In this document: positions 1 to 64,000 of the stretch, piece after piece | Layout of the letters: each line of letters opens with the position of its first letter | Numbering within the stretch: the stretch's first letter is position 1 | DNA from: Lonsdalea britannica | GTDB lineage: Bacteria; Pseudomonadota; Gammaproteobacteria; Enterobacterales; Enterobacteriaceae | Reading direction: 5' to 3' | Assembly: GCF_002111595.1 (NCBI RefSeq) | Contig: NZ_LUTN01000004.1 | Coordinates: forward strand, 186,001 to 250,000 | DNA length: 64,000 nt | Translations under genes and position numbers: made by a program | The notes under the pieces: model-generated | Database searches by the model: none | The model's input: only the letters and a program-made list of their open reading frames with translations | Told to the model about the DNA's origin: nothing

Positions 1-559
1 CCGGCGCGCGCGCCATGGAACCGTCGTCATTAGTCAGCTCGCATAGCACCCCAAACGGCTTTAGACCCGCCAGCGTCATCAAATCGACTGTCGCTTCAGT
101 ATGGCCACCGCGAACCAGTACGCCGCCAGGCTGAGCACGCAAAGGGAAAACGTGACCGGGGCGATTCAGATCGCTGGCGCGGGCATCGTCGGCCGTCGCG
201 GCACGCACGGTGGTCAGGCGGTCTGCGGCAGATACGCCGGTCGTCACGCCTTCAGCCGCTTCGATTGTGACCGTAAACGCCGTTTGATAATGGCTGGAGT
301 TGTGCTCAACCATCATCGGCAATTCCAGTTTTTGTCTGCGCTCGTCAGTCAGGCACAGGCAAACAATCCCACTGCCGTGGCGAATGGTCAGCGCCATCTG
401 CTGGACGGTCATATGTTCGGCGGAAAAAATCATGTCGCCTTCATTTTCACGATCTTCATCGTCAAGCACCATGACGCCACGCCCTTGACGCAGCGCTTCA
501 AGCGCACGTTCAACGCGTTCAGTCGGTGTACCGTATTGAGAAAGCAAAGTCTGATTCAT
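1..559 (-). CDS. ribB: 3,4-dihydroxy-2-butanone 4-phosphate synthase, C-terminus cut by window edge
   Basis: RibB converts ribulose 5-phosphate to 3,4-dihydroxy-2-butanone 4-phosphate plus formate, supplying the four-carbon unit of riboflavin in the cytoplasm. The visible 186 residues start [10 protein letters not shown] and carry the acidic metal-binding loop [10 protein letters not shown] at residues 33-42, then the conserved HGSGIVC segment. E. coli RibB has 217 residues, so about 30 are missing beyond the left edge. It is transcribed leftwards behind an FMN riboswitch and lies divergent from ubiK, the same arrangement as in E. coli. Confidence 0.96.
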
Positions 560-642
560 GGTAAAAAACCCTCACTATTTTCTATGGATTACCAGAATCA
601 GGGCTAACTTGAGGAGTGGCATCGAAGGCATGGAAATACGAT

Positions 643-681
643 CAATGCTAAAAAAATAACGCGGGCAGGCTCAGCCTGACG
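643..681 (-). terminator. Possible riboswitch-linked terminator before ribB
   Basis: Reading leftwards just after the FMN aptamer there is a short hairpin (CAGGC, loop TGA, GCCTG), then about nine bases, then a run of T. It sits where the expression platform of the riboswitch is expected. The stem is short and the gap to the T run is long, so termination is only a suggestion; the hairpin could act with a competing anti-terminator. Confidence 0.35.
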
Positions 682-690
682 GATACCGTT

Positions 691-852
691 ACTCTCTCCC
701 ATCCGGACTTTAACCGTCGGCCCCGGAATTTCACCGGATCTGCTGACCTCAAACCAAATATGACAGCCTGAGCGCTCGCGGGCTTCCAACCTCATACGTT
801 GTATGGACTGGTTTACCGCCGGTGGGGAATTACGCCCCGCCCTGAGAATAAG
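691..852 (-). promoter_or_regulatory. FMN riboswitch (RFN element)
   Basis: The strand encoding ribB carries the conserved RFN blocks in order: a closing stem, the block GGGGCGTAATTCCCCACCGG, an AGCCCGCGAGCG block, the block GGTCAGCAGATCCGGTGAAA, and the 3' block ending GTCCGGATGGGAGAGAG. It binds FMN and represses ribB when flavin is plentiful. A putative 94-codon frame across 604-888 lies over it and is not a gene. Confidence 0.96.
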
Positions 853-1015
853 CGGGTTTACTATAACGCTAACGATTTTGCAGGGCAACGGGTATAAGGG
901 CTCTCATGAGCAATAACCGCTGCGCTGGCGCAGTTTAGGTTTATACAATGCCTGGCAGGCATTACACTTAGCTATTAGCAGCACTCTTTCCGTCTAACCC
1001 ATCAGGAAAATCATC

Positions 1016-1309
1016 ATGATTGACCCTAAAAAGATAGAGCAAATCGCCCGTCAGATGCACGAATCCATGCCCAAAGGGATTCGGGAACTTGGCGAGGATA
1101 TGGAGAAAAAGATCCGTCAGGTTCTGCAGTCGCAGCTATCCCGTCTGGATCTCGTCAACCGGGAAGAATTTGATGTCCAGACACAGGTTCTGCTACGCAC
1201 GCGTGAAAAGCTGACGCGACTGGAACAGCGACTGGACGAACTGGAAGCCAAATCCGCATCGACCGTAGAACCCAAAGCAGAGCCGCCGGTCGCGCAAGGT
1301 CAAGAATAG
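1016..1309 (+). CDS. ubiK: Ubiquinone biosynthesis accessory factor UbiK (YqiC)
   Basis: This 97-residue protein begins [19 protein letters not shown], which matches the UbiK/YqiC family. The family assists the aerobic ubiquinone biosynthesis complex, probably through membrane lipid contact. The N-terminal part looks amphipathic, and residues about 55-80 (with [12 protein letters not shown]) form a predicted coiled coil. An AGGA ribosome site precedes the ATG. It is divergent from ribB and converges on zipA at a shared bidirectional terminator. Confidence 0.93.
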
Positions 1310-1404
1310 CTGCTCACCCCAAGCTTGAGAAAGAAACCAGAGTCGGTTTAGTTTTCCTGCTAACAACTGGCTGTCATGCGACCCAGGCAGATCCGACGCA
1401 AAGA

Positions 1405-1430
1405 AAAAGCCTCCGCAGGCGGAGGCTTTT
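1405..1430. terminator. Bidirectional intrinsic terminator between ubiK and zipA
   Basis: A perfect GC-rich stem (GCCTCCG paired with CGGAGGC) is flanked by an A run on one side and a T run on the other, so it can stop transcription from both ubiK (rightwards) and zipA (leftwards). Confidence 0.9.
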
Positions 1431-1467
1431 AACTGTGTTTTTTAGCCAACACGGCAACGCTGAACCG

Positions 1468-2370
1468 TTAGTTGAGCACTTCGCGGATACGTGACTTATA
1501 CACTTCAACCTTTTGCGGCGTCATCATTCGACGCTCATCGTCCAGCACCACGCCACCAACATCGTCCGCGATACGCTGCGCTGATTGCAGCATCAGTTTG
1601 AAGTTCTGATTGGCATCACCATATGACGGCACCATCATAAAGATGGACACGCCCGGCGTCGAAAACTCAGACATGTCGTCAGGATTGAAAGAGCCGGGTT
1701 TCACCATATTGGCCAGGCTGAACAGCACCGGTCCGCCGCCAGCTGGATTCACGTGGCGATGGAAAATATTCATCTCGCCAAACTGGAAACCCGACTGAAG
1801 AACGCTTTGCAACAGCAATTCGCCGCCGATAACGCCGCCCTGATGGGCCGCGACATGAACCACCAGAACCGCTTCTTTAGCCGCTGGCTCGTCATTGGCA
1901 GGAGCTGATTCTTCTTGCTCTTCCTGCAGGCTGGCCATTTTGGCTTCACGCTCTGCCACCGTTTCCGAATCGGAATGCGAGTCTGCCGCCAGCTCACGCT
2001 CGGCCACATCAATCCGCGACGGCTCAGCAGAGTTCGTTTCGCCCAGTAGCGGATCGTAATTTCCTGAAGCTGATTCCGGCTCATGAGACGTCAATGGAGG
2101 CTCGTCCACCGCGCGTCCTTGAACGCTCGCTGTCGGACGAGCCGCAGGAGGCGTACTTTTAGGGCGCACGGGCTTAACCCGTACTTCGCCAACGCCTTCA
2201 TCCAGCGTTTCGAAAGGCGTTTCGTCCGGATCCTGCTTCAAACGCTTCACAGGACGATCGCGAAAAAGGGACGAACGCTCTTTACGGCTGGTCCACAGGC
2301 CGTGCAGCAGCAGTGCTATAATAGCGATCGCGCCAACAACGATTAATATCAGACGCAAGTCCTGCATCAT
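1468..2370 (-). CDS. zipA: Cell division protein ZipA
   Basis: ZipA anchors FtsZ to the inner membrane at the division septum. The 300-residue protein shows the family layout: an N-terminal membrane segment at about residues 5-25, a short basic patch (WTSRKER), a long Pro/Glu-rich linker, and a C-terminal FtsZ-binding domain from about residue 165. Two adjacent ATG codons are possible starts. It is divergent from cysZ as in E. coli, but ligA, the usual downstream partner, is absent and ubiK/ribB lie there instead. Confidence 0.95.
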
Positions 2371-2590
2371 TGCTATCCCAGTTATTCCAATACATTGCCA
2401 CTATGGCATATACATATATCACTAACTGTATTTGCCCGTGTACACAAGTGCAAGTCTGGCCGACAGTTTATGACAATAAAGATGGCAAGTGCGCACTTTT
2501 TTGCTGTTTTTTCATGCAAAAACGGGCTAGCCAGCACAATATCGTCCCGATATGATGCCGCCATCTTCAAAGAACAATGAGAATAAGAGT

Positions 2591-3361
2591 ATGCCTTACG
2601 CCCAAGAACGCCAGAACCTTCGCAGCGGTTTCCACTATTTCGTGCGAGGCTGGAAATTGCTTTCGCTGCCGGGAATCCGTCGATTCGTGGTCTTGCCGAT
2701 GCTGGTCAACATTTTGCTGATGGGCGGCGCCTTCTGGTGGTTGTTCCAGCAATTAAACAGCTGGATTCCTCAATTGATGAGCCATGTCCCTAACTGGCTG
2801 CAGTGGCTGAGCTATCTGCTCTGGCCTGTAGCGGTCATTTCCATCCTATTGGTCTTTGGCTACTTTTTTAGCACAGTGACCAATTTTATCGCGGCGCCGT
2901 TTAACGGTCTGCTGGCGGAACAACTGGAAGCCAGGTTAACCGGCGTCGCGCTACCGGATAGCGGCATCTGGGGCATCGCTAAAGACACCCCGCGCATTAT
3001 GCGACGTGAAGTACAGAAACTCGGCTATTATTTACCGCGAGCGCTGGTGCTGTTTTTACTCTATTTCGTACCGGGCATCGGTCAAACGGTAGCGCCTATC
3101 CTCTGGTTTATCTTTAGCGCCTGGATGCTAGCGGTGCAGTATTGCGATTATCCGTTCGATAACCATAAAGTCAGCTTCCCGGTCATGCGCCAGACTCTGC
3201 GGCAGCACAAAATCAGCAACCTGCAGTTCGGCGCGTTGGTCAACCTGTGCACAATTGTCCCAGTGCTCAATCTGATCATCATGCCCGTCGCTGTATGCGG
3301 GGCAACGGCGCTATGGGTAGATCGTTACCAGCATTTATCCAACGTGTTGAAAGCAAAATAA
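2591..3361 (+). CDS. cysZ: Sulfate transporter CysZ
   Basis: CysZ is an inner-membrane protein that brings sulfate into the cell for cysteine synthesis. The product (256 residues from [10 protein letters not shown]) is close to the E. coli protein, with hallmarks such as [37 protein letters not shown] and [12 protein letters not shown]. Hydrophobic membrane segments cover much of it. In-frame ATGs at 2552 and 2555 exist; 2591 was chosen because homology begins just after it and a GAG-type ribosome site precedes it. cysK follows after about 145 bp. Confidence 0.94.
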
Positions 3362-3507
3362 ACCGCGCGGAACCGGGACAGGAAATAATGAAAATATATT
3401 TCCTAAGAACATAACGATATAGCGATTGCTTACTTCACTGGCTGTGTTGAAAAGGTATTCTCTCTAGCGTTCACAAAAATTACATACAGCTATTTAAAGG
3501 ACGGGCT

Positions 3508-4476
3508 ATGAGCAAGATCTACGAAGACAATTCTTTCACAATCGGCCATACGCCGCTGGTTCGGCTGAATCGCATTGGTAATGGACGCATCCTCGCCAAA
3601 GTGGAGTCTCGCAACCCTAGTTTCAGTGTTAAATGCCGTATTGGTTCTAACCTGATTTGGGATGCGGAGAAACGCGGTGTTCTGAAGCCCGGCGTAGAAC
3701 TGGTTGAACCGACCAGCGGCAATACCGGTATCGCTCTGGCCTACGTGGCCGCCGCTCGAGGCTATAAATTAACGCTGACCATGCCTGAAACCATGAGCAT
3801 CGAGCGCCGTAAACTTCTGAAAGCGTTAGGCGCCAATCTGGTGCTGACCGAAGGCGCGAAAGGCATGAAGGGCGCGATCGCAAAAGCCGAAGAAATCGTC
3901 GCCAGCGATCCTCAGCGCTACCTGCTCCTACAGCAGTTCAGTAACCCCGCGAACCCGGAAATCCATGAAAAAACAACCGGGCCCGAAATCTGGGACGATA
4001 CGGACGGCGAAGTTGACGTTTTCATCGCGGGCGTTGGCACAGGCGGTACATTGACCGGCGTCAGCCGCTACATTAAAAATACCCAGGGCAAAGCTATTAC
4101 GACTGTCGCGGTGGAACCCGTCGACTCTCCTGTTATTACTCAGGCCCTCGCGGGCGAAGAAATCAAGCCGGGTCCCCACAAGATTCAGGGGATTGGCGCA
4201 GGTTTCATCCCAGAGAATCTGGATCTCAAACTGGTAGACCGCGTAGAACGTATTAGCAATGAAGATGCTATCAGTACCGCACGTCGTTTGATGGAAGAAG
4301 AAGGCATCTTGGCGGGAATTTCATCTGGCGCAGCCGTCGCCGCAGCACTTAACCTGTTGAAAGAAGACGCCTTTAAAGACAAAACCATCGTGGTCATTTT
4401 GCCCTCTTCCGGCGAACGTTATCTGAGTACCGCTTTGTTCGCCGATCTCTTCACTGAGCAAGAGCTTCAGCAGTAA
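3508..4476 (+). CDS. cysK: Cysteine synthase A (O-acetylserine sulfhydrylase A)
   Basis: CysK makes cysteine from O-acetylserine and sulfide with pyridoxal phosphate. The 322-residue protein shows the PLP lysine K42 (in [11 protein letters not shown]), the substrate loop TSGNTG at residues 69-74, and the phosphate-binding glycine loop GTGGT. ATG 3508 has a good AAAGGA ribosome site. It is preceded by cysZ and followed by a strong terminator, so it is probably transcribed separately from the PTS genes. The family is usually controlled by CysB, but no operator was identified here. Confidence 0.97.
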
Positions 4477-4510
4477 CGGCTTGGCCTCGGATAAGTAATC
4501 GGCATGTTAC

Positions 4511-4536
4511 AAAAAGCACTCTTCGGGGTGCTTTTT
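4511..4536 (+). terminator. Intrinsic terminator of cysK
   Basis: An A-rich/T-rich stem containing AGCACTC paired with GGGTGCT closes on a stable TTCG tetraloop and ends in six T residues, 34 bp after the cysK stop codon. Confidence 0.92.
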
Positions 4537-4901
4537 TGTGGGCCACGTCAAAGTTTGTAAGTATGGTGGATTGCATTTCCAGCCCAGGTTTAGTATTTAA
4601 CCGGACAATTATTTTGATGCGTGAAATTAATATCCGTCTTCACCCCTGAAAATTTCATGATTGAGCTCAACGCGAGTCGAGTTGCCAAACGGTATTCTGA
4701 TTCACCTGTGTGACAATGGTTGAAACGCTTGGGGTGGTTTACTGATATTGTATTCAAGGCAATGTTTATGCGTTCCTTGCCGCATCCCGGCCTGCCCCTG
4801 TAACATGCGCAGGGCGTTAACCAAACAGGCTAAAGTTCAGTCGATAAACTAGACTTTAGTTCCACAACATTTATCTAATCCAATAAGTTGGGGAAAACCG
4901 A
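4537..4901 (+). promoter_or_regulatory. ptsH upstream region (promoter-bearing, no gene)
   Basis: This 365-bp gap has no convincing reading frame. Its length fits the multi-promoter leader known for ptsHI-crr in enterobacteria. A sequence with one good CRP half-site (TGTGA near 4710) is present, but the second half-site is poor, so CRP control here is inferred from the E. coli operon rather than shown. Confidence 0.45.
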
Positions 4902-5159
4902 ATGTTCCAGCAAGAAGTAACTATTACCGCGCCAAATGGCCTCCACACCCGTCCCGCCGCTCAGTTTGTTAAAGAAGCTAAAGGCTTTGTTTCTGACATC
5001 ACTGTCAACTCCAACGGTAAAAGCGCCAGTGCTAAGAGCCTGTTCAAATTACAGACCCTCGGCTTGACTCAGGGCACAGTGGTCACGATCTCCGCTGAAG
5101 GTGAAGACGAGCAAAAAGCCGTTGAACATCTGGTTAAACTGATGGCTGAGCTTGAGTAA
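4902..5159 (+). CDS. ptsH: Phosphocarrier protein HPr
   Basis: HPr relays phosphate from enzyme I to the sugar-specific EIIA proteins. The 85-residue length is exact for the family. The phosphorylated histidine H15 (in NGLHTRPA) and the Ser46 region ([11 protein letters not shown]) are both present. It is the first gene of ptsH-ptsI-crr, with 48 bp before ptsI. Confidence 0.98.
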
Positions 5160-5207
5160 CAGTAGCCGGTCTCTTTAGTGCACATCAGTATTAAGTAAGG
5201 TAGGGTT

Positions 5208-6935
5208 ATGATTTCAGGTATATTAGTATCACCCGGGATTGCTTTTGGTAAGGCGCTGTTACTGAAAGACGATGAGATCGTCATCAACCGGAAAAAAATC
5301 ACTGCGGAACAGGTCGATCAGGAAGTCGAGCGTTTTCTGGCTGGCCGGGCGAAAGCCTCTCAGCAGTTGGAAGCGATCAAAAACAAAGCAGCGGAAACAC
5401 TGGGGCCCGAGAAAGAAGCTATCTTCGAAGGTCACATCATGCTGTTGGAAGATGAAGAGTTCGAGCAGGAAATCATATCCCTGATTAAAGATGACCACGC
5501 ATCTGCAGACGCGGCGGCTTCTTCTGTTATTGAAAACCAGGCCAAAGCATTGGAAGAACTGGATGACGAATACCTGAAGGAGCGCGCTGCCGACATGCGT
5601 GACATCGGCAAGCGCCTGCTGAAAAATATTCTCGGCATGAATATTGTCGACCTGGGCGATATTCAGGACGAAGTGATTCTGGTTGCTAACGATCTGACCC
5701 CGTCTGAAACCGCTCAGTTGAATCTGAAAAAGGTGCTGGGCTTCATCACCGATATCGGCGGCCGCACATCTCACACCTCCATCATGGCGCGTTCTCTTGA
5801 ACTGCCCGCGATTGTCGGTACGTCCGATGCGACCAAACAGGTTAAAAGCGGTGACTTCCTGATTCTGGATGGCGTTAACAACACCATTTACCAGAACCCG
5901 AGCCAGGACATCATCGACAAGCTGAAAGAAGTTCAGCAGCAGTTCATCTCTGAAAAACAAGAGCTGGCTAAACTGAAAGATCTGCCGGCGGTCACGCTGG
6001 ACGGACATCAGGTCGAAGTCTGCTCCAACATCGGTACCGTGCGCGACGTCGCAGGTGCTGAGCGTAACGGCGCGGAAGGCGTTGGTCTGTACCGTACCGA
6101 ATTCCTGTTTATGGATCGCGACTCGCTGCCGACTGAAGAAGAGCAGTTCCAGGCGTACAAAGCCGTAGCAGAAGCCATGGGCGCTCAGGCAGTCATCGTT
6201 CGTACAATGGACATCGGCGGCGATAAAGATCTGCCGTACATGAACCTGCCGAAAGAAGACAACCCGTTCCTCGGCTGGCGCGCGATCCGTATCTGTCTGG
6301 ACCGTAAAGAAATTCTGCATTCTCAGCTGCGCGCAATCCTGCGTGCTTCCGCCTTCGGCAAACTGCGTATCATGTTCCCGATGATTATTTCCGTCGAGGA
6401 AGTGCGTACGCTGAAAGCTGAACTGGAAATGCTGAAAGCGCAGCTGAAAGAAGAAGGTAAAGCCTTTGATGAATCCATCGAGGTCGGCGTGATGGTGGAA
6501 ACACCTGCCGCAGCCACGATCGCCCATCATCTGGCTAAAGAAGTGGACTTCTTCAGTATTGGGACAAACGATTTAACCCAGTATACTCTGGCTGTAGATC
6601 GCGGTAATGAGCTGATTTCTCATCTCTACAATCCGATGTCCCCGGCAGTCTTAACCCTGATCAAGCAAGTGATTGACGCCTCTCACGCAGAAGGCAAATG
6701 GACAGGGATGTGTGGTGAGCTCGCCGGTGACGAACGTGCTACACTACTGTTATTGGGAATGGGTCTGGATGAATTCAGCATGAGCGCCATCTCAATCCCT
6801 CGTATCAAGAAAATTATCCGTAATGCCAATTACGGTGATGCGAAGGCGCTGGCGGAACAGGCATTAGCCCAACCGACGGCGGAAGAGTTAAGCAATCTGG
6901 TAAACCGGTTCATTAAAGAAAAGACGCTTTGCTGA
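5208..6935 (+). CDS. ptsI: PTS enzyme I (phosphoenolpyruvate-protein phosphotransferase)
   Basis: Enzyme I takes phosphate from phosphoenolpyruvate and passes it to HPr. The 575-residue protein has the N-terminal phosphohistidine domain with H189 in [13 protein letters not shown] and the C-terminal PEP-binding barrel, including the GVMVETPAA and [14 protein letters not shown] blocks. Length and spacing match E. coli. A long antisense frame over this gene is a codon-bias shadow. Confidence 0.98.
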
Positions 6936-6975
6936 TCCGCCATGCTGGCCCAATATTAAAGCTTAGGAGAGAATC

Positions 6976-7485
6976 ATGGGTTTGTTCGATAAACTGAAGT
7001 CTCTGGTTTCTGATGATAAAAAAGATACCGGCAGCATTGAGATCATCGCCCCGTTGTCCGGCGAAATCGTGAACATTGAAGATGTGCCTGATGTTGTTTT
7101 CGCCGAGAAAATCGTCGGTGACGGTATTGCTATCAAACCGAACGGCAACAAAATGGTTGCTCCGGTAGATGGCACCATCGGGAAAATTTTCGAAACCAAC
7201 CATGCCTTTTCCATCGAATCCGACAGCGGCATTGAGCTGTTCGTTCACTTCGGTATTGATACCGTTGAACTGAAAGGCGAAGGCTTCAAACGCATCGCTG
7301 AAGAAGGCCAACGCGTCAAAAAAGGCGACACGATCATCGAATTCGATCTGCCGCTGCTGGAAGAAAAAGCGAAATCTACACTGACGCCCGTTGTGATCTC
7401 CAATATGGATGAAATCAAAGAGCTGACCAAACTGAGTGGTTCTGTTGTCGTCGGCGAAACGCCGGTGATTCGCATCAAGAAGTAA
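6976..7485 (+). CDS. crr: PTS glucose-specific EIIA component
   Basis: EIIA-Glc receives phosphate from HPr and passes it to the glucose transporter; it also regulates adenylate cyclase and sugar permeases. The 169-residue protein has the phosphorylated histidine at position 91 counting Met (H90 in the usual numbering, ELFVHFGID) and the partner histidine H76 (TNHAFS). It lies 40 bp after ptsI with an AGGAGA ribosome site, completing the operon. Confidence 0.98.
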
Positions 7486-7506
7486 TAACGACTCGGTTTA
7501 TACATC

Positions 7507-7530
7507 AACGGCGCTTAGGCGCCGTTTTTT
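7507..7530 (+). terminator. Intrinsic terminator after crr
   Basis: A perfect eight-base stem (AACGGCGC, loop TTAG, GCGCCGTT) runs into a T tract 21 bp after the crr stop, ending the PTS operon. Confidence 0.93.
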
Positions 7531-7930
7531 ATTGCCTGCGATTAGGCCCCCCCTCGCCAAAGTCTTTGCCGAGGAAAATTTCCAGCAAGTCGAGCCCACC
7601 TCATTGATGCTCTCCAAAACCTGCGTTTACTTCGCCTACCGACTGCCTCTCCTCTTCATCGTATTTGATAATACCCCCTGTTCCTTTTCCGCCGTCTAAA
7701 ACACGGCCGTCAGTCGGAGGCTTAGCCTCCTTCCTGTGACATTTAGCGCTCAATCGGACCACTTGATTAAGATGAAAGAAAACGGCGATGGGAAGGGATC
7801 CGCGAGGCAGCAGAATCAGGGAGTATTGGATTTCAGAGAAACGAGGCGGGCAGGAATCAGCCCCAGCAATAGCGGGGACTGATTGCCACGGCGGCAAGGA
7901 AACAGCAGCAAATAGCGTTTCTGGACGCCC
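7531..7930. other. Intergenic region, no gene seen
   Basis: This 400-bp stretch between the convergent crr and sensor-kinase genes has no frame that looks coding. It includes an imperfect hairpin at 7855-7884 (AATCAG ... CTGATT arms around a GC-rich centre), which lies just 3' of the sensor kinase on its strand and could help end that transcript, although no T run follows it. Confidence 0.4.
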
Positions 7931-9280
7931 CTATTTCCAGCGAGGCAGGCTGATACGAATCAGTAGCCCATTCGGCTCCCGATTCATCGCTTCAATACGA
8001 CCACCGTGTGCCAGCACCGCTTTACGGGCTATCGCCAGCCCCAGTCCATAGCCTTTACCAGACTGTGGAGAGTCGATACGAATGAACGGATCGAAGATGC
8101 TGGACAGTTTGCCCTTCTCTACTCCCGGTCCGCTATCGGCAACATCGATAGACCATTCCCGCTCGCTTTGCTTCAAGGTGACGGTGACCGCCTGCCCCTG
8201 TGAAGAAAAACGAAGGGCGTTTCTGATGATGTTATCAAGCGCGCGGCGCATCAACTCCGCCATACCTTTGATGGTGTAATCTTCGTATTCTCCGGAGTGG
8301 AGAATAATCTCCACGCCCGGCACCTGCCCTTCATAGCGGGCATCGTTAACGACGGCATTCACCAGCCCCAGCAGGTCGAAGTACTCCTCATTGACGGCGG
8401 CATTTTCGGTACGCGACAAGGTCAGCAACTCGCCGATCATCTTGTCCATCCGCTCCGCCTCACGCTCAATACGTTGCAGACAGCTTTCCACATGACTGTC
8501 GTTTTGCCGCGCCAGACCGATCGCCAACTGCAGACGCGCCAACGGCGACCGCAGCTCATGCGACACGTCGTGCAGCAGTTGCTCCCTCGCGCTCACCAGC
8601 ACTTCGAGACGTTCCACCATCGAGTCGAAGTCCCGCGCTACCTCGCTGATTTCGTCATGACGACGCCGCATTGCCGGCAGCAATCGCACAGAGAGGTCGC
8701 CCTGAGCGACTTGACCAAAGCCCGCGCGCAGTTGGTTCAGCGGTCTGGCCAGATTCCAGGCCATCATAGCGCTGAATAATAGCCCGCTGATGGCGCCAAT
8801 CCACAATATTGGCCCCGGGATATGCAGATAGCGCTGTAGCGCGGGCGGAGCAAAGCGGAACTCTTTTCTTAGCTCTCCGATATCAAAACGCAGCAGGTAG
8901 TGTTCACCATCCGGACCGATCACCTGCTGTTCATCCATCGCTGGTTTGTCGCCCACCATCATGTCGTCCGGCAGCAGCGGTTCCGTATTATCATCTTGCG
9001 GTAACTCCGCCTCGGCATCATCCAGCGTAGAGGCAGAAATATAACCGCGTTCGCTCTCCGGCCAGCTCGACATCTCCTCATCCAGCGCGGAAACGCCCCC
9101 CCGTTGCAAAGCCTCGGACGCCAGCGTCATCTGTAAGGCGATGACGTGCTTACCCAACCTGATCTCAGGCGGTTCATTACGGTCACCGTAGAAAGAAAAG
9201 CCGACCCACAGCAATTGCGAAATCACAATCAGGGTCAGCCACAGCCCGACCAGGATCTTCCAGAAGAGTCTTCCCTGCAT
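7931..9280 (-). CDS. Two-component sensor histidine kinase, CpxA/RstB type
   Basis: An inner-membrane sensor kinase of 449 residues. It has a first membrane segment at about residues 9-30, a periplasmic domain rich in acidic residues to about 155, a second membrane segment at 157-177, a HAMP linker, the phosphorylation box DVSHELRSPLARL with H241, and a catalytic ATPase domain ending with the DSGPGV and GLGLAIARK glycine boxes. It begins 2 bp after its regulator and is read in the same direction. Position beside macAB suggests envelope or drug stress sensing, but the signal is not known. Confidence 0.9.
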   Translation of the reverse strand: MQGRLFWKILVGLWLTLIVISQLLWVGFSFYGDRNEPPEIRLGKHVIALQMTLASEALQRGGVSALDEEMSSWPESERGYISASTLDDAEAELPQDDNTEPLLPDDMMVGDKPAMDEQQVIGPDGEHYLLRFDIGELRKEFRFAPPALQRYLHIPGPILWIGAISGLLFSAMMAWNLARPLNQLRAGFGQVAQGDLSVRLLPAMRRRHDEISEVARDFDSMVERLEVLVSAREQLLHDVSHELRSPLARLQLAIGLARQNDSHVESCLQRIEREAERMDKMIGELLTLSRTENAAVNEEYFDLLGLVNAVVNDARYEGQVPGVEIILHSGEYEDYTIKGMAELMRRALDNIIRNALRFSSQGQAVTVTLKQSEREWSIDVADSGPGVEKGKLSSIFDPFIRIDSPQSGKGYGLGLAIARKAVLAHGGRIEAMNREPNGLLIRISLPRWK

Positions 9281-9282
9281 AA

Positions 9283-9963
9283 TTAGCGGATCCGATAGCC
9301 GACGCTGCGCACCGTTTCTATCGTCAGGGTACTGCCCTCCAACGCGCTGAGTTTCTGACGAATATTGCTGATGTGAACGTCGACGCTGCGATCATACGCT
9401 TCGCGGCGGCGCCCCAGACATTTCTCCGACAGCTCATCTTTTGTCACCACACGGTCTGGCGAACGCATCAGCAGCTCCAGAAGATTGAACTCGGAGGCCG
9501 TCAGATCAAACGAAACGCCGCGCCATTCGCTGTCGCGGGTGGAGGTGTTCAACGTCAGTTCGCCGTAGGAGACCGAACCGGTATCGCTGATTTTTTCCGG
9601 TTTATCTTCATAACGCCGCAGGACGGCACGCAGTCTTGCGACCAATTCCCGCGGGTAACAGGGTTTGGGGACATAATCATCTGCGCCCATTTCCAGTCCG
9701 ATAACGCGATCAATGTTGTCGCCTTTCGCCGTCAGCATGATGATTGGCAACTGCTGGCTACGACGAACCTGACGCAGCACGTCGATCCCGCTCATGTCCG
9801 GCAGCATGATGTCCAGAATCATGGCGGTGTACTGATTGGACATCGCGCCGTCAACGCCCTCTTTACCGGTCAGCACCTGCTCGGCGTTAAACCCTTCAGC
9901 CGTGAGGTACTCACACAGCATACTGCCCAGTTCGGCATCATCATCTACCAGTAAAATTTTCAT
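9283..9963 (-). CDS. OmpR-family response regulator, CpxR-like
   Basis: A 226-residue cytoplasmic DNA-binding regulator. The receiver domain has the acidic cluster DDD (residues 7-9), phosphoacceptor D51 (MILDIMLPD) and conserved K100 (DDYVPKPC). A winged-helix output domain follows (DLTASEFNLLELL, VDVHISNIRQKL, VRSVGYRIR). It is the first gene of the pair with the kinase and is divergent from macA across about 185 bp, which makes macAB a likely target by inference. It resembles CpxR and RstA, and the exact orthologue was not settled. Confidence 0.92.
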   Translation of the reverse strand: MKILLVDDDAELGSMLCEYLTAEGFNAEQVLTGKEGVDGAMSNQYTAMILDIMLPDMSGIDVLRQVRRSQQLPIIMLTAKGDNIDRVIGLEMGADDYVPKPCYPRELVARLRAVLRRYEDKPEKISDTGSVSYGELTLNTSTRDSEWRGVSFDLTASEFNLLELLMRSPDRVVTKDELSEKCLGRRREAYDRSVDVHISNIRQKLSALEGSTLTIETVRSVGYRIR

Positions 9964-10147
9964 CTTATGTTCCCGTATGTTCGTATGAAACCTATTTTCA
10001 GGTGTGCCAGTATCTTACGCAGCTGTATTTACAGATTACTTACTTTTCATTTAGACAAATATGACGTGGGGCTTTCGATAAATAGAGTAAATTGGTGACT
10101 TTACTATGCTTTATGTCTTCGGCCTTACTAAGGACACTGAAGTTTTG

Positions 10148-11353
10148 ATGAAATTCCGTTTACGACCCGCCCGCTTAATTTTAATTATACTGCTCGCTAT
10201 CCTTCTTGCCCTGCTCTCACTGTTTTTGCTACGTCCAGAAAGCAAAGTTAACTATATCACTACCCCTGTCGCCATTCGGGATCTGGAAAAAACCGTGTTG
10301 GCCGACGGCACAATTGAAGCGCAAAAGCTGGTTAGCGTCGGTGCTCAGGCATCAGGACAAATCAAAGCATTGCCGATTTCATTAGGCGATAAAGTCCAAA
10401 AAGGACAGCTACTGGCCGAAATCGACGACCTGACCCAGCAGAACGAGTTCAAGGACAGTCAGGCGGCGCTGAAAAACGTGCAGGCCCAGCGGACCGCTAA
10501 ACTGGCGGCGCTAAGAAATAATCAGCTGAGCTGGCAGCGCCAGGAAATGCTGATGCGAAAAGGCGTCGGCGCGCAGGCAGACTATGACAGCGCCCGTGCG
10601 ACGCTTGATGCCACTCAGGCCGAAATCACCGCATTGGACGCCCAAATCATTCAGGCGCAGATCGCCGTCAATACCGCGCAGGTCAACTTGGCCTACACCA
10701 AAATCACGTCGCCGATGGACGGCACCGTCGTCGCCATCCCGGTCGAAGCTGGGCAGACGGTCAACGCCGCGCAAAGTACGCCGACCATCGCCAAAGTCGC
10801 CAACCTGAAGACCATGACCATCCAAGCGCAGATCTCCGAAGCGGACGTAATTAAGGTCAAACCAGGCATGTCGGTGTGGTTCACGATCCTCGGCGATCCG
10901 GATAAGCGCTATCAGGCCACGCTGCGCGCTATCGAACCGGCGCCGGAATCGCTGAGTTCCGATACCTCAACCTCAAGCAGCAGCAGTTCCAGCAGCAGTA
11001 GTAGCAGCTCGTCGTCTTCCAGCACGGCGGTCTACTACAATGGCCTGTTCGATGTCGACAACCCCGAAGAAACCCTGCGCATCTCCATGACGGCACAGGT
11101 TTACATCCTGCTGGATACCGTCAAGAACGCGCTGGTTGTGCCGATGACGGCGCTGCATAACGAGGCAGGAAAAACGCAGGTGCAGGTCGTGGACGACAAA
11201 GGGGATATCCATGCCCGGCCGGTTACCACCGGCATCAGCGATAATGTCTTCGTCCAGCTCACTTCCGGCGTCATCGCCGGCGAAAAGGTCATCGTCAGCC
11301 AACAAGCCGGCACGACCGGCGGTCGGTCGGGCAGGCCGCCGATGGGGTTCTAA
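10148..11353 (+). CDS. macA: Macrolide/peptide efflux periplasmic adaptor MacA, with polyserine insert
   Basis: MacA bridges the inner-membrane ATPase MacB and outer-membrane TolC in a tripartite efflux pump. The product has an N-terminal membrane anchor (about residues 8-30), a barrel-sandwich/lipoyl half (SVGAQASGQIKALPISLGDKV), a coiled-coil hairpin, the second lipoyl half (TKITSPMDGTVVAIPVEAGQTV) and a beta-barrel. An unbroken run of 17 serines, written with mixed codons, lies at 10973-11023. ATG 10148 is preferred to 10106 because it opens directly onto the basic-hydrophobic anchor MKFRLRPARL. macB follows after 3 bp. Confidence 0.92.
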   Translation: MKFRLRPARLILIILLAILLALLSLFLLRPESKVNYITTPVAIRDLEKTVLADGTIEAQKLVSVGAQASGQIKALPISLGDKVQKGQLLAEIDDLTQQNEFKDSQAALKNVQAQRTAKLAALRNNQLSWQRQEMLMRKGVGAQADYDSARATLDATQAEITALDAQIIQAQIAVNTAQVNLAYTKITSPMDGTVVAIPVEAGQTVNAAQSTPTIAKVANLKTMTIQAQISEADVIKVKPGMSVWFTILGDPDKRYQATLRAIEPAPESLSSDTSTSSSSSSSSSSSSSSSSSTAVYYNGLFDVDNPEETLRISMTAQVYILLDTVKNALVVPMTALHNEAGKTQVQVVDDKGDIHARPVTTGISDNVFVQLTSGVIAGEKVIVSQQAGTTGGRSGRPPMGF

Positions 11354-11356
11354 ACC

Positions 11357-13329
11357 ATGACAACGCCTTTATTACAGCTCAGCCACGTTTTTCGCCGTTT
11401 TGCTAACGGCGAAAAGACGGTCGACGTCCTGAAAGACATCAATCTCACGATCCAATCAGGTGAAATGGTCGCTATCGTCGGGGCCTCCGGGTCGGGAAAG
11501 TCTACCCTGATGAACATTCTTGGCTGTCTGGACAAGCCCAGTCAGGGCGACTATCTGGTGGCAGGAACCTCCACGCTGACGTTGGATAACGACAGTCTGG
11601 CCGCGCTGCGGCGAGAACACTTCGGCTTCATTTTCCAGCGTTATCATCTGCTGAGCGACCTGACGGTACAGGACAACGTGGAGATCCCAGCCGTCTATGC
11701 TGGTAAAGCGCGTAATGAACGCCAGCAACGCTCGCTCGCGCTGCTGACGCGTCTGGGGCTGGAAGAGCGTCTGAACTACTCGCCTAACCAGCTTTCCGGC
11801 GGTCAGCAGCAACGCGTCAGTATCGCCCGCGCCTGATGAACGGCGGGAACGTCATTCTGGCCGACGAGCCGACCGGCGCGCTGGATAGCACCAGCGGCAA
11901 CGAAGTACTGACGATTCTGAAAGAGCTGCACCGTCAGGGGCAGACGATTATCATCGTCACACACGATATGCAGGTGGCGCAGCAGGCAGAACGCATTATT
12001 GAAATTCATGACGGTGAAATCATCGGCGACCGTCAATGCTCTCCCTCAAACGCTTCCGCCGTCCCCATTCCTGAACAGGCAACAGTCGCCGCCTACACCC
12101 CCTCGCCAGCCAGCCCTTCGTTCTCCCAGTGGTACGGACGCTTTACCGATGCGTTCAAAATGGCGCTGCGCGCGATGAGCGCCCAACGAATGCGTACCTT
12201 CCTGACGATGTTGGGCATCATCATCGGCATCGCCTCCGTCGTATCGGTCGTCGCCCTGGGGAAAGGCTCCCAGCAGCAGGTTTTGGACAGCATCAATGAG
12301 ATGGGCACCAGCACGCTGGAGATTTTTCCCGGCAAAGACTTTGGCGATATGCGGTCCGGTGCGATCCAAACGCTGAGGGCCAGCGACATTAAACCGCTGT
12401 CGGCACAGCCCTACGTCCACAGCATTACCCCCTTGCTTTCCTCCAGCGTGACGCTGCGTTACCGCAATGTTTCGCTGACCACCACCGTGAACGGCGTCGG
12501 CGAACAGTTTTTTACCGTTCGCGGCTACACCCTGTCGGAGGGCGTATCATTTCCCTCCCACAGTATCGACACGCTGGCACAAGAAGTGGTGATCGATCAG
12601 AACACGCGGGATAAGCTGTTTTCGCATGGCGAAGATCCCCTGGGGCAGGTCATTCTGCTCGGCACGCTGCCGTGCCGAATTATTGGCGTGGCCACACGTC
12701 AGCAAAACGGGTTCGGGAGCGATGAAAGCCTGAATGTCTGGGTTCCTTACACCACCGCCATGTGGCGACTGGTGGGACAGTCCTATCTGCGAAGCATCAC
12801 CGTCCGCGTCAAAGACAATGTCGATCTCAGCGTCGCCGAGCAAGGCATTACCCAGGAGCTGACGCGCCACCATGGCAATAAAGACTTCTTCGTAATGAAC
12901 ACCGACAGTATTCGGCAGGCTATTCAGAAAACCGGCGCCACGCTGACGCTGCTGGTATCGCTGATTGCGGTGATTTCACTGATTGTCGGCGGTATTGGCG
13001 TGATGAATATCATGTTGGTGTCGGTGACCGAGCGCACCCGGGAGATTGGCGTGCGCATGGCGGTAGGCGCGCGCACCAGCGATATTATGCAGCAATTCCT
13101 GATCGAAGCGGTGCTGGTGTGCCTGTGCGGCGGGCTGTTGGGCGTCGTGGTTTCGCTGCTTTGCGGCGGACTATTCGGCCTGCTGGTCAGCAGCTTTTCC
13201 CTCGTGTATTCGCCCGCGTCTATCGTCGCCGCGTTCGTCTGTTCCAGCCTGATCGGCGTGATTTTCGGCTTTTTCCCCGCCCGACGCGCCGCCAACATGC
13301 AGCCTATTTACGCGCTGGAAAGGGAATAG
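11357..13329 (+). pseudogene. macB: MacB efflux ABC transporter, reading frame broken near 11833
   Basis: MacB is an inner-membrane ABC transporter that works with MacA and TolC. The first frame (11357-11836) has Walker [10 protein letters not shown] and signature [14 protein letters not shown], then stops. The remainder, in another frame from 11836, resumes at once with [18 protein letters not shown] (Walker B), the large periplasmic domain and the FtsX-like membrane segments ending near YALERE. Restoring one C near 11833 (GCC CTG ATG) rejoins the family sequence into about 657 residues, close to the usual 648. The break creates a TGATG stop/restart overlap. It is either a true mutation or a sequencing error. 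Confidence 0.9.
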
Positions 13330-13352
13330 CCGAGAGAGAAAAGAGGCGGCGG

Positions 13353-14240
13353 TTAGTCGAAGACGCCGGTCGAGAGATAGCGGTCGCCGCGATCGCACAC
13401 AATCGCGACGATATGACTTCCCGGCTCGGCAGCGGCGATCTTCAAAGCGCCAGCCACCGCGCCGCCGGAACTCACGCCGCACAAAAGACCTTCCTGTTGC
13501 GCCAGCAGGCGGGTCGTGGCCTCGGCCTCTTGCTGAGAAACGTCCAGAACGCGGTCAACCAGTTCAGGCGCATAAATTCCCGGCATATAGTCAGGCGACC
13601 AACGACGGATCCCCGGGATCTGACTGCCTGCCTGCGGTTGCAGGCCGACGGTGCAAATCGCGTCACGCTGACTTTTCAGATATCGGCTGACGCCGGTGAT
13701 CGTCCCCGTGGTGCCCATACAAGAAACGAAGTGGGTCAGACGACCTTCAGTTTGACGCCAGATTTCAGGACCGGTGCTAGCGAAATGGGCTTGCGCATTG
13801 TCCGGATTATTGAACTGGTCGAGCACATAGCCTTCACCCGCCTCCGCCATCCGGCGCGCCCTGTCGCGTGCGCCTTCCATTCCCTCTTGCTGGCTCACCA
13901 GCAACAGTTCGGCGCCGTAAGCGCGCATGGCGGCCTGACGCTCCAGACTCATGTTTTCCGGCATCAGCAACCGCAAGCGGTATCCCTTCAACGCCGCCAC
14001 CATCGCCAACGCGATGCCGGTATTACCGCTGGTCGCTTCAATCAACGTGTCGCCGGGGGTAATTGTCCCTCGCCGCTCAGCCTGACTGATCATGCTGTAA
14101 GCCGCGCGATCCTTGATCGACCCCGCCGGGTTCTGCCCTTCCAGCTTGACCCAGATTTCGCTCTCCGTGTGGCGAGCCAATCGCTGTAATTTTACCAGCG
14201 GCGTATTGCCGATGCAGTGTTCAAGCGCGTCTGTCTTCAC
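13353..14240 (-). CDS. cysM: Cysteine synthase B
   Basis: CysM makes cysteine from O-acetylserine and can use thiosulfate. The 295-residue protein begins MKTDALEHCIGNTPLVKLQR, carries the PLP lysine K43 (NPAGSIKDRAAYS), the TSGNTG loop at about 70-75, and the MGTTGTITGVSRYL phosphate loop. It converges on macB with only 23 bp between stops. It is a second cysteine synthase in the window besides cysK, but the cysPUWA genes usually linked to cysM are not here. Confidence 0.96.
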   Translation of the reverse strand: MKTDALEHCIGNTPLVKLQRLARHTESEIWVKLEGQNPAGSIKDRAAYSMISQAERRGTITPGDTLIEATSGNTGIALAMVAALKGYRLRLLMPENMSLERQAAMRAYGAELLLVSQQEGMEGARDRARRMAEAGEGYVLDQFNNPDNAQAHFASTGPEIWRQTEGRLTHFVSCMGTTGTITGVSRYLKSQRDAICTVGLQPQAGSQIPGIRRWSPDYMPGIYAPELVDRVLDVSQQEAEATTRLLAQQEGLLCGVSSGGAVAGALKIAAAEPGSHIVAIVCDRGDRYLSTGVFD

Positions 14241-14285
14241 GTCCTCTGCCTACCTTTCGTTATCGGGATCGCCTCGCGTCAGCCG

Positions 14286-15185
14286 TTACAATGCCTGCAA
14301 CCACGTCAGCGACGGAGCGAAATAGTAGCTCCCGGTTACGGCACGGGTAAAGCGCAACATCTCGTCTCGCTTGCCGTCTCTATCGCCGAACATGCTCAGC
14401 AGTTGCTGTTCGATATTGTGCAGGCGAGAGCAGTAGGCCATGAAATAGAGTCCTTTTTTACCGCTCGCGGTGCCGTAAGGCAGGCTCTGGCGCAGAATTT
14501 TCAGCCCTTTGCCGTCCTCTTTAAGATCGACACGGCTGAGGTGAGACGTTTCCGGACGCTGATCGGACGGCAGCTCTTCGTTCTCCTGCTTAGTACGACC
14601 GATCATCTGTTCCTGTTTTTCCGTACTCATCCGCTGCAGCTGCCGCAGGTTATGCTCCCAGCGCTGTACGAAGACGTAGCTGCCGCCCGCGCCCGGCTGC
14701 CCATCGGGAATGATGGCGACGCTATGGCGATCTTCGCCCTGCGGATTTTCGGTACCGTCGACGAAGCCGCTCAGGTCCCGGTCTTCCACCCAGCGGAAAC
14801 CGTGAGTTTCCTCTTCGACGTGAATGGCGCTGCCGAACGCGACCAGCGCCGCCTGAGCCAGGCTGAAGTTCACGTCATGACGCAGTGACTGAATATGGAT
14901 CAACATGTCTCTCTGCGTGGCTGGCGCGAGTCCTTTCCCCAGCGGCGTAAACGGCTTAAGTTCAGCGGCGCTGTTCTCGCTATCCAACTCACGCCACACA
15001 TCGTGACCAAAGGCGAGCGTCGCCCCCAGACCGGCATCAGGAAACTGCTGCTGTAACTCATTCAGAGACTGACAAAATTTCTTGCATCCCTGCCGGATGG
15101 CATCAAATTCTCCCTGAACTCTGGCTTCCATATAAATGGCAAAACGGCAATGCTCCAGCAAAATACCGCTTTGAATTGGTGTCAT
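14286..15185 (-). CDS. yfeX: Dye-decolourising peroxidase YfeX
   Basis: YfeX is a cytoplasmic DyP-type haem peroxidase. The sequence matches E. coli YfeX over its length, with the GFVDGTENP motif carrying the distal aspartate and the [16 protein letters not shown] block carrying the proximal haem histidine. The start at MTPIQSGIL (15185) fits the family; an upstream in-frame ATG at 15194 would add three residues. It precedes cysM in the same direction with 45 bp between them. Confidence 0.94.
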
Positions 15186-15410
15186 CACTCTCATTCCTCT
15201 TATTATTCAGTATGTTGTATCGTCATTATTGCCCTGAAGATACCCAGCGCGCTTATGATACCGGATGCAATACTGATTTTGCTTTGCTTCAACGCAAAAT
15301 GTTTACGAGACCACACGGCTGCGGGGAGATAACGAGGAGAGTGAGTGTGTGGGAAACCCCACGGAAAAAGCGGAAAAGCATGGGCGGAGCCGCCCATGCT
15401 GAGGCGTGAA

Positions 15411-16001
15411 TCAGCGACGCGGCTGAGCGTGCCAGATGATTTTGCTGACCTTCCAGCTTTGCAGAATATCGTCCGGCGGCATCAGTCCATCCGGACCACT
15501 CCAGCGACCGGTAAACAGATAGCTCACGTGCTGGCTCTGCGGCGCGACACATTCTACGTCGCGCGCGCTGTCGCCCTGACCCAGTTGGCAAGCCTCGAAC
15601 GCCTTGCTGTAGAGCGAACTGAATTCATCGCCGATCTTGACGCCCCAGGCGCTGGCGGCCGATGCGTCCATCACATCCACCTGACTGACGTGACTCTTCG
15701 GCTCACCGTTGATCGTCACTTTGACCTGATCGTCTTTCAGCGCTTCATAGAACGCCACCAGCTTACCGTTATGCGTCGCCATACCGCCGCGCAGCCGGTA
15801 ATTTCCGTCCAATGCTCGATCGAGCGCCGCTTCAGACATCGGCGTCCCCGCGGTAATACCGCCGACGCCCGTATCAGAGACCGTTAAAGAAGACCCGAAC
15901 CAGTTCATTGGCGACAGGCTGGACCAGGATAAATGGGAAAGCGTGCCGCAGCCGGTCAGCAGCAGCGGAAGAGCCAAATATAGCGGGCGAACAGTGATCA
16001 C
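15411..16001 (-). CDS. yfeY: Sigma-E-regulated lipoprotein YfeY
   Basis: A predicted outer-membrane lipoprotein of about 196 residues, similar to E. coli YfeY, a known RpoE-regulon member of unclear function. The signal peptide ends at the lipobox LLTGC. A GTG start at 16001 is proposed because an AAGGAG ribosome site lies six bases upstream and it gives a compact signal peptide; an ATG at 16028 would put an unusual acidic extension before it. A candidate sigma-E promoter lies upstream. Confidence 0.88.
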   Translation of the reverse strand: MITVRPLYLALPLLLTGCGTLSHLSWSSLSPMNWFGSSLTVSDTGVGGITAGTPMSEAALDRALDGNYRLRGGMATHNGKLVAFYEALKDDQVKVTINGEPKSHVSQVDVMDASAASAWGVKIGDEFSSLYSKAFEACQLGQGDSARDVECVAPQSQHVSYLFTGRWSGPDGLMPPDDILQSWKVSKIIWHAQPRR

Positions 16002-16049
16002 AACCAACTCCTTAACAAAAAACGGCACCTGCCTGCATGCAGATGGCTA

Positions 16050-16077
16050 TTGGAGTCTTCTGCGCGCAGAAAGTGCC
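16050..16077 (-). promoter_or_regulatory. Candidate sigma-E promoter of yfeY
   Basis: On the yfeY strand, GGCACTT (16071-16077) is followed after 16 bases by TCCAA (16050-16054), close to the sigma-E pattern GGAACTT-N16-TCnAA. It sits about 50 bp before the GTG start. The known RpoE control of E. coli yfeY supports the call. Confidence 0.55.
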
Positions 16078-16126
16078 GTAAAAATCGTTGGGGGATAACA
16101 TGCCGCGCTGGCATATCATCCCGCGC

Positions 16127-16552
16127 TTAATACTCCTGATCTTCTATCAGGCGTTTACCGAGCGTGATGCAGTCTGCGGTTTGATAATCGAGTTTCTCGT
16201 ACATGCCGATGACCGCGTCATTATCTTCGCGCACCATCAGATTGATTTTCGGGCAACCGCGCGCAATCAGCTTCTTTTCCAGTCGGCTCACCAAGGCATT
16301 GGCGATGCCGCGCCCGCGAAAGTCCGGATGCACGCCTAAGTAGTAGGCTGAACCGCGATGACCGTCATAGCCGCCCATCACTGAGCCGACAATTTCTCCG
16401 CCGACTTCCGCCACCAGGAACAGATCGGGGTCGTGATTCATCTTACGTTCGATATCCATTTCCGGATCATTCCACGGACGAAGGAGATCACAGCGGTCCC
16501 AAAGAGTGATCACTTCTTCAAAGTCATCTTGCTTGAATATGCGGATGTCCAT
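16127..16552 (-). CDS. ypeA: GNAT acetyltransferase YpeA
   Basis: A 141-residue cytoplasmic GCN5-type N-acetyltransferase close to E. coli YpeA. The acetyl-CoA binding pattern is clear in [20 protein letters not shown] (about residues 73-92), and the family ending [16 protein letters not shown] is kept. The substrate is not known. It lies between yfeY and hemF as in related genomes, but the amiA gene found near hemF in E. coli is absent. Confidence 0.92.
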
Positions 16553-16628
16553 CGCTAACGACCCATTATTGGTAAGTAAATGAGGTAAGTTCTGATTATC
16601 GCGTGATTCACGTCAGACGCAACCGTAA

Positions 16629-17655
<1,027 letters not shown>

Positions 17656-17656
<1 letters not shown>

Positions 17657-18108
17657 TGGCTGTTATCTGGGTCGATGCCGACGCATGCCCCGTCGTTATC
17701 AAGGAAGTCCTGTATCGTGCGGCAGAGCGCACGGCGACCACCGTCACCTTCGTCGCGAATCAACCGCTGAAAGTGCCGGCGTCCCCCTATCTGCGCACGC
17801 TACGCGTCGCGGCAGGATTCGACGTTGCGGACAACGAAATCGTCCGCCGTGTGACGCCCGGCGATTTGGTGATCACCAGCGATATCCCACTGGCGTCCGA
17901 AGTGCTGGAAAAACAGGGCGAGGCGCTGAACCCACGCGGAGAGCGATACACGCCAGACACCATCCGTGAACGGCTGACCCTGCGCGACTTTATGGATACC
18001 TTGCGTTCCAGCGGCATCCAGACCGGCGGACCCAACGCGCTGAGCCAGCGCGACCGCCAGCAGTTCGCCAATCAGCTGGATCAGTGGCTGCAACGACAGT
18101 CCCGCTAA
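17656..18108 (+). CDS. YaiI/YqxD family protein (UPF0178)
   Basis: A 150-residue cytoplasmic protein of the UPF0178 family, whose function is unknown. The family signature [20 protein letters not shown] lies at the N-terminus and the [16 protein letters not shown] segment near the end. The ATG overlaps the hemF stop by one base (TGATG), implying translational coupling with hemF. Confidence 0.92.
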
Positions 18109-18280
18109 CTTCTGCGTCGTCCCGATCGCATCCACGCGGTCGGGTCATTCTATTACCCTATTATCTTCCTCCATCACAGTAATCAGAAAAAGCGCATGTC
18201 ATTCTGTCCGGTACTGATGCAGGGTATGTCATCACCACCCTGAGTTTTCGTCGATCCGTTTCTTATCCCAGGAGTCATGC

Positions 18281-19231
18281 ATGAACCAACTCGATGCCCT
18301 TAAGCAGTTCACCGTCGTGGTAGCTGACAGCGGCGATATCGACTCAATCCGGCATTTCGCGCCGCAGGATGCCACCACCAATCCTTCGCTGATCCTGAAA
18401 GCCGCCAGCCTGCCCTCTTATCAGTCGCTGTTTACCGATGCGCTGGACTACGCCCGCCAACAGGGCGGATCGCGCGAAACACAGCTGATTAACGCCAGCG
18501 ACCAACTGGCCGTCAATATTGGCGCCGAGGTGCTGAAAAGCATTCCGGGGCGGATCTCCACTGAAGTGGACGCGCGCCTGTCATTCGACCGGGGCATGTG
18601 CGTCACCAAGGCCCGCAAGTTGATCGGACTGTATGAACAGAAGGATATTCCCCGTTCACGTATTCTGATTAAGCTGGCGGCGACCTGGGAAGGGATTCAG
18701 GCCGCTGAAGCGCTGGAGAAGGAAGGGATTAACTGCAATCTGACGCTGCTGTTCTCGTTTGCGCAAGCGCGGGCCTGCGCGGAAGCGGGCGTCTATCTGA
18801 TCTCGCCGTTCGTCGGCCGAATCTACGACTGGTATCAGGCGCGGGAGCCGAACGCAGACTATTCGGCAGAACAAGATCCGGGCGTACAGTCCGTCAAACG
18901 CATCTACGACTACTACAAGCAGCACCGCTACGAGACGGTTATCATGGGCGCCAGCTTCCGCAAAATTGAACAGGTTCTGGCGCTGGCGGGGTGCGACCGG
19001 CTGACCCTATCTCCGCACTTGTTGGAGCAGTTGAAAAACAGCGACGCGCCGGTGGAACGCAAACTCAGCCCGGCGACGGAAGGCCTCTATCAGGCTTCGC
19101 CGCTCTCCGAAGCCGAATTCCGCTGGCTCCACAATCAAGATGCCATGGCGGTCGAGAAACTAGCGGAAGGGATCCGGCTGTTCGCTGCGGATCAGCAGAA
19201 GCTCGAAGACCTGCTTGCCGCACAGCTGTAA
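18281..19231 (+). CDS. talA: Transaldolase (TalA type)
   Basis: Transaldolase moves a dihydroxyacetone unit between sugar phosphates in the non-oxidative pentose phosphate pathway. The 316 residues equal the E. coli TalA length. The Schiff-base lysine is K131 in [13 protein letters not shown], and the [13 protein letters not shown] and [19 protein letters not shown] blocks are intact. The tkt gene often linked to talA is not adjacent. An AGGAG ribosome site lies before the ATG. Confidence 0.94.
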
Positions 19232-19282
19232 CAAGAAACGATATTCTGCGGGGTGAATTCAGTGCCCCGCATTAACGTCCCA

Positions 19283-19867
19283 TCATGACGACTCGCTGAA
19301 CCAGCCTTGGATCTGAGCGTACTGCAAGAGCATGATGGTCTTGCCATCTTTGATTCGCCCGTCCTTCATCATGGCGACGGCCTCGGTAAAGGGCAGTTCG
19401 ACCACTTCGATATCTTCATCATCAATCCCGCCCCCGCTGTTATCACGCAGCGACGCGTCGTACTGCGCGGCGAAGAAGTGGATGATTTCAGTCACTCCGC
19501 CCGGCGACATATAGGCTTCAAACAGTTTTTCAACATCTCTGACGACATAGCCCGTCTCTTCGATCGCTTCGTGCCGCACGCAGGCTTCAGGTGAGTGATC
19601 GTCCAGCATCCCGGCACAGGCTTCCAGCAGCATGCCGCTCTCATTGCCGTTCAGGTATGTCGGCAAACGAAACTGACGCGTCAGGACCACACTGCCCTTT
19701 TCTTGGTTGTACAACAGGATCGTTGCCCCATTACCCCGGTCATACACCTCGCGAACCTGCCGAACGGTTTCGCCATTTTTTCTTTTCAGGTCATAAACAT
19801 ACTTGTTCAATACGAACCAATGGTCGGACAGCAATTTCTGTTTGATGATGGTGATCGATGACGTCAT
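19283..19867 (-). CDS. nudK: GDP-mannose pyrophosphatase NudK
   Basis: NudK is a Nudix hydrolase that splits GDP-mannose and related sugar nucleotides. The 194-residue protein matches E. coli NudK throughout ([23 protein letters not shown]-like [17 protein letters not shown]). The Nudix box reads [20 protein letters not shown], so the first glutamate of the general motif is Ser here and the Arg before Glu is His; the catalytic EAIEE core is kept. It converges on talA. Confidence 0.9.
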
Positions 19868-19965
19868 GAAAGGCCCTCAGTCTTAAATTATGCCACTCTA
19901 CAGCAAGACAATCTCTCATGATCCCGGCCATTAGAACATGTTGACCCAACGACCCAGACGCAGAA

Positions 19966-20850
19966 TCATTTATCATGCGCCGAACGGTTCTTTATCACAA
20001 ACTGTCTGAAGGCAGTGGATCCCCTCCCCGCCTCACGACTTTTTAGCCAAATCATCAGCGTATCGACTTCACCAATGTCGGGGTCAATAGCATGACGACG
20101 GATATCGAAACTCTGCTCGTACTGGCTGACCACGCTTTCCGGCAGGAGCGAGATCCCCATGCCCGACGCTACACAGCCAAGAATAGTCTGAAAAGATCCG
20201 AACTCCTGCGGTCCCGGCCCTTTGATGCCCTGTTGCCTGAGCCACTGCATAAAGCGGTAGCGATAATGACAGCCCACCCCCAATGCCAGCGGCCTTTTGA
20301 TCCGCAGGTCGTTCGCCGTCACCACATCGGGGTGATCTTTGAACGTCACCAGCACCAACGTTTCTCGCCACACAGGAAGACTTTCCAGCAAATCTCGCGG
20401 GAGATGCTCATGGTCCGCGACAAACGCAATATCCAGTTTGCCATTCAGCACCTTATCAACCAGCTGACGCGTCGGGTGTGTTTCCAAACTCAGCTCCACC
20501 AGCGGTGTATCTAGACTAAACGAGGACAGCAAGGACGGTAAACGGACAGCCGCCGTGGTTTCCATGGAACCGAGGCGTAGCGGGCCGGAGGGGTTTTGAG
20601 CTTGCAAATTTCTCTCCGCCTCGTCCATTAACGCCAGGATTTTGTTGGCGTATCCCAATAAATATTCTCCTTCCGGCGTGATGTAGAGGCGATTTTTTTC
20701 GCGCCTGAACAGACAGACATTGAGGCTGGCCTCTAACCGCTTGAGCCGGGTAGTAACGTTTGACGAAACACAGTGCAACTGCTTTGACGCCTCTTTGACC
20801 GAGCCGCATTCGGCCACGGCTTTGAAAAGGCGTAATGAGTGACTATTCAT
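19966..20850 (-). CDS. LysR-family transcriptional regulator
   Basis: A 294-residue LysR-type regulator with an N-terminal helix-turn-helix (MNSHSLRLFKAVAECGSVKEASKQLHC-type opening, residues 1-60) and a C-terminal effector-binding domain. It is divergent from the MFS transporter gene with 115 bp between them, the usual geometry for a LysR regulator and its target operon. Its ligand is unknown. Confidence 0.9.
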   Translation of the reverse strand: MNSHSLRLFKAVAECGSVKEASKQLHCVSSNVTTRLKRLEASLNVCLFRREKNRLYITPEGEYLLGYANKILALMDEAERNLQAQNPSGPLRLGSMETTAAVRLPSLLSSFSLDTPLVELSLETHPTRQLVDKVLNGKLDIAFVADHEHLPRDLLESLPVWRETLVLVTFKDHPDVVTANDLRIKRPLALGVGCHYRYRFMQWLRQQGIKGPGPQEFGSFQTILGCVASGMGISLLPESVVSQYEQSFDIRRHAIDPDIGEVDTLMIWLKSREAGRGSTAFRQFVIKNRSAHDK

Positions 20851-20868
20851 CGCACACGCTCTCTTTTA

Positions 20869-20895
20869 GTGAACATTTAGCTAAATAATATTCAC
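20869..20895. promoter_or_regulatory. Palindromic operator candidate in the lysR-MFS divergent region
   Basis: An interrupted palindrome has outer arms GTGAA/TTCAC around a central TTTAGCTAAA. It sits 19 bp from the regulator start and 71 bp from the MFS start, as expected for a LysR recognition site with dyad symmetry. Confidence 0.5.
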
Positions 20896-20965
20896 TTTTA
20901 TTTATCATAATAACCGTCAGGATAGCTTCAACATCATTCCATTTATCTTCAGAAGAAAATGAACA

Positions 20966-22156
20966 ATGAGTCATATTCCACCTACCCAGCCTTTTTTATC
21001 ATCCGTTCGAACCGCGCTGTTCGGGACGGCGATATTGGCTTTGGGAATGGGACTCGGACGTTTTCTTTTCACCCCCATGTTGCCCGTCATGCTCAGCGAG
21101 AATCTGTTTACCTTCAATCAGCTCTCGTATCTTGCCAGCGCCAATTATGCAGGGTATCTGGTCGGCAGCCTGCTGTTTGCCTTCAGCCGTGTCATTCCTC
21201 CCGCATACACCCGCGCGACGCTGTTTGGCGCCGCTATCGCCACCGCGGCGCTGACTTTTGTAATGGCCCTGACCACGGACTTTTTGCTGACGTTATTGAT
21301 ACGCTTCACTGCCGGAATCGCCAGCGCAGGCATGATGATTTTCGGCTCATTAACCATTATGCGCCTCACTCATCATTTTGGAGCTATCGCTGCGCTTTAT
21401 GCCGGCGTTGGCGTAGGGATTATTATGGGGAATGAGTATGTCGTCGCTGGTCAACGCTTCGCGCTGGATGCCGAGACGCTATGGTGGGGGGCTGGCCTGC
21501 TGTCCGCTCTGCTGCTGCTCGCCATGTGGCGGCTGACGCCCCGGCATTCCGCCGAATCTGTTGGCGTCGCACCCATGCCAGTCAAGCAGGAAAGTATTCT
21601 CTGGTGGCAATTGGCGCTGCTCTATGGGCTCGCCGGCTTCGGCTACATCATCATCGCCACCTATCTGCCCCTAATGGCCAAGACACTGGCGTTCCCGCTG
21701 CTGGCCAGTCACCTGTGGTCGCTGGTCGGTCTGGGCATCGTTCCCGGGTGTTTCATCTGGCTATGGGCCGCGAGCCGATGGGGGACGTTGCAATGTTTGA
21801 CGGCGAACCTTTTCATGCAGGGCATTTGCGTTTTGATGACCTTGCTAAGCGACTCGCCCGTCATGTTAGTCGTCAGCAGCATCGGTTTCGGCGCGACATT
21901 TATGGGCACGACCACGCTGGTGATGCCTTTAGCCAAACGCATTCGTGTTCCACGCCACATCAATCTGCTCGGGCTGGTCACCCTGACCTACGGCATCGGA
22001 CAAATCGCCGGGCCTTTACTGACCAGCATGTTGACAGCCGGTCCTCACGCGGTCGTCTCCTCCATTGTCTGCGGCGCTATCGCGTTATTTATTGCATCAG
22101 GAATGAGTTATTTCACTACAGGAAATCGTCAATGTTCGATTATTCAAAGGAGATGA
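20966..22156 (+). CDS. MFS transporter, YbfB/YjiJ type
   Basis: A 396-residue inner-membrane permease with about twelve hydrophobic segments. The N-terminal pattern ALGMGLGRFLFTPMLPVML is typical of YbfB/YjiJ-type major-facilitator proteins. Substrate unknown. It opens an apparent operon: the FAD protein starts 4 bp after its stop, then a tautomerase. The divergent LysR gene suggests inducible expression. Confidence 0.9.
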   Translation: MSHIPPTQPFLSSVRTALFGTAILALGMGLGRFLFTPMLPVMLSENLFTFNQLSYLASANYAGYLVGSLLFAFSRVIPPAYTRATLFGAAIATAALTFVMALTTDFLLTLLIRFTAGIASAGMMIFGSLTIMRLTHHFGAIAALYAGVGVGIIMGNEYVVAGQRFALDAETLWWGAGLLSALLLLAMWRLTPRHSAESVGVAPMPVKQESILWWQLALLYGLAGFGYIIIATYLPLMAKTLAFPLLASHLWSLVGLGIVPGCFIWLWAASRWGTLQCLTANLFMQGICVLMTLLSDSPVMLVVSSIGFGATFMGTTTLVMPLAKRIRVPRHINLLGLVTLTYGIGQIAGPLLTSMLTAGPHAVVSSIVCGAIALFIASGMSYFTTGNRQCSIIQRR

Positions 22157-22159
22157 GTT

Positions 22160-23991
22160 ATGGCTCGAACTACCATCGCAATATTGGGCATGGGCCCAAG
22201 AGGATTAAGTATTCTTGAACGTGTAATTACGCTGTACCACCACTCACCCCATCCAGAAGGAATGGAAATCCTGCTCGTTGATCCCAATGAAATTGGCGCG
22301 GGCGCTCACAGTCGTCAACAACCCGACCACATGCTGGTGAATACCGTGGCCAGTCAAATCACGTTGTTCGGTGACGAGTCGGTCAAAAATACCGGCCCTG
22401 TTCGCCGCGGGCTTAATTTTTTCGAGTGGGCCAAAGCGCACGGCTACCGAAACAAGAATGGCACTGAAATTCAGGAAAACGATTATCTCCCCCGTCGCCT
22501 GCTGGGCGAATATCTTGTCTGGGGATACCATGAAATCACCCGCGATCTGCCACACGATCTGGTGATCCGCCATCGACCTCACCGCGCCACCAATCTGGCT
22601 CTACAGGACGACGGGAAAGCTCATATTTCGCTGCAAGGCGGAACAATGATTTCGGCCGATTTTGTCTTTATAACCACCGGACACGGTCGCAACATGCTGT
22701 CCATTGATGACCACGTGCTGCTGCAATTTGTGGCCGCCAATCAAACGAACAATCCCCATCTGGAGTATTTCAGCACGCCTTATCCAACCTCGATGCTGGA
22801 TGACATCTCGTCGCAGTCGCGTGTGCTGATACAAGGTATGGGGCTGACCGCTTACGATGTGCTGTCGCAATTGACCTATGGCCGAGGGGGCGTTTTTACC
22901 GAAGAGGAAGGCCGGTTGCGCTACACGCCCAGCGGACGTGAACCGGCGATCGCCCTGTTTTCCCGTCAGGCACTGCCTTTCAGTAGCCGCGGCCGTAACC
23001 AGAAGGGCGTCGGAGGACAGTACCACCCCGCCTTCATTACGCTTGCCGCCTTAGATATTCTCCGGCAACAGAATCGCTCGGCTACGGGATCGTCAAAGCC
23101 GGATTTTGAAAAACAGGTTCTGCCTCTGCTGGTGAAAGAGATGTGCTACGTCTATCGCAGCACACTCGAACAGCACTGGCCGAATGCGGCGACCTATCAG
23201 GAAGATCCCGAAGATCGTCAGCGTATCCTTACGCTGTTTTATCCACATCAGGGCAGTCATTCACTTCGCTGGAGGACTACACCGCATTCTTTATGGCGCA
23301 TCTGACCGACGATCTCCACGCCGCAGAGCAAGGCAATGTCGAGGGCGCGGTTAAGGCGGCCACCGATGTGATTCGAGACGTCCGCGATATCCTGCGCGGT
23401 GCGATCGATTTTGGCGGCTTGACCGGCGAGTCCCATCAGCGCCTGCTAGAACACTATTCCCCTATTTTTAACCGCATCGCGGTCGGCCCGCCGCTTGCAC
23501 GTAATCGGGAATTGCTGGCGCTGATGGGGGCCGGTGTCGTCAAGCTTGCTGGGGGCCCCGCGTCAACATTGCTACTCAACGCCCGCTCAGGCTGTTTCGA
23601 GATGAACAGCACGTTTGCCGAGGCGAACAGCCGGACGGAATATGATGTGCTAATCAAAGCCAAGATCGACAGTTTCTCGGTGCTGCATGACGATTCGCTA
23701 TTTATCCGCAATCTCATCGCACACGGTGTCATCCGCCCCTTCATCAACCAGGGCTATCATCCCGGTGGGATTGATATCGATCGCAACCAACATCCGATAT
23801 CCAGGCAGGGAGAAACGCAGACCTCACTTTGGGCGCTGGGGATTCTGGCTGAAGGCCCGAATTTCTATACCTATGTGCTGCCGCGCCCGCAGGTTAACTC
23901 ACGAGCGCTGCAAGATGCCGGGCGTTGCGTCATCGACATGTATCAGCAGTTGGAGCAGCTTTACGCTATCAATCATTCGAATGTCTTCTAG
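22160..23991 (+). pseudogene. FAD/NAD(P)-binding protein, frame broken near 23251
   Basis: The N-terminus (TTIAILGMGPRGLSILERV) is a Rossmann dinucleotide fold of the FAD/NAD(P)-binding (NAD_binding_9-like) type, and a second GMGLTAYDVLSQL nucleotide motif lies near residue 227. The first frame loses the family-like sequence after FYPHQG near 23251; the other frame continues with QSFTSLEDYTAFFMAHLTDD to 23991. One missing G (CAGGG(G)CAG) would give a single protein of about 610 residues. Enzyme activity is unknown; neighbours (exporter or importer, tautomerase) hint at small-molecule metabolism. Confidence 0.82.
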
Positions 23992-24039
23992 TCACTTGAT
24001 GACCTGAAATGATTTTCAGGCCTGCACCGGAGGAAATCC

Positions 24040-24240
24040 ATGCCATACGTCAATATCAAAATTACACGTGAAGGCGCGACTGCTGAGCAGAAAAAGCAGC
24101 TAATTGAAGGCGCGACCAAGTTATTGGTGGACGTTTTAAACAAGAATCCAAGTACCACCATCGTGGTCATTGAGGAAGTCGACACGGATAACTGGGGAAT
24201 CGGCGGCGTCCCCGTCACCGAGCTAAGAAAAGGGAAATAA
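24040..24240 (+). CDS. 4-oxalocrotonate tautomerase family protein
   Basis: A 66-residue tautomerase. After Met removal the catalytic Pro1 would be exposed (MPYVNIKITREG), and the VVIEEVDTDNWGIGG segment fits the small 4-OT subfamily, which forms oligomers that move protons between keto and enol forms. It is the last gene of the MFS-FAD operon, 48 bp after the FAD gene, with a GGAGG ribosome site. Confidence 0.92.
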   Translation: MPYVNIKITREGATAEQKKQLIEGATKLLVDVLNKNPSTTIVVIEEVDTDNWGIGGVPVTELRKGK

Positions 24241-24282
24241 CCCCCTCGTAAAGACGCGGCGCTCACAGCGCCGCGCTTTGTA

Positions 24283-25521
24283 TCACAGGCCGAGCAGGCT
24301 TCCTATCAGCAGATAAAGATTCAGCGTCACGACCAAGGCGACGATGACCCAGCCAAAAGACTTCACCCACCGACCGTTGACTAAATCGCCCATCAGTTCG
24401 CGATCGTTCGTGAATGACAGCAACGGAACCAGCGCGAGCGCGATACCAAAGCTCAGCAGCACCTGACTCATGACGAGCACTCGGGTCGGGTCCATACCGC
24501 ACAGGATGACGACAAATGACGGCAACATCGTCACCGCACGGCGCAGCCACAGCGGGATTCTGAAGCGAACAAACCCCTGCATCACTACCTGACCCGCCAG
24601 CGTTCCCACCACTGTCGAAGACAGGCCTGCAATCACCAGGCTCAGACCAAAAATCGTCGCCGCAGCCTGCCCCAGCAGGGGTTTCAGCGTTAAATACGCC
24701 TGATCCAAATCCGCGACATGGGTGTTACCGCTAAAGTGAAACGCCGCCGCTGCCGTCGCCATCATAGCCAGATTAACGAATCCAGCGATGGTCATCGCCA
24801 CGGCCACATCAAACTTCGTCGAAGCATAGCGATCGCTGCGGGTATTATTTCCCTTGTGCTGCGTCAGGGACGAATGCAGATAAATGACGTGCGGCATAAT
24901 AGTCGCCCCCAGCACGCCTGCGGCCAGCAGCACCGCGTCGGAAGTCGGCAGACTCGGAATGGCCATGCCACGCGCGATAGAAGCCAGTTCAGGACGAGAA
25001 AATATCAGCTCGACGATATAGGCCGCCGCGACGAACAGCAGCAATCCACCTATCACCATCTCCAGCGGCTTTTGTCCGCGCTGCTGTAACATCAGTATCA
25101 GGAACGTAGCGATACCCGTCAGCACCGCACCTTCCAGTAAAGAAACGCCCAACAGCAATTTAAATCCGATGGCGGCACCAATGAACTCAGCCAGATCGGT
25201 CGCCATGGCGATAATCTCCGCCTGCACCCAGTAGGCCCAAACGGCCGGGCGAGGAAAGCGATCGCGAATATGCTCGGCAAGATTTTTGCCGGTCGCAATA
25301 CCCAGCTTGGCGGAAAGCAGCTGAATCAGCATCGCCATGAGATTAGCCCACACGACTACCCACAACAGCTGATAGCCGTATGACGCCCCGGCCTGAATAT
25401 TGGTCGCGAAGTTACCGGGATCGATGTAGCCGATCGCCGCGATAAACGCGGGCCCCATCAGGGAAAGTTTGATCTTCCTAGATGTGCGGCTGACAGATGC
25501 GATAACACGACTCTCCGGCAT
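24283..25521 (-). CDS. mntH: Proton-coupled Mn2+/Fe2+ transporter MntH (NRAMP)
   Basis: MntH imports manganese across the inner membrane using the proton gradient. The 412-residue product is close to E. coli MntH, with the metal-binding [12 protein letters not shown] motif in the first membrane helix and the [14 protein letters not shown] motif in helix six. The start at MPESRVIAS (25521) fits the family; an ATG at 25542 would add seven residues. It converges on the tautomerase gene. Confidence 0.95.
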
Positions 25522-25839
25522 AAAATTGACCCTTCTAAACATACTGTAATTATACTCTCGCAGACATGAGAATGGTTATCAAGTGCATTTAGGTCGGTAG
25601 GAATGATTATTCTGATAGGCAGAGATGATGATGTATTTCGACACAAAACCCTATGCGTTTCAGAAAACTAATATTAACAAAATATAAACAACATGCCGTT
25701 TTTTGGCTTAAAAAAAACCGGATCGGCATAAATCAGCCGAAAAAATGCATTTAGGCAAGGTATAGGAGAAAGGAAAAAAGGAGAGGAGATAGTCGGAGCA
25801 GGTCGTCACTTCACCTGCCCCGAAGTCAAGCCAGAAGAA
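25522..25839. other. mntH-grpE intergenic region, no gene
   Basis: This AT-rich stretch holds the mntH promoter region and the 3' flank of grpE. MntH genes are usually controlled by MntR, Fur and OxyR. One half-site resembling an MntR box (AAACATA near 25538) and weak Fur-like AT-rich words near 25565-25612 are visible, but none is a full consensus match. Confidence 0.35.
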
Positions 25840-26412
25840 TTACTCTTTAGCTTTAGATACCGCAACCATGGCCGGGCGTAGCAAACGACCGTTCAGGGTG
25901 TAGCCTTTCTGCATAACCAGCATCACGTGATTAGGCTCGTGGTCGGCAGATTCCATCATCGTCATCGCCTGATGGATTTCAGGGTTGAACGGCACATTCA
26001 CATCCGCCACCACTTCAATCCCGAACTTCTGCACGGCAGACAGCAAAGATTTCAGTGTCAGTTCGACCCCTTCGATCATGGCTGTCAACGCATCGTTAGA
26101 CTTATCTGCTGTTTCCAGCGCACGTTCCAGATTATCGATCACCGGTAACATTTCACCGGCGAATTTTTCCAGCGCGAATTTGTGCGCTTTTTCGACATCC
26201 AGCTCCGCACGGCGGCGAATATTTTCGCTTTCGGCGCGAGAACGCAGCACGCTTTCGCGCTCACGCTGCTGTAATTCGCTCAATTGCGCTTCCAGTTCGG
26301 CGATACGTTCATCACGGGGATCAGCCGCTTCTGGCGTCTCAATAGAGGCGTCTGCTGCTTTCTTTTGATCCTGAACCTGTTCGTCCGGCGACTTCTGTTC
26401 TTTACTACTCAT
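25840..26412 (-). CDS. grpE: Nucleotide exchange factor GrpE
   Basis: GrpE releases ADP from DnaK in the heat-shock chaperone cycle. From the start [11 protein letters not shown] (26412) it is 190 residues: a disordered acidic N-terminus, a long coiled-coil helix (about 35-85), and a beta domain ending [21 protein letters not shown]. An ATG at 26439 would add nine residues but gives no homology. It is divergent from nadK as in E. coli, where a heat-shock promoter drives it; none was mapped here. Confidence 0.95.
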
Positions 26413-26549
26413 GAAATACTCCGCGGTTTTGGCATTCATCTCGCTTGTTCGCTTATTATGGGGATCAAAACGGGGGTTTCAAGGGAACCCTGACATATTG
26501 CTCGGCTGAAAACACGGAACGGCCTCTTCCCGTAAGGATTAACCGTCTA

Positions 26550-27428
26550 ATGAATAAAACATTTAACTGTATCGGTATCGTCGGTCATCCGCGGCATCCT
26601 TCCGCACTGGCCACACATGAAATGCTCTACAAGTGGCTGACTGGTAAAGGATATTCCGTTATCCTCGAGCAACAGATCGCCCAAGAGCTTAACCTCTCAG
26701 AGGCCGTTACGGGCAGCCTGGCGGAAGTCGGCCAACAAGCCGATTTGGCCGTGGTCGTCGGGGGGGATGGAAATATGCTGGGCGCTGCGCGGGTGCTGTC
26801 CCGCTATGACATCAGCGTCATCGGCGTTAACCGGGGAAACCTCGGTTTTCTGACCGATCTCGACCCTGATCACGCCCAGCAGCAATTAAGCGACGTACTG
26901 GCCGGGCGATATATTCGTGAAAGCCGGTTTATGCTAGAAGCTCAGGTCTGCCGGGCCAATCATATGAACAGCAGCAGCAGCGCCATCAACGAAGTCGTGC
27001 TGCATCCCGGTAAAGTCGCGCATATGATCGAGTTTGAGGTCTACATTGACGATAGCTTCGCCTTTTCACAGCGTTCAGACGGCTTGATAATCTCGACGCC
27101 CACCGGCTCCACCGCCTATTCTCTTTCCGGCGGTGGCCCCATCCTCAGCCCATCGCTGGACGCCATCGCGCTGGTACCGATGTTTCCTCATACGCTCTCC
27201 GCCCGCCCGTTGGTCATCAGCAACAGCAGCACGATAAGGCTTAAATTTTCTCAAATAACCAATGACTTAGAGATAAGCTGCGATAGCCAGATCGCACTGC
27301 CTATCCAGGAAGGCGAAGAGGTGTTGATTCGCCGCAGTCCTCACCACCTGAATCTTATCCATCCTGAAAATTACAATTACTTCAATACATTGAGCAGTAA
27401 ATTAGGCTGGTCGAAAAAATTATTTTAA
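26550..27428 (+). CDS. nadK: NAD kinase
   Basis: NadK phosphorylates NAD to NADP. The 292-residue protein starts [20 protein letters not shown] (26550), the family start; an upstream in-frame ATG at 26445 would add 35 non-homologous residues. The catalytic [11 protein letters not shown] motif and the [15 protein letters not shown] motif are intact. recN follows 84 bp later. Confidence 0.96.
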
Positions 27429-27449
27429 TAAGTCAACTCAACCACTTTA

Positions 27450-27490
27450 CTGTATAAAAAACCAGTTTATACTGTATGCATTAACACTTG
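27450..27490 (+). promoter_or_regulatory. Probable LexA-controlled recN promoter region
   Basis: The sequences CTGTATAAAAAACCAG and CTGTATGCATTAACA lie in the 60 bp before recN. The first matches the LexA consensus CTGT-N8-ACAG at nearly all fixed positions; the second has one good half-site. E. coli recN carries several LexA boxes in the same place. Confidence 0.65.
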
Positions 27491-27512
27491 TTTTTACATA
27501 CAGGAAAACATC

Positions 27513-29174
27513 ATGCTGGCTCAACTCACTATCAGTAACTTCGCTATCGTACGCGAACTGGAGATTGATTTTCAGGCAGGTATGAGCGTCATTACCGGAG
27601 AGACCGGGGCAGGCAAATCCATTGCGATTGATGCTTTGGGTTTATGCCTCGGGAATCGCGCTGACGCCAGCATGGTCCGCCCCGGTGCGGCGCGCGCTGA
27701 CATCTGCGCGCGGTTTTCACTGGCTGATACGCCTGCCGCACGAGAATGGCTGGAGCATAACCAGTTAGATGACAGCAACGAATGTCTTCTCCGCCGGGTC
27801 GTGGGGGCCGATGGGCGCTCCCGCGGGTTCATCAATGGCACTGCCGTGCCGCTTTCCCAACTCCGTGAACTGGGTCAGCATCTGATTCAACTGCACGGTC
27901 AGCACGCCCATCAGTTGCTGCTCAAACCTGAACATCAGCGGTATCTGCTGGACGCTTATGCGGACGAACCACACTTGCTGGCTGCGATGCGAGAAACTTG
28001 CCGTCAGTGGCACCAGAGCTGCCGTGAGCTGGCGCAGCACCAACAGGCGGCAATTGAGCGGGAGGCTCGGCGTGAACTGCTGCAGTACCAGTTGAAAGAG
28101 TTGAACGAGTTTGCGCCTCAAGCTGGCGAATACGAACAGATCGACGCTGAGTACAAACGTCTGGCCAACAGCGGGCAATTGCAGTCCCTGAGTCAACAGA
28201 CGCTGCATATCCTGAGTGAAGGCGAAGAGCAAAACCTGCTTGGCATGTTGCACAGCGCTCGCCAGAAGCTGACCGAGCTGGTTGGGCTGGATGAATCGCT
28301 GTCAGGCATTCTGTCCTTACTCGACGAAGCCCACATCCAGATCAGCGAAGCCAGCGACGAACTGCGACATTACAGTGACCGCATGGAACTTGACCCTGTT
28401 CGTCTGTATGAACTGGAGCAACGGCTATCGCGCCAACTGTCGCTGTCCCGCAAACACCATGTGGCGCCGGAAGAACTACCGACGTTTTATCAGCAACTGC
28501 TGAATGAGCAACAGCTGTTGGACCAGCAGGAAAGCGATCATGAGGCCCTGAGTCAGGCGGTACATGAATACTACCAGCAGGCGCTGCATACTGCTGAACA
28601 GCTACATACCCGTCGTTGCCAACATGCCGAGGCGCTCTCCCGGTTAATTACTGAGAACATGCGCGAACTGGCGATGCCGCACGGTCATTTCTCCATCCAT
28701 GTCATCTTTGCGGCGGAACATCTCAATATGACGGGGGCCGACCAGATCGAGTTTCGTGTCACGACGAACCCCGGACAGCCTCATCAACAATTAGCGAAGG
28801 TGGCATCAGGAGGCGAACTGTCACGAATTGCGTTAATTCTGCAGGTTATCACCGCGCGAAAAATGGATACGCCGGCGCTTATCTTCGATGAAGTGGACGT
28901 GGGGATTAGTGGACCGACTGCCGCGATCGTGGGGAAAATGTTGCGCCAACTGGGTGAGTCTACTCAGGTCATGTGCGTCACCCATTTACCGCAGGTCGCC
29001 GGTTGCGGGCACCATCATTACTTTGTTAGCAAACAGACTGACGGCTCAGAAACGGAAACGTTGATGGAGCCTCTGGGCAAACGCGCTCGCCTTCAAGAGC
29101 TAGCCCGCCTGCTCGGAGGAAGCGCCGTGACCAAGAATACGTTGGCGAATGCAAAAGAGTTACTTGCCGCATAA
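27513..29174 (+). CDS. recN: DNA repair protein RecN
   Basis: RecN is an SMC-like ATPase for double-strand break repair, part of the SOS response. Its 553 residues equal the E. coli length. Walker A GETGAGKS is at residues 29-36, long coiled-coil arms occupy the middle, and the signature [14 protein letters not shown] and Walker [15 protein letters not shown] are near the end. Upstream, two CTG-N10-CAG-like words resemble LexA boxes (around 27451 and 27472), consistent with SOS control. Confidence 0.96.
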
Positions 29175-29285
29175 AAACGTTCAACTTTTTCAGGTTCCTG
29201 AGGTCTTACATGGGCCTTGCCGGTTTTCAAGACAGGCAAGGTCTATTATCATCGGCAACCTATGCCCTTAAGGAATGAACTCACT

Positions 29286-29624
29286 ATGCGCTGTAAAACG
29301 CTAACTGTTATCGCTGCGGTAGTCGCTGTCATGTTGACCGCCGGATGCTCCACGCTGGAGAAGGTGGTTTATCGTCCGGATATCAATCAGGGGAATTACT
29401 TAGCTCCTGCAGACGTCGCCAAGATCCATAATGGTATGACAAAACAACAGGTTGCTTATTCTCTGGGAACACCGATGTTACAGGATCCGTTTGGTAGCGA
29501 TACTTGGTTCTATGTATTCCGTCAGCAGCCCGGTCATGAAGCGGTGAAACAGCAAACTCTGACGCTGAATTTCGACAGCCAGGGCATCCTCACCAGCATC
29601 GATAACAAGCCAGCGCTGAACTAA
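29286..29624 (+). CDS. bamE: Outer membrane protein assembly factor BamE (SmpA)
   Basis: BamE is a small outer-membrane lipoprotein of the BAM complex that inserts beta-barrel proteins. From [13 protein letters not shown] (29286) it is 112 residues with a signal peptide and lipobox LTAGC, then the BamE fold ([27 protein letters not shown]). An upstream ATG at 29217 would displace the signal peptide from the N-terminus and is rejected. Confidence 0.95.
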
Positions 29625-29958
29625 TTCGTTTGTGTTGTCGGATAGTCTGAAGGCTATCGGATCGAAGCCAATAAAGCCTGAGAAGCTCCCTTTTGCGAAA
29701 AAGCTTTTCAGGTTAGATCGGTTGATGAAAATCGTATGATATGAGCATGTATTTGAATGAGTCTAAACGAGCCCGACACAGATAAGCACCTAACGCAGCC
29801 GATATCGGGAAGACTCAGGAAACAAAGTTGAAGGTGAGTAGTGGCTAGCGTCTCTCGGAGTCTCAACAGCGAGTAAAACCAACTCCGTCGATGTTTTCGT
29901 CGCGATGACGATTTACCTGGCAGCCAAATTTCTCGGTCATTTTATTGGGTTACGTCGA
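29625..29958. other. bamE-rnfH convergent intergenic region
   Basis: No gene is seen. The region holds an 11-base stem with one G-T pair (29677-29687 with 29702-29712, CCTGA...TCAGG) and a shorter hairpin near 29641 (GATAG/CTATC). They lie between convergent genes and may help end transcription, although no strong T run follows. Confidence 0.45.
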
Positions 29959-30240
29959 CTATCGTTTACTTTTAGAATGTTCTGCTCTTTGCCTGCGTAA
30001 TTCTTTGGGATCGGCAGTTATCGGACGATAGATTTCAACGCGATCGCCCTCCTGTAGTGCTTCATCCAGCTTGGCGACGCGACTAAAAATACCCACTTTA
30101 TTGCTAGTGAGGTCTATCTCCGGACGCAAGGTTAGTAACCCCGACGCTTTAATCGCTTGCTCTACAGTACTGCCCTCTTCGAGCTTTAGCGCACGGAGAA
30201 ACTGACGCTCCGGTAACGCATAAACCACTGCCACTCGCAT
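29959..30240 (-). CDS. rnfH: RnfH family ubiquitin-like protein (RatB)
   Basis: A 93-residue protein of the RnfH/RatB family with a beta-grasp ubiquitin-like fold; the family's function is unclear and it was once described as a toxin-antitoxin partner of RatA. The start [13 protein letters not shown] (30240) lies two bases from the ratA stop, so the pair is co-transcribed and probably coupled. The conserved [19 protein letters not shown] block is near the end. Confidence 0.93.
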
Positions 30241-30241
30241 C

Positions 30242-30676
30242 TCAGGCACTGTAGACCTCTTTGGCTCGTTGAGTGAAAGCCTGAACCATGTTGTTCGCAA
30301 GCTCCTTAAAAACTTTTCCAAAAGCCAATTCGATCAGCGCATTTTTGAATTCGAAATCCAAGTCGAGCTCAACTTTACAGGCTTCTTCGCTTAGCGGAGT
30401 AAACCGCCAATCACCCTTTAATTCCCGGAATGGGCCATCAACCAGCCGCATTGAGATAGACTGGTTATCGGTCAGCGTATTCCGCGTCGTAAAGGTTTTG
30501 CTAATACCGGCTTTGGAAACATCAACCGCGGCGGTCATTTCCTCCGAAGAGGTCGATAAGACTCGGCTTCCTGTACAGCCCGGTAAGAAGGCAGGGTAAG
30601 ACGGCACATCATTGACGAGCTTATACATTTGCTCAGCGCTGTAAGGGACTAACGCGGAGCGATTGATCTTGGGCAT
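30242..30676 (-). CDS. ratA: START-domain protein RatA
   Basis: RatA (144 residues from [18 protein letters not shown]) is a SRPBCC/START-domain protein, proposed to interfere with 70S ribosome assembly and related to Coq10-type lipid carriers. The conserved [11 protein letters not shown] segment is present. It is the first gene of ratA-rnfH and is divergent from smpB, as in other enterobacteria. Confidence 0.94.
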
Positions 30677-30830
30677 ACCATTTTCCAAAAGTAACAAAAT
30701 GCGCAAAATAATAGCATTTTAGGTCATCAGATAAAAACGCTGGGAAAGTTGCCCGAAGGCAGAACACAATGTCACTCTACACTTTGGCGGGGATTTCATT
30801 CCCTTAGACATCCAGTATAATGACGGCACT

Positions 30831-31313
30831 ATGAAAAAGAAAAAAGCGTACAAACCCGGTTCCGCTACCATTGCGCAAAACAAGCGTGCTCGCCATGAGT
30901 ACTTCATCGAAGAAGAATTTGAGGCTGGCCTTGAACTGCAAGGCTGGGAAGTCAAATCTCTGCGAGCGGGCAAAGCCAATATCAGCGACAGCTATGTGAC
31001 CTTAAGAGACGGCGAAGCCTTTCTCTTTGGCGCCACCATTACACCGCTCAACGTTGCATCTTCACACGTCGTATGCGACCCCACTCGCACGCGCAAACTG
31101 TTACTCAACAAACGCGAGATAGAATCGCTCATCGGCCGAGTCAGCCGTGAGGGTTATACCGTTGTCGCCTTGTCGATGTATTGGAAAAATGCGTGGAGTA
31201 AAGTCAAAATTGGCGTCGCGAAAGGCAAACGAGATCACGACAAGCGCGATGATATCAAAGAACGCGAGTGGAAATTAGACAAAGCCCGTATCATGAAGAA
31301 CGCAAACCGCTAA
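30831..31313 (+). CDS. smpB: SsrA-binding protein SmpB
   Basis: SmpB binds tmRNA and delivers it to stalled ribosomes for trans-translation. The 160-residue product has the OB-fold core ([20 protein letters not shown]) and the basic C-terminal tail ([20 protein letters not shown]) that enters the mRNA channel. ssrA lies 49 bp downstream, the standard arrangement. Confidence 0.97.
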
Positions 31314-31362
31314 GCCGGTGGCTTTAGTCCGGTAAGTTCTGGTATACTGGCGAAAGTTTCTT

Positions 31363-31725
31363 GGGGCTGATTCTGGATTCGACGGGATTTGCAAAGCCAA
31401 GGTGCATGCCGAGGGGCGGTTGGCCTCGTAAAAAGCCGCAAAAAAATAGTCGCAAACGACGAAAACTACGCTGTAGCAGCTTAATACCCTGCGTATAGCC
31501 CTCTCTCCCTAGCCTCCGCTCTTAGGACGGGGATCAAGAGAGGTCAAACCTAAAAGAGATCGCGTGGATGCCTTGCCTGGGGTTGAAGCGCTAAATCTAA
31601 TCAGGCTAGTTTGTTAGTAGCGTGTCTGTCCGCAGCTAACCGGCGAATGTAAAGATTAGACTAAGCATGTAGTACCGACGGTAGAGTAATTCCGGACGGG
31701 GGTTCAAATCCCCCCAGCTCCACCA
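31363..31725 (+). ncRNA. ssrA: Transfer-messenger RNA (tmRNA)
   Basis: The 363-nt gene equals the E. coli length. It starts GGGGCTGATTCTGGATTCGA and ends with the T-arm and CCACCA, together forming the tRNA-like domain. The tag frame at 31452-31484 encodes ANDENYAVAA then TAA, one residue different from the E. coli tag ANDENYALAA. A TATACT -10 element lies at 31343-31348. Its 3' end is the attachment site of the genomic island that follows. Confidence 0.98.
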
Positions 31726-31730
31726 AATTT
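31702..31730 (+). other. attL core: 3' end of ssrA used for island integration
   Basis: The tmRNA 3' end (TTCAAATCCCCCCAGC then CTCCACCA) has a diverged copy 7.9 kb away at 39584-39607, and a P4-type integrase gene starts 180 bp downstream. E. coli CP4-57 and many islands use the same target. The tmRNA is left intact by the insertion. Confidence 0.8.
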
Positions 31731-31760
31731 TGTTCTATAGAACGCCAAAGAAGTCCACTA

Positions 31761-31793
31761 AGCCCGCATGGCACAAGCCCTGCGGGCTTTTTT
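31761..31793 (+). terminator. Intrinsic terminator after ssrA
   Basis: Stem AGCCCGCA paired with TGCGGGCT (8 bp, 12-base loop) followed by a run of T. A decayed copy of the same sequence exists at about 39648-39680 at the far end of the island. Confidence 0.9.
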
Positions 31794-31836
31794 ACGTCTA
31801 TTGGGCGCTGTGGCGATCTTGTGGCTTCCACAACTT

Positions 31837-31904
31837 TTAGGTACCTTCTTAGGTACCCGAAAGGCAGGTACCCATCTAGCGGGTACCTAAATGATGGAGG
31901 TACC
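31837..31904. repeat. Integrase arm-type repeats, left end
   Basis: TTAGGTACC occurs at 31837-31845 and 31849-31857, starts 12 bp apart. Three more GGTACC words follow at 31867, 31882 and 31899, the last just before the integrase ATG. Matching 12-bp-spaced pairs occur at the right end, so these are probably arm-type binding sites for the integrase; the ones over the promoter could also let it control its own gene. Confidence 0.65.
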
Positions 31905-31905
31905 T

Positions 31906-33147
31906 ATGGCACGGTTAACAAAACCCCTCACCGATACGGAGATCAAAGCCGCCAAACCACAGGAGGCGGATTACACACTGCATGACGGCGACGGTCTGCA
32001 ACTGCTCATCAAAAGCAGCGGCAGGAAAGTCTGGCAGATGCGCTACTACCGGCCTTTAACCAAAAAGCGCGCAAAACTGACTTTTGGGCCTTATCCCGAA
32101 GTTACTCTGGCCGACGCCCGGCAACGCCGTACAGCGGCCCGCGCCCTGCTGGTAAAAGATATTGACCCTTATGAACACCAGCTTTCATTGCGCAAGCAAG
32201 CGCTGGAAACCCAATCCAACACCTTTAAGGTCGTTGCCGAACGCTGGCTACAGCTAAAAAGGAACAGCGTCACCGCCGACTATGCCTCCGATATCCGGCG
32301 CTCCCTCGAAAAGGATATCTTCCCCGCCATCGGCGATATCAGCATCACGGATATCAAAGCGCGCACGCTGGTGCAGGCTATTCAGCCGGTACAGGCCAGA
32401 GGCGCGCTGGAAACGGTAAGACGATTATGCCAGCGGATTAACGAGGTGATGGTCTATGCCATGAACGTTGGTCTGATCGATGCGGCTCCCAGCGTCAATA
32501 TCAGCAAGGCGTTCGAGAAACCGCAGAAAAAGCACATGCCCAGCATCCGCCCGGATCAACTACCGCAACTGATGCAAACAATGCGGCTGGCAAATATCGA
32601 GTTACCGACCCGCTGTCTGTTTATGTGGCAGCTTCTCACCCTCACCCGCCCTGTCGAAGCCGCTGAGACGCGCTGGCAAGAGATCGATCTGGACGCTAAA
32701 GAATGGCGCATTCCGGCCGAACGCATGAAAATGAAGCGGGTACATATCGTTCCGCTGTCAGAACAGGCGCTGGCGATTCTGGCGCTAATGAAACCCTTAA
32801 GCAGCCACCGGGAATATGTTTTCCCCAGCCGCATTAAACCGTTACAGCCAATGAATAGCCAGACGGTCAACGCCGCGCTAAAACGCGCCGGATTAGGCGG
32901 CATTCTGGTATCACACGGCATGCGATCCATTGCCAGTACCACGCTCAATGAGCAAGGCTTTCCGCCTGATGTCATCGAAGCCGCCCTCGCCCACGTAGAT
33001 AAAAATGAAGTACGCCGGGCCTATAATCGCAGCGATTATCTGGAACAACGTCGCCCCATGATGCAATGGTGGGCCGACTTTGTGAAAGCGGCGGACAACG
33101 GCAGTGTGCTGGAAGGCGGGATCCGGGGACTTAAGGCAATTGGGTGA
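31906..33147 (+). CDS. Tyrosine integrase, P4/CP4-57 (IntA) type
   Basis: A 413-residue site-specific recombinase that inserts and removes the island at ssrA. The N-terminal DUF4102 domain (LTDTEIKAAKPQEADYTLHD, YRPLTKKRAKLTFGPYPEVT) is typical of P4-type integrases, followed by a core-binding domain and the catalytic domain with Arg in TRPVEAAETRW, His-Arg in SHGMRSIAST, His in ALAHVDKNEV and the tyrosine in RRAYNRSDYL. ATG 31906 was preferred to 31891 because MARLTKPLTDTEI is the family start. It appears intact, so the island could still be mobile. Confidence 0.95.
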   Translation: MARLTKPLTDTEIKAAKPQEADYTLHDGDGLQLLIKSSGRKVWQMRYYRPLTKKRAKLTFGPYPEVTLADARQRRTAARALLVKDIDPYEHQLSLRKQALETQSNTFKVVAERWLQLKRNSVTADYASDIRRSLEKDIFPAIGDISITDIKARTLVQAIQPVQARGALETVRRLCQRINEVMVYAMNVGLIDAAPSVNISKAFEKPQKKHMPSIRPDQLPQLMQTMRLANIELPTRCLFMWQLLTLTRPVEAAETRWQEIDLDAKEWRIPAERMKMKRVHIVPLSEQALAILALMKPLSSHREYVFPSRIKPLQPMNSQTVNAALKRAGLGGILVSHGMRSIASTTLNEQGFPPDVIEAALAHVDKNEVRRAYNRSDYLEQRRPMMQWWADFVKAADNGSVLEGGIRGLKAIG

Positions 33148-33382
33148 TTGTATGAAGCCGTGTTTTCTCTCCCGCCTCACACCATAAGCAAGTGATGGTG
33201 TGAGGCGGGAGACGCGTTATTTTTCGCTCATCGTCAATGGACAAATCCTCAACCCCACGTCTTTAGTAACTCTTAAGATAAAGTCACTTAACGGATGCTA
33301 AAAAGGAAGAAATTAAAAATATGCCTTAGTCAGAACAAACAATTTCATCGCCTCTGACGGGCATCAACCTAGGTGACTTCGT

Positions 33383-33627
33383 ATGATTGAACAAGACTGG
33401 CATCCGGCAGATATCATCGCTGGTTTAAAAAAGAAAGGCACAACGCTGGCTGCGGTTTCCAGAGACGCGGGACTCGCCTCTTCCACTTTGGCAAATACAC
33501 TGACGCGCCATTGGCCTAAAGGAGAACGCTTAATCGCCGAAGCCTTGCATAAACGCCCTGAAGAGATCTGCCTTCGCGTTATAACAGCGGACAGCATCAA
33601 CAATACCGAGATGGAACCTCGGATTAG
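33383..33627 (+). pseudogene. Ner/Nlp-type DNA-binding repressor, frame broken near 33570
   Basis: The first 62 residues match the Ner/Nlp/SfsB family (phage Mu Ner), with a helix-turn-helix in LAAVSRDAGLASSTLANTLT and the motif RHWPKGERLIAEAL. The family continues with IWPSRY; here the frame reads ICLRVI instead, but the next frame gives exactly WPSRYNSGQHQQYRD and a stop at 33625. One missing G after ATCTG explains it. As read, the protein would run on to 33634 with an altered tail. It is probably a regulator of island genes. Confidence 0.82.
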
Positions 33628-33675
33628 CCACTAAAAATTTACAAAATTTTTTTCATCCTGGTAGTGGATTTAGAC

Positions 33676-33718
33676 GCTCCTTACTGGATTTCTATGGAAT
33701 AGAAATCCAGTAAGGAGC
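33676..33718. repeat. Perfect 20-bp inverted repeat with 3-base loop
   Basis: The 20-base arm at 33676-33695 is exactly complementary to 33699-33718, separated only by GGA. No T run follows on either strand, so a simple intrinsic terminator is not a full explanation. It lies about 50 bp after the Ner-like gene. Confidence 0.9.
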
Positions 33719-33742
33719 CAACAAGCGCAGCGCGTTAGCCGC

Positions 33743-34042
33743 TTGATATACGGATTTTGGCGCAGTAAATTATCAGTGCGATACCGCTGCTGCAAGCAGC
33801 ACTCCCATGTTGCCACGACCTTGAAGGCAACGCGCAGGACTAACCTGTGTGGTCGATTCCCAACCCGCCCCGCTACCAGTTTGCGGGTGATCGCTGCGGC
33901 GATAGTAGCTACCTTATCCCAACGCCTTAGGGCTGCATCCTTTTTGCTCTTAGTGAAGCAACTGCTTTTTGTATACGCACTGATGCGTACAACAACCTTT
34001 ATTGCTGGCGCAGCCGTCTGCGGTCTTTTGCTGCCTCAGTAA
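33743..34042 (+). CDS. Possible small prophage-type protein (Ash/Icd-like), uncertain
   Basis: A 99-codon frame with segments such as GRFPTRPATSLRVIAAA that recall the poorly conserved Ash/Icd-like proteins annotated in P4-type elements. It overlaps strong inverted repeats and its ribosome site is weak, so it may equally be a chance frame through a structured region. No domain is recognised. Confidence 0.3.
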   Translation: MIYGFWRSKLSVRYRCCKQHSHVATTLKATRRTNLCGRFPTRPATSLRVIAAAIVATLSQRLRAASFLLLVKQLLFVYALMRTTTFIAGAAVCGLLLPQ

Positions 34043-34122
34043 ATGCATCCATGAGGCAGCGGCGTCACTTCATACGGCGGAAAGCCGTTGCAAGTGACGC
34101 CGCGAACAATCTCTGCGCCAGC
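34004..34122. repeat. Nested inverted repeats forming a potential three-way junction
   Basis: An outer 10-bp stem (GCTGGCGCAG 34004-34013 with CTGCGCCAGC 34113-34122) encloses two adjacent perfect stems: GCTGCCTCA/TGAGGCAGC (34030-34038 with 34052-34060) and GGCGTCACTT/AAGTGACGCC (34061-34070 with 34092-34101), the latter holding a further ACGGC/GCCGT hairpin. The whole can fold as a branched RNA or ssDNA element. Confidence 0.75.
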
Positions 34123-34304
34123 CCTCGCGCCATAGCGCTTTGCGGCGCGACCTGTCATCTGACGCACATTTTCTGCGTCAATTCTCATCAACCCACTTAT
34201 CAGAGGAGGACTGAACCGATACCTGAGGCGGGCTTTTAGCCTGAGGGGATTACCCTGCTGATGCAGGCGGCTGCACCGAGTGCATAACCGATATCCCCGC
34301 CATA

Positions 34305-34403
34305 CCTCAACCGCTGCCGCTCCGGCGCGCAGGTATTGTTCAGTGCGGCACGGTAAATCCGTGTCGCAAATCGCCGTGCGCCGGAGAACAGAGGTTATTG
34401 AGG
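34305..34403. repeat. Nested inverted repeats just before the second integrase-like gene
   Basis: Three stems are nested: CCTCAA/TTGAGG (34305-34310 with 34398-34403), CTCCGGCGC/GCGCCGGAG (34320-34328 with 34378-34386) and TGCGGCACGG/CCGTGTCGCA (34344-34353 with 34359-34368, one G-T pair). The outer arm ends 15 bp before the ATG, so folding could affect translation of the gene or present a DNA hairpin. Confidence 0.75.
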
Positions 34404-34418
34404 ATGGGGGGATAACAT

Positions 34419-35285
34419 ATGTCACGATTAAGTCTGGAAATGCAGACGCTGGCCCGACAGGCCGGCGGCAGCCATAAGACGGTACATGACCGACTAAAAA
34501 TTGCAGAGCGGCTTGCCAGTCACCTGCTGTCTTTGAATATTCAGATCCGCACGGTACAGCATCTGAAAGCAAAACATATCGAATGCTATATCGCCGAACG
34601 GTTAGAGCAGGGAATTACTCTGCGCACGCTGCATAATGAAATGGCGGCAGTGCGGGTAATGCTGCGCACCGCCGGGCGGGACAAGCTGGCGGATGCGGAA
34701 CGGCTGAGCAATAAGACGTTAGGCCTGAGTGGCGCCAGCCGGGACGGTACGCGGCAAGCGATTACGCCGGAGCGCTATCAGGCGGCGCTGAAAGCCCTGC
34801 AACAGAAAGACGCTGGGCTGGCGCTGACGCTGCAACTGGCTCGAATGATGGGCCTACGATCACAGGAAGCGGTGCAGTGTTTGCAGTCGCTCCAGACATG
34901 GGCCAAAGCGCTGGAGCGAGGTGACGAGCAATTAACGGTGGTATTCGGCACCAAAGGTGGACGGCCCCGACAAACGCGGGTTCTGGATCGGGAAGCGTTA
35001 ACGCAGGCAGTGTATCAGGCGCTGACGATTGCTGCTGCCCGCAACGGTCGGCTGATTGATAAACCGGATCTGAAAAGCGCCATTAATCGCTGGCGCTCGC
35101 AAACCGCTATGGCCGGACTAAAGGGGCAATATTCCCCGCACAGCCTGCGTTACGCATGGGCGCAAGATGCGATGCGCTATTATCGGCAGCAGGGATTCAG
35201 TAAACGGGAAGCCAGCGCGCTGGTGTCAATGGATTTAGGGCACGGGGATGGGCGTGGGCGGTATGTGGAGCGAGTTTATGGCTGA
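34419..35285 (+). CDS. Integrase domain-containing protein (PF12834/PF12835 type)
   Basis: A 288-residue lambda-integrase-like protein. The N-terminal half (residues 1-95) resembles a SAM-like core-binding domain (SRLSLEMQTLARQAGGSHKTVHDR), and the rest a catalytic fold with ARMMGLRSQEAVQ, SPHSLRYAWAQD (His-x2-Arg) and MDLGHGDGRGRYVERVYG (His and a terminal Tyr). Thus the R...HxxR...H...Y set may be complete, although the family is usually called only DNA-binding. It lies after a strongly structured 400-bp region and has a G-rich ribosome site. Confidence 0.85.
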   Translation: MSRLSLEMQTLARQAGGSHKTVHDRLKIAERLASHLLSLNIQIRTVQHLKAKHIECYIAERLEQGITLRTLHNEMAAVRVMLRTAGRDKLADAERLSNKTLGLSGASRDGTRQAITPERYQAALKALQQKDAGLALTLQLARMMGLRSQEAVQCLQSLQTWAKALERGDEQLTVVFGTKGGRPRQTRVLDREALTQAVYQALTIAAARNGRLIDKPDLKSAINRWRSQTAMAGLKGQYSPHSLRYAWAQDAMRYYRQQGFSKREASALVSMDLGHGDGRGRYVERVYG

Positions 35286-35340
35286 TGGCCTAGATCAGGA
35301 TTGGTACGAATGTCTTGGTAGGGAAAATATCTAAAGGTAA

Positions 35341-35499
35341 ACGGTTCAGTTTGCCAGAATACTTACACGGGCAAAAAAACATTCCCAATCGGGGAAATGT
35401 CATTACCACGTTTATCTGCTGTTCAACAAAGATGCCTACTACTATTTGCGAACGATATGGAAAATTAATCTTACCTACGAACAGCCGGCACAGCTTTAA
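35341..35499 (+). pseudogene. Fragment of a YfjJ/YagK (inovirus Gp2) family gene
   Basis: A 52-codon frame between stop codons, with no start, encodes RAKKHSQSGKCHYHVYLLFN and then KDAYYYL, the core HYHV-x3-NKDAY pattern of the YagK/YfjJ C-terminal family, also called inovirus Gp2. A full gene is about four times longer; the rest is missing. E. coli CP4-57, inserted at the same tmRNA site, carries yfjJ, which fits a common ancestry of the islands. Confidence 0.7.
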
Positions 35500-35618
35500 G
35501 CTAGATTCTAGATTTCATTTCCTCACTCAGTCACGTGCCTACTACTGCTGGGTAAGACCATGTCATTTATTAGAATAAAGAGAAGGATTGATGCACACAA
35601 GCTTATACGTTAAACTGA

Positions 35619-35777
35619 CCAAGCCCTTTAGCGTTCAGACGGTTACGTCTAGTCGGGCGTTAAGCCAGACTCTAACTTATTGTGGGGTTTCGTGGTTGCG
35701 GTAGTCGTTCTTCGCATCCACTCCCCTAGTCGTGGATGCGAAGAACGACTACCGCATCCTTTAGTAAAGGGTTGTGG
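35619..35777 (+). ncRNA. Retron msr-msd non-coding RNA (template for msDNA)
   Basis: The layout follows known retrons. Repeat a1 (AAGCCCTTTA, ending 35630) pairs with a2 (TAAAGGGTT, 35765-35773). The G at 35631 directly after a1, in the context TTAGCG, is the likely branch guanosine, as in Ec86. The msr then folds two small stems: AGACG-GTTA-CGTCT (35637-35650) and AGTC/GACT plus GGC/GCC (35651-35671). The msd part is a perfect 25-bp hairpin with a 10-base loop (35697-35756). The predicted DNA is about 70-80 nt. The RT gene starts 63 bp after a2. Confidence 0.9.
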
Positions 35778-35819
35778 CAAACTGGAGCGTTCAGTTTGCC
35801 ACGTTTTACTGGCTTTTTT
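35774..35819 (+). terminator. Hairpin with T run between msd and RT gene
   Basis: A perfect 11-bp stem (GTGGCAAACTG with CAGTTTGCCAC, 35774-35802) is followed by T-rich sequence and TTTTTT at 35814-35819. It could partly terminate, giving more ncRNA than mRNA, or protect the 3' end of the ncRNA. Confidence 0.6.
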
Positions 35820-35840
35820 GAATTTGCTTGAGGATTCTGC

Positions 35841-36806
35841 ATGCGCCTTAACCTTTATGCGAAACTGATTGAAATTCAACCACGTAGTCGTAGGCAGATA
35901 GATAGATTTCTTGCCAATGCCCCCAATAAATACAAAGTATACACTATACCCAAACGAGACATTGGGGAAAGAATTATCGCCCAACCATCACGAGAGCTTA
36001 AGAAATTCCAACATTACATTATAAGTATTCTAGAATCTCTATTTGAAATACATACAAGTGCTATTGCTTATAGAAAGGGCACAGGAATTAAGCAGAATGC
36101 CAATATGCATTCTGCCAACCCTTATATACTAAAAATGGATTTCTCTAACTTCTTTAACAGCATCACGCCTGACCTCTTTTTTTTAGCATGTAAATGGAAT
36201 AACTATTCCCTCAGTGCCGCCGAAGAGAGACTACTTACCAAAGCTCTTTTCTGGAATAAATCTAAAACGCAGGATGGTAGGCTCGCATTAAGCATAGGAG
36301 CCCCTAGCTCACCCCTTGTCTCCAATATTATTATGTATTTATTTGATGAGGAGTTTAATACGCTATGCAAAGACAATGGAATAGTATATTCACGATATGC
36401 CGACGACCTGACATTTTCTACCAGCCATAAAAATTTATTATTTTCCCTACCAGACAAAGTGAGAGCTTTTCTTTTCAAACATTATAATAATAGGATCACC
36501 TTGAATGAGCGAAAAACAGTATTCACTTCCAAAGCTCATAATCGCCATATTACAGGGGTGACACTAACTAACGAAGGGACTTTATCTGTCGGAAGGGAGC
36601 GTAAAAGGCTCATATCCTCTTTAGTTCATAAATATAAATTGGGTTTACTTGAACCTGATATGGTTTACTACCTTCAAGGATTATTATCTTTTGCCTCATA
36701 CATTGAACCAAACTTCAGATTCAGACTGGCAAGAAAGTACTCTGCTGAAACCATTACTAAACTTATTAAACTAAGGAAAGCAGATGGAAAATTTAAAAAA
36801 CAGTAA
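35841..36806 (+). CDS. Retron reverse transcriptase (type I-A, Ec78/Ec83-like)
   Basis: A 321-residue reverse transcriptase that would prime from the branch guanosine of the upstream RNA and copy the msd into msDNA. Visible motifs: the first catalytic aspartate in LKMDFSNFFNSI (D100), the retron-specific NAxxH (NANMH, 86-90), SIGAPSSPLVSN (151-162), the catalytic YADD (186-189), and the VTG-type motif here reading ITG (237-239) before thumb-region LIPSLVHK-like sequence (LISSLVHKYK). No other domain is fused. The gene is AT-rich against the host. It overlaps the ATPase gene by 23 bp. Confidence 0.95.
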   Translation: MRLNLYAKLIEIQPRSRRQIDRFLANAPNKYKVYTIPKRDIGERIIAQPSRELKKFQHYIISILESLFEIHTSAIAYRKGTGIKQNANMHSANPYILKMDFSNFFNSITPDLFFLACKWNNYSLSAAEERLLTKALFWNKSKTQDGRLALSIGAPSSPLVSNIIMYLFDEEFNTLCKDNGIVYSRYADDLTFSTSHKNLLFSLPDKVRAFLFKHYNNRITLNERKTVFTSKAHNRHITGVTLTNEGTLSVGRERKRLISSLVHKYKLGLLEPDMVYYLQGLLSFASYIEPNFRFRLARKYSAETITKLIKLRKADGKFKKQ

Positions 36807-38376
36807 ATTCAATAAGATCGAGGCAAAAGCTCGCAAGGGTGACATAGATGCAGCTTTTCAGCTATACAATTTTTATCTAAATGGTAAATATCTAGAGAAA
36901 GACTCAGAGAAAGCCCAAGAATACTTGGATTTAGTACTATCCCAATTTCGAGATCAAAAAATTAGAATTGCATCATTATCTTTGCTTAATTTTAGAATAG
37001 CCGAAAGATTATCGATAAGATTTAATAATGAACACACGCAAGTGCTTATTGGTAATAATGGTGCGGGGAAAACTACCGTACTAGACGCCATTTCACATAG
37101 CTTAAGCTGGCTTATCAGACGCATTGTCAATAGCGGAGGTAAAGGTAGGGATATTGATAAATCAGATATCACTATGGGGAATAATGATGGTTACAGCTCA
37201 ATTATCACCAAGCTGACACTTTACAAAGATTATTCTCCTACTTTAGAGCTATGCGAAGTCGAAGAAGGCAGTATTGTGAAAAAGAAGAGTTATTACTCTG
37301 ACTTCACACAACTGGGTAATTTATACAAGTTATCCTGTGATTCTGATGATAAATTTGAACTTCCATTATTTGCATACTACGGTGTTATGCGCTCTATGGA
37401 TATTAATTCTAAAGATATGGTCGAATTTGACGAGACCACTGCAAATGAAATCCAAAATCGTTTCGATGGCTATAGTGGTTCAATAGCTGGTAAAGCTGAC
37501 TTCAAAGCTTTTTTCCGTTGGTATAAGCGACTTGATGATCTGGTCAAACACGAGAATCAGAATGTTCCACAGACAGATTTGAAATTTATTTCAATGCTGG
37601 AAGAACTTGCTGATTCAGATCCTCAAGCAAAGAAAGTGCTTAATAAGTTACTTTCAAAAATGAAACCACAATCGGAACCAGAAGAAATAAGCTATGCAGC
37701 AAAAACTCAAAGAATTATAAATAAAACAATTCCTTTTTTTATGGACGGATTTAGTAATCTAAAAGTTGAGCTAAAACCTACCCTTCACCTTTCAATTGAA
37801 AAAGAAGGAATAAAAACCAATGTATTGCAGCTATCACAGGGTGAAAAATCATTACTTGCGCTAATACTTGATATCACTCGACGGCTAGCAGCGCTAAACC
37901 CTGACTCTGAAAATCCATTATTGTGTTCTGGCATAGTTTTAATCGATGAGATTGATTTACATCTTCATCCAGAGTGGCAACGAAATATCATAAAAAAACT
38001 GGAAACAGCGTTCCCAAACTGTCAGTTCATAGTTACCACTCACTCACCTCAAATTATCAGTGAAATAAAACATGATCAGATTTTTATTTTAGGGAAAGAT
38101 GAAAGTGGAAATTTTAACTGTTTTTCTCCAGATCAATCTTACGGGCTGACATCAAATGATGTCCTCAATGAAATTATGAAAACTGGAGATAAAACTTTAG
38201 TTCGTTCCCCAGAGGTCCAGAATGGTATTGACGAAATTTTCTCTCTCATATCTAAAGGCGACTTAGAAAGTGCTAGCAGGAAGATTGCTGAAATGGAAAA
38301 GGAATTACATGGTGAAATCCCAGAACTGGCGAATGCCAAATTTGATATTGAGCTTCATGGCTGGGATAAAGAATGA
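36784..38376 (+). CDS. ptuA: Retron-associated PtuA-type ATPase
   Basis: A 530-residue ABC/OLD-type ATPase. Residues 14-50 look like one Sel1/TPR-type helical repeat. The nucleotide site is complete: Walker A GNNGAGKTT (90-98), signature LSQGEKS (350-356), Walker B GIVLIDEIDLHLHP (383-396) and the switch histidine TTHSPQ (418-423). In type I-A retrons and the Septu system this protein partners the HNH nuclease PtuB to restrict phage growth. It overlaps both neighbours, so all three proteins are probably made from one transcript. Confidence 0.9.
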   Translation: MENLKNSKFNKIEAKARKGDIDAAFQLYNFYLNGKYLEKDSEKAQEYLDLVLSQFRDQKIRIASLSLLNFRIAERLSIRFNNEHTQVLIGNNGAGKTTVLDAISHSLSWLIRRIVNSGGKGRDIDKSDITMGNNDGYSSIITKLTLYKDYSPTLELCEVEEGSIVKKKSYYSDFTQLGNLYKLSCDSDDKFELPLFAYYGVMRSMDINSKDMVEFDETTANEIQNRFDGYSGSIAGKADFKAFFRWYKRLDDLVKHENQNVPQTDLKFISMLEELADSDPQAKKVLNKLLSKMKPQSEPEEISYAAKTQRIINKTIPFFMDGFSNLKVELKPTLHLSIEKEGIKTNVLQLSQGEKSLLALILDITRRLAALNPDSENPLLCSGIVLIDEIDLHLHPEWQRNIIKKLETAFPNCQFIVTTHSPQIISEIKHDQIFILGKDESGNFNCFSPDQSYGLTSNDVLNEIMKTGDKTLVRSPEVQNGIDEIFSLISKGDLESASRKIAEMEKELHGEIPELANAKFDIELHGWDKE

Positions 38377-39104
38377 GAGCGATTGAAAAAAGTCATGAGC
38401 CACGCTCTCTTGCACAATATCGAGTGAAAAACCGGGAATATGATGGGCCTAATTTTACCCCAATTAAAGTGGAAATTAGGACCTACCTACTAGCAGAACA
38501 GGGCTATCTATGTGCATATTGCATGAAAAGAATATCAACTGACTCAATGAAGATTGAGCATTGGGCATGCCAGCACGATCATCCAGAACTTGAATTATCA
38601 TACAAAAATATGCTTGGATGTTGTATGGGTAATGAAGGCAAGCCAAAAAATCTACAGACTTGCGATACTCGCAAAGGTAGTGACTGTATAAAATTCAACC
38701 CATCCGAACCGAATCATCATGTGAATGATCTTATAAAATTTCATGGGGATGGTAAAATTTATTCAACTGATAGCGAATTTAATATTCAATTAGTCAAAGT
38801 GCTTAATCTAAACTCAGATAGACTTGTCCGTAACCGTACCCTTCTTATCGACTCCATACGTAAGGAGCTCAACGCCAAAAAAGGTAAAAGAACAAAATCA
38901 GAAATCAAAAAGCTCATTGCCGTTTATCTAGAAGTTGACACTGATGGGAAATTAAAGGAATACTATGCGTTGCCATTAATTACCTTTCAGCAAAAATTTA
39001 GAAAATTAATTATTCAACAAATTATACATAACAGCGACTCCCTAGAATTTTACTATGTTTTTTCATACAGCCTTGAGCCCCAACACTTTATACTAACATG
39101 TTAA
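38373..39104 (+). CDS. ptuB: Retron-associated PtuB-type HNH nuclease
   Basis: A 243-residue HNH-family nuclease. The zinc/HNH core reads CAYC (C47, C50), IEHW with H63, SYKNMLGCC (N79) and TCDTRKG (C97), the pattern of PtuB-like endonucleases. In Ec78/Septu systems, PtuAB cleave RNA or DNA when phage attack disturbs the msDNA; which nucleic acid is attacked here cannot be read from sequence. The ATGA overlap with ptuA implies coupled translation. It is the last gene of the AT-rich cassette. Confidence 0.9.
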   Translation: MRAIEKSHEPRSLAQYRVKNREYDGPNFTPIKVEIRTYLLAEQGYLCAYCMKRISTDSMKIEHWACQHDHPELELSYKNMLGCCMGNEGKPKNLQTCDTRKGSDCIKFNPSEPNHHVNDLIKFHGDGKIYSTDSEFNIQLVKVLNLNSDRLVRNRTLLIDSIRKELNAKKGKRTKSEIKKLIAVYLEVDTDGKLKEYYALPLITFQQKFRKLIIQQIIHNSDSLEFYYVFSYSLEPQHFILTC

Positions 39105-39298
39105 TAGGTAACATATAGTGGAAAGTTTTTCATTTTCGTAAATATGCCGTCTACTATAATATTTACTTCTATGTAATGATCATTACTGTTAATACAGTTT
39201 ATTCGAAGATTAATTACCTTATCCAACAGCAAGAAGGAATCACATTTCCACAATAGCCCAGCGCAGGATATTTTTTCGAACGAGGTCAGCTGTAACAC
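39101..39298 (-). CDS. Orphan small ORF, possibly a gene remnant
   Basis: A 65-codon frame with a GTG start, antisense and convergent to ptuB. The same frame stays open upstream for about 32 more codons, to a TGA at about 39397, and beyond that TGA an in-frame ATG gives eight more codons. The peptide (for example KMKNFPLYVTY at its end) resembles nothing I recognise. It is AT-rich like the retron and could be the tail of a broken gene or chance. Confidence 0.25.
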   Translation of the reverse strand: MLQLTSFEKISCAGLLWKCDSFLLLDKVINLRINCINSNDHYIEVNIIVDGIFTKMKNFPLYVTY

Positions 39299-39508
39299 GT
39301 CAATCCTAGAAGCTAATTTCCTTAGCTTGGCATGTACTTCATTCAGGTTATCAGATGGAAGAGTAATTCCTTTAACCAGCGATAACTGTCAACAAAGTTG
39401 ATAGTTATCGACCATATGAAGAAAGAAATTATTTTTCTAACTCGCCTGTAGTTGTCTCATGAAACTAAACACTTGCTAATTTGCGCTCATCAAAATGATG
39501 AAAAAATC

Positions 39509-39529
39509 TTAGGCACCTCATTAGGCACC
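39509..39529. repeat. Integrase arm-type repeats, right end
   Basis: TTAGGCACC occurs at 39509-39517 and 39521-39529, starts 12 bp apart. The left end has TTAGGTACC twice with the same 12-bp spacing, differing by one base. The pair lies about 55 bp inside the att-like core. Confidence 0.7.
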
Positions 39530-39583
39530 AATATAAAATTAAATAAAATTTAATTATTTAAAATCAATGAATTACAACACAAA

Positions 39584-39607
39584 TTCAACTCCCCCCAGCC
39601 CAATTTA
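39584..39607 (+). other. attR-like core, diverged copy of the tmRNA 3' end
   Basis: TTCAACTCCCCCCAGCCCAA then TTTA matches the tmRNA end TTCAAATCCCCCCAGC...CCAAATTT with small gaps. It marks the right border of the retron island. Confidence 0.65.
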
Positions 39608-39639
39608 GACATCGGTTATTACCAGATAAGGCCGATGAA

Positions 39640-39745
39640 GTACGAAAAGCCAGCACGGCGCAAGTCCTCCGGGCTTTTTTGCGTCTGATGGACATAGTGC
39701 AATCCTGTAACTTTCACAACGTCAGGTACCTTCTTAGGTCACACC
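39640..39745. mobile_element. Remnant left end of a second, tandem island
   Basis: This sequence follows the attR-like core and is collinear with 31748-31855, which follows the tmRNA: a decayed copy of the ssrA terminator (GCCAGCACGGCGCAAGTCCT then CCGGGCTTTTTTGCGTCT) and an arm pair TCAGGTACC (39722-39730) and TTAGGTCAC (39734-39742), again 12 bp apart. No integrase gene follows, so the second element is mostly deleted. Confidence 0.6.
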
Positions 39746-39960
39746 CTCTGCGCAAAAATCCGACCAAATGTGGCCCAAAACAAACATCCTCCCCTTTCCC
39801 CCAATCCACCACCAACACATCCCTAAAAGTTATTGCGAGAGCAACCAGAGAAAACCACCGCCTGAATAATTCACTGAACTATTCGCATTTAACTAACCGT
39901 TTTTCAGCGTGATGAGCTAACATTCCAACATCCAACTTTCCCAAATTTTATGGATTTCCG

Positions 39961-41043
39961 ATGCGTCGTCTGGTTGCTTTATTGCCCCTTATCGTGTTGC
40001 TGCAAGCCTGTAGCAGCAAGCCGGCCTCTTCCCTGCCTTCGGACACAACGATTAAGCCGTCTGGCGGTTTTTTTAATTCCCCCTCAACCGGCTTTTTAAA
40101 CGGAGATTTCGCTCATAATCCGGACGTCGATCGCTTCATCGATCATATGGTGAATGAGTATGGGTTCGAGCGTGAAAATCTGCACCGCGTGCTGGGGCAA
40201 GCGCAACGGCTGGACAGCGTGATCCAACTGATGGATCGCCAGGCCCCCTCACCGACCACCGCGATTCCGTCCAACATCCCTAACGGCGCCTGGCTGCGTT
40301 ATCGTAAGAAATTCATCACGCCCGACAATGTGCAAAATGGCGTGATGTTCTGGAACCAATATGAAGACGCCCTGAACCGGGCGTGGCAGATCTATGGCGT
40401 GCCGCCGGAAATCATCGTCGGGATTATTGGCGTGGAAACCCGCTGGGGCCGCATCATGGGGAAAACCCGTATTTTGGATGCGTTAGCCACCCTCTCCTTC
40501 GCCTACCCGCGCCGCGCCGCCTATTTCAAAGGCGAACTGGAACAATTTCTGTTGATGGCGCGGGAAGACGGGTTTGATCCGCTGACGCTGCGCGGTTCTT
40601 ACGCCGGTGCGATGGGATATGGGCAATTCATGCCTTCCGCCTTTAAGAGCTATGCCGTGGACTTTAATGGCGATGGCATACCCAACCTGTGGGATCCCGT
40701 CGACGCCATCGGGAGTGTCGCCAACTATTTCAAAGCTCACGGTTGGGTTCGCAATGGTCAGGTGGCCGTAGCCGCCAACGGTCAGGCGTTGAGTCTGGAT
40801 ACCGGATTCAATACCCGCTACTCCGTGAATACGCTGTCCGCCGCAGGCCTGTCGCCGCTCGAACCACTAACCGGCAGCAAGGAAGTGAGTCTGCTGCGTC
40901 TGGATATGGGGAATCGCTACCAGTACTGGTACGGACAACCCAACTTCTACACCATCACCCGCTACAACCACAGCACCCATTACGCCATGGTGGTCTGGCA
41001 GTTGGGCGAGGAAGTGAAAATCGCCCGCAGAAGCCAACTCTGA
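39961..41043 (+). CDS. mltB: Membrane-bound lytic murein transglycosylase B
   Basis: MltB is an outer-membrane lipoprotein that cleaves peptidoglycan glycan strands, leaving 1,6-anhydro ends. The 360-residue protein has a signal peptide with lipobox LLQAC, and the SLT-family catalytic glutamate in GIIGVETRWGRIMG (about residue 158), followed by SYAGAMGYGQFMPSAFKSYA and an EF-hand-like FNGDGIPNLWDP segment. It is the first intact backbone gene after the island. Confidence 0.95.
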   Translation: MRRLVALLPLIVLLQACSSKPASSLPSDTTIKPSGGFFNSPSTGFLNGDFAHNPDVDRFIDHMVNEYGFERENLHRVLGQAQRLDSVIQLMDRQAPSPTTAIPSNIPNGAWLRYRKKFITPDNVQNGVMFWNQYEDALNRAWQIYGVPPEIIVGIIGVETRWGRIMGKTRILDALATLSFAYPRRAAYFKGELEQFLLMAREDGFDPLTLRGSYAGAMGYGQFMPSAFKSYAVDFNGDGIPNLWDPVDAIGSVANYFKAHGWVRNGQVAVAANGQALSLDTGFNTRYSVNTLSAAGLSPLEPLTGSKEVSLLRLDMGNRYQYWYGQPNFYTITRYNHSTHYAMVVWQLGEEVKIARRSQL

Positions 41044-41234
41044 CTACGTTATCTGCCCGCCTGAGATGTTGAATCGACTGGCGGGGACTTAGGCGCTTAG
41101 GCGATAGTTTCTTCGCTTGCAACGTAAAATCGGATTTCCCGGAATGATTCCCTTGCGCCCAGTGACGTTGGCTGTTTTAGTGAGAAGCATCGATCAAGGC
41201 TGGGGCAAAGACCTCGCATAACGGAAAGAGTGAT

Positions 41235-42334
41235 ATGACTAAGATTCGAGTTGGCGTGGTGTTCGGTGGTAAATCGGCAGAACACGAAGTGTCGCTGCAA
41301 TCCGCCAAAAACATCGTGGAAGCCATTGATAAGGATAAATTCGACGTCGTTCTGCTGGGTATCGACAAGCAGGGCGAATGGCATATTAATGATGCCTCCA
41401 ACTATCTATTGAATGCAGACAATCCGGCGAAGATAGCTCTTAACCGTTCAAGTCAGCATGTCGCCTTGATCCCTGGTCAGGCCAACCACCAGTTAATCGA
41501 TACGAAAAGTGCGGACGCCCTGTCCCAGATCGATGTGATCTTCCCGATCGTTCACGGCACATTAGGTGAAGATGGTTCTCTGCAAGGACTGCTCCGAATG
41601 GCCAATATCCCGTTCGTCGGCAGCAGCGTTCTGGGCTCGGCGGTCAGCATGGATAAAGATGTGACCAAGCGACTGCTGCGAGATGCCGGACTGCTGGTCG
41701 CCCCCTTTGTGACGCTCACCCGCGCAAATCGTCGCCGTTTCGACTTCACCACCATCACGGCTAAACTCGGCCTGCCGCTGTTTATCAAACCGGCCAATCA
41801 GGCTCTTCCGTCGGCGTTAGCAAAGTTAAAGACGAAGCGTCATTCCGACGCGCGGTCGATCTGGCGTTCAGCTATGACCATAAGGTGCTGGTGGAGTCCG
41901 CGATCGTTGGCCGTGAAATTGAATGCGCCGTCCTGGGCAACGATTTTCCGCAGGCCAGCGTGTGCGGCGAAATCGTCCTGCACGACGAGTTCTACTCTTA
42001 CGATACCAAGTACATCGATGAAGACGGCGCAGGCGTCGCTATCCCGGCCCCGCTGCCGGAAGTGACCGACGAACGTATTCGGGCCGTGGCGCTGCGCGCT
42101 TTCCAGACGCTGGAGTGTCAGGGAATGGCCCGGGTCGATGTATTCCTGACGCAGGATGACGAGATCATCATCAACGAAGTCAACACGCTGCCCGGTTTCA
42201 CCAATATCAGCATGTATCCCAAGCTGTGGCAGGCGAGCGGTATTGGCTATACCGCACTGATAACTCAGCTCATCGAACTGGCGCTGGAGCGCTATTCACA
42301 AGACAACGCACTACAAAGCTCAGTCCGCGACTGA
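41235..42334 (+). pseudogene. ddlA: D-alanine-D-alanine ligase (DdlA type), frame broken near 41802
   Basis: Ddl joins two D-alanines for peptidoglycan precursors in the cytoplasm. Frame one matches DdlA (RVGVVFGGKSAEHEVSLQSA, PIVHGTLGEDGSLQG) to KPANQ, then diverges. Another frame carries the rest: [20 protein letters not shown]-grasp motifs and [19 protein letters not shown], ending at 42334. One missing G in CAGG(G)CTCT near 41802 restores about 366 residues, the usual length. If the break is real, a second ligase (DdlB in the division cluster) would be needed for growth. Confidence 0.92.
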
Positions 42335-42471
42335 CGCTCATCGACATCGGGCAAGTTGATAACTCATCTTGCCCGATTCACCTTCTCGTTCCTGGCGATA
42401 TCGCGCAAACAATCTCCGTTCCCCCTCATCTGGACTCAGCATTCGAGCCCCCAATGCCATCATCACGACGC

Positions 42472-43056
42472 TTATCCCGCAAGCGCATCATCTTGGGTCC
42501 TCTCTTCGTCGCTGGTCGCGCTCCTCAGGTAAAAAGCCACCGATTCATATTGTTGTAACTCGGCGATATACAGATGCTGACTGCCCAACAGCTCAAATCC
42601 GCTTTTCAGCAGCACCTTGCCAGAGGCGGTATTACCGTCTTTATGACAGCCATATAATCGGTCTAGGCCAAGTTGCCCAAACGCGAACTGACATATCGCC
42701 AGACAGGCTTCCGTGCTGTAGCCGTATCCCCAATATTCCGTCCCCAGCCAATAACCGACCTCCGGGTAAGCGCTATCCAGCGCCGACAGCGAAATCGCGC
42801 CTATGACCTGTCCTTCTGGTCGCAGACATAGGGCAAACGTTATGCTTTTTCCGCTTTGCCAGTTATCGTCCAGAGATGCAATCCACGATCTTATGAGTGA
42901 CTGGGGGCAAGGATAAGGTATATGCACGGCCATAGCGGCGATGCACGGATCACTTTCCAGCAGTATGAACAACGTTTCAGCATCGGCATCCCGCAGCGGT
43001 CGAAGCGCCAGACGCGGTGTATCGATGAACGGCTGTGGCGGCTTTTCTTTTGTCAT
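42472..43056 (-). CDS. GNAT-family N-acetyltransferase (RimJ/RimL-like)
   Basis: A 194-residue acetyltransferase of the RimJ/RimL-like Acetyltransf_3 group, opening with FIDTPRLALRPLRDADAETLF and with the family pattern EVGYWLGTEYWGYGYSTEA around the acetyl-CoA site. Substrate unknown. The start at MTKEKPPQPF (43056) is preferred to 43083, which adds nine residues before the conserved region. It lies between ddl and nifJ on the opposite strand from both. Confidence 0.87.
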   Translation of the reverse strand: MTKEKPPQPFIDTPRLALRPLRDADAETLFILLESDPCIAAMAVHIPYPCPQSLIRSWIASLDDNWQSGKSITFALCLRPEGQVIGAISLSALDSAYPEVGYWLGTEYWGYGYSTEACLAICQFAFGQLGLDRLYGCHKDGNTASGKVLLKSGFELLGSQHLYIAELQQYESVAFYLRSATSDEERTQDDALAG

Positions 43057-43349
43057 AATGTCTACCTTACGCGCGCTCCCCACAGAAATGAACGGGACAG
43101 TAAGGATTCAGTGGCGACACAGGAAAAAACAGTTCCCGTATTCGTCGCAAGGATGAACGTTTTCGCCGGACCTGTTATGATCCAAAAATGGTTCGTCTTG
43201 CTGTAACAATATTGCTACATACTGTCTGCAGTTGGAATTGAACAGATTTTTAAGACAACTCCGCGCGCAAACGGCTGTATAACGATCAGTCTTCGCGGTG
43301 ATAAAACCCGCCCCACAAGGTAATTCGCTCAGCAATTGAAGGTTAAGTC

Positions 43350-46300
43350 ATGATCACCACCGACGGTAATAACGCAGTCGCATCCGTGGCCTGGCGAGCT
43401 AATGAAGTTATCGCCATTTACCCCATTACGCCCAGTTCGACCATGGCGGAGCAGGCAGCAGCCTGGTCCAGCGAAAGCCGCCGCAACCTGTGGGGAGACA
43501 CGCCGCGCGTGATGGAAATGCAGTCGGAAGCCGGCGCCATCGCGACCGTGCACGGCGCACTGCAAACCGGGGCCCTGGCGACCTCTTTCACATCGTCGCA
43601 GGGACTGTTGTTGATGATCCCGACGCTGTACAAACTGGCCGGTCAGTTGACCCCCTTCGTCCTGCACGTTGCCGCCCGAACGGTTGCAACCCATGCGCTG
43701 TCCATTTTCTGCGACCATTCCGATGTGATGGCCGTACGCCAAACCGGCTGTGCCATGCTGTGCGCCAGCAACGTTCAGGAAGCGCAGGACTTTGCGCTGA
43801 TTTCTCAGATGGCCAGTCTGAACAGCCGCTTGCCTTTTATTCATTTCTTTGATGGTTTCCGGACCTCTCACGAAATCAACAAGATTGAACCGCTGAGCGA
43901 CGAACAGATCCTGCGACTGCTGCCGCAGAAGTCGATTGATGAGCATCGTGAGCGAGCGCTCACACCAGAGCGTCCGGTCATTCGCGGAACGGCGTCCAAT
44001 CCGGATACCTTCTTCCAGGCGCGTGAAGCGACCAATACCTGGTACAACGATGCCTATCAGCATGTTGAGCAGGCGATGGATGACTTCGCCGCCGCAACCG
44101 GTCGTCAGTACCATCCGTTTGAGTACTACGGACACCCGGAAGCGACCCGCATCATCATCCTGATGGGCTCCGGCGTCGGCACCAGCGAAGAAGTCATTGA
44201 TACGCTGCTCACCCGTGGCGAAAAAGTTGGTGTGGTGAAAGTCCGTCTGTACCGCCCGTTCTCCGCCCAGCACCTGCTGGACGTGATCCCGCAGACCGCT
44301 CAGAACATTGCCGTACTGGACCGAACCAAAGAGCCGGGCGCGCTGGCCGAGCCGCTGTATCTGGATGTCATGACCGCCGTCGCCGAGGCTTTCTCACGAG
44401 GTGAGCGCCCACTCATGCCTCGCGTGATCGGCGGCCGCTACGGCCTGTCATCTAAAGAATTTACGCCGCAGTGCGTCGAAGCCATATTTAAAGAGTTAGC
44501 GCTCGCCAACCCGCGCCCGCGCTTCACGGTGGGTATCTACGACGACGTGACGAATCTGTCACTGCCGCTGTCCGACCTGCCGATGCCGACGCAAGCGTCG
44601 CACGAAGCGTTGTTCTATGGTCTGGGCAGCGACGGCACCGTGTCGGCCACCAAGAACTCCATCAAAATCGTCGGTAATTCCACGCCGATGTTCGTGCAAG
44701 GCTACTTCGTGTATGACTCGAAGAAAGCCGGCAGCCTGACCGTATCGCACATGCGCGTCGGCCCGACGCCGATTAATTCCGCGTACTTGATCGAACAGGC
44801 CGACTTCGTGGCCTGCCACCAGTGGCAGTTCATTGATAAATACAGCATGGTCGAACGTCTGAAACCGGGCGGAATTTTCCTGATTAACACGCCTTACAGC
44901 AGCGAAGACCTGTGGCATCGCCTGCCGCAGGAAGTGCAGGCGGGGCTGAATCAGCGTCAGGCGCGCGTCTACTGCATCAACGCGGCCAAGATCGCACGTG
45001 ATTGCCAACTGGGCGCGCGCATCAATACCGTCATGCAGATGGCCTTCTTCCACCTGTCGCAGATTTTGCCGGGCGAAGATGCGCGAGAAAAACTGCGCAC
45101 CGCCATCAACAACAGCTACGGCAGCAAAGGCGTGGAACTGGTCGAACGTAACTGGCGCGCGCTGGACGCCACGCTGGAAGCGCTGGCGGCCGTGCCGCTG
45201 GAGCCGGTCAACCCGAGCAGCCCGCAGCGCCCGCCGGTCGTCTCCGACGCCGCGCCCGACTTCGTCAAAACCGTGACCGCCGCCATGCTGGCCGGACTGG
45301 GCGACACCCTGCCCGTTTCCGCGCTGCCGCCGGACGGCACCTGGCCAACGGGCACCACCCGTTGGGAAAAACGCAACATCGCGGAAGAAATTCCGTTGTG
45401 GAAAGCCGACCTGTGTACCCAGTGCAACCATTGCGTCGCCGCCTGCCCACATGCCGCCATCCGGGCCAAAGTCGTCCCGGCGGAAGAGATGGAGAGCGCG
45501 CCCGCGTCCCTGCAATCGCTGGATGTGAAGGCCCGCGACATGCGCGGCCAGAAATACGTCTTGCAGGTCGCGCCCGAAGACTGCACCGGCTGTAATCTAT
45601 GCGTGGAAGTGTGCCCGGCCAAAGATCGTCAGAACCCTGAGATCAAGGCCATCAACATGGAGCCGCGTCTGGAGCACGTCGAGGAAGAGAAGACGCATTA
45701 CGACTTCTTCCTGAAGCTGCCGGAAATCGACCGCAACAAGCTGGAACGCATCGACATTCGTACGTCGCAGCTGATTACACCGCTGTTTGAATACTCCGGC
45801 GCCTGTTCCGGCTGCGGTGAAACGCCGTATATCAAGATACTGACCCAGCTGTACGGCGACCGTCTGCTGGTCGCCAATGCCACGGGGTGCTCGTCGATTT
45901 ACGGCGGTAACCTGCCAACGACGCCGTGGACCACCGATGCCAACGGCCGCGGCCCGGCTTGGGCTAACTCGCTATTCGAAGATAACGCCGAGTTCGGTTT
46001 AGGCTTCCGTCTGAGCGTGGATCATCATCGCCAGCGCGCCCAGCGCCTGCTGAACCAGTTGGCGCCTCAGTTATCCACCGAACTGGTCGCGTCTCTGCTG
46101 GAAGAAAATATTAAAACCGACGACCGTCGCCAGCAGATCGAGCAGTTGCGCCAGCAGTTGGCCACACTGACAAGTCATGAGGCCCGTCAGCTGGCGGAAG
46201 AAGCCGATCATCTGGTCGAGAAATCTATCTGGCTGATCGGCGGCGATGGCTGGGCTTACGACATCGGCTATGGCGGTCTGGACCACGTCATGAGCCTGTC

Positions 46301-46883
46301 GGAAAACGTCAATGTTCTGGTGTTGGATACGCAGTGCTACTCCAACACTGGCGGCCAGCAGTCCAAGGCGACCCCGCTGGGCGCGGTGACCAAGTTTGGC
46401 GAGAACGGCAAGCGTAAAGCGCGTAAAGATCTCGGCATCAACGTCATGATGTACGGACACGTCTATGTCGCGCAGATCTCGCTGGGCGCTCAGCTCAACC
46501 AGACGATAAAAGCCATTCAGGAAGCTGAAGCATGGCCGGGTCCGTCACTGATTATCGCCTACAGCCCGTGTGAAGAGCACGGCTACGATCTGGCGTTCAG
46601 CCACGATCAGATGCGTCAGTTGACGGCGACCGGCTTCTGGCCGCTGTATCGCTTTGACCCGCGACGCACCGCGGAAGGCAAACCGGCCCTGATGACGGAC
46701 TCGCGTCCGCCTTCCGCCAGCCTGAGCGATACGCTGCTCAAAGAGCAACGATTCCGCCGCCTGAATACGCAGATGCCGGAAGAAACGGCCCTGCTGTATG
46801 AAGAAGCCGAGCTGGATCTGCGCCGACGCTATGACTTCCTGAATATGATGGCGGGCAAAGCCGAGAAAAATACGCAGGAATAA
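43350..46883 (+). CDS. nifJ: Pyruvate:ferredoxin (flavodoxin) oxidoreductase
   Basis: This 1177-residue single-chain enzyme (YdbK/NifJ) oxidises pyruvate to acetyl-CoA and CO2 while reducing flavodoxin or ferredoxin. The fused domains appear in order: pyrimidine-binding (from MITTDGNNAVASVAWRANEV), transketolase-C-like, gamma domain, two [4Fe-4S] sites (CTQCNHCVAACPHAA near 689 and CTGCNLCVEVCPAK near 744), the additional cysteine CSGCGETPY, and the thiamine-pyrophosphate site GGDGWAYDIGYGGLD near 963. In enterobacteria it aids oxidative-stress tolerance or anaerobic growth; no nif genes are nearby. Confidence 0.96.
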   Translation: MITTDGNNAVASVAWRANEVIAIYPITPSSTMAEQAAAWSSESRRNLWGDTPRVMEMQSEAGAIATVHGALQTGALATSFTSSQGLLLMIPTLYKLAGQLTPFVLHVAARTVATHALSIFCDHSDVMAVRQTGCAMLCASNVQEAQDFALISQMASLNSRLPFIHFFDGFRTSHEINKIEPLSDEQILRLLPQKSIDEHRERALTPERPVIRGTASNPDTFFQAREATNTWYNDAYQHVEQAMDDFAAATGRQYHPFEYYGHPEATRIIILMGSGVGTSEEVIDTLLTRGEKVGVVKVRLYRPFSAQHLLDVIPQTAQNIAVLDRTKEPGALAEPLYLDVMTAVAEAFSRGERPLMPRVIGGRYGLSSKEFTPQCVEAIFKELALANPRPRFTVGIYDDVTNLSLPLSDLPMPTQASHEALFYGLGSDGTVSATKNSIKIVGNSTPMFVQGYFVYDSKKAGSLTVSHMRVGPTPINSAYLIEQADFVACHQWQFIDKYSMVERLKPGGIFLINTPYSSEDLWHRLPQEVQAGLNQRQARVYCINAAKIARDCQLGARINTVMQMAFFHLSQILPGEDAREKLRTAINNSYGSKGVELVERNWRALDATLEALAAVPLEPVNPSSPQRPPVVSDAAPDFVKTVTAAMLAGLGDTLPVSALPPDGTWPTGTTRWEKRNIAEEIPLWKADLCTQCNHCVAACPHAAIRAKVVPAEEMESAPASLQSLDVKARDMRGQKYVLQVAPEDCTGCNLCVEVCPAKDRQNPEIKAINMEPRLEHVEEEKTHYDFFLKLPEIDRNKLERIDIRTSQLITPLFEYSGACSGCGETPYIKILTQLYGDRLLVANATGCSSIYGGNLPTTPWTTDANGRGPAWANSLFEDNAEFGLGFRLSVDHHRQRAQRLLNQLAPQLSTELVASLLEENIKTDDRRQQIEQLRQQLATLTSHEARQLAEEADHLVEKSIWLIGGDGWAYDIGYGGLDHVMSLSENVNVLVLDTQCYSNTGGQQSKATPLGAVTKFGENGKRKARKDLGINVMMYGHVYVAQISLGAQLNQTIKAIQEAEAWPGPSLIIAYSPCEEHGYDLAFSHDQMRQLTATGFWPLYRFDPRRTAEGKPALMTDSRPPSASLSDTLLKEQRFRRLNTQMPEETALLYEEAELDLRRRYDFLNMMAGKAEKNTQE

Positions 46884-46904
46884 CAGCTAGTAAGGCAATC
46901 GCTA

Positions 46905-46940
46905 CGCCCTGTGCCGACACTCCGGCGCAGGGCGTTTTTT
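46905..46940 (+). terminator. Intrinsic terminator after nifJ
   Basis: CGCCCTG (46905-46911) pairs with CAGGGCG (46928-46934), with extra GC pairs inside, and six T residues follow. It lies 22 bp after the nifJ stop. Confidence 0.88.
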
Positions 46941-47057
46941 ATGGCGGGCAGGCTTATCGACCGCATCACCCCCATCTAACGTCATCCCGGTCAGGAAGAC
47001 ATCTCGGTCACTTTTTCATGCCAAAAACGAGCCGCCGCGCTTGTGGGCTTCAAAAAA

Positions 47058-47109
47058 TGTGATTAGTTACACATGTTGTTTCCCAATTAAGACGATCTGC
47101 CCATATAAT
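47058..47109 (+). promoter_or_regulatory. Promoter region of the L,D-transpeptidase gene with a CRP-like site
   Basis: A CRP-type word TGTGATTAGTTACACA at 47058-47073 matches nine of ten fixed positions. About 30 bp downstream is a perfect -10 hexamer TATAAT at 47104-47109, so the site would lie over or just above the -35 region. Confidence 0.55.
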
Positions 47110-47180
47110 GCGCACAGGTCTCTATTGACCCCAATAACCATTTCCGCCGGTATGGCTTCACACTCAATTAAGATCCCAAC

Positions 47181-48332
47181 ATGAGTATTCGTGCGATTCT
47201 GACGTTCGTTTTGGCTGCTGCCAGCTTTAGCCAGGCAGCTCTGGCCGTAGTCTATCCTCTGCCTACCGGTAAAAGTCGGTTGGTGGGTGAAAACATTCAC
47301 TTTACTATCCCCAGCGATAGCACCCAGCCTCTTGAGCATTTCGCCGCCCAGTTCCAGATGGGGCTGAGCAATATGATGGAAGCGAATCCGGGGATTGATG
47401 TTTACCTGCCCAAACCCGGCAGCGACATGACGATCCCGCAGCAGCTGATCCTCCCGGATACGCCGCGTCAGGGGATTGTTATCAACAGCGCAGAGATGCG
47501 TCTGTACTATTACCCGAAAGGCACCAATACCGTCGTTGTACTGCCGATCGGCATCGGCGAGTTAGGTAAGGATACTCCGATCAACTGGGTGACCTCAGTA
47601 CAGCGTAAGAAAGATGGTCCGACATGGACACCGACTGCCGCCATGCATGCTGAGTATGCCGCACGCGGTGAGACCCTGCCTGCCGTCTACCCGGCCGGTC
47701 CGGATAACCCGATGGGCCTCTATGCGCTGTATATCGGGCGCCTGTATGCCATTCATGGTACCAATGCCAACTTCGGCATTGGCCTGCGCGTCAGCCACGG
47801 CTGCGTACGTCTGCGTGCCGACGACATCAAATACCTGTTCGATCATGTGCCAGTCGGCACCCGCGTGCAGTTCATCAATGAACCGGTGAAAGCGACGACG
47901 GAACCCGACGGCTCGCGCTACCTCGAAGTTCACCACCCGCTGTCACGCACCGTGGAAGAATTCAATGCCGACACGCCGGTTCCGCTAACGCTGACGCCTG
48001 CCGTGACCCAAATTCTGGCTGATGCCAGCGTGAACGAAAGCACGGTTAATCAGGTGATTCACGATCGCCTGGGCATCCCGCTTAAAGTGAACGGCCCGGC
48101 CAACGATCCTGTTTCACCGGCTGAGCCACAGAACGCCGCGCCAGTCGCGCCGCAGACCGTACAGCAGGCCGCGCCGGAAGCCGCGACGCCTGCCGCGCCA
48201 GAGGCCAATCCTCAGGAAGCGCAGCCGCAGTCTGAAAACGTGCAACCGGAAACGACTACGCCGGATGCGACAGCAACACCGGAAGAGAACGACACGGCAA
48301 CGGCGCCTTCAGAGCAGCCAAGCCAGTCTTAA
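47181..48332 (+). CDS. L,D-transpeptidase (ErfK/YbiS/YnhG family) with Pro/Ala-rich tail
   Basis: A periplasmic enzyme that forms 3-3 cross-links in peptidoglycan or links Braun lipoprotein to it. It has a Sec signal peptide (cleavage near ALA at residue 23), a LysM-like region, and the YkuD catalytic domain with the box [20 protein letters not shown], whose cysteine is C208. The last 90 residues are an Ala/Pro/Glu-rich, low-complexity tail, probably disordered and cell-wall spanning. It is close to LdtA/LdtE, and the paralogue was not decided. Confidence 0.92.
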
Positions 48333-48508
48333 TACCAACCACAGGGCGGCGCACAGCCGCCCTGTTCTTCGCGTTACCCCTTTCTCTCCTTTCAGGTTCT
48401 ACTGACTCGATACAGCCAACGCTGTACGGGCTCAACAGACTGTGCACGAAGGAAAGTGCGCAAAGCGGCCATCCCTTATTGAATGGCCGGTATTCAGGAT
48501 AAGCATGG

Positions 48509-49519
48509 TTAGATAAGCGCAGCCTGCTTCAGCTCACTCTTCAGATAGGCGTAATAGATAGGGGCGGCGATCACGCCGGATAAACCAAAAGCGGCTTCAA
48601 ACACCAGCATCGCCAACAAAATTTCCCAGGCATGAGCTTTGATCCGCGTTCCGACGATCTGCGCATTCAGGAAATATTCCAGCTTGTGGATCAGCATCAG
48701 GTATAGCAGAGCGCTCAAGGCCGTCGGCAGCGAGATTGAAAGCGCGGAAATGAACACCATCGCATTAGAGATCAAATTTCCGACCACTGGCAGCAGGCCG
48801 AAAACGAACGTCAGCACGACCAGCGTTTTTGAAAACGGCAGATGGACCCCAAAGGCCGGCAGGACACCCAGTATAAAGATGGCGGAAAGGATCGTATTCA
48901 CCAGCGAGATTTTCACCTGCGCGAAGACGATATTGCGGAATGACGCCGATAGGAGTGCGATCCGATGAAGCAGCTCCATTTTAAGCAATGGCTTGTCCAC
49001 ACGATGATCAACGTTATACAACGAGATGATCGCCCCCAGGATCATGCCTATCAGCATCGTCACGAAGCCGTGCAGGAAGCTTTTCCCTAAGTTCTGCAAA
49101 ATCGCCACGTGCTGTTGTAGCCACTGGATCACCTCTTGCTGAAGTTCTTCAACGCTGACCGGCAGGTAACCTGGCAAAAATGTCATAATCTGGGATTGCA
49201 CATCACCCAGAATGTACGCGATACGCGCATTGAACACGCGGGTGTCCCTCATCTCCTGCATTAACAACCCCACCAACGCAGCAAACGTGACGCTGAGCAA
49301 GCTAACAACCAGCGCGCTGATCACCGCGACAACCGCCAAACGGGCTCGCTTGCCGCTGATGACCTTCTGAAAATGAGGGGTCAGCAGGTTGATGATTTCG
49401 TACACCAGAAAACCGGCGATAAAACAAGCCAGTAAACGCAGCTGAATCAACAGCAGCAATCCTCCCATGATAAAGACAAAACTTAACAAGCGGGCTTGTT
49501 TCAAATTCAACAACTGCAT
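48509..49519 (-). CDS. ydiK: AI-2E family transporter YdiK
   Basis: A 336-residue inner-membrane protein with seven to eight hydrophobic segments, of the UPF0118/AI-2E family; YdiK's transport substrate is not established. Recognised features are the conserved middle block GMILGAIISLYNVDHRVDKP and the HLPFSKTLVVLTFVFGLLPVVGNL segment. It converges on the L,D-transpeptidase gene. Confidence 0.85.
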   Translation of the reverse strand: MQLLNLKQARLLSFVFIMGGLLLLIQLRLLACFIAGFLVYEIINLLTPHFQKVISGKRARLAVVAVISALVVSLLSVTFAALVGLLMQEMRDTRVFNARIAYILGDVQSQIMTFLPGYLPVSVEELQQEVIQWLQQHVAILQNLGKSFLHGFVTMLIGMILGAIISLYNVDHRVDKPLLKMELLHRIALLSASFRNIVFAQVKISLVNTILSAIFILGVLPAFGVHLPFSKTLVVLTFVFGLLPVVGNLISNAMVFISALSISLPTALSALLYLMLIHKLEYFLNAQIVGTRIKAHAWEILLAMLVFEAAFGLSGVIAAPIYYAYLKSELKQAALI

Positions 49520-50233
49520 GATGGCGTCCTGTGTCCGTAATGCTGCGTCAAAAGCATCGCCTTCCTCTGTTCACTGATACAGAGAACCCCCAAGAAAGAG
49601 CGACGATCTGACAATGAAATGCTTTTTCCGCAATTATTCTTAGCGTTTTACCTCAGAAACACCAGCGGCAATTTGCCGCCGTTCCTTGCCTAACGTCCGA
49701 TCGAGGCTGACTACGCTGTCAATGCGGCAGACGCCTGCGCTGGCTCTCCTCGCCATCATCTTACCCTTACCGGTCACCCGCCTTATTAAGCCACTACGAT
49801 AATTAATATCACTGGTAATATTAGGGTTATTAGTCTCTAGGGAATAACGATCAATTCATTAAAATATCAATTCATTTTTACACGTTGTAATAACAGGATT
49901 GCATCTCCCGGAATCATTTGACCCAATAATTAGGGATATGCCTTCGCTAACTTAATGAATAATAGAGGGGCGAGAGGGGTTAGCTCAGAAAGTATTATTC
50001 TAGACGTAGACGATAACGAATAAGAACATGAGAGATAAGTAAATATTATTTATGAGATATGGCATAGAAATGTCTAAAGGCAGCGTGGTCAACTCCCTCT
50101 ACTTACTTATTAAGTTCTCTAATTAGAAATAAAATTTTCATAAAACGTAGGTATAAATTTCCCAACGGGCGGACGACAGCGATACAAAACGTATATCTGT
50201 CGTTCCCACGAGAAATGCCACGAGGAGTCTGAG
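49520..50233. other. Long AT-rich intergenic region, no gene seen
   Basis: About 710 bp between ydiK and the PAS-like gene. No convincing frame is found. It includes short A/T tracts and a hairpin at 50173-50203 (ACGACAG/CTGTCGT outer arms) just 3' of the PAS-like gene on its strand. It could hold promoters for ydiK or an unrecognised small RNA. Confidence 0.4.
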
Positions 50234-50626
50234 TCAGGAAGCCAGACCCGGCTTCAAGAACACACCGCCATGATTAAGGATGATCAACGACAACACACGG
50301 CTTTCCACATTTAGCTTGGAGAAGGTCAGCGTGCTGATCGGCTTTTTCATAAAGCCGTCCGCAAGCAGGTCACAGCTGACATGCGTGCTCAGCATATGCT
50401 TATCGGCGATGAAGTCCTGGAAGGCAAACTGCACGTTGATAGGCAGTATTTCGTCAATCGACGCCGGATTGCTGGCATTCGGACGCAGGCCAAAATGGGC
50501 GTTAAATGCAGCATTGGCGCAGAGAACCTTGCATTTTTCGTCAATGATAGCGACCGCCCGGCGGTCATTATGGATCGGTGTACTCAATATGCCGATGATG
50601 TCATTCCGCCCAAATATCAGACTCAT
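50234..50626 (-). CDS. Small PAS-like protein of unknown function
   Basis: A 130-residue protein without membrane segments. Residues about 20-105 (RRAVAIIDEKCKVLCANAAF, then FGLRPNASNPASIDEILP) resemble a PAS sensory domain, with no attached kinase, cyclase or DNA-binding part. The end (FSKLNVESRVLSLIILNHGG) fits the last strands of a PAS fold. It stands alone between two long intergenic regions; partner and ligand are unknown. Confidence 0.65.
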   Translation of the reverse strand: MSLIFGRNDIIGILSTPIHNDRRAVAIIDEKCKVLCANAAFNAHFGLRPNASNPASIDEILPINVQFAFQDFIADKHMLSTHVSCDLLADGFMKKPISTLTFSKLNVESRVLSLIILNHGGVFLKPGLAS

Positions 50627-51391
50627 TGTTTCCTCTGCTCGATATCAAGCTGTATAGAAAATGATAAAGCCAGGCATCAGTTCGGCCAGACAGAGATGGT
50701 CACCCTGATGATGGCAATCCTCAACCCGTCAGAAAACTTTCCGACAGATGAAAAAACAAACCGTGCCAAAAATAGCATCAAGCCTCTGAATTATGTAGAG
50801 CGAGTTCTACCATTCATTCATTGATTCTTTGTGCTTATTTATAATGAATTAACAAATTGTTTCTGAGCTATTCCTTAAAAGAATACTCATATGTTTATTA
50901 CTAAAGCGAATTGAATATAGCTATCTTGATCATCGATGAAGCCTTTTCTATAAGCCCCTACCCGACGAACCAAATATATACCACATTCCGTTAACTCGAT
51001 CCGTTCATAAGTCAAGACTGCGGCACTATACCTCAATTCCTTTAAATCTAATCGGCCAAATAGGCGCGATCTTTACCCCATTTGATCGCATACGCCGATC
51101 AAATTCTTATTAAGAATAGTTTAAATCAATGATTGTTAGGCAATGTAGCTTTTTAATTACAGGAGTAAAAAAATCATCTTTGTATTCAATGAAATGTGAT
51201 GTTGGTCACTATTTTTAAATCCCTTTTAACGATCTCTTTTCTATTGTCATCGATTTATTTTGGTTTCTGAAACATTAATCGTAGTTGAGTAATCCGTGAT
51301 CCTCCGCCCAAAAAGCAAACAAATTCGATCCTCAAAATGCATTTAACCATTTGTTGACATATTGTTAACACAAAGACAAGGGAGATGCACG
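50627..51391. other. acs upstream region, no gene seen
   Basis: About 765 bp of AT-rich DNA between two divergent genes. Frames overlapping it read through from the antisense side of the PAS-like gene and lack coding character. The CRP site of acs is listed separately. Long A/T tracts could bind Fis, IHF or H-NS, which control acs in E. coli; no sites are claimed. Confidence 0.45.
51195..51210 (+). promoter_or_regulatory. CRP site upstream of acs
   Basis: TGTGATGTTGGTCACT matches TGTGA-N6-TCACA at nine of ten positions. It lies 182 bp before the acs start. In E. coli acs transcription requires CRP, which supports this call. Confidence 0.7.
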
Positions 51392-53350
51392 ATGAGCCAG
51401 CACAAACACTATCCTGTCTCCACCCACATCGCGGACAAGGCGCTGATCGACGCTGAACGCTACCGTCAGCTGTATCAACAATCCATTGACGATCCCGATT
51501 CTTTTTGGCGCCAGCAAGGAAGGATAGTCGATTGGATTAAACCCTACCAGTCGGTTAAAAAAACCTCATTTCATCCGAGCCATGTCGATATTCGCTGGTT
51601 CGAGGACGGCACGTTGAACGTGTCAGCGAATTGTCTGGATCGCCATCTACCGCATGCCGCCGACCAAAAGGCGATTATCTGGGAGAGTGATGACGGCAAA
51701 CGCACCCGAAGCCTGACCTATCGGGAGCTCCATCAGGCGGTCTGCCGATTTGCCAACGTATTGAAAGCACAGGGGATGGGTAAAGGCGATGTCATCACCC
51801 TCTATATGCCGATGGTGCCGGAGGCGGCCATCGCGATGCTGGCCTGCGCCCGCATCGGCGCGATTCATTCCGTCATCTTCGGCGGCTTCTCGCCGGAGTC
51901 CATCGCTGGACGACTGCTCGACTCCGGCAGCCGAATGGTGATCACGGCGGATGAAGGACGGCGCGCCGGTAAAACGATCCCGCTAAAACAAAACGTGACC
52001 GACGCGTTAAGCAATCCGCGGCTCAGTCAGGTAAAGCGGGTGATCGTGTTTCAGCATACCGGCAACGCCGTAGTGTGGGAGGACGATCGCGATTGCTGGT
52101 GGCACACGTTAATGGATCAGGCGGACGAGGACTGTCCCCCGGTAGAGCAGAAAGCCGAAGATCCGCTGTTTATTCTCTACACTTCCGGCTCAACCGGCAC
52201 GCCCAAAGGCGTGCTGCATACCAGCGGCGGCTATCTGGTCTACGCGGCCCTCACCTTCCAATACGTGTTTGACTATCATCCCGGCGATATTTACTGGTGT
52301 ACCGCCGACGTCGGATGGATCACCGGTCACAGTTATCTGGTGTACGGACCGCTGGCCTGTGGAGCTACCTCGCTGATGTTTGAAGGTATTCCCAACTGGC
52401 CAGATGCCAGCCGTATGGGACAGATCGTCGACCGGCATCAGGTCAATATTCTATATACCGCGCCCACCGCTATTCGCGCGCTGATGGCGGATGGCGATAA
52501 AGCCATACAGGGATCAACGCGCCGAACGTTGAAGACCATCGGATCCGTCGGGGAACCGATCAATCCTGAAGCCTGGGAGTGGTATTACCATAAAATTGGC
52601 AATGGCGACTGCCCGGTCGTCGACACCTGGTGGCAAACGGAGACCGGCGGCATCATGATTACCCCGCTGCCGGGCGTGACCGATCTCAAACCCGGAGCCG
52701 CCACTCAGCCTTTTTTCGGCGTCAAACCCGCGTTGGTCGATGGTCAGGGTCAGATGCTGGAAGGCGAGTGCGAAGGCAATCTGGTCATCACCGACTCCTG
52801 GCCGGGACAAGCCCGTACCCTATTCGGCGATCATGCACGCTTCGAGGAAACCTACTTTTCTACCTTCAAAGAGTGTTATTTCAGTGGGGACGGCGCACGG
52901 CGCGATGAGGACGGGGATTACTGGATCACCGGCCGCGTGGACGATGTGTTGAACGTTTCCGGCCACCGGCTGGGGACAGCGGAAATCGAATCCGCGCTGG
53001 TCTCTCATCCTAAAATTGCCGAAGCCGCCGTCGTGGGGGTGGAACATAGCGTGAAAGGACAGGCGATTTATGCCTACATCATGCTGAATCACGGCGAAAA
53101 ACCGACGGCGGAACTGCATGAGGAGGTGCGCGCGTGGGTGCGTAAAGAGATTGGCACGATCGCCACTCCCGACGTTTTACACTGGGCGGAAGCCCTGCCA
53201 AAGACACGTTCCGGCAAAATCATGCGTCGCATCCTGAGAAAAATTGCCAACGGCGAAGGCAATAAGCTGGGCGATATCTCCACGCTGGCGAACCCCAGCG
53301 TCGTCGCACAGCTGCTGGAGGAAAAACCGCTCCCGGATGCGCCACTCTGA
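51392..53350 (+). CDS. acs: Acetyl-CoA synthetase
   Basis: Acs activates acetate to acetyl-CoA through an acetyl-AMP intermediate. From [13 protein letters not shown] (51392) it is 652 residues, the E. coli length; an ATG at 51362 adds ten residues. The AMP-forming motif [14 protein letters not shown], the TWWQTETGG block and the regulatory acetylation lysine in [11 protein letters not shown] are present. A GGGAGA ribosome site precedes the ATG. yjcH and actP, which follow acs in E. coli, are missing; yjcE follows in the opposite direction. Confidence 0.97.
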
Positions 53351-53396
53351 TGAAACACCCCATGACGCTCGCTCTCGCGCCACGGGGATATCCGGC

Positions 53397-55043
53397 CTAG
53401 ACCTTCTCGATCAACACCGCTTCCAGCAGATCCAGCTCACGCAGCATCTTTTGCAGCGTTTCATTGCTGATCTGCTGTGTGGCGCGCAGATGATAAAGTT
53501 CGGCGCGCTCCGCGTTGACGGCCGCCAGCCGGAAACGGCGCTCCAGATTTTCAATCGCTATACTGGCTTCCAGCTCATCATTGCCGGTCACTCGCCGACG
53601 CAGCATCCCGATGACCTGCGCACAGACCTCATTCAGCACCTGTTCATCGATATTATCCTCACGATCGGCGGCTAGACGCTCCTGCATTTTCAACAGGCTG
53701 TCGATGGCGACTTTGGCCATCGCCGTGCGAGCCAGGCGTTCCTCTTTTTTATGCGAGCTTTTGTCCGTCATGACAATGCCTTTGAGCAACAACGGCAGCG
53801 CAATGACCCCGCACATCAATGAAAACAGGATGACGCCGGTCGCGATAAAGACCAGCTGATAACGTGAGGGGAAATCACTACCGTCGCTCAGCAACAGCGG
53901 GATGGACAGAACACCGGCCAGCGTGATGGCGCCGCGCACCCCGGCAAAAGAGACAATCCATAGCTCACGAGAGGTATATTCCGCGAACACCATCGGGCGT
54001 TTGTTCTGGATATGCAGGCTGTAATGCTTCATCAGCCAGACCCAACTGAAGCGCAGCAGCAGCAATGCGCCGTAGATGATGGCAATATCGGTAAACAGCA
54101 TCCAGGTTTCAATCGTCGGGTCTCTCTGCGCCTGAACGATCGACTCTTCCAGCACGCTCGGCAACTGTAACCCCAGCATCAGAAACACCATGCCGTTAAA
54201 CACAAACTCCAGCATGGACCAGACGCTGTTGGCCCGCAGACGCATGTTCAACGGCGCGCTGCGCATCATGCCCGAGCGGCTGATCGTCATTCCCGAAGCG
54301 ACCGCGGCCAAAATCCCCGACACGCCCAAATGTTCCGCAATCAGATAAGAGGCGAACGGCAACAGGAGCAGCAGCACAATTTGCGTCGCGGCGTCGTCAT
54401 CGCTCCAGCGGCTGATCAGCCCCAGCGATTTACTGTAAACCCAGGTAATGGCGATCCCCGCCAGCAGGCCGCCGAGAGCCACCTGCAAAAATTCCAGCGT
54501 GGCGCCGTGCACGGTAAACACCATCGTGCCCATGGCGATAGCAATGGCGAATTTGAGCGAGACCAGACCGGACGCATCGTTCATCAACGCTTCGCCCTGG
54601 AGGATCCCCATCAGTTTTTTCGGGATGCGGTCCTCGCCGACGATGCCGGACAACGCCACGGCATCCGTCGGCGACAACACCGCCGCCAGCGCGAATGCGG
54701 CCACCAGCGGCATATCAGGCACCATCCAATGAATGAGATAGCCCATCCCGACGACGGTGATAATGACCAGCGCCAGCGCCAGCCCGAGGATCTCTCGCAT
54801 ATGGCGCAGAAATTCTCTCGTTGGCGTCTTCCAGCCGTCGGCGAACAACAGCGGCGGGATGAACAACACCATGAACAGTTCAGGATTGAAATCGACATGC
54901 AGACCAAATTTAGGCCAGGCCAACATCGCCCCAAGGGCAATCTGCATGAGTGGCAACGGTATCTGAAAGGGCAGAATACGCGTGATAACGCCGGACAAAG
55001 AAACCACCAACGTCATAATCAGGATGGTGAAAAATATTTCCAT
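53397..55043 (-). CDS. yjcE: Na+/H+ antiporter YjcE (CPA1 family)
   Basis: A 548-residue inner-membrane cation/proton antiporter. About twelve membrane segments occupy residues 1-420, including the ion-path motifs LSPTDAVALSG and QGEALMNDASGLV and the conserved FAGVRGAITLAGVLSIP. The cytoplasmic C-terminal tail (about 425-548) is charged and partly coiled coil. E. coli has yjcD-yjcE near acs in the same order, so the neighbourhood is conserved. It converges on acs with 46 bp between the stop codons. Confidence 0.93.
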   Translation of the reverse strand: MEIFFTILIMTLVVSLSGVITRILPFQIPLPLMQIALGAMLAWPKFGLHVDFNPELFMVLFIPPLLFADGWKTPTREFLRHMREILGLALALVIITVVGMGYLIHWMVPDMPLVAAFALAAVLSPTDAVALSGIVGEDRIPKKLMGILQGEALMNDASGLVSLKFAIAIAMGTMVFTVHGATLEFLQVALGGLLAGIAITWVYSKSLGLISRWSDDDAATQIVLLLLLPFASYLIAEHLGVSGILAAVASGMTISRSGMMRSAPLNMRLRANSVWSMLEFVFNGMVFLMLGLQLPSVLEESIVQAQRDPTIETWMLFTDIAIIYGALLLLRFSWVWLMKHYSLHIQNKRPMVFAEYTSRELWIVSFAGVRGAITLAGVLSIPLLLSDGSDFPSRYQLVFIATGVILFSLMCGVIALPLLLKGIVMTDKSSHKKEERLARTAMAKVAIDSLLKMQERLAADREDNIDEQVLNEVCAQVIGMLRRRVTGNDELEASIAIENLERRFRLAAVNAERAELYHLRATQQISNETLQKMLRELDLLEAVLIEKV

Positions 55044-55241
55044 GCTTTCCTTAATGCTTGCTGTAACCGATCAACGCGCTAACACCGGTGAATTGACGTG
55101 ACATGTTTCTGGCGGGGCCGCGTAAGGAACAGGCCTTAAGCGTCGTTCGAGCGATGTCGTCATCGACCTAAGAAAATAATAACAGATGGAATGCGATGAA
55201 AAGGCACCGAAAAAGAAAAAACGGAAATGAACCTGTAAAAA

Positions 55242-55268
55242 AGGGGAACCTCATGTTCCCCTCTGGGT
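55242..55268 (-). terminator. Intrinsic terminator of ghxP
   Basis: On the ghxP strand, AGGGGAAC pairs with GTTCCCCT around a five-base loop and runs into a T tract. It lies about 27 bp after the stop codon. Confidence 0.9.
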
Positions 55269-55289
55269 ATGACGTTGTCTGAAACAGTA

Positions 55290-56657
55290 TTACAGCGCCC
55301 AACCGCCGGCGTAGAACACCACCAGTGCAATGGCGATGATCACCGTGCCGACGTTCAGCTTGCGCCATTCGCCGGAGAAAACACGGCCCAGTACCAGCGA
55401 GCCGAAGCCCAGCATGATGCCGGTCACGATATTACATGTCAGCACGATGAAGACGGCGCAGACCAAACCGGCCATCGCGTCGACGAAATCGTTGAAGTCC
55501 AGCTTGGACACGTTGCTCAGCATCAGCAGACCGACATACATCAGCGCAGGCGCGGTTGCATAGTTCGGCACCAGATAAGAGAGCGGAGACAGGAACAGCA
55601 TCAGCAGGAACAGTACGCCAACCACCGTTGCCGTCAGTCCCGTACGGCCCCCCGCCGCCGTACCGGCCGCGGATTCAATGTAAACTGCCGCTGGCGAGGT
55701 CCCCATCAGGCTGGAGAAAATGCTGCTTACGGAGTCCGCCGTCAGCGCACGACCACCGCTGATAATCTGACCATCTTTATCCAGCAGGTTTGCCTGCCCC
55801 GCGACAGCGCGGATCGTACCGGTCGCGTCAAAGACCGCCGTCATCACCAGCGCCAATACACTTGGCAGGACGATAGGCTGCAACGCGCCTTTGATATCCA
55901 GATTGAAGAACAAGGACTGACCGGAGGCATCACTCAGGCTCGGCAGCGCGAACAAACCGTGGTAGGTCACGTTCGGATCAAAAATCAGGCCGAGTGCGGA
56001 GATGGCGATAATCACAATCAGAATACCGCCGGGAACGCGGCGTTTTTCCAGACCGATGGTCGCCGCCAGACCCAGCAGCGACATCGCCACCGGAAACGAC
56101 GTGAACTGGCCCATCGCGACCGGCAGACCGGCGCCCGGATTTTTCACGACCAGACCGATGCCGTTGGCTGCGATGATCAACAGGAACAGGCCGATACCGA
56201 TACCCGCACCGTGCGCCACGCCCTGCGGCAGGTTACGCAAGATCCAGGAACGGATCCCCGTCGCGGAGATAATGGTAAACAGCACCCCCATCATGAAGAT
56301 GGCGCCCAGCGCGACGGGCACGCTGATATTCTGTCCCAGCACCAGGCTGAACGCAGTAAACGCGGTCAGAGAAATCGCGCAACCAATCGCCATCGGCAGG
56401 TTAGCCCACAGGCCCATCAACAAAGACCCTACCCCTGCGACCAGACAGGTGGAAACAAACACCGCGGCAGGCGGGAAACCGGCTTTGCCCAGCATGCCGG
56501 GGACAACGATAACCGAGTAAACCATCGCCAGAAACGTGGTAAGACCCGCCAGTATTTCCTGACGTACGCTGCTGCCTCGTTGATCGATTTTAAAGAAAGC
56601 ATCGAGTGCGCCACGCGGACGGGCAGCCTCATCAGCCTGACGAGAAGAATTGGACAT
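55290..56657 (-). CDS. ghxP: NCS2-family guanine/hypoxanthine permease (GhxP/YjcD)
   Basis: A 455-residue inner-membrane purine/proton symporter of the AzgA-like branch of the NCS2 family. Recognised parts are [20 protein letters not shown] at the N-terminus, the [17 protein letters not shown] signature in the eighth helix region, and [18 protein letters not shown]. It is the orthologue or close relative of E. coli GhxP by context (ghxP-yjcE-acs); the paralogue GhxQ is the alternative. No PurR operator was found in the upstream gap. Confidence 0.88.
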
Positions 56658-56956
56658 GGTGGTATCCCTTGCTAAGTCATTATTATTAAGCCTCTGTGCA
56701 TCCAGACAACACGGTCATTCGGACCGGCCAGCATGGAAAGACGCAGAGACTGAGCCAGAATTTAGCTAACGTCATGCCGTTTATCCCTTGCCTAAGACAA
56801 ACAACATGGGCCATCACCAGCGGCAGAAACGTCCCCTTGAGCCCCGACAACGGCGGGGCAACGTCTGCTACCGTAAAGTAAGCCTGCGATTATCCCGTTT
56901 TTGGGATAAGAATTTCAAAAACTATTTATTTATCGCACCGACATTCTTTCACGATC
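56658..56956. other. ghxP upstream region, no gene
   Basis: This 300-bp gap holds the ghxP promoter region. A 7-bp hairpin (TTATCCC/GGGATAA, 56890-56909) is present. No coding frame and no recognised riboswitch were seen. Confidence 0.35.
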
Positions 56957-56993
56957 AAAGACGGGCAACCGCCATGAGCGGTTGCCCGTCTTT
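56957..56993. terminator. Strong hairpin terminator at the 3' end of the acyltransferase gene
   Basis: A perfect 16-bp stem (AAAGACGGGCAACCGC with its complement) closes on a 5-base loop and has a short T tract on each side. It lies 16 bp beyond the lpx gene stop on the minus strand. Confidence 0.88.
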
Positions 56994-57008
56994 GTATTGA
57001 TGAGGCCA

Positions 57009-57935
57009 TTAGAGGTAGAGCGAGGCTTCTCCCACCGGTCGCGTTTTAAAACGGCGATGCAACCAGAGGTACTGTTCAGGCGCGCGCATAATCTCCTGCT
57101 CGATCACACGGTTCATGTAGCTTGCCGCCTGAGTTTCGTCGTCTTGTGGATAATCCTTCAGCTCGGGTTGAATCACCAGCTGGTATCCCTTGCACTTGGG
57201 TTTGCGGATCAAGATGGTGGTCACCATCGCCGGCTGATTAGCCAGTTTGCTAATCGTAAATGTTCCGCTGGTCGTCGCCGCCTTCGGGACGGCGAAAAAC
57301 GGCGCAAATACGCTGCCGCGCGGGCCATAATCCTGATCCGGCGCGAACCAGACCGCTTCGCCGCGTTTCAACGCCTGCACCATGCCGCGTAAATCTTTGC
57401 GGTCGATCATGGCTTTATTAGAGCGGGAGCGTCCCCAGGTTTGTACCAGCTCCATCACTTTATTATTGTGAGGCCGGTACATCGCCATCATGGGTCGGCA
57501 TAATCCCATCGCCCTGCCGCCCAGTTCCAGGGACATGAAATGTACGCCAATGACCATCACGCCACGCTGTTCACGCCCTGCCTGCTGCAAATTCTCCAGC
57601 CCGATAACTTCGCACCAGGCGCGTACGCGGCGATCCGACCAAAACCAGGCCATACCGGTTTCCATGAGCGCCATGCCCAGTGAAGCAAAGTTTTCTTTGA
57701 CGATCGCTTCGCGCTTTTGCGGCGACATCGTGGGAAAGCACAGTTCGAGATTGCGGCGGGCGATGCGGACCCGGCGTTTCAGGAAGAAACGCGCGGCGTT
57801 GCCCATGCTGCGTCCGGTGTACATCAGCAGCGGGTACGGCAACTGTACCAGGAGATATAAAAGGGCCAGACCAAACCAGACGAGCCAATAACGGGGATGG
57901 AGTAAATCTTTGGTGAATTTTTTGGTGGTGCTCAT
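57009..57935 (-). CDS. Kdo2-lipid IV(A) lauroyl/palmitoleoyl acyltransferase (LpxL/LpxP)
   Basis: This inner-membrane enzyme adds a secondary acyl chain to lipid A. The 308-residue protein has an N-terminal membrane helix (about 15-40) and the acyltransferase motif HFMSLELG, the H-x4-D/E type, near residue 135, plus WFAPDQDYGPRGSVFAPFF. The start at MSTTKKFTKD (57935) has a GAG-type ribosome site; ATGs at 57944 and 57989 are alternatives. Whether it is LpxL (laurate) or cold-induced LpxP (palmitoleate) could not be told from sequence. Confidence 0.92.
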   Translation of the reverse strand: MSTTKKFTKDLLHPRYWLVWFGLALLYLLVQLPYPLLMYTGRSMGNAARFFLKRRVRIARRNLELCFPTMSPQKREAIVKENFASLGMALMETGMAWFWSDRRVRAWCEVIGLENLQQAGREQRGVMVIGVHFMSLELGGRAMGLCRPMMAMYRPHNNKVMELVQTWGRSRSNKAMIDRKDLRGMVQALKRGEAVWFAPDQDYGPRGSVFAPFFAVPKAATTSGTFTISKLANQPAMVTTILIRKPKCKGYQLVIQPELKDYPQDDETQAASYMNRVIEQEIMRAPEQYLWLHRRFKTRPVGEASLYL

Positions 57936-58681
57936 TGCTATCATCTCGTAACGCCATACTGGAATGACAGCCGTTCTCAGCCGAACCATGCCAGAAATGA
58001 CAAAAAACCGTTAATTCTTTACCACGCCGACCGGCAAATCCGATTCAAGCAGAATGGTAACAGCAGAGAAAACACTCGAACCCAGGCAGGCCAACCATTG
58101 TTGGTAAAACTATATTACCTGAAAATAGTCCGCGCCGACGCACAACTTAACGCCATAACAAAGCCTGAAACGATAGGGATATCGACTGTTAGAAGGAGAA
58201 TGCGCCCTTTGGGTCACATTTACACTATGACTGCCGCAGCCAGTGTAACATGCTGACCTGACGTGACGGCGTTCATTCCTATCAGAATAATCCGCAACCT
58301 AGGAGAAGCCGGAGGCTAATGTCTTATTCTCTACCATTCACGTCCTCTCGCATAACACGTTGAGTCTAGACAAAATGACCCGACGTAATCCAACGTCATC
58401 CCCTTTTGTCCGATTCGACAACACCGCACGTTTGGGGTTCTACTTTCTTTATTTGCATATTGCTGATGCCGTCTCGGGGATGAAATCACACGGGCCGCGA
58501 CATGAGGATGAAACTTCAACGTCCGGATCATCGGGTGAACTCATTCGGCATAGCCATTCCCGATAGGCGTTGTCGGCCGATCACGACCTCGTCATCAAAC
58601 CGTCACTGTTCCGCCATGCGGATGCAGCATTGCCCCCTCAGGATAACCGCTCAATTTTCATCGCTGACGACGGTAAACCTC
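57936..58681. other. Long intergenic region before the glycerophosphodiester operon
   Basis: About 745 bp. No frame looks coding. It includes an interrupted 7-bp palindrome at 58220-58248 (TTACACT/AGTGTAA) of operator type and a candidate Pho box near its right end. A frame open from 58502 joins the permease gene but its first 60 codons have no family match. Confidence 0.45.
58589..58606 (+). promoter_or_regulatory. Candidate PhoB box
   Basis: TCGTCATCAAACCGTCAC matches the Pho-box consensus CTGTCATAWAWCTGTCAC at 14 of 18 positions and shows the two TCA-type direct repeats 11 bp apart. It lies 75 bp before the first permease gene. E. coli ugp is PhoB controlled, so phosphate starvation may induce this operon. 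Confidence 0.55.
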
Positions 58682-59554
58682 ATGCGTAGTCACTGGTTGC
58701 CTTGGCTCATTCTGTTGCCTTCACTGCTGTTTCTCGCTCTATTCACCTACTTTCCCTTATTACGGTCGGTCTACGACAGCCTGTTCGACACGCGTATGAC
58801 CGGCGATAACGCGCCGTTCGTGGGGTTAAGCAATTTTACGCGGCTGCTGGACGACCCCGTGTTCTGGCGCGCGCTGGGGAACAATGTGTTGTACATCCTG
58901 TTGACCGTCATCCCTGGCGTGATATTGGCGTTGATGCTCGCCCTGGCGCTATGGCAAAACACGGCGGTGAACCGCTGGCTACGCACCGCTTTTTTCTTTC
59001 CCATGATTATCCCGATGGTGAGCGCCGCTGCGCTGTGGCTGTTTATTTTCATGCCGGGAATGGGGTTGCTGGACTACCATCTGGCCAAGCTGTTCGGCCC
59101 CATGAACAACAATTATCTCGGCCGCAGCAATAGCGCGCTGCTGGCCTTGAGCCTGATTGGCATCTGGAAGTTCGCCGGCTACTACATGCTGTTCTTCCTG
59201 GCTGGTTTGCAGGGTATTCCGGCCTCCGTGCGCGAAGCTGCCGTCATGGAAGGCGCATCACCGATACAGGTGTTTTTCAACGTCACGCTGCCGCTGCTGC
59301 GCCCGACGCTGAGCTTTGTGCTCACCACCGCGCTGATTTACGCCATTACCCAGATCGATCACGTTGCCGTCATGACGCACGGCGGACCGGATAACGCCAC
59401 CACGGTGCTGCTTTACTACATCCAGAATCTGGCATGGGACACCCATGACTTCGGTAAAGCCTCCGCCGCCACCTTTATCACCCTGCTCGCCCTGTTCCTC
59501 TTCTCGCTCATCAACCTGAAAGTTTTGGAAAAAGGAGCGCACTATGAGCGTTGA
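58682..59554 (+). CDS. ABC transporter permease, UgpA type
   Basis: A 290-residue inner-membrane permease of the carbohydrate/glycerophosphodiester importer group. Six membrane segments are visible, with the cytoplasmic EAA loop REAAVMEGASPIQVFFNVTL that contacts the ATPase. ATG 58682 (MRSHWLPWLILLPSLLF) is chosen because the first helix starts there; an ATG at 58502 would add 60 unrelated residues. It overlaps the next permease gene by 11 bp. Confidence 0.9.
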   Translation: MRSHWLPWLILLPSLLFLALFTYFPLLRSVYDSLFDTRMTGDNAPFVGLSNFTRLLDDPVFWRALGNNVLYILLTVIPGVILALMLALALWQNTAVNRWLRTAFFFPMIIPMVSAAALWLFIFMPGMGLLDYHLAKLFGPMNNNYLGRSNSALLALSLIGIWKFAGYYMLFFLAGLQGIPASVREAAVMEGASPIQVFFNVTLPLLRPTLSFVLTTALIYAITQIDHVAVMTHGGPDNATTVLLYYIQNLAWDTHDFGKASAATFITLLALFLFSLINLKVLEKGAHYER

Positions 59555-60428
59555 ATTAACGCCCATCTATCAGGCGAAGACCGCCGCCCGTCCAACGTGG
59601 CTACGTTGGCGCCAAAGCGGACGCATCACCCTCAGCGCGCTGCTCATCTGCGCCGCGCTGCTTTGGATAGCGCCGTTCATTTGGATGCTGTCGGCGGCAT
59701 TCAGCCCCAGCACGTTTGGCCCCGGCATGGCTTCCCTGCTGCCGAGCTGGCCGCTGACGCTGGATAATTTTCGCGACGCCTGGTACAGCGCCGACTGGCT
59801 CCGCCTGTACGCCAATACCGCCTTTTTCGCCTTCGGCACCCTGCTCGTGCAACTGCTGACGATCACCACCGCGGGCTATGTCTTCGCCTGCCATGAATTC
59901 CGCGGCAAACAGACGCTGTTCATCCTGTTTTTAGTCCAGCTGATGATTATGCCGGTCATGATGATGGTGCCCAATATGATGACGCTGCAGCAGTTCGGTC
60001 TGCTCAACACCCTCACCGGCGTCATGATGCCCTACTTCACCTCCGCCTTCGGCGTATTCCTGATGCGCCAGGCGTTTATGAACATTCCCAAAGAGATCGA
60101 AGAAGCCGCTCTGATGGAAGGCTGCCGCTGGTGGCAGGTCGTGTATCGCGTCCTGCTGCCGATGTCGTGGCCCTCCATGATGGCCTTCGCCACCGTCAGT
60201 CTGACCTACCACTGGAACGAGTATTTGTGGCCGCTGATGATGCTTAACGATCCGGACAAACAGGTACTCACGGTCGGACTGGTGTCCTTTGCGATGGGCG
60301 CGGAGTCCGGCGGTCAGTGGGGCACCATCGGCGCCGGGACGCTGATGGTTTGCCTGCCGCTGATGCTGGCTTTCATCCTGTTCCAAAAACAGTTCCTGAA
60401 AAGCTTCGGCTTCTCAGGAATAAAATAA
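59544..60428 (+). CDS. ABC transporter permease, UgpE type
   Basis: A 294-residue partner permease with about six membrane segments and an EAA loop KEIEEAALMEGCRWWQVVYR. The N-terminus has a 25-residue cytoplasmic lead before the first helix. With the UgpA-type protein it forms the membrane channel of the importer. It is followed 11 bp later by gpdQ. Confidence 0.91.
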   Translation: MSVELTPIYQAKTAARPTWLRWRQSGRITLSALLICAALLWIAPFIWMLSAAFSPSTFGPGMASLLPSWPLTLDNFRDAWYSADWLRLYANTAFFAFGTLLVQLLTITTAGYVFACHEFRGKQTLFILFLVQLMIMPVMMMVPNMMTLQQFGLLNTLTGVMMPYFTSAFGVFLMRQAFMNIPKEIEEAALMEGCRWWQVVYRVLLPMSWPSMMAFATVSLTYHWNEYLWPLMMLNDPDKQVLTVGLVSFAMGAESGGQWGTIGAGTLMVCLPLMLAFILFQKQFLKSFGFSGIK

Positions 60429-60439
60429 CGGAGTGACTC

Positions 60440-61261
60440 ATGCTGTTAGCGCATATTTCAGATACGCATTTTCGTCATCAGGGACAAAAGCTGTATGGAT
60501 TCATTGATGTCAATGCGGCCAACGCGGACGTGGTTTCCCAGCTCAACGCGCTGAGGGAACGACCGGACGCGGTGATCGTCAGCGGCGACATCGTCAACTG
60601 CGGCCAGGCGGCGGAATATCGCATGGCGCGCCAGACGCTGGGGGCGCTGGACTACCCGCTGTACCTCATCCCCGGCAATCACGATGACAAAACCTATTTT
60701 CAGGAATACCTGCACGCGATCTGCCCGCAGATCGGCTTCGATCCGCAAAATATCCGTTACGCCATCGACGACTACCCGCTACGCCTGCTGTTTATCGACT
60801 CGAGCCAGGCTGGATCGTCTAAAGGATGGCTGACGGAAGCGACATTGCGCTGGCTGGAAGAGCAGCTCAGCCTCGACGACAAGCCTACCGCTATTTTTAT
60901 GCATCACCCGCCGCTGGCGCTGGGATCCGCTCAAATGGATCAGATCGCCTGTGAAAACGGGCACCGTCTGCTGGCGCTTATCGAGCGCTTCCCGGCCCTT
61001 GTCAGGGTTTTCTGCGGCCATAACCACTGCATGATCTTCACCCACTATCGTCAGGCGATTATCGCGACGATCCCCGGAACGGTGCATCAGGTGCCTTACC
61101 ATCATGAAGATGCGCGCCCTTATTACGATATGTCGCCCGCCGCCTGTCTGATGCACCGTCTGGTGGACCATCAGCTGGTCAGCTACCTGCATCCGCTGTC
61201 GCACTATGCCGGACCGTGGCTGTATAACGCGGCCATCAGCTGCCCGATGGATGACGCGTGA
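60440..61261 (+). CDS. gpdQ: Glycerophosphodiesterase GpdQ
   Basis: A 273-residue cytoplasmic calcineurin-like metallophosphoesterase that hydrolyses glycerophosphodiesters. It matches the enterobacterial GpdQ enzyme nearly end to end. Metal ligands are visible at D8 and H10 (ISDTHF), D50 (VSGDIVN), N80 and H81 (PGNHDD), H156 (FMHHPPL) and H194, H196 (CGHNH). It sits between the importer's permease and ATPase genes, so uptake and hydrolysis are linked. The stop overlaps the next ATG (TGATG). Confidence 0.93.
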
Positions 61262-62346
61262 TGAGCCTGATACGACTACAGAACCTCGGCAAACGCTTCG
61301 AGGGTAAACCGGCGCTGAAGTCGGTCTCCTTAGAGATCGCCTCCGGCGAGTTTCTGGTGCTGGTCGGCCCTTCCGGCTGCGGAAAAAGTACGCTGCTGCG
61401 GCTGCTGGCCGGTCTGGAAAGCGCCAGCGAGGGCCATATTTGGCTTGAGGGAGAGGATGTCACCGCCACGTCGCCGCGGGAGCGTAATTTCGCCATGATT
61501 TTCCAGAACTACGCGCTGTTTCCTCATTTAACGGTCAGAGACAACATCACCTTCGGTATGCGAATACGCCGTGAGCCCAAGGCGACGCGACAGGCACGAT
61601 TGGACGAAGCGGTCCGCTTGCTGCAACTGGAGGCCGTACTAGACCGAAAACCGGGCCGACTGTCGGGCGGACAACGTCAACGGGTCGCCATGGCGCGCGC
61701 TATCGTTCGCAACCCACGTCTGTTTCTGATGGATGAGCCGCTGTCGAATCTGGATGCGCGTCTGCGCACCGATGTCCGGGACGGCATCATGGCGCTGCAT
61801 CGCCAGTTAAAAACCAGCACGGTTTATGTCACGCATGATCAAATCGAAGCGATGACGATGGCCGACCGCATTGCGGTGATGGATCGCGGCGAGCTACAAC
61901 AGGTCGGCACCCCGGAACAGCTTTACGCTTATCCCGCCAATGTGTTTGTCGCTGGGTTTATCGGTTCTCCCGCCATGAATCTGGTCCGACTTTCCTGTCA
62001 CAACGGCAACGTCGCACTGGATGAAGGCACGCTAACGCTTCCCACGCACGCCGCTCAGATCCCCGAGATCGTTTTCGGCGTACGACCGGAACACCTCACC
62101 GATCACCCCGAGCACGGCATTCATACCTTTCAGTTGGCTGGGCGTATCACGCAGCGAGAGCTGCTGGGTGGTGAGTACTTGCTTCACGTAGAGACCGCCA
62201 TCGGCATGCTGCGCTACTGCCGTAAAAATCGGGGCGACGTTCCCGAACGCGGCGACCCCGTCCGTCTCGGCATCGAGTCTACCGATATTCATCTTTTTAA
62301 TGCCGCTACCGGGCAAAACTTATTCCAGGAGATTCCCCATGCGTAG
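61261..62346 (+). CDS. ABC transporter ATP-binding protein, UgpC type
   Basis: A 361-residue ATPase of the UgpC/MalK group. It has Walker A GPSGCGKSTLLRL (about residues 36-48), signature LSGGQRQRVAMARAI, Walker B LFLMDEPLSNLDA, the switch histidine YVTHDQIEAMTMAD, and a C-terminal MalK-type OB (TOBE) domain from about 235. The start is ATG 61261, coupled to the gpdQ stop; a GTG at 61258 is possible. It overlaps the binding-protein gene by 8 bp. Confidence 0.93.
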   Translation: MSLIRLQNLGKRFEGKPALKSVSLEIASGEFLVLVGPSGCGKSTLLRLLAGLESASEGHIWLEGEDVTATSPRERNFAMIFQNYALFPHLTVRDNITFGMRIRREPKATRQARLDEAVRLLQLEAVLDRKPGRLSGGQRQRVAMARAIVRNPRLFLMDEPLSNLDARLRTDVRDGIMALHRQLKTSTVYVTHDQIEAMTMADRIAVMDRGELQQVGTPEQLYAYPANVFVAGFIGSPAMNLVRLSCHNGNVALDEGTLTLPTHAAQIPEIVFGVRPEHLTDHPEHGIHTFQLAGRITQRELLGGEYLLHVETAIGMLRYCRKNRGDVPERGDPVRLGIESTDIHLFNAATGQNLFQEIPHA

Positions 62347-63646
62347 TTTTAAAATGCTGGCGTTCGGACTGGCGATGTCATTCACCGACGGCGCACTGGC
62401 CAAACAAAACATTGATTTCATGTTTCCTGCGCCGGTCGACGGCAAATTGACGATGGAAATGACCCGCATTATCCGGGATTTTAACCAGTCGCAGCAGGAG
62501 GTAGAGGTGCGCGGCATCTTCACTGGCAATTACGACACCACCAAAATCAAAGCGGAAGCGGCGGCTAAGGCCGGGCAACCGCCCGCGTTGGTCATCATGT
62601 CAGCCAACTTCACCACCGATCTGGCGCTGAAGCAGGAAATATTGCCGATGGACGAACTGTTCAAATTTGGCGATCGCAAAGCCTCTGCGTTCCTGCACAG
62701 CGAGTTCTGGCCCGCCATGCATCGGAATGCTCAGGTGATGGGCGTCACTTATGCCATCCCGTTCCATAACTCGACGCCGATTCTGTATTACAACAAAACC
62801 CTGTTCGAACAGGCCGGTATCAAACAACCGCCGCAGACCTGGCAGGAGATGCGGGAGATCGCTCAGAAGTTGACGGACCAGAGTAAAGGCCAATGGGGGA
62901 TCATGCTGCCCTCCACCAACGACGACTACGGTGCCTGGTTACTCTCGGCGCTGACGCGCGCCAACGGCGGTCAGTACTTTAATCCGGACTACCCCGGCGA
63001 GGTTTACTACAACGCGCCCTCGACGATAGGCGCGCTCCGCTTTTGGCAGAACCTGATTTATCGCGACAAGGTGATGCCGTCCGGCGTGCTTAACTCCAAA
63101 CAAATCAGTGCGGCGTTCTTCTCCGGTAAGTTGGGAATGGCGATGCTGAGCACCGGTGCGCTCGGTTTCATGCGGGACAACAGTCAGAACTTCGAACTGG
63201 GCGTGGCGATGTTGCCAGCGCACCTGCAGCGTGCGGTGCCGATCGGCGGCGGCAGTTTGGTGAGTTTCAAAGGTATTTCGGAAGAGCAGAAAAAAGCAGC
63301 CTACCAGTTCCTGACCTATCTGGTCAGTCCGCAGGTTAATGGCCGTTGGAGCCGCTTTACTGGCTACTTCTCGCCACGTAAAGCCGCCTATGAGACGCCG
63401 GAAATGAAAGCTTATCTGGCAGCAGATCCACATGCCGAAACGGCGCTGCAGCAGCTAACCTATGCTCATCCGTGGTATGCCACTTACGAAACGGTGGCGG
63501 TTCGCAAAGCCATGGAAAATCAGCTAGCGGCCGTGGTGAACAGCGAGAAGGTCACGCCGCAGGACGCCGCTAATAATGCGCAGCGGGAGGCGGATAGCCT
63601 GATGAAGCCCTACGTGGACCAAACCGCTTTAGAAGACGTGAAGTAA
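62339..63646 (+). CDS. Extracellular solute-binding protein, UgpB type
   Basis: A 435-residue periplasmic binding protein of the family-1 type. The signal peptide ends near GALA (residue 21). It carries typical parts: GIFTGNYDTTKIKAEAAAKA, PFHNSTPILYYNKTLFEQAG and ISEEQKKAAYQFLTYLVSP. It delivers the ligand to the UgpA/UgpE-type permeases. Gene order and the presence of GpdQ point to a glycerophosphodiester such as glycerophosphocholine or glycerol-3-phosphate, but the substrate is inferred. Confidence 0.92.
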   Translation: MRSFKMLAFGLAMSFTDGALAKQNIDFMFPAPVDGKLTMEMTRIIRDFNQSQQEVEVRGIFTGNYDTTKIKAEAAAKAGQPPALVIMSANFTTDLALKQEILPMDELFKFGDRKASAFLHSEFWPAMHRNAQVMGVTYAIPFHNSTPILYYNKTLFEQAGIKQPPQTWQEMREIAQKLTDQSKGQWGIMLPSTNDDYGAWLLSALTRANGGQYFNPDYPGEVYYNAPSTIGALRFWQNLIYRDKVMPSGVLNSKQISAAFFSGKLGMAMLSTGALGFMRDNSQNFELGVAMLPAHLQRAVPIGGGSLVSFKGISEEQKKAAYQFLTYLVSPQVNGRWSRFTGYFSPRKAAYETPEMKAYLAADPHAETALQQLTYAHPWYATYETVAVRKAMENQLAAVVNSEKVTPQDAANNAQREADSLMKPYVDQTALEDVK

Positions 63647-63720
63647 GCTTTTGGGCGCCAGAGCGCGGCAACCCGAGGGAGGCAACTCCGTGACGACTAA
63701 CAGGTCACGGAGTTGCGGTA

Positions 63721-64000
63721 TCAGCGCACGCGATCGCCCGCGCCTTTCCCCACCACGGTGAGGAGCAAATAGCGAAAATAGTGTTTCACCGTCATGGTCT
63801 GAATCATTCGCTGATCCCATTCTGCCAACGTCTGCGGCGTAGACATGTCGATGGCATTAATCTGCGCCAACCCGGTAATGCCGGGCAGGACCTCGAATAC
63901 GCCACGAGACTGCCGTTCGTCGATGAGTTCCTGCTGGTTAAACAAACAGGGGCGAGGCCCCACCAGACTCATCTCGCCGCGAGCCACATTAATCAGCTGC
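63721..64000 (-). CDS. Sugar transferase (WbaP/WcaJ type), N-terminus beyond window
   Basis: The last 92 codons of a membrane glycosyl-1-phosphate transferase that starts surface polysaccharide synthesis on undecaprenyl phosphate. Visible is the Bac_transf motif QLINVARGEMSLVGPRPCLF, followed by GVFEVLPGITGLAQINAIDM. The gene starts outside the right edge, leftward transcribed. The end (GKGAGDRVR) is hydrophilic. It converges on the binding-protein gene, and a surface polysaccharide cluster probably continues to the right. Confidence 0.85.
   Translation of the reverse strand, partial: QLINVARGEMSLVGPRPCLFNQQELIDERQSRGVFEVLPGITGLAQINAIDMSTPQTLAEWDQRMIQTMTVKHYFRYLLLTVVGKGAGDRVR

Follow-up and report, generated by a model that had tools for sequence, protein, structure and literature searches.

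Does the gene cluster downstream of ssrA in this window (the whole 64,000-nucleotide stretch of DNA analysed here) form a complete retron defence cassette and, if so, of which type? The original prediction proposed a type I-A retron, in which an msr-msd RNA, a reverse transcriptase (RT) and overlapping PtuA-type ATPase and PtuB-type HNH genes lie inside a tmRNA island. We observed these parts in this order, together with a paired RNA and a mobile context. The locus is very probably a type I-A retron that travels on a small ssrA integrase island and would act as a tripartite toxin-antitoxin unit of defence, although one of its genes has a frame-shifted end as deposited.

Table 1. Features of the ssrA island and its retron cassette (positions within the window).
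Feature	Position	Strand	Evidence
ssrA (tmRNA), integration site	31363-31725	+	ARAGORN; Rfam RF00023
Left attachment core, ssrA 3' end	31703-31718	+	direct repeat of 39584-39599, 94%
Island tyrosine integrase, PRK09692 type	31891-33147	+	NCBIfam NF007246, 855.9 bits; Pfam Phage_integrase, Arm-DNA-bind_3
Retron a1 arm	35622-35630	+	pairs with a2 over 9 bp
msr RNA	35623-35688	+	Rfam RF00170, 67.7 bits (gathering score 52), E 4e-10
msd hairpin (msDNA stem template)	35694-35759	+	arms 35694-35721 / 35732-35759
Retron a2 arm	35765-35773	+	complements a1
Terminator-like hairpin, gap between ncRNA and RT gene	35773-35803	+	14 pairs, TTTT after
Retron reverse transcriptase, 321 aa	35841-36806	+	PADLOC RT_I-A, 453.1 bits
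PtuA ATPase effector, 530 aa	36784-38376	+	PADLOC PtuA1, 731.5 bits; ATPase_I-A, 569.7 bits
PtuB HNH effector, 243 aa as read	38373-39104	+	PADLOC PtuB1, 237.4 bits; HNH_I-A, 167.6 bits
Right attachment core	39584-39599	+	direct repeat of left core

The island occupies 7.9 kb at the 3' end of ssrA. Both copies of the attachment core align to a single site in the genome of a sister species (G198), which is naturally empty; relative to this empty site, 4 nt have been lost just 3' of the right core. The repeats and the empty site together bear out the tmRNA island. The RT, PtuA and PtuB genes have a GC content of ~36% and their flanks one of 54-55%, as expected from the description of an AT-rich cassette in a GC-rich host.

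The predicted msr-msd RNA with pairing a1 and a2 arms was recovered: the Rfam msr match is accompanied by the a1/a2 stem and by msd arms of 28 nt each with 96% complementarity. The G at 35631, directly 3' of the a1 arm, is what we take to be the candidate branch nucleotide. Folding of 35600-35830 gave a z of -9.05, with none of 200 shuffles equal or better. The a1/a2 stem was present in all 16 loci surveyed, a set that omitted L053 (upstream part lost at a contig end) and RT loci without PtuA; it has 8-11 bp and its sequence varies between loci. In a four-sequence alignment of the retron and three relatives, two-sided changes occurred at 7 msd pairs. The two-sided pair count, which excluded five pairs in alignment columns 64-79, was 9 versus 2.5 in shuffles of these four sequences, and 0 of 500 shuffles were as high; the terminator-like hairpin was retained across the alignment. 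A placement of the a2 arm inside the GTGGCAAACTG hairpin was dropped; the 16 loci show CCCTTTA/TAAAGGG-type pairing instead. A promoter scan of 35280-39300 returned 7 sites against 12.9 expected and was uninformative.

As a whole, the cassette (35622-39104) follows the canonical order RNA-RT-PtuA-PtuB. The RT gene overlaps ptuA by 23 nt and ptuA overlaps ptuB by 4 nt, which agrees with the overlapping effector genes proposed, and both effectors match the I-A models. The full-length RT ORF carries YADD, AHNRH and ITG, corresponding to the predicted YADD, NAxxH and ITG motifs, and scores 318 bits against the NCBIfam retron_St85_RT model (cut-off 235). PtuA is open throughout and retains Walker A (GNNGAGKT), signature (LSQGEKS) and Walker B (IVLIDEID) motifs. 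PtuB carries CAYC, IEHW, NMLGCC and TCDTRKG, and exceeds the cut-off of the NCBIfam retron-system HNH model TIGR02646 (58.5 bits; cut-off 52.15); a Pfam search with PtuB gave no match.

The proteins had been described as intact, which is supported for the RT and PtuA but not for PtuB. Comparison with four relatives places PtuB residues 1-199 in the native frame and residues 200-243 out of frame, with the shift near 38966-38970; the last ~10 native codons are misread and a foreign 44-residue tail stands in their place. An AlphaFold2 model of PtuB built from 4 sequences had a mean pLDDT of 36 and was unusable, so it allows no judgement on the role of the C-terminus. Given the shifted end, the deposited copy of the cassette may be inactive or mis-sequenced. 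The case is also a warning that calls of a 'complete cassette' need a frame check against relatives.

It is reasonably probable that the shift arose in sequencing or assembly and that the cassette is whole. Splits affect 4 of the 41 sister ORFs mapped in the window, ddl and hemF among them, and in the adjacent 80 kb 4/29 sister ORFs were flagged as split versus 0/30 in the reverse direction. Eight other split genes were examined, and in the window's genome each lacks one base with nothing to compensate for it; since every one of the eight carries such a loss and the reverse test flagged none, sequencing error is somewhat likelier than real mutation. Against this, real pseudogenes and errors look alike without reads, and the genome has a completeness score of 99.55%. 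Possibly, instead, the copy is decaying, with a real one-base loss in ptuB, a dead or weak effector, and an RNA-RT pair left over as antitoxin. In favour of decay, comparison with four relatives shows the frame shift clearly, and 4 nt are missing at the right attachment site too; however, the RT and PtuA remain open with their motifs, and the one-base losses in the eight other split genes point to read error.

Whether the frame shift is an error, as seems probable, or real, the type of the cassette can be assigned. Retron types were defined here by PADLOC labels and general knowledge. The locus combines a best RT match to RT_I-A, an msr-msd RNA with an a1/a2 stem, a PtuA-type ATPase adjoining the RT, and a PtuB-type HNH protein; RNA, RT, effectors and gene order agree with the type I-A assignment. 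The top single PADLOC effector models do bear the Septu names PtuA1 and PtuB1, which would suit a Septu-like PtuAB pair merely lying beside an unrelated retron RT. We regard this as very improbable, because the genes overlap, the I-A models also match the effectors strongly, and the four-part unit recurs in the relatives G001, L107 and L108 as well as in further loci with more distant effectors. To our knowledge, type I Septu consists of PtuAB without an RT or retron RNA; here msr and the RT lie directly upstream, the RT overlapping PtuA. A type II-A retron, in which a non-PtuAB effector adjoins the RT, is scarcely credible: RT_II-A is the second-best RT model (373.4 bits), but RT_I-A is ahead by 80 bits and the adjoining genes are PtuA and PtuB.

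Grouping of the RT outside retron clades would have spoken against a type I-A retron. This was addressed in part by a tree of 23 rows, comprising the nearest retron-like RTs with no non-retron outgroup, in which the window RT falls with retron-like RTs inside a 19-row clade (98/98), sister to that of G001 (100/100). Thirteen rows of this clade are labelled PtuAB (L056 by a PtuA match only) and 6 have no PtuA or PtuB match; the type call therefore rests on the effectors. Two loci, L054 and L059, have RTs that score best as I-A yet lack a PtuAB match. Judged by the tree and these two loci, the RT alone leaves I-A versus II-A unsettled.

The cassette had further been called new in its host context. 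Of five genomes from the genus, one contains a match to the window RT and four lack one, which upholds the claim in a narrow sense; a relative after ssrA in another genus argues against a broader one, and type I-A retrons are a kind already described, for which structures have been solved (Ec78, Ec83). Among the relatives recovered, G001 (= L052), L107 and L108 are closest: they share 71-75% (RT) and 60-66% (PtuA) with the window, their msr and msd closely resemble those of the window, and they and L109 have the gene order RNA-RT-PtuA-PtuB. G001 belongs to another genus of the same family, and its retron also follows ssrA, beside another integrase. The other close relatives lie on two IMG/VR contigs, in the vicinity of phage genes for tail, replication and terminase proteins. 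Members of one retron branch are seen behind ssrA in two genera and, elsewhere, close to phage genes. Cassette DNA matched nothing in E. coli genomes (megablast) or phages (blastn); its plasmid matches, in 8 records, were stretches of at most 83 bases from the ncRNA region. Scans of genome contigs yielded no relative with the RT; with a two-row PtuA alignment, the sole match was distant and incomplete (32% over 65 residues). In the literature on soft-rot genera, the word retron was absent among the matches listed, and the main text of PMC12548924 does not mention type I-A, PtuA, ATPase, HNH or tRNA. The locus is a further, diverged type I-A retron, in a genus where four of the five genomes compared gave no RT match, and its importance is modest.

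By analogy with its family, the RT would reverse-transcribe msd into an msDNA that remains attached to the msr RNA, and the RT-msDNA complex would hold both effectors, the ATPase PtuA and the HNH nuclease PtuB, in check. On infection by a phage, PtuAB would be released or activated and would stop both cell and phage. From msDNA synthesis to toxicity, trigger and defence, each step of this scheme is borrowed from family members.

Among known systems, Ec83 (Eco4), a type I-A retron, has the same layout, RNA-RT-ATPase-HNH. Of the solved PtuA structures, that of Ec83 is closest to the window protein (E 1e-79), which it matches over residues 5-465 only; the Ec83 RT is also close to that of the window (E 2e-85). 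The top PDB chain for the RT, 9n69 (E 2.5e-91), is listed without a retron name. A PDB search with PtuB found no chain named Ec83 at E 0.001, which suggests that the window PtuB has diverged far from its Ec83 counterpart. Ec78 (Eco7), also type I-A, has the same parts (RT, E 3e-83; PtuA, E 2e-54), but PtuA (467; cut-off 500) and PtuB (118; cut-off 150) fall below the NCBIfam Ec78 equivalog cut-offs, so the same function as Ec78 is not given. Type I Septu has homologous effectors (PDB chains 8ee4 and 8ee7, named PtuA and PtuB), to which the window cluster adds a retron RNA and RT. In G001, L107 and L108, PtuB has 209-213 aa and ends natively, whereas that of the window is frame-shifted. It is a tentative and rather unlikely idea that the window and these three loci form a distinct type I-A effector branch, with an ordinary RNA and RT, a PtuB barely like those of Ec78 and Ec83, and a nucleic-acid target of its own. 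PMC11555353, which describes the mechanism of Eco7, gives tRNA-Tyr as its target and reports that tRNA levels were not lowered with Eco4. As a weak first guess, the window PtuB might cut a non-tRNA target, because its PtuA is nearer to Ec83 than to Ec78. If real, such a third branch of effectors would make a useful point of comparison, as Eco7 and Eco4 already differ in target (PMC11555353).

The original prediction called this cassette a type I-A retron; the family name was right, and it rests on the effectors and not on the reverse transcriptase (RT) tree. PtuA (530 aa) scored 731.5 bits with PADLOC PtuA1 and 569.7 with ATPase_I-A, and fell under the NCBIfam PtuA equivalog cut-off (467 versus 500). 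PtuB (243 aa as read) scored 237.4 bits with PtuB1 and 167.6 with HNH_I-A; it was under the NCBIfam PtuB cut-off (118 versus 150), over the one set for TIGR02646 (retron system putative HNH endonuclease), and without a match in Pfam. The 321-aa RT scored 453.1 bits with RT_I-A versus 373.4 with RT_II-A, and exceeded the cut-off of the NCBIfam retron St85 RT model. For the RT and PtuA, proteins of the Ec83 and Ec78 retrons are among the relatives with solved structures. Those of PtuB were three chains only: a TIGR02646/PtuB protein (E 1.5e-5), a second sequence of that name, and 8ee7, named PtuB (E 1e-3). The genes overlap by 23 nt (RT/PtuA) and 4 nt (PtuA/PtuB).

In a 23-row RT tree the cassette paired (100/100) with G001, one of its closest relatives found, from another genus of the family, inside a 19-row clade (98/98). 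Thirteen rows of that clade were labelled PtuAB (L056 with a PtuA match only), and six had a match to neither in the fetched stretch; the tree does not fix the backbone within the clade, which leaves the effectors to decide the type. RT_I-A and RT_II-A both matched all 23 RTs. When RTs of 10 relatives were scored singly, seven favoured I-A and three II-A; two of the seven, L054 and L059, had no PtuAB match.

The retron RNA was recognized by Rfam, and its region folds with z = -9.05. The arms of the msd hairpin are 28 nt with 96% complementarity. An a1/a2 stem of 8-11 bp, an upper estimate because the script takes the longest run of pairs, was present in 16/16 loci given to it (one, L074, a near copy of L073), and both arms vary in sequence among loci. 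Alignment of the window, G001 and two viral-contig loci (L107, L108) gave a 59-pair structure, derived from these same four rows after 5 of 64 predicted pairs were dropped, with 98.7% of cells paired. Two-sided change occurred in nine pairs (shuffled mean 2.5; 0/500 shuffles as high), versus none or one when the structure was slid. A terminator-like hairpin between a2 and the RT gene is kept in all four sequences.

The proteins had been described as apparently intact, which is not supported for PtuB as read. Relatives have 213 (G001), 209 (L107), 210 (L108) and 215 aa (L109, also from a viral contig); G001 PtuB is 209 aa if counted from the Met aligned with the window's. The window protein tracks these to about residue 199 and then diverges. 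Alignment with G001 DNA places a one-base gap in the window, after which likeness continues to the G001 stop. In the shifted register 19/33 bases match, versus 9-15 in eight other registers tried; in 94/20000 shuffles the best of four registers got to 19. The other frame closes AINYLSAKI and stop, where L108 has VENYLSSKL and stop. PtuB as read from this sequence is thus not intact: about 10 native residues are lost, with 44 foreign residues from residue 200 on. This bears on the predicted function.

We compared 52 non-overlapping ORFs (at least 120 aa) from stretches of a one-contig genome of the same genus, G199, with the window. Thirty-four were full length in one frame, four were split between frames, 11 had no match, two were cut by the window ends, and one mapped over 95% in one frame. 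In the 80 kb preceding the window 29/67 sister ORFs mapped (20 in full, 5 in part, 4 flagged as split); in the reverse direction 30/50 ORFs of the window's genome mapped on the sister (24 in full, 6 in part, 0 split). In DNA alignments all eight split genes lack one base in the window's genome, and nothing close by compensates for it; one very long gene had many other small gaps, and the unnamed one an extra base near its end. These losses fit indel errors in this draft assembly, as the excess is one-directional and touches core genes. Somewhat less probably, the split genes reflect widespread gene decay in this genome. Those near the cassette may share the cause of the other one-base losses.

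Features of the window
Feature	Position	Strand	Remark
FMN riboswitch	687-853	minus	Rfam
Split gene, macB-like	11357-13326		vs G199; below its NCBIfam cut-off
Split gene, hemF	16722-17650		vs G199
Split gene, unnamed	22160-23556		vs G199; no NCBIfam match
Split gene, D-Ala-D-Ala ligase	41235-42331		vs G199
ssrA-end direct repeat	31703-31718; 39584-39599		7881 bases apart
64-nt direct repeat	31741-31804; 39628-39691		77%; terminator-like core
Exact 16-nt repeat	31839-31854; 39724-39739		
Inverted repeat	33676-33718		perfect 20 nt, 3-nt gap
radC RNA match	33769-33909		Rfam
EFASI RNA match	34211-34342		Rfam
Second tyrosine integrase	34419-35285		PF12834/PF12835; host-like GC, 58%
Retron cassette	35622-39104	plus	RNA, RT, PtuA and PtuB
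a1 arm / a2 arm	35622-35630 / 35765-35773	plus	9-bp pairing
msr RNA	35623-35688	plus	67.7 bits
Terminator-like hairpin	35773-35803		
One-base gap in PtuB	near 38966-38970		vs G001

Besides the retron, the island carries two integrases, the first of PRK09692 type, and a small gene resembling SfsB (below its cut-off). In G198, a genome of the same genus, both ssrA-end repeats align to a single site, where window 30122-31730 and 39584-39725 meet, with 39813 onward next. Because both flanks and repeats converge there, the insert is real and the G198 site naturally empty. Compared with G198, 4 nt are missing from the right copy. In other genomes of the genus the flanks lie ~123 kb apart (G199), ~4 kb apart (G117) or on two contigs (G200). 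Of the 64-nt and 16-nt repeats, the left copies sit just within the island and the right copies just beyond it; an ssrA terminator may thus come with the island itself, and the 16-mer AGGTACCTTCTTAGGT may be an integrase arm site. The radC and EFASI RNA matches, between the two integrases, perhaps stem from a second, older mobile element.

Among five genomes of the genus, the RT occurs in the window's own only. Own genome included, RT matches (E 0.001) occurred in 82/394 genomes of the order (G001 73%, other matches listed at most 53%), PtuA matches (E 0.001) in 37/198 of the family, many partial and only G001 close (66%), and matches to PtuB residues 1-199 in 12/392 of the family (G001 55%, a further genome, G698, 44%, the rest at most 33%). 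A PtuA scan of viral contigs found at least 57 loci; among the matches listed, L107 (64%), L108 (60%) and L109 (43%) aligned over most of the protein. Near the L109 retron lies a second, distant PtuA-like ORF on the opposite strand (9287-10891; 26% over part). The G001 cassette is likewise downstream of ssrA, separated from it by a different integrase, again of this type, and by a gene judged transposase-like from its translation. A phage tail-tip gene lies within a few kb of the L107 cassette; the L108 cassette lies between a phage replication gene A and a terminase gene. Therefore, this branch is probably mobile cargo.

Azam et al. (2024; PMC11555353) report that Eco7 (Ec78) PtuA and PtuB, acting together, stop growth and lower tRNA-Tyr, that neutralisation of Eco7 PtuAB requires both msr-msd and RT, and that Eco4 (Ec83) PtuAB is toxic without lowering tRNAs. 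By homology, the cassette should act like Eco7 and Eco4, with PtuAB toxicity held off by msr-msd and RT; it adds another example of an already known kind of system.
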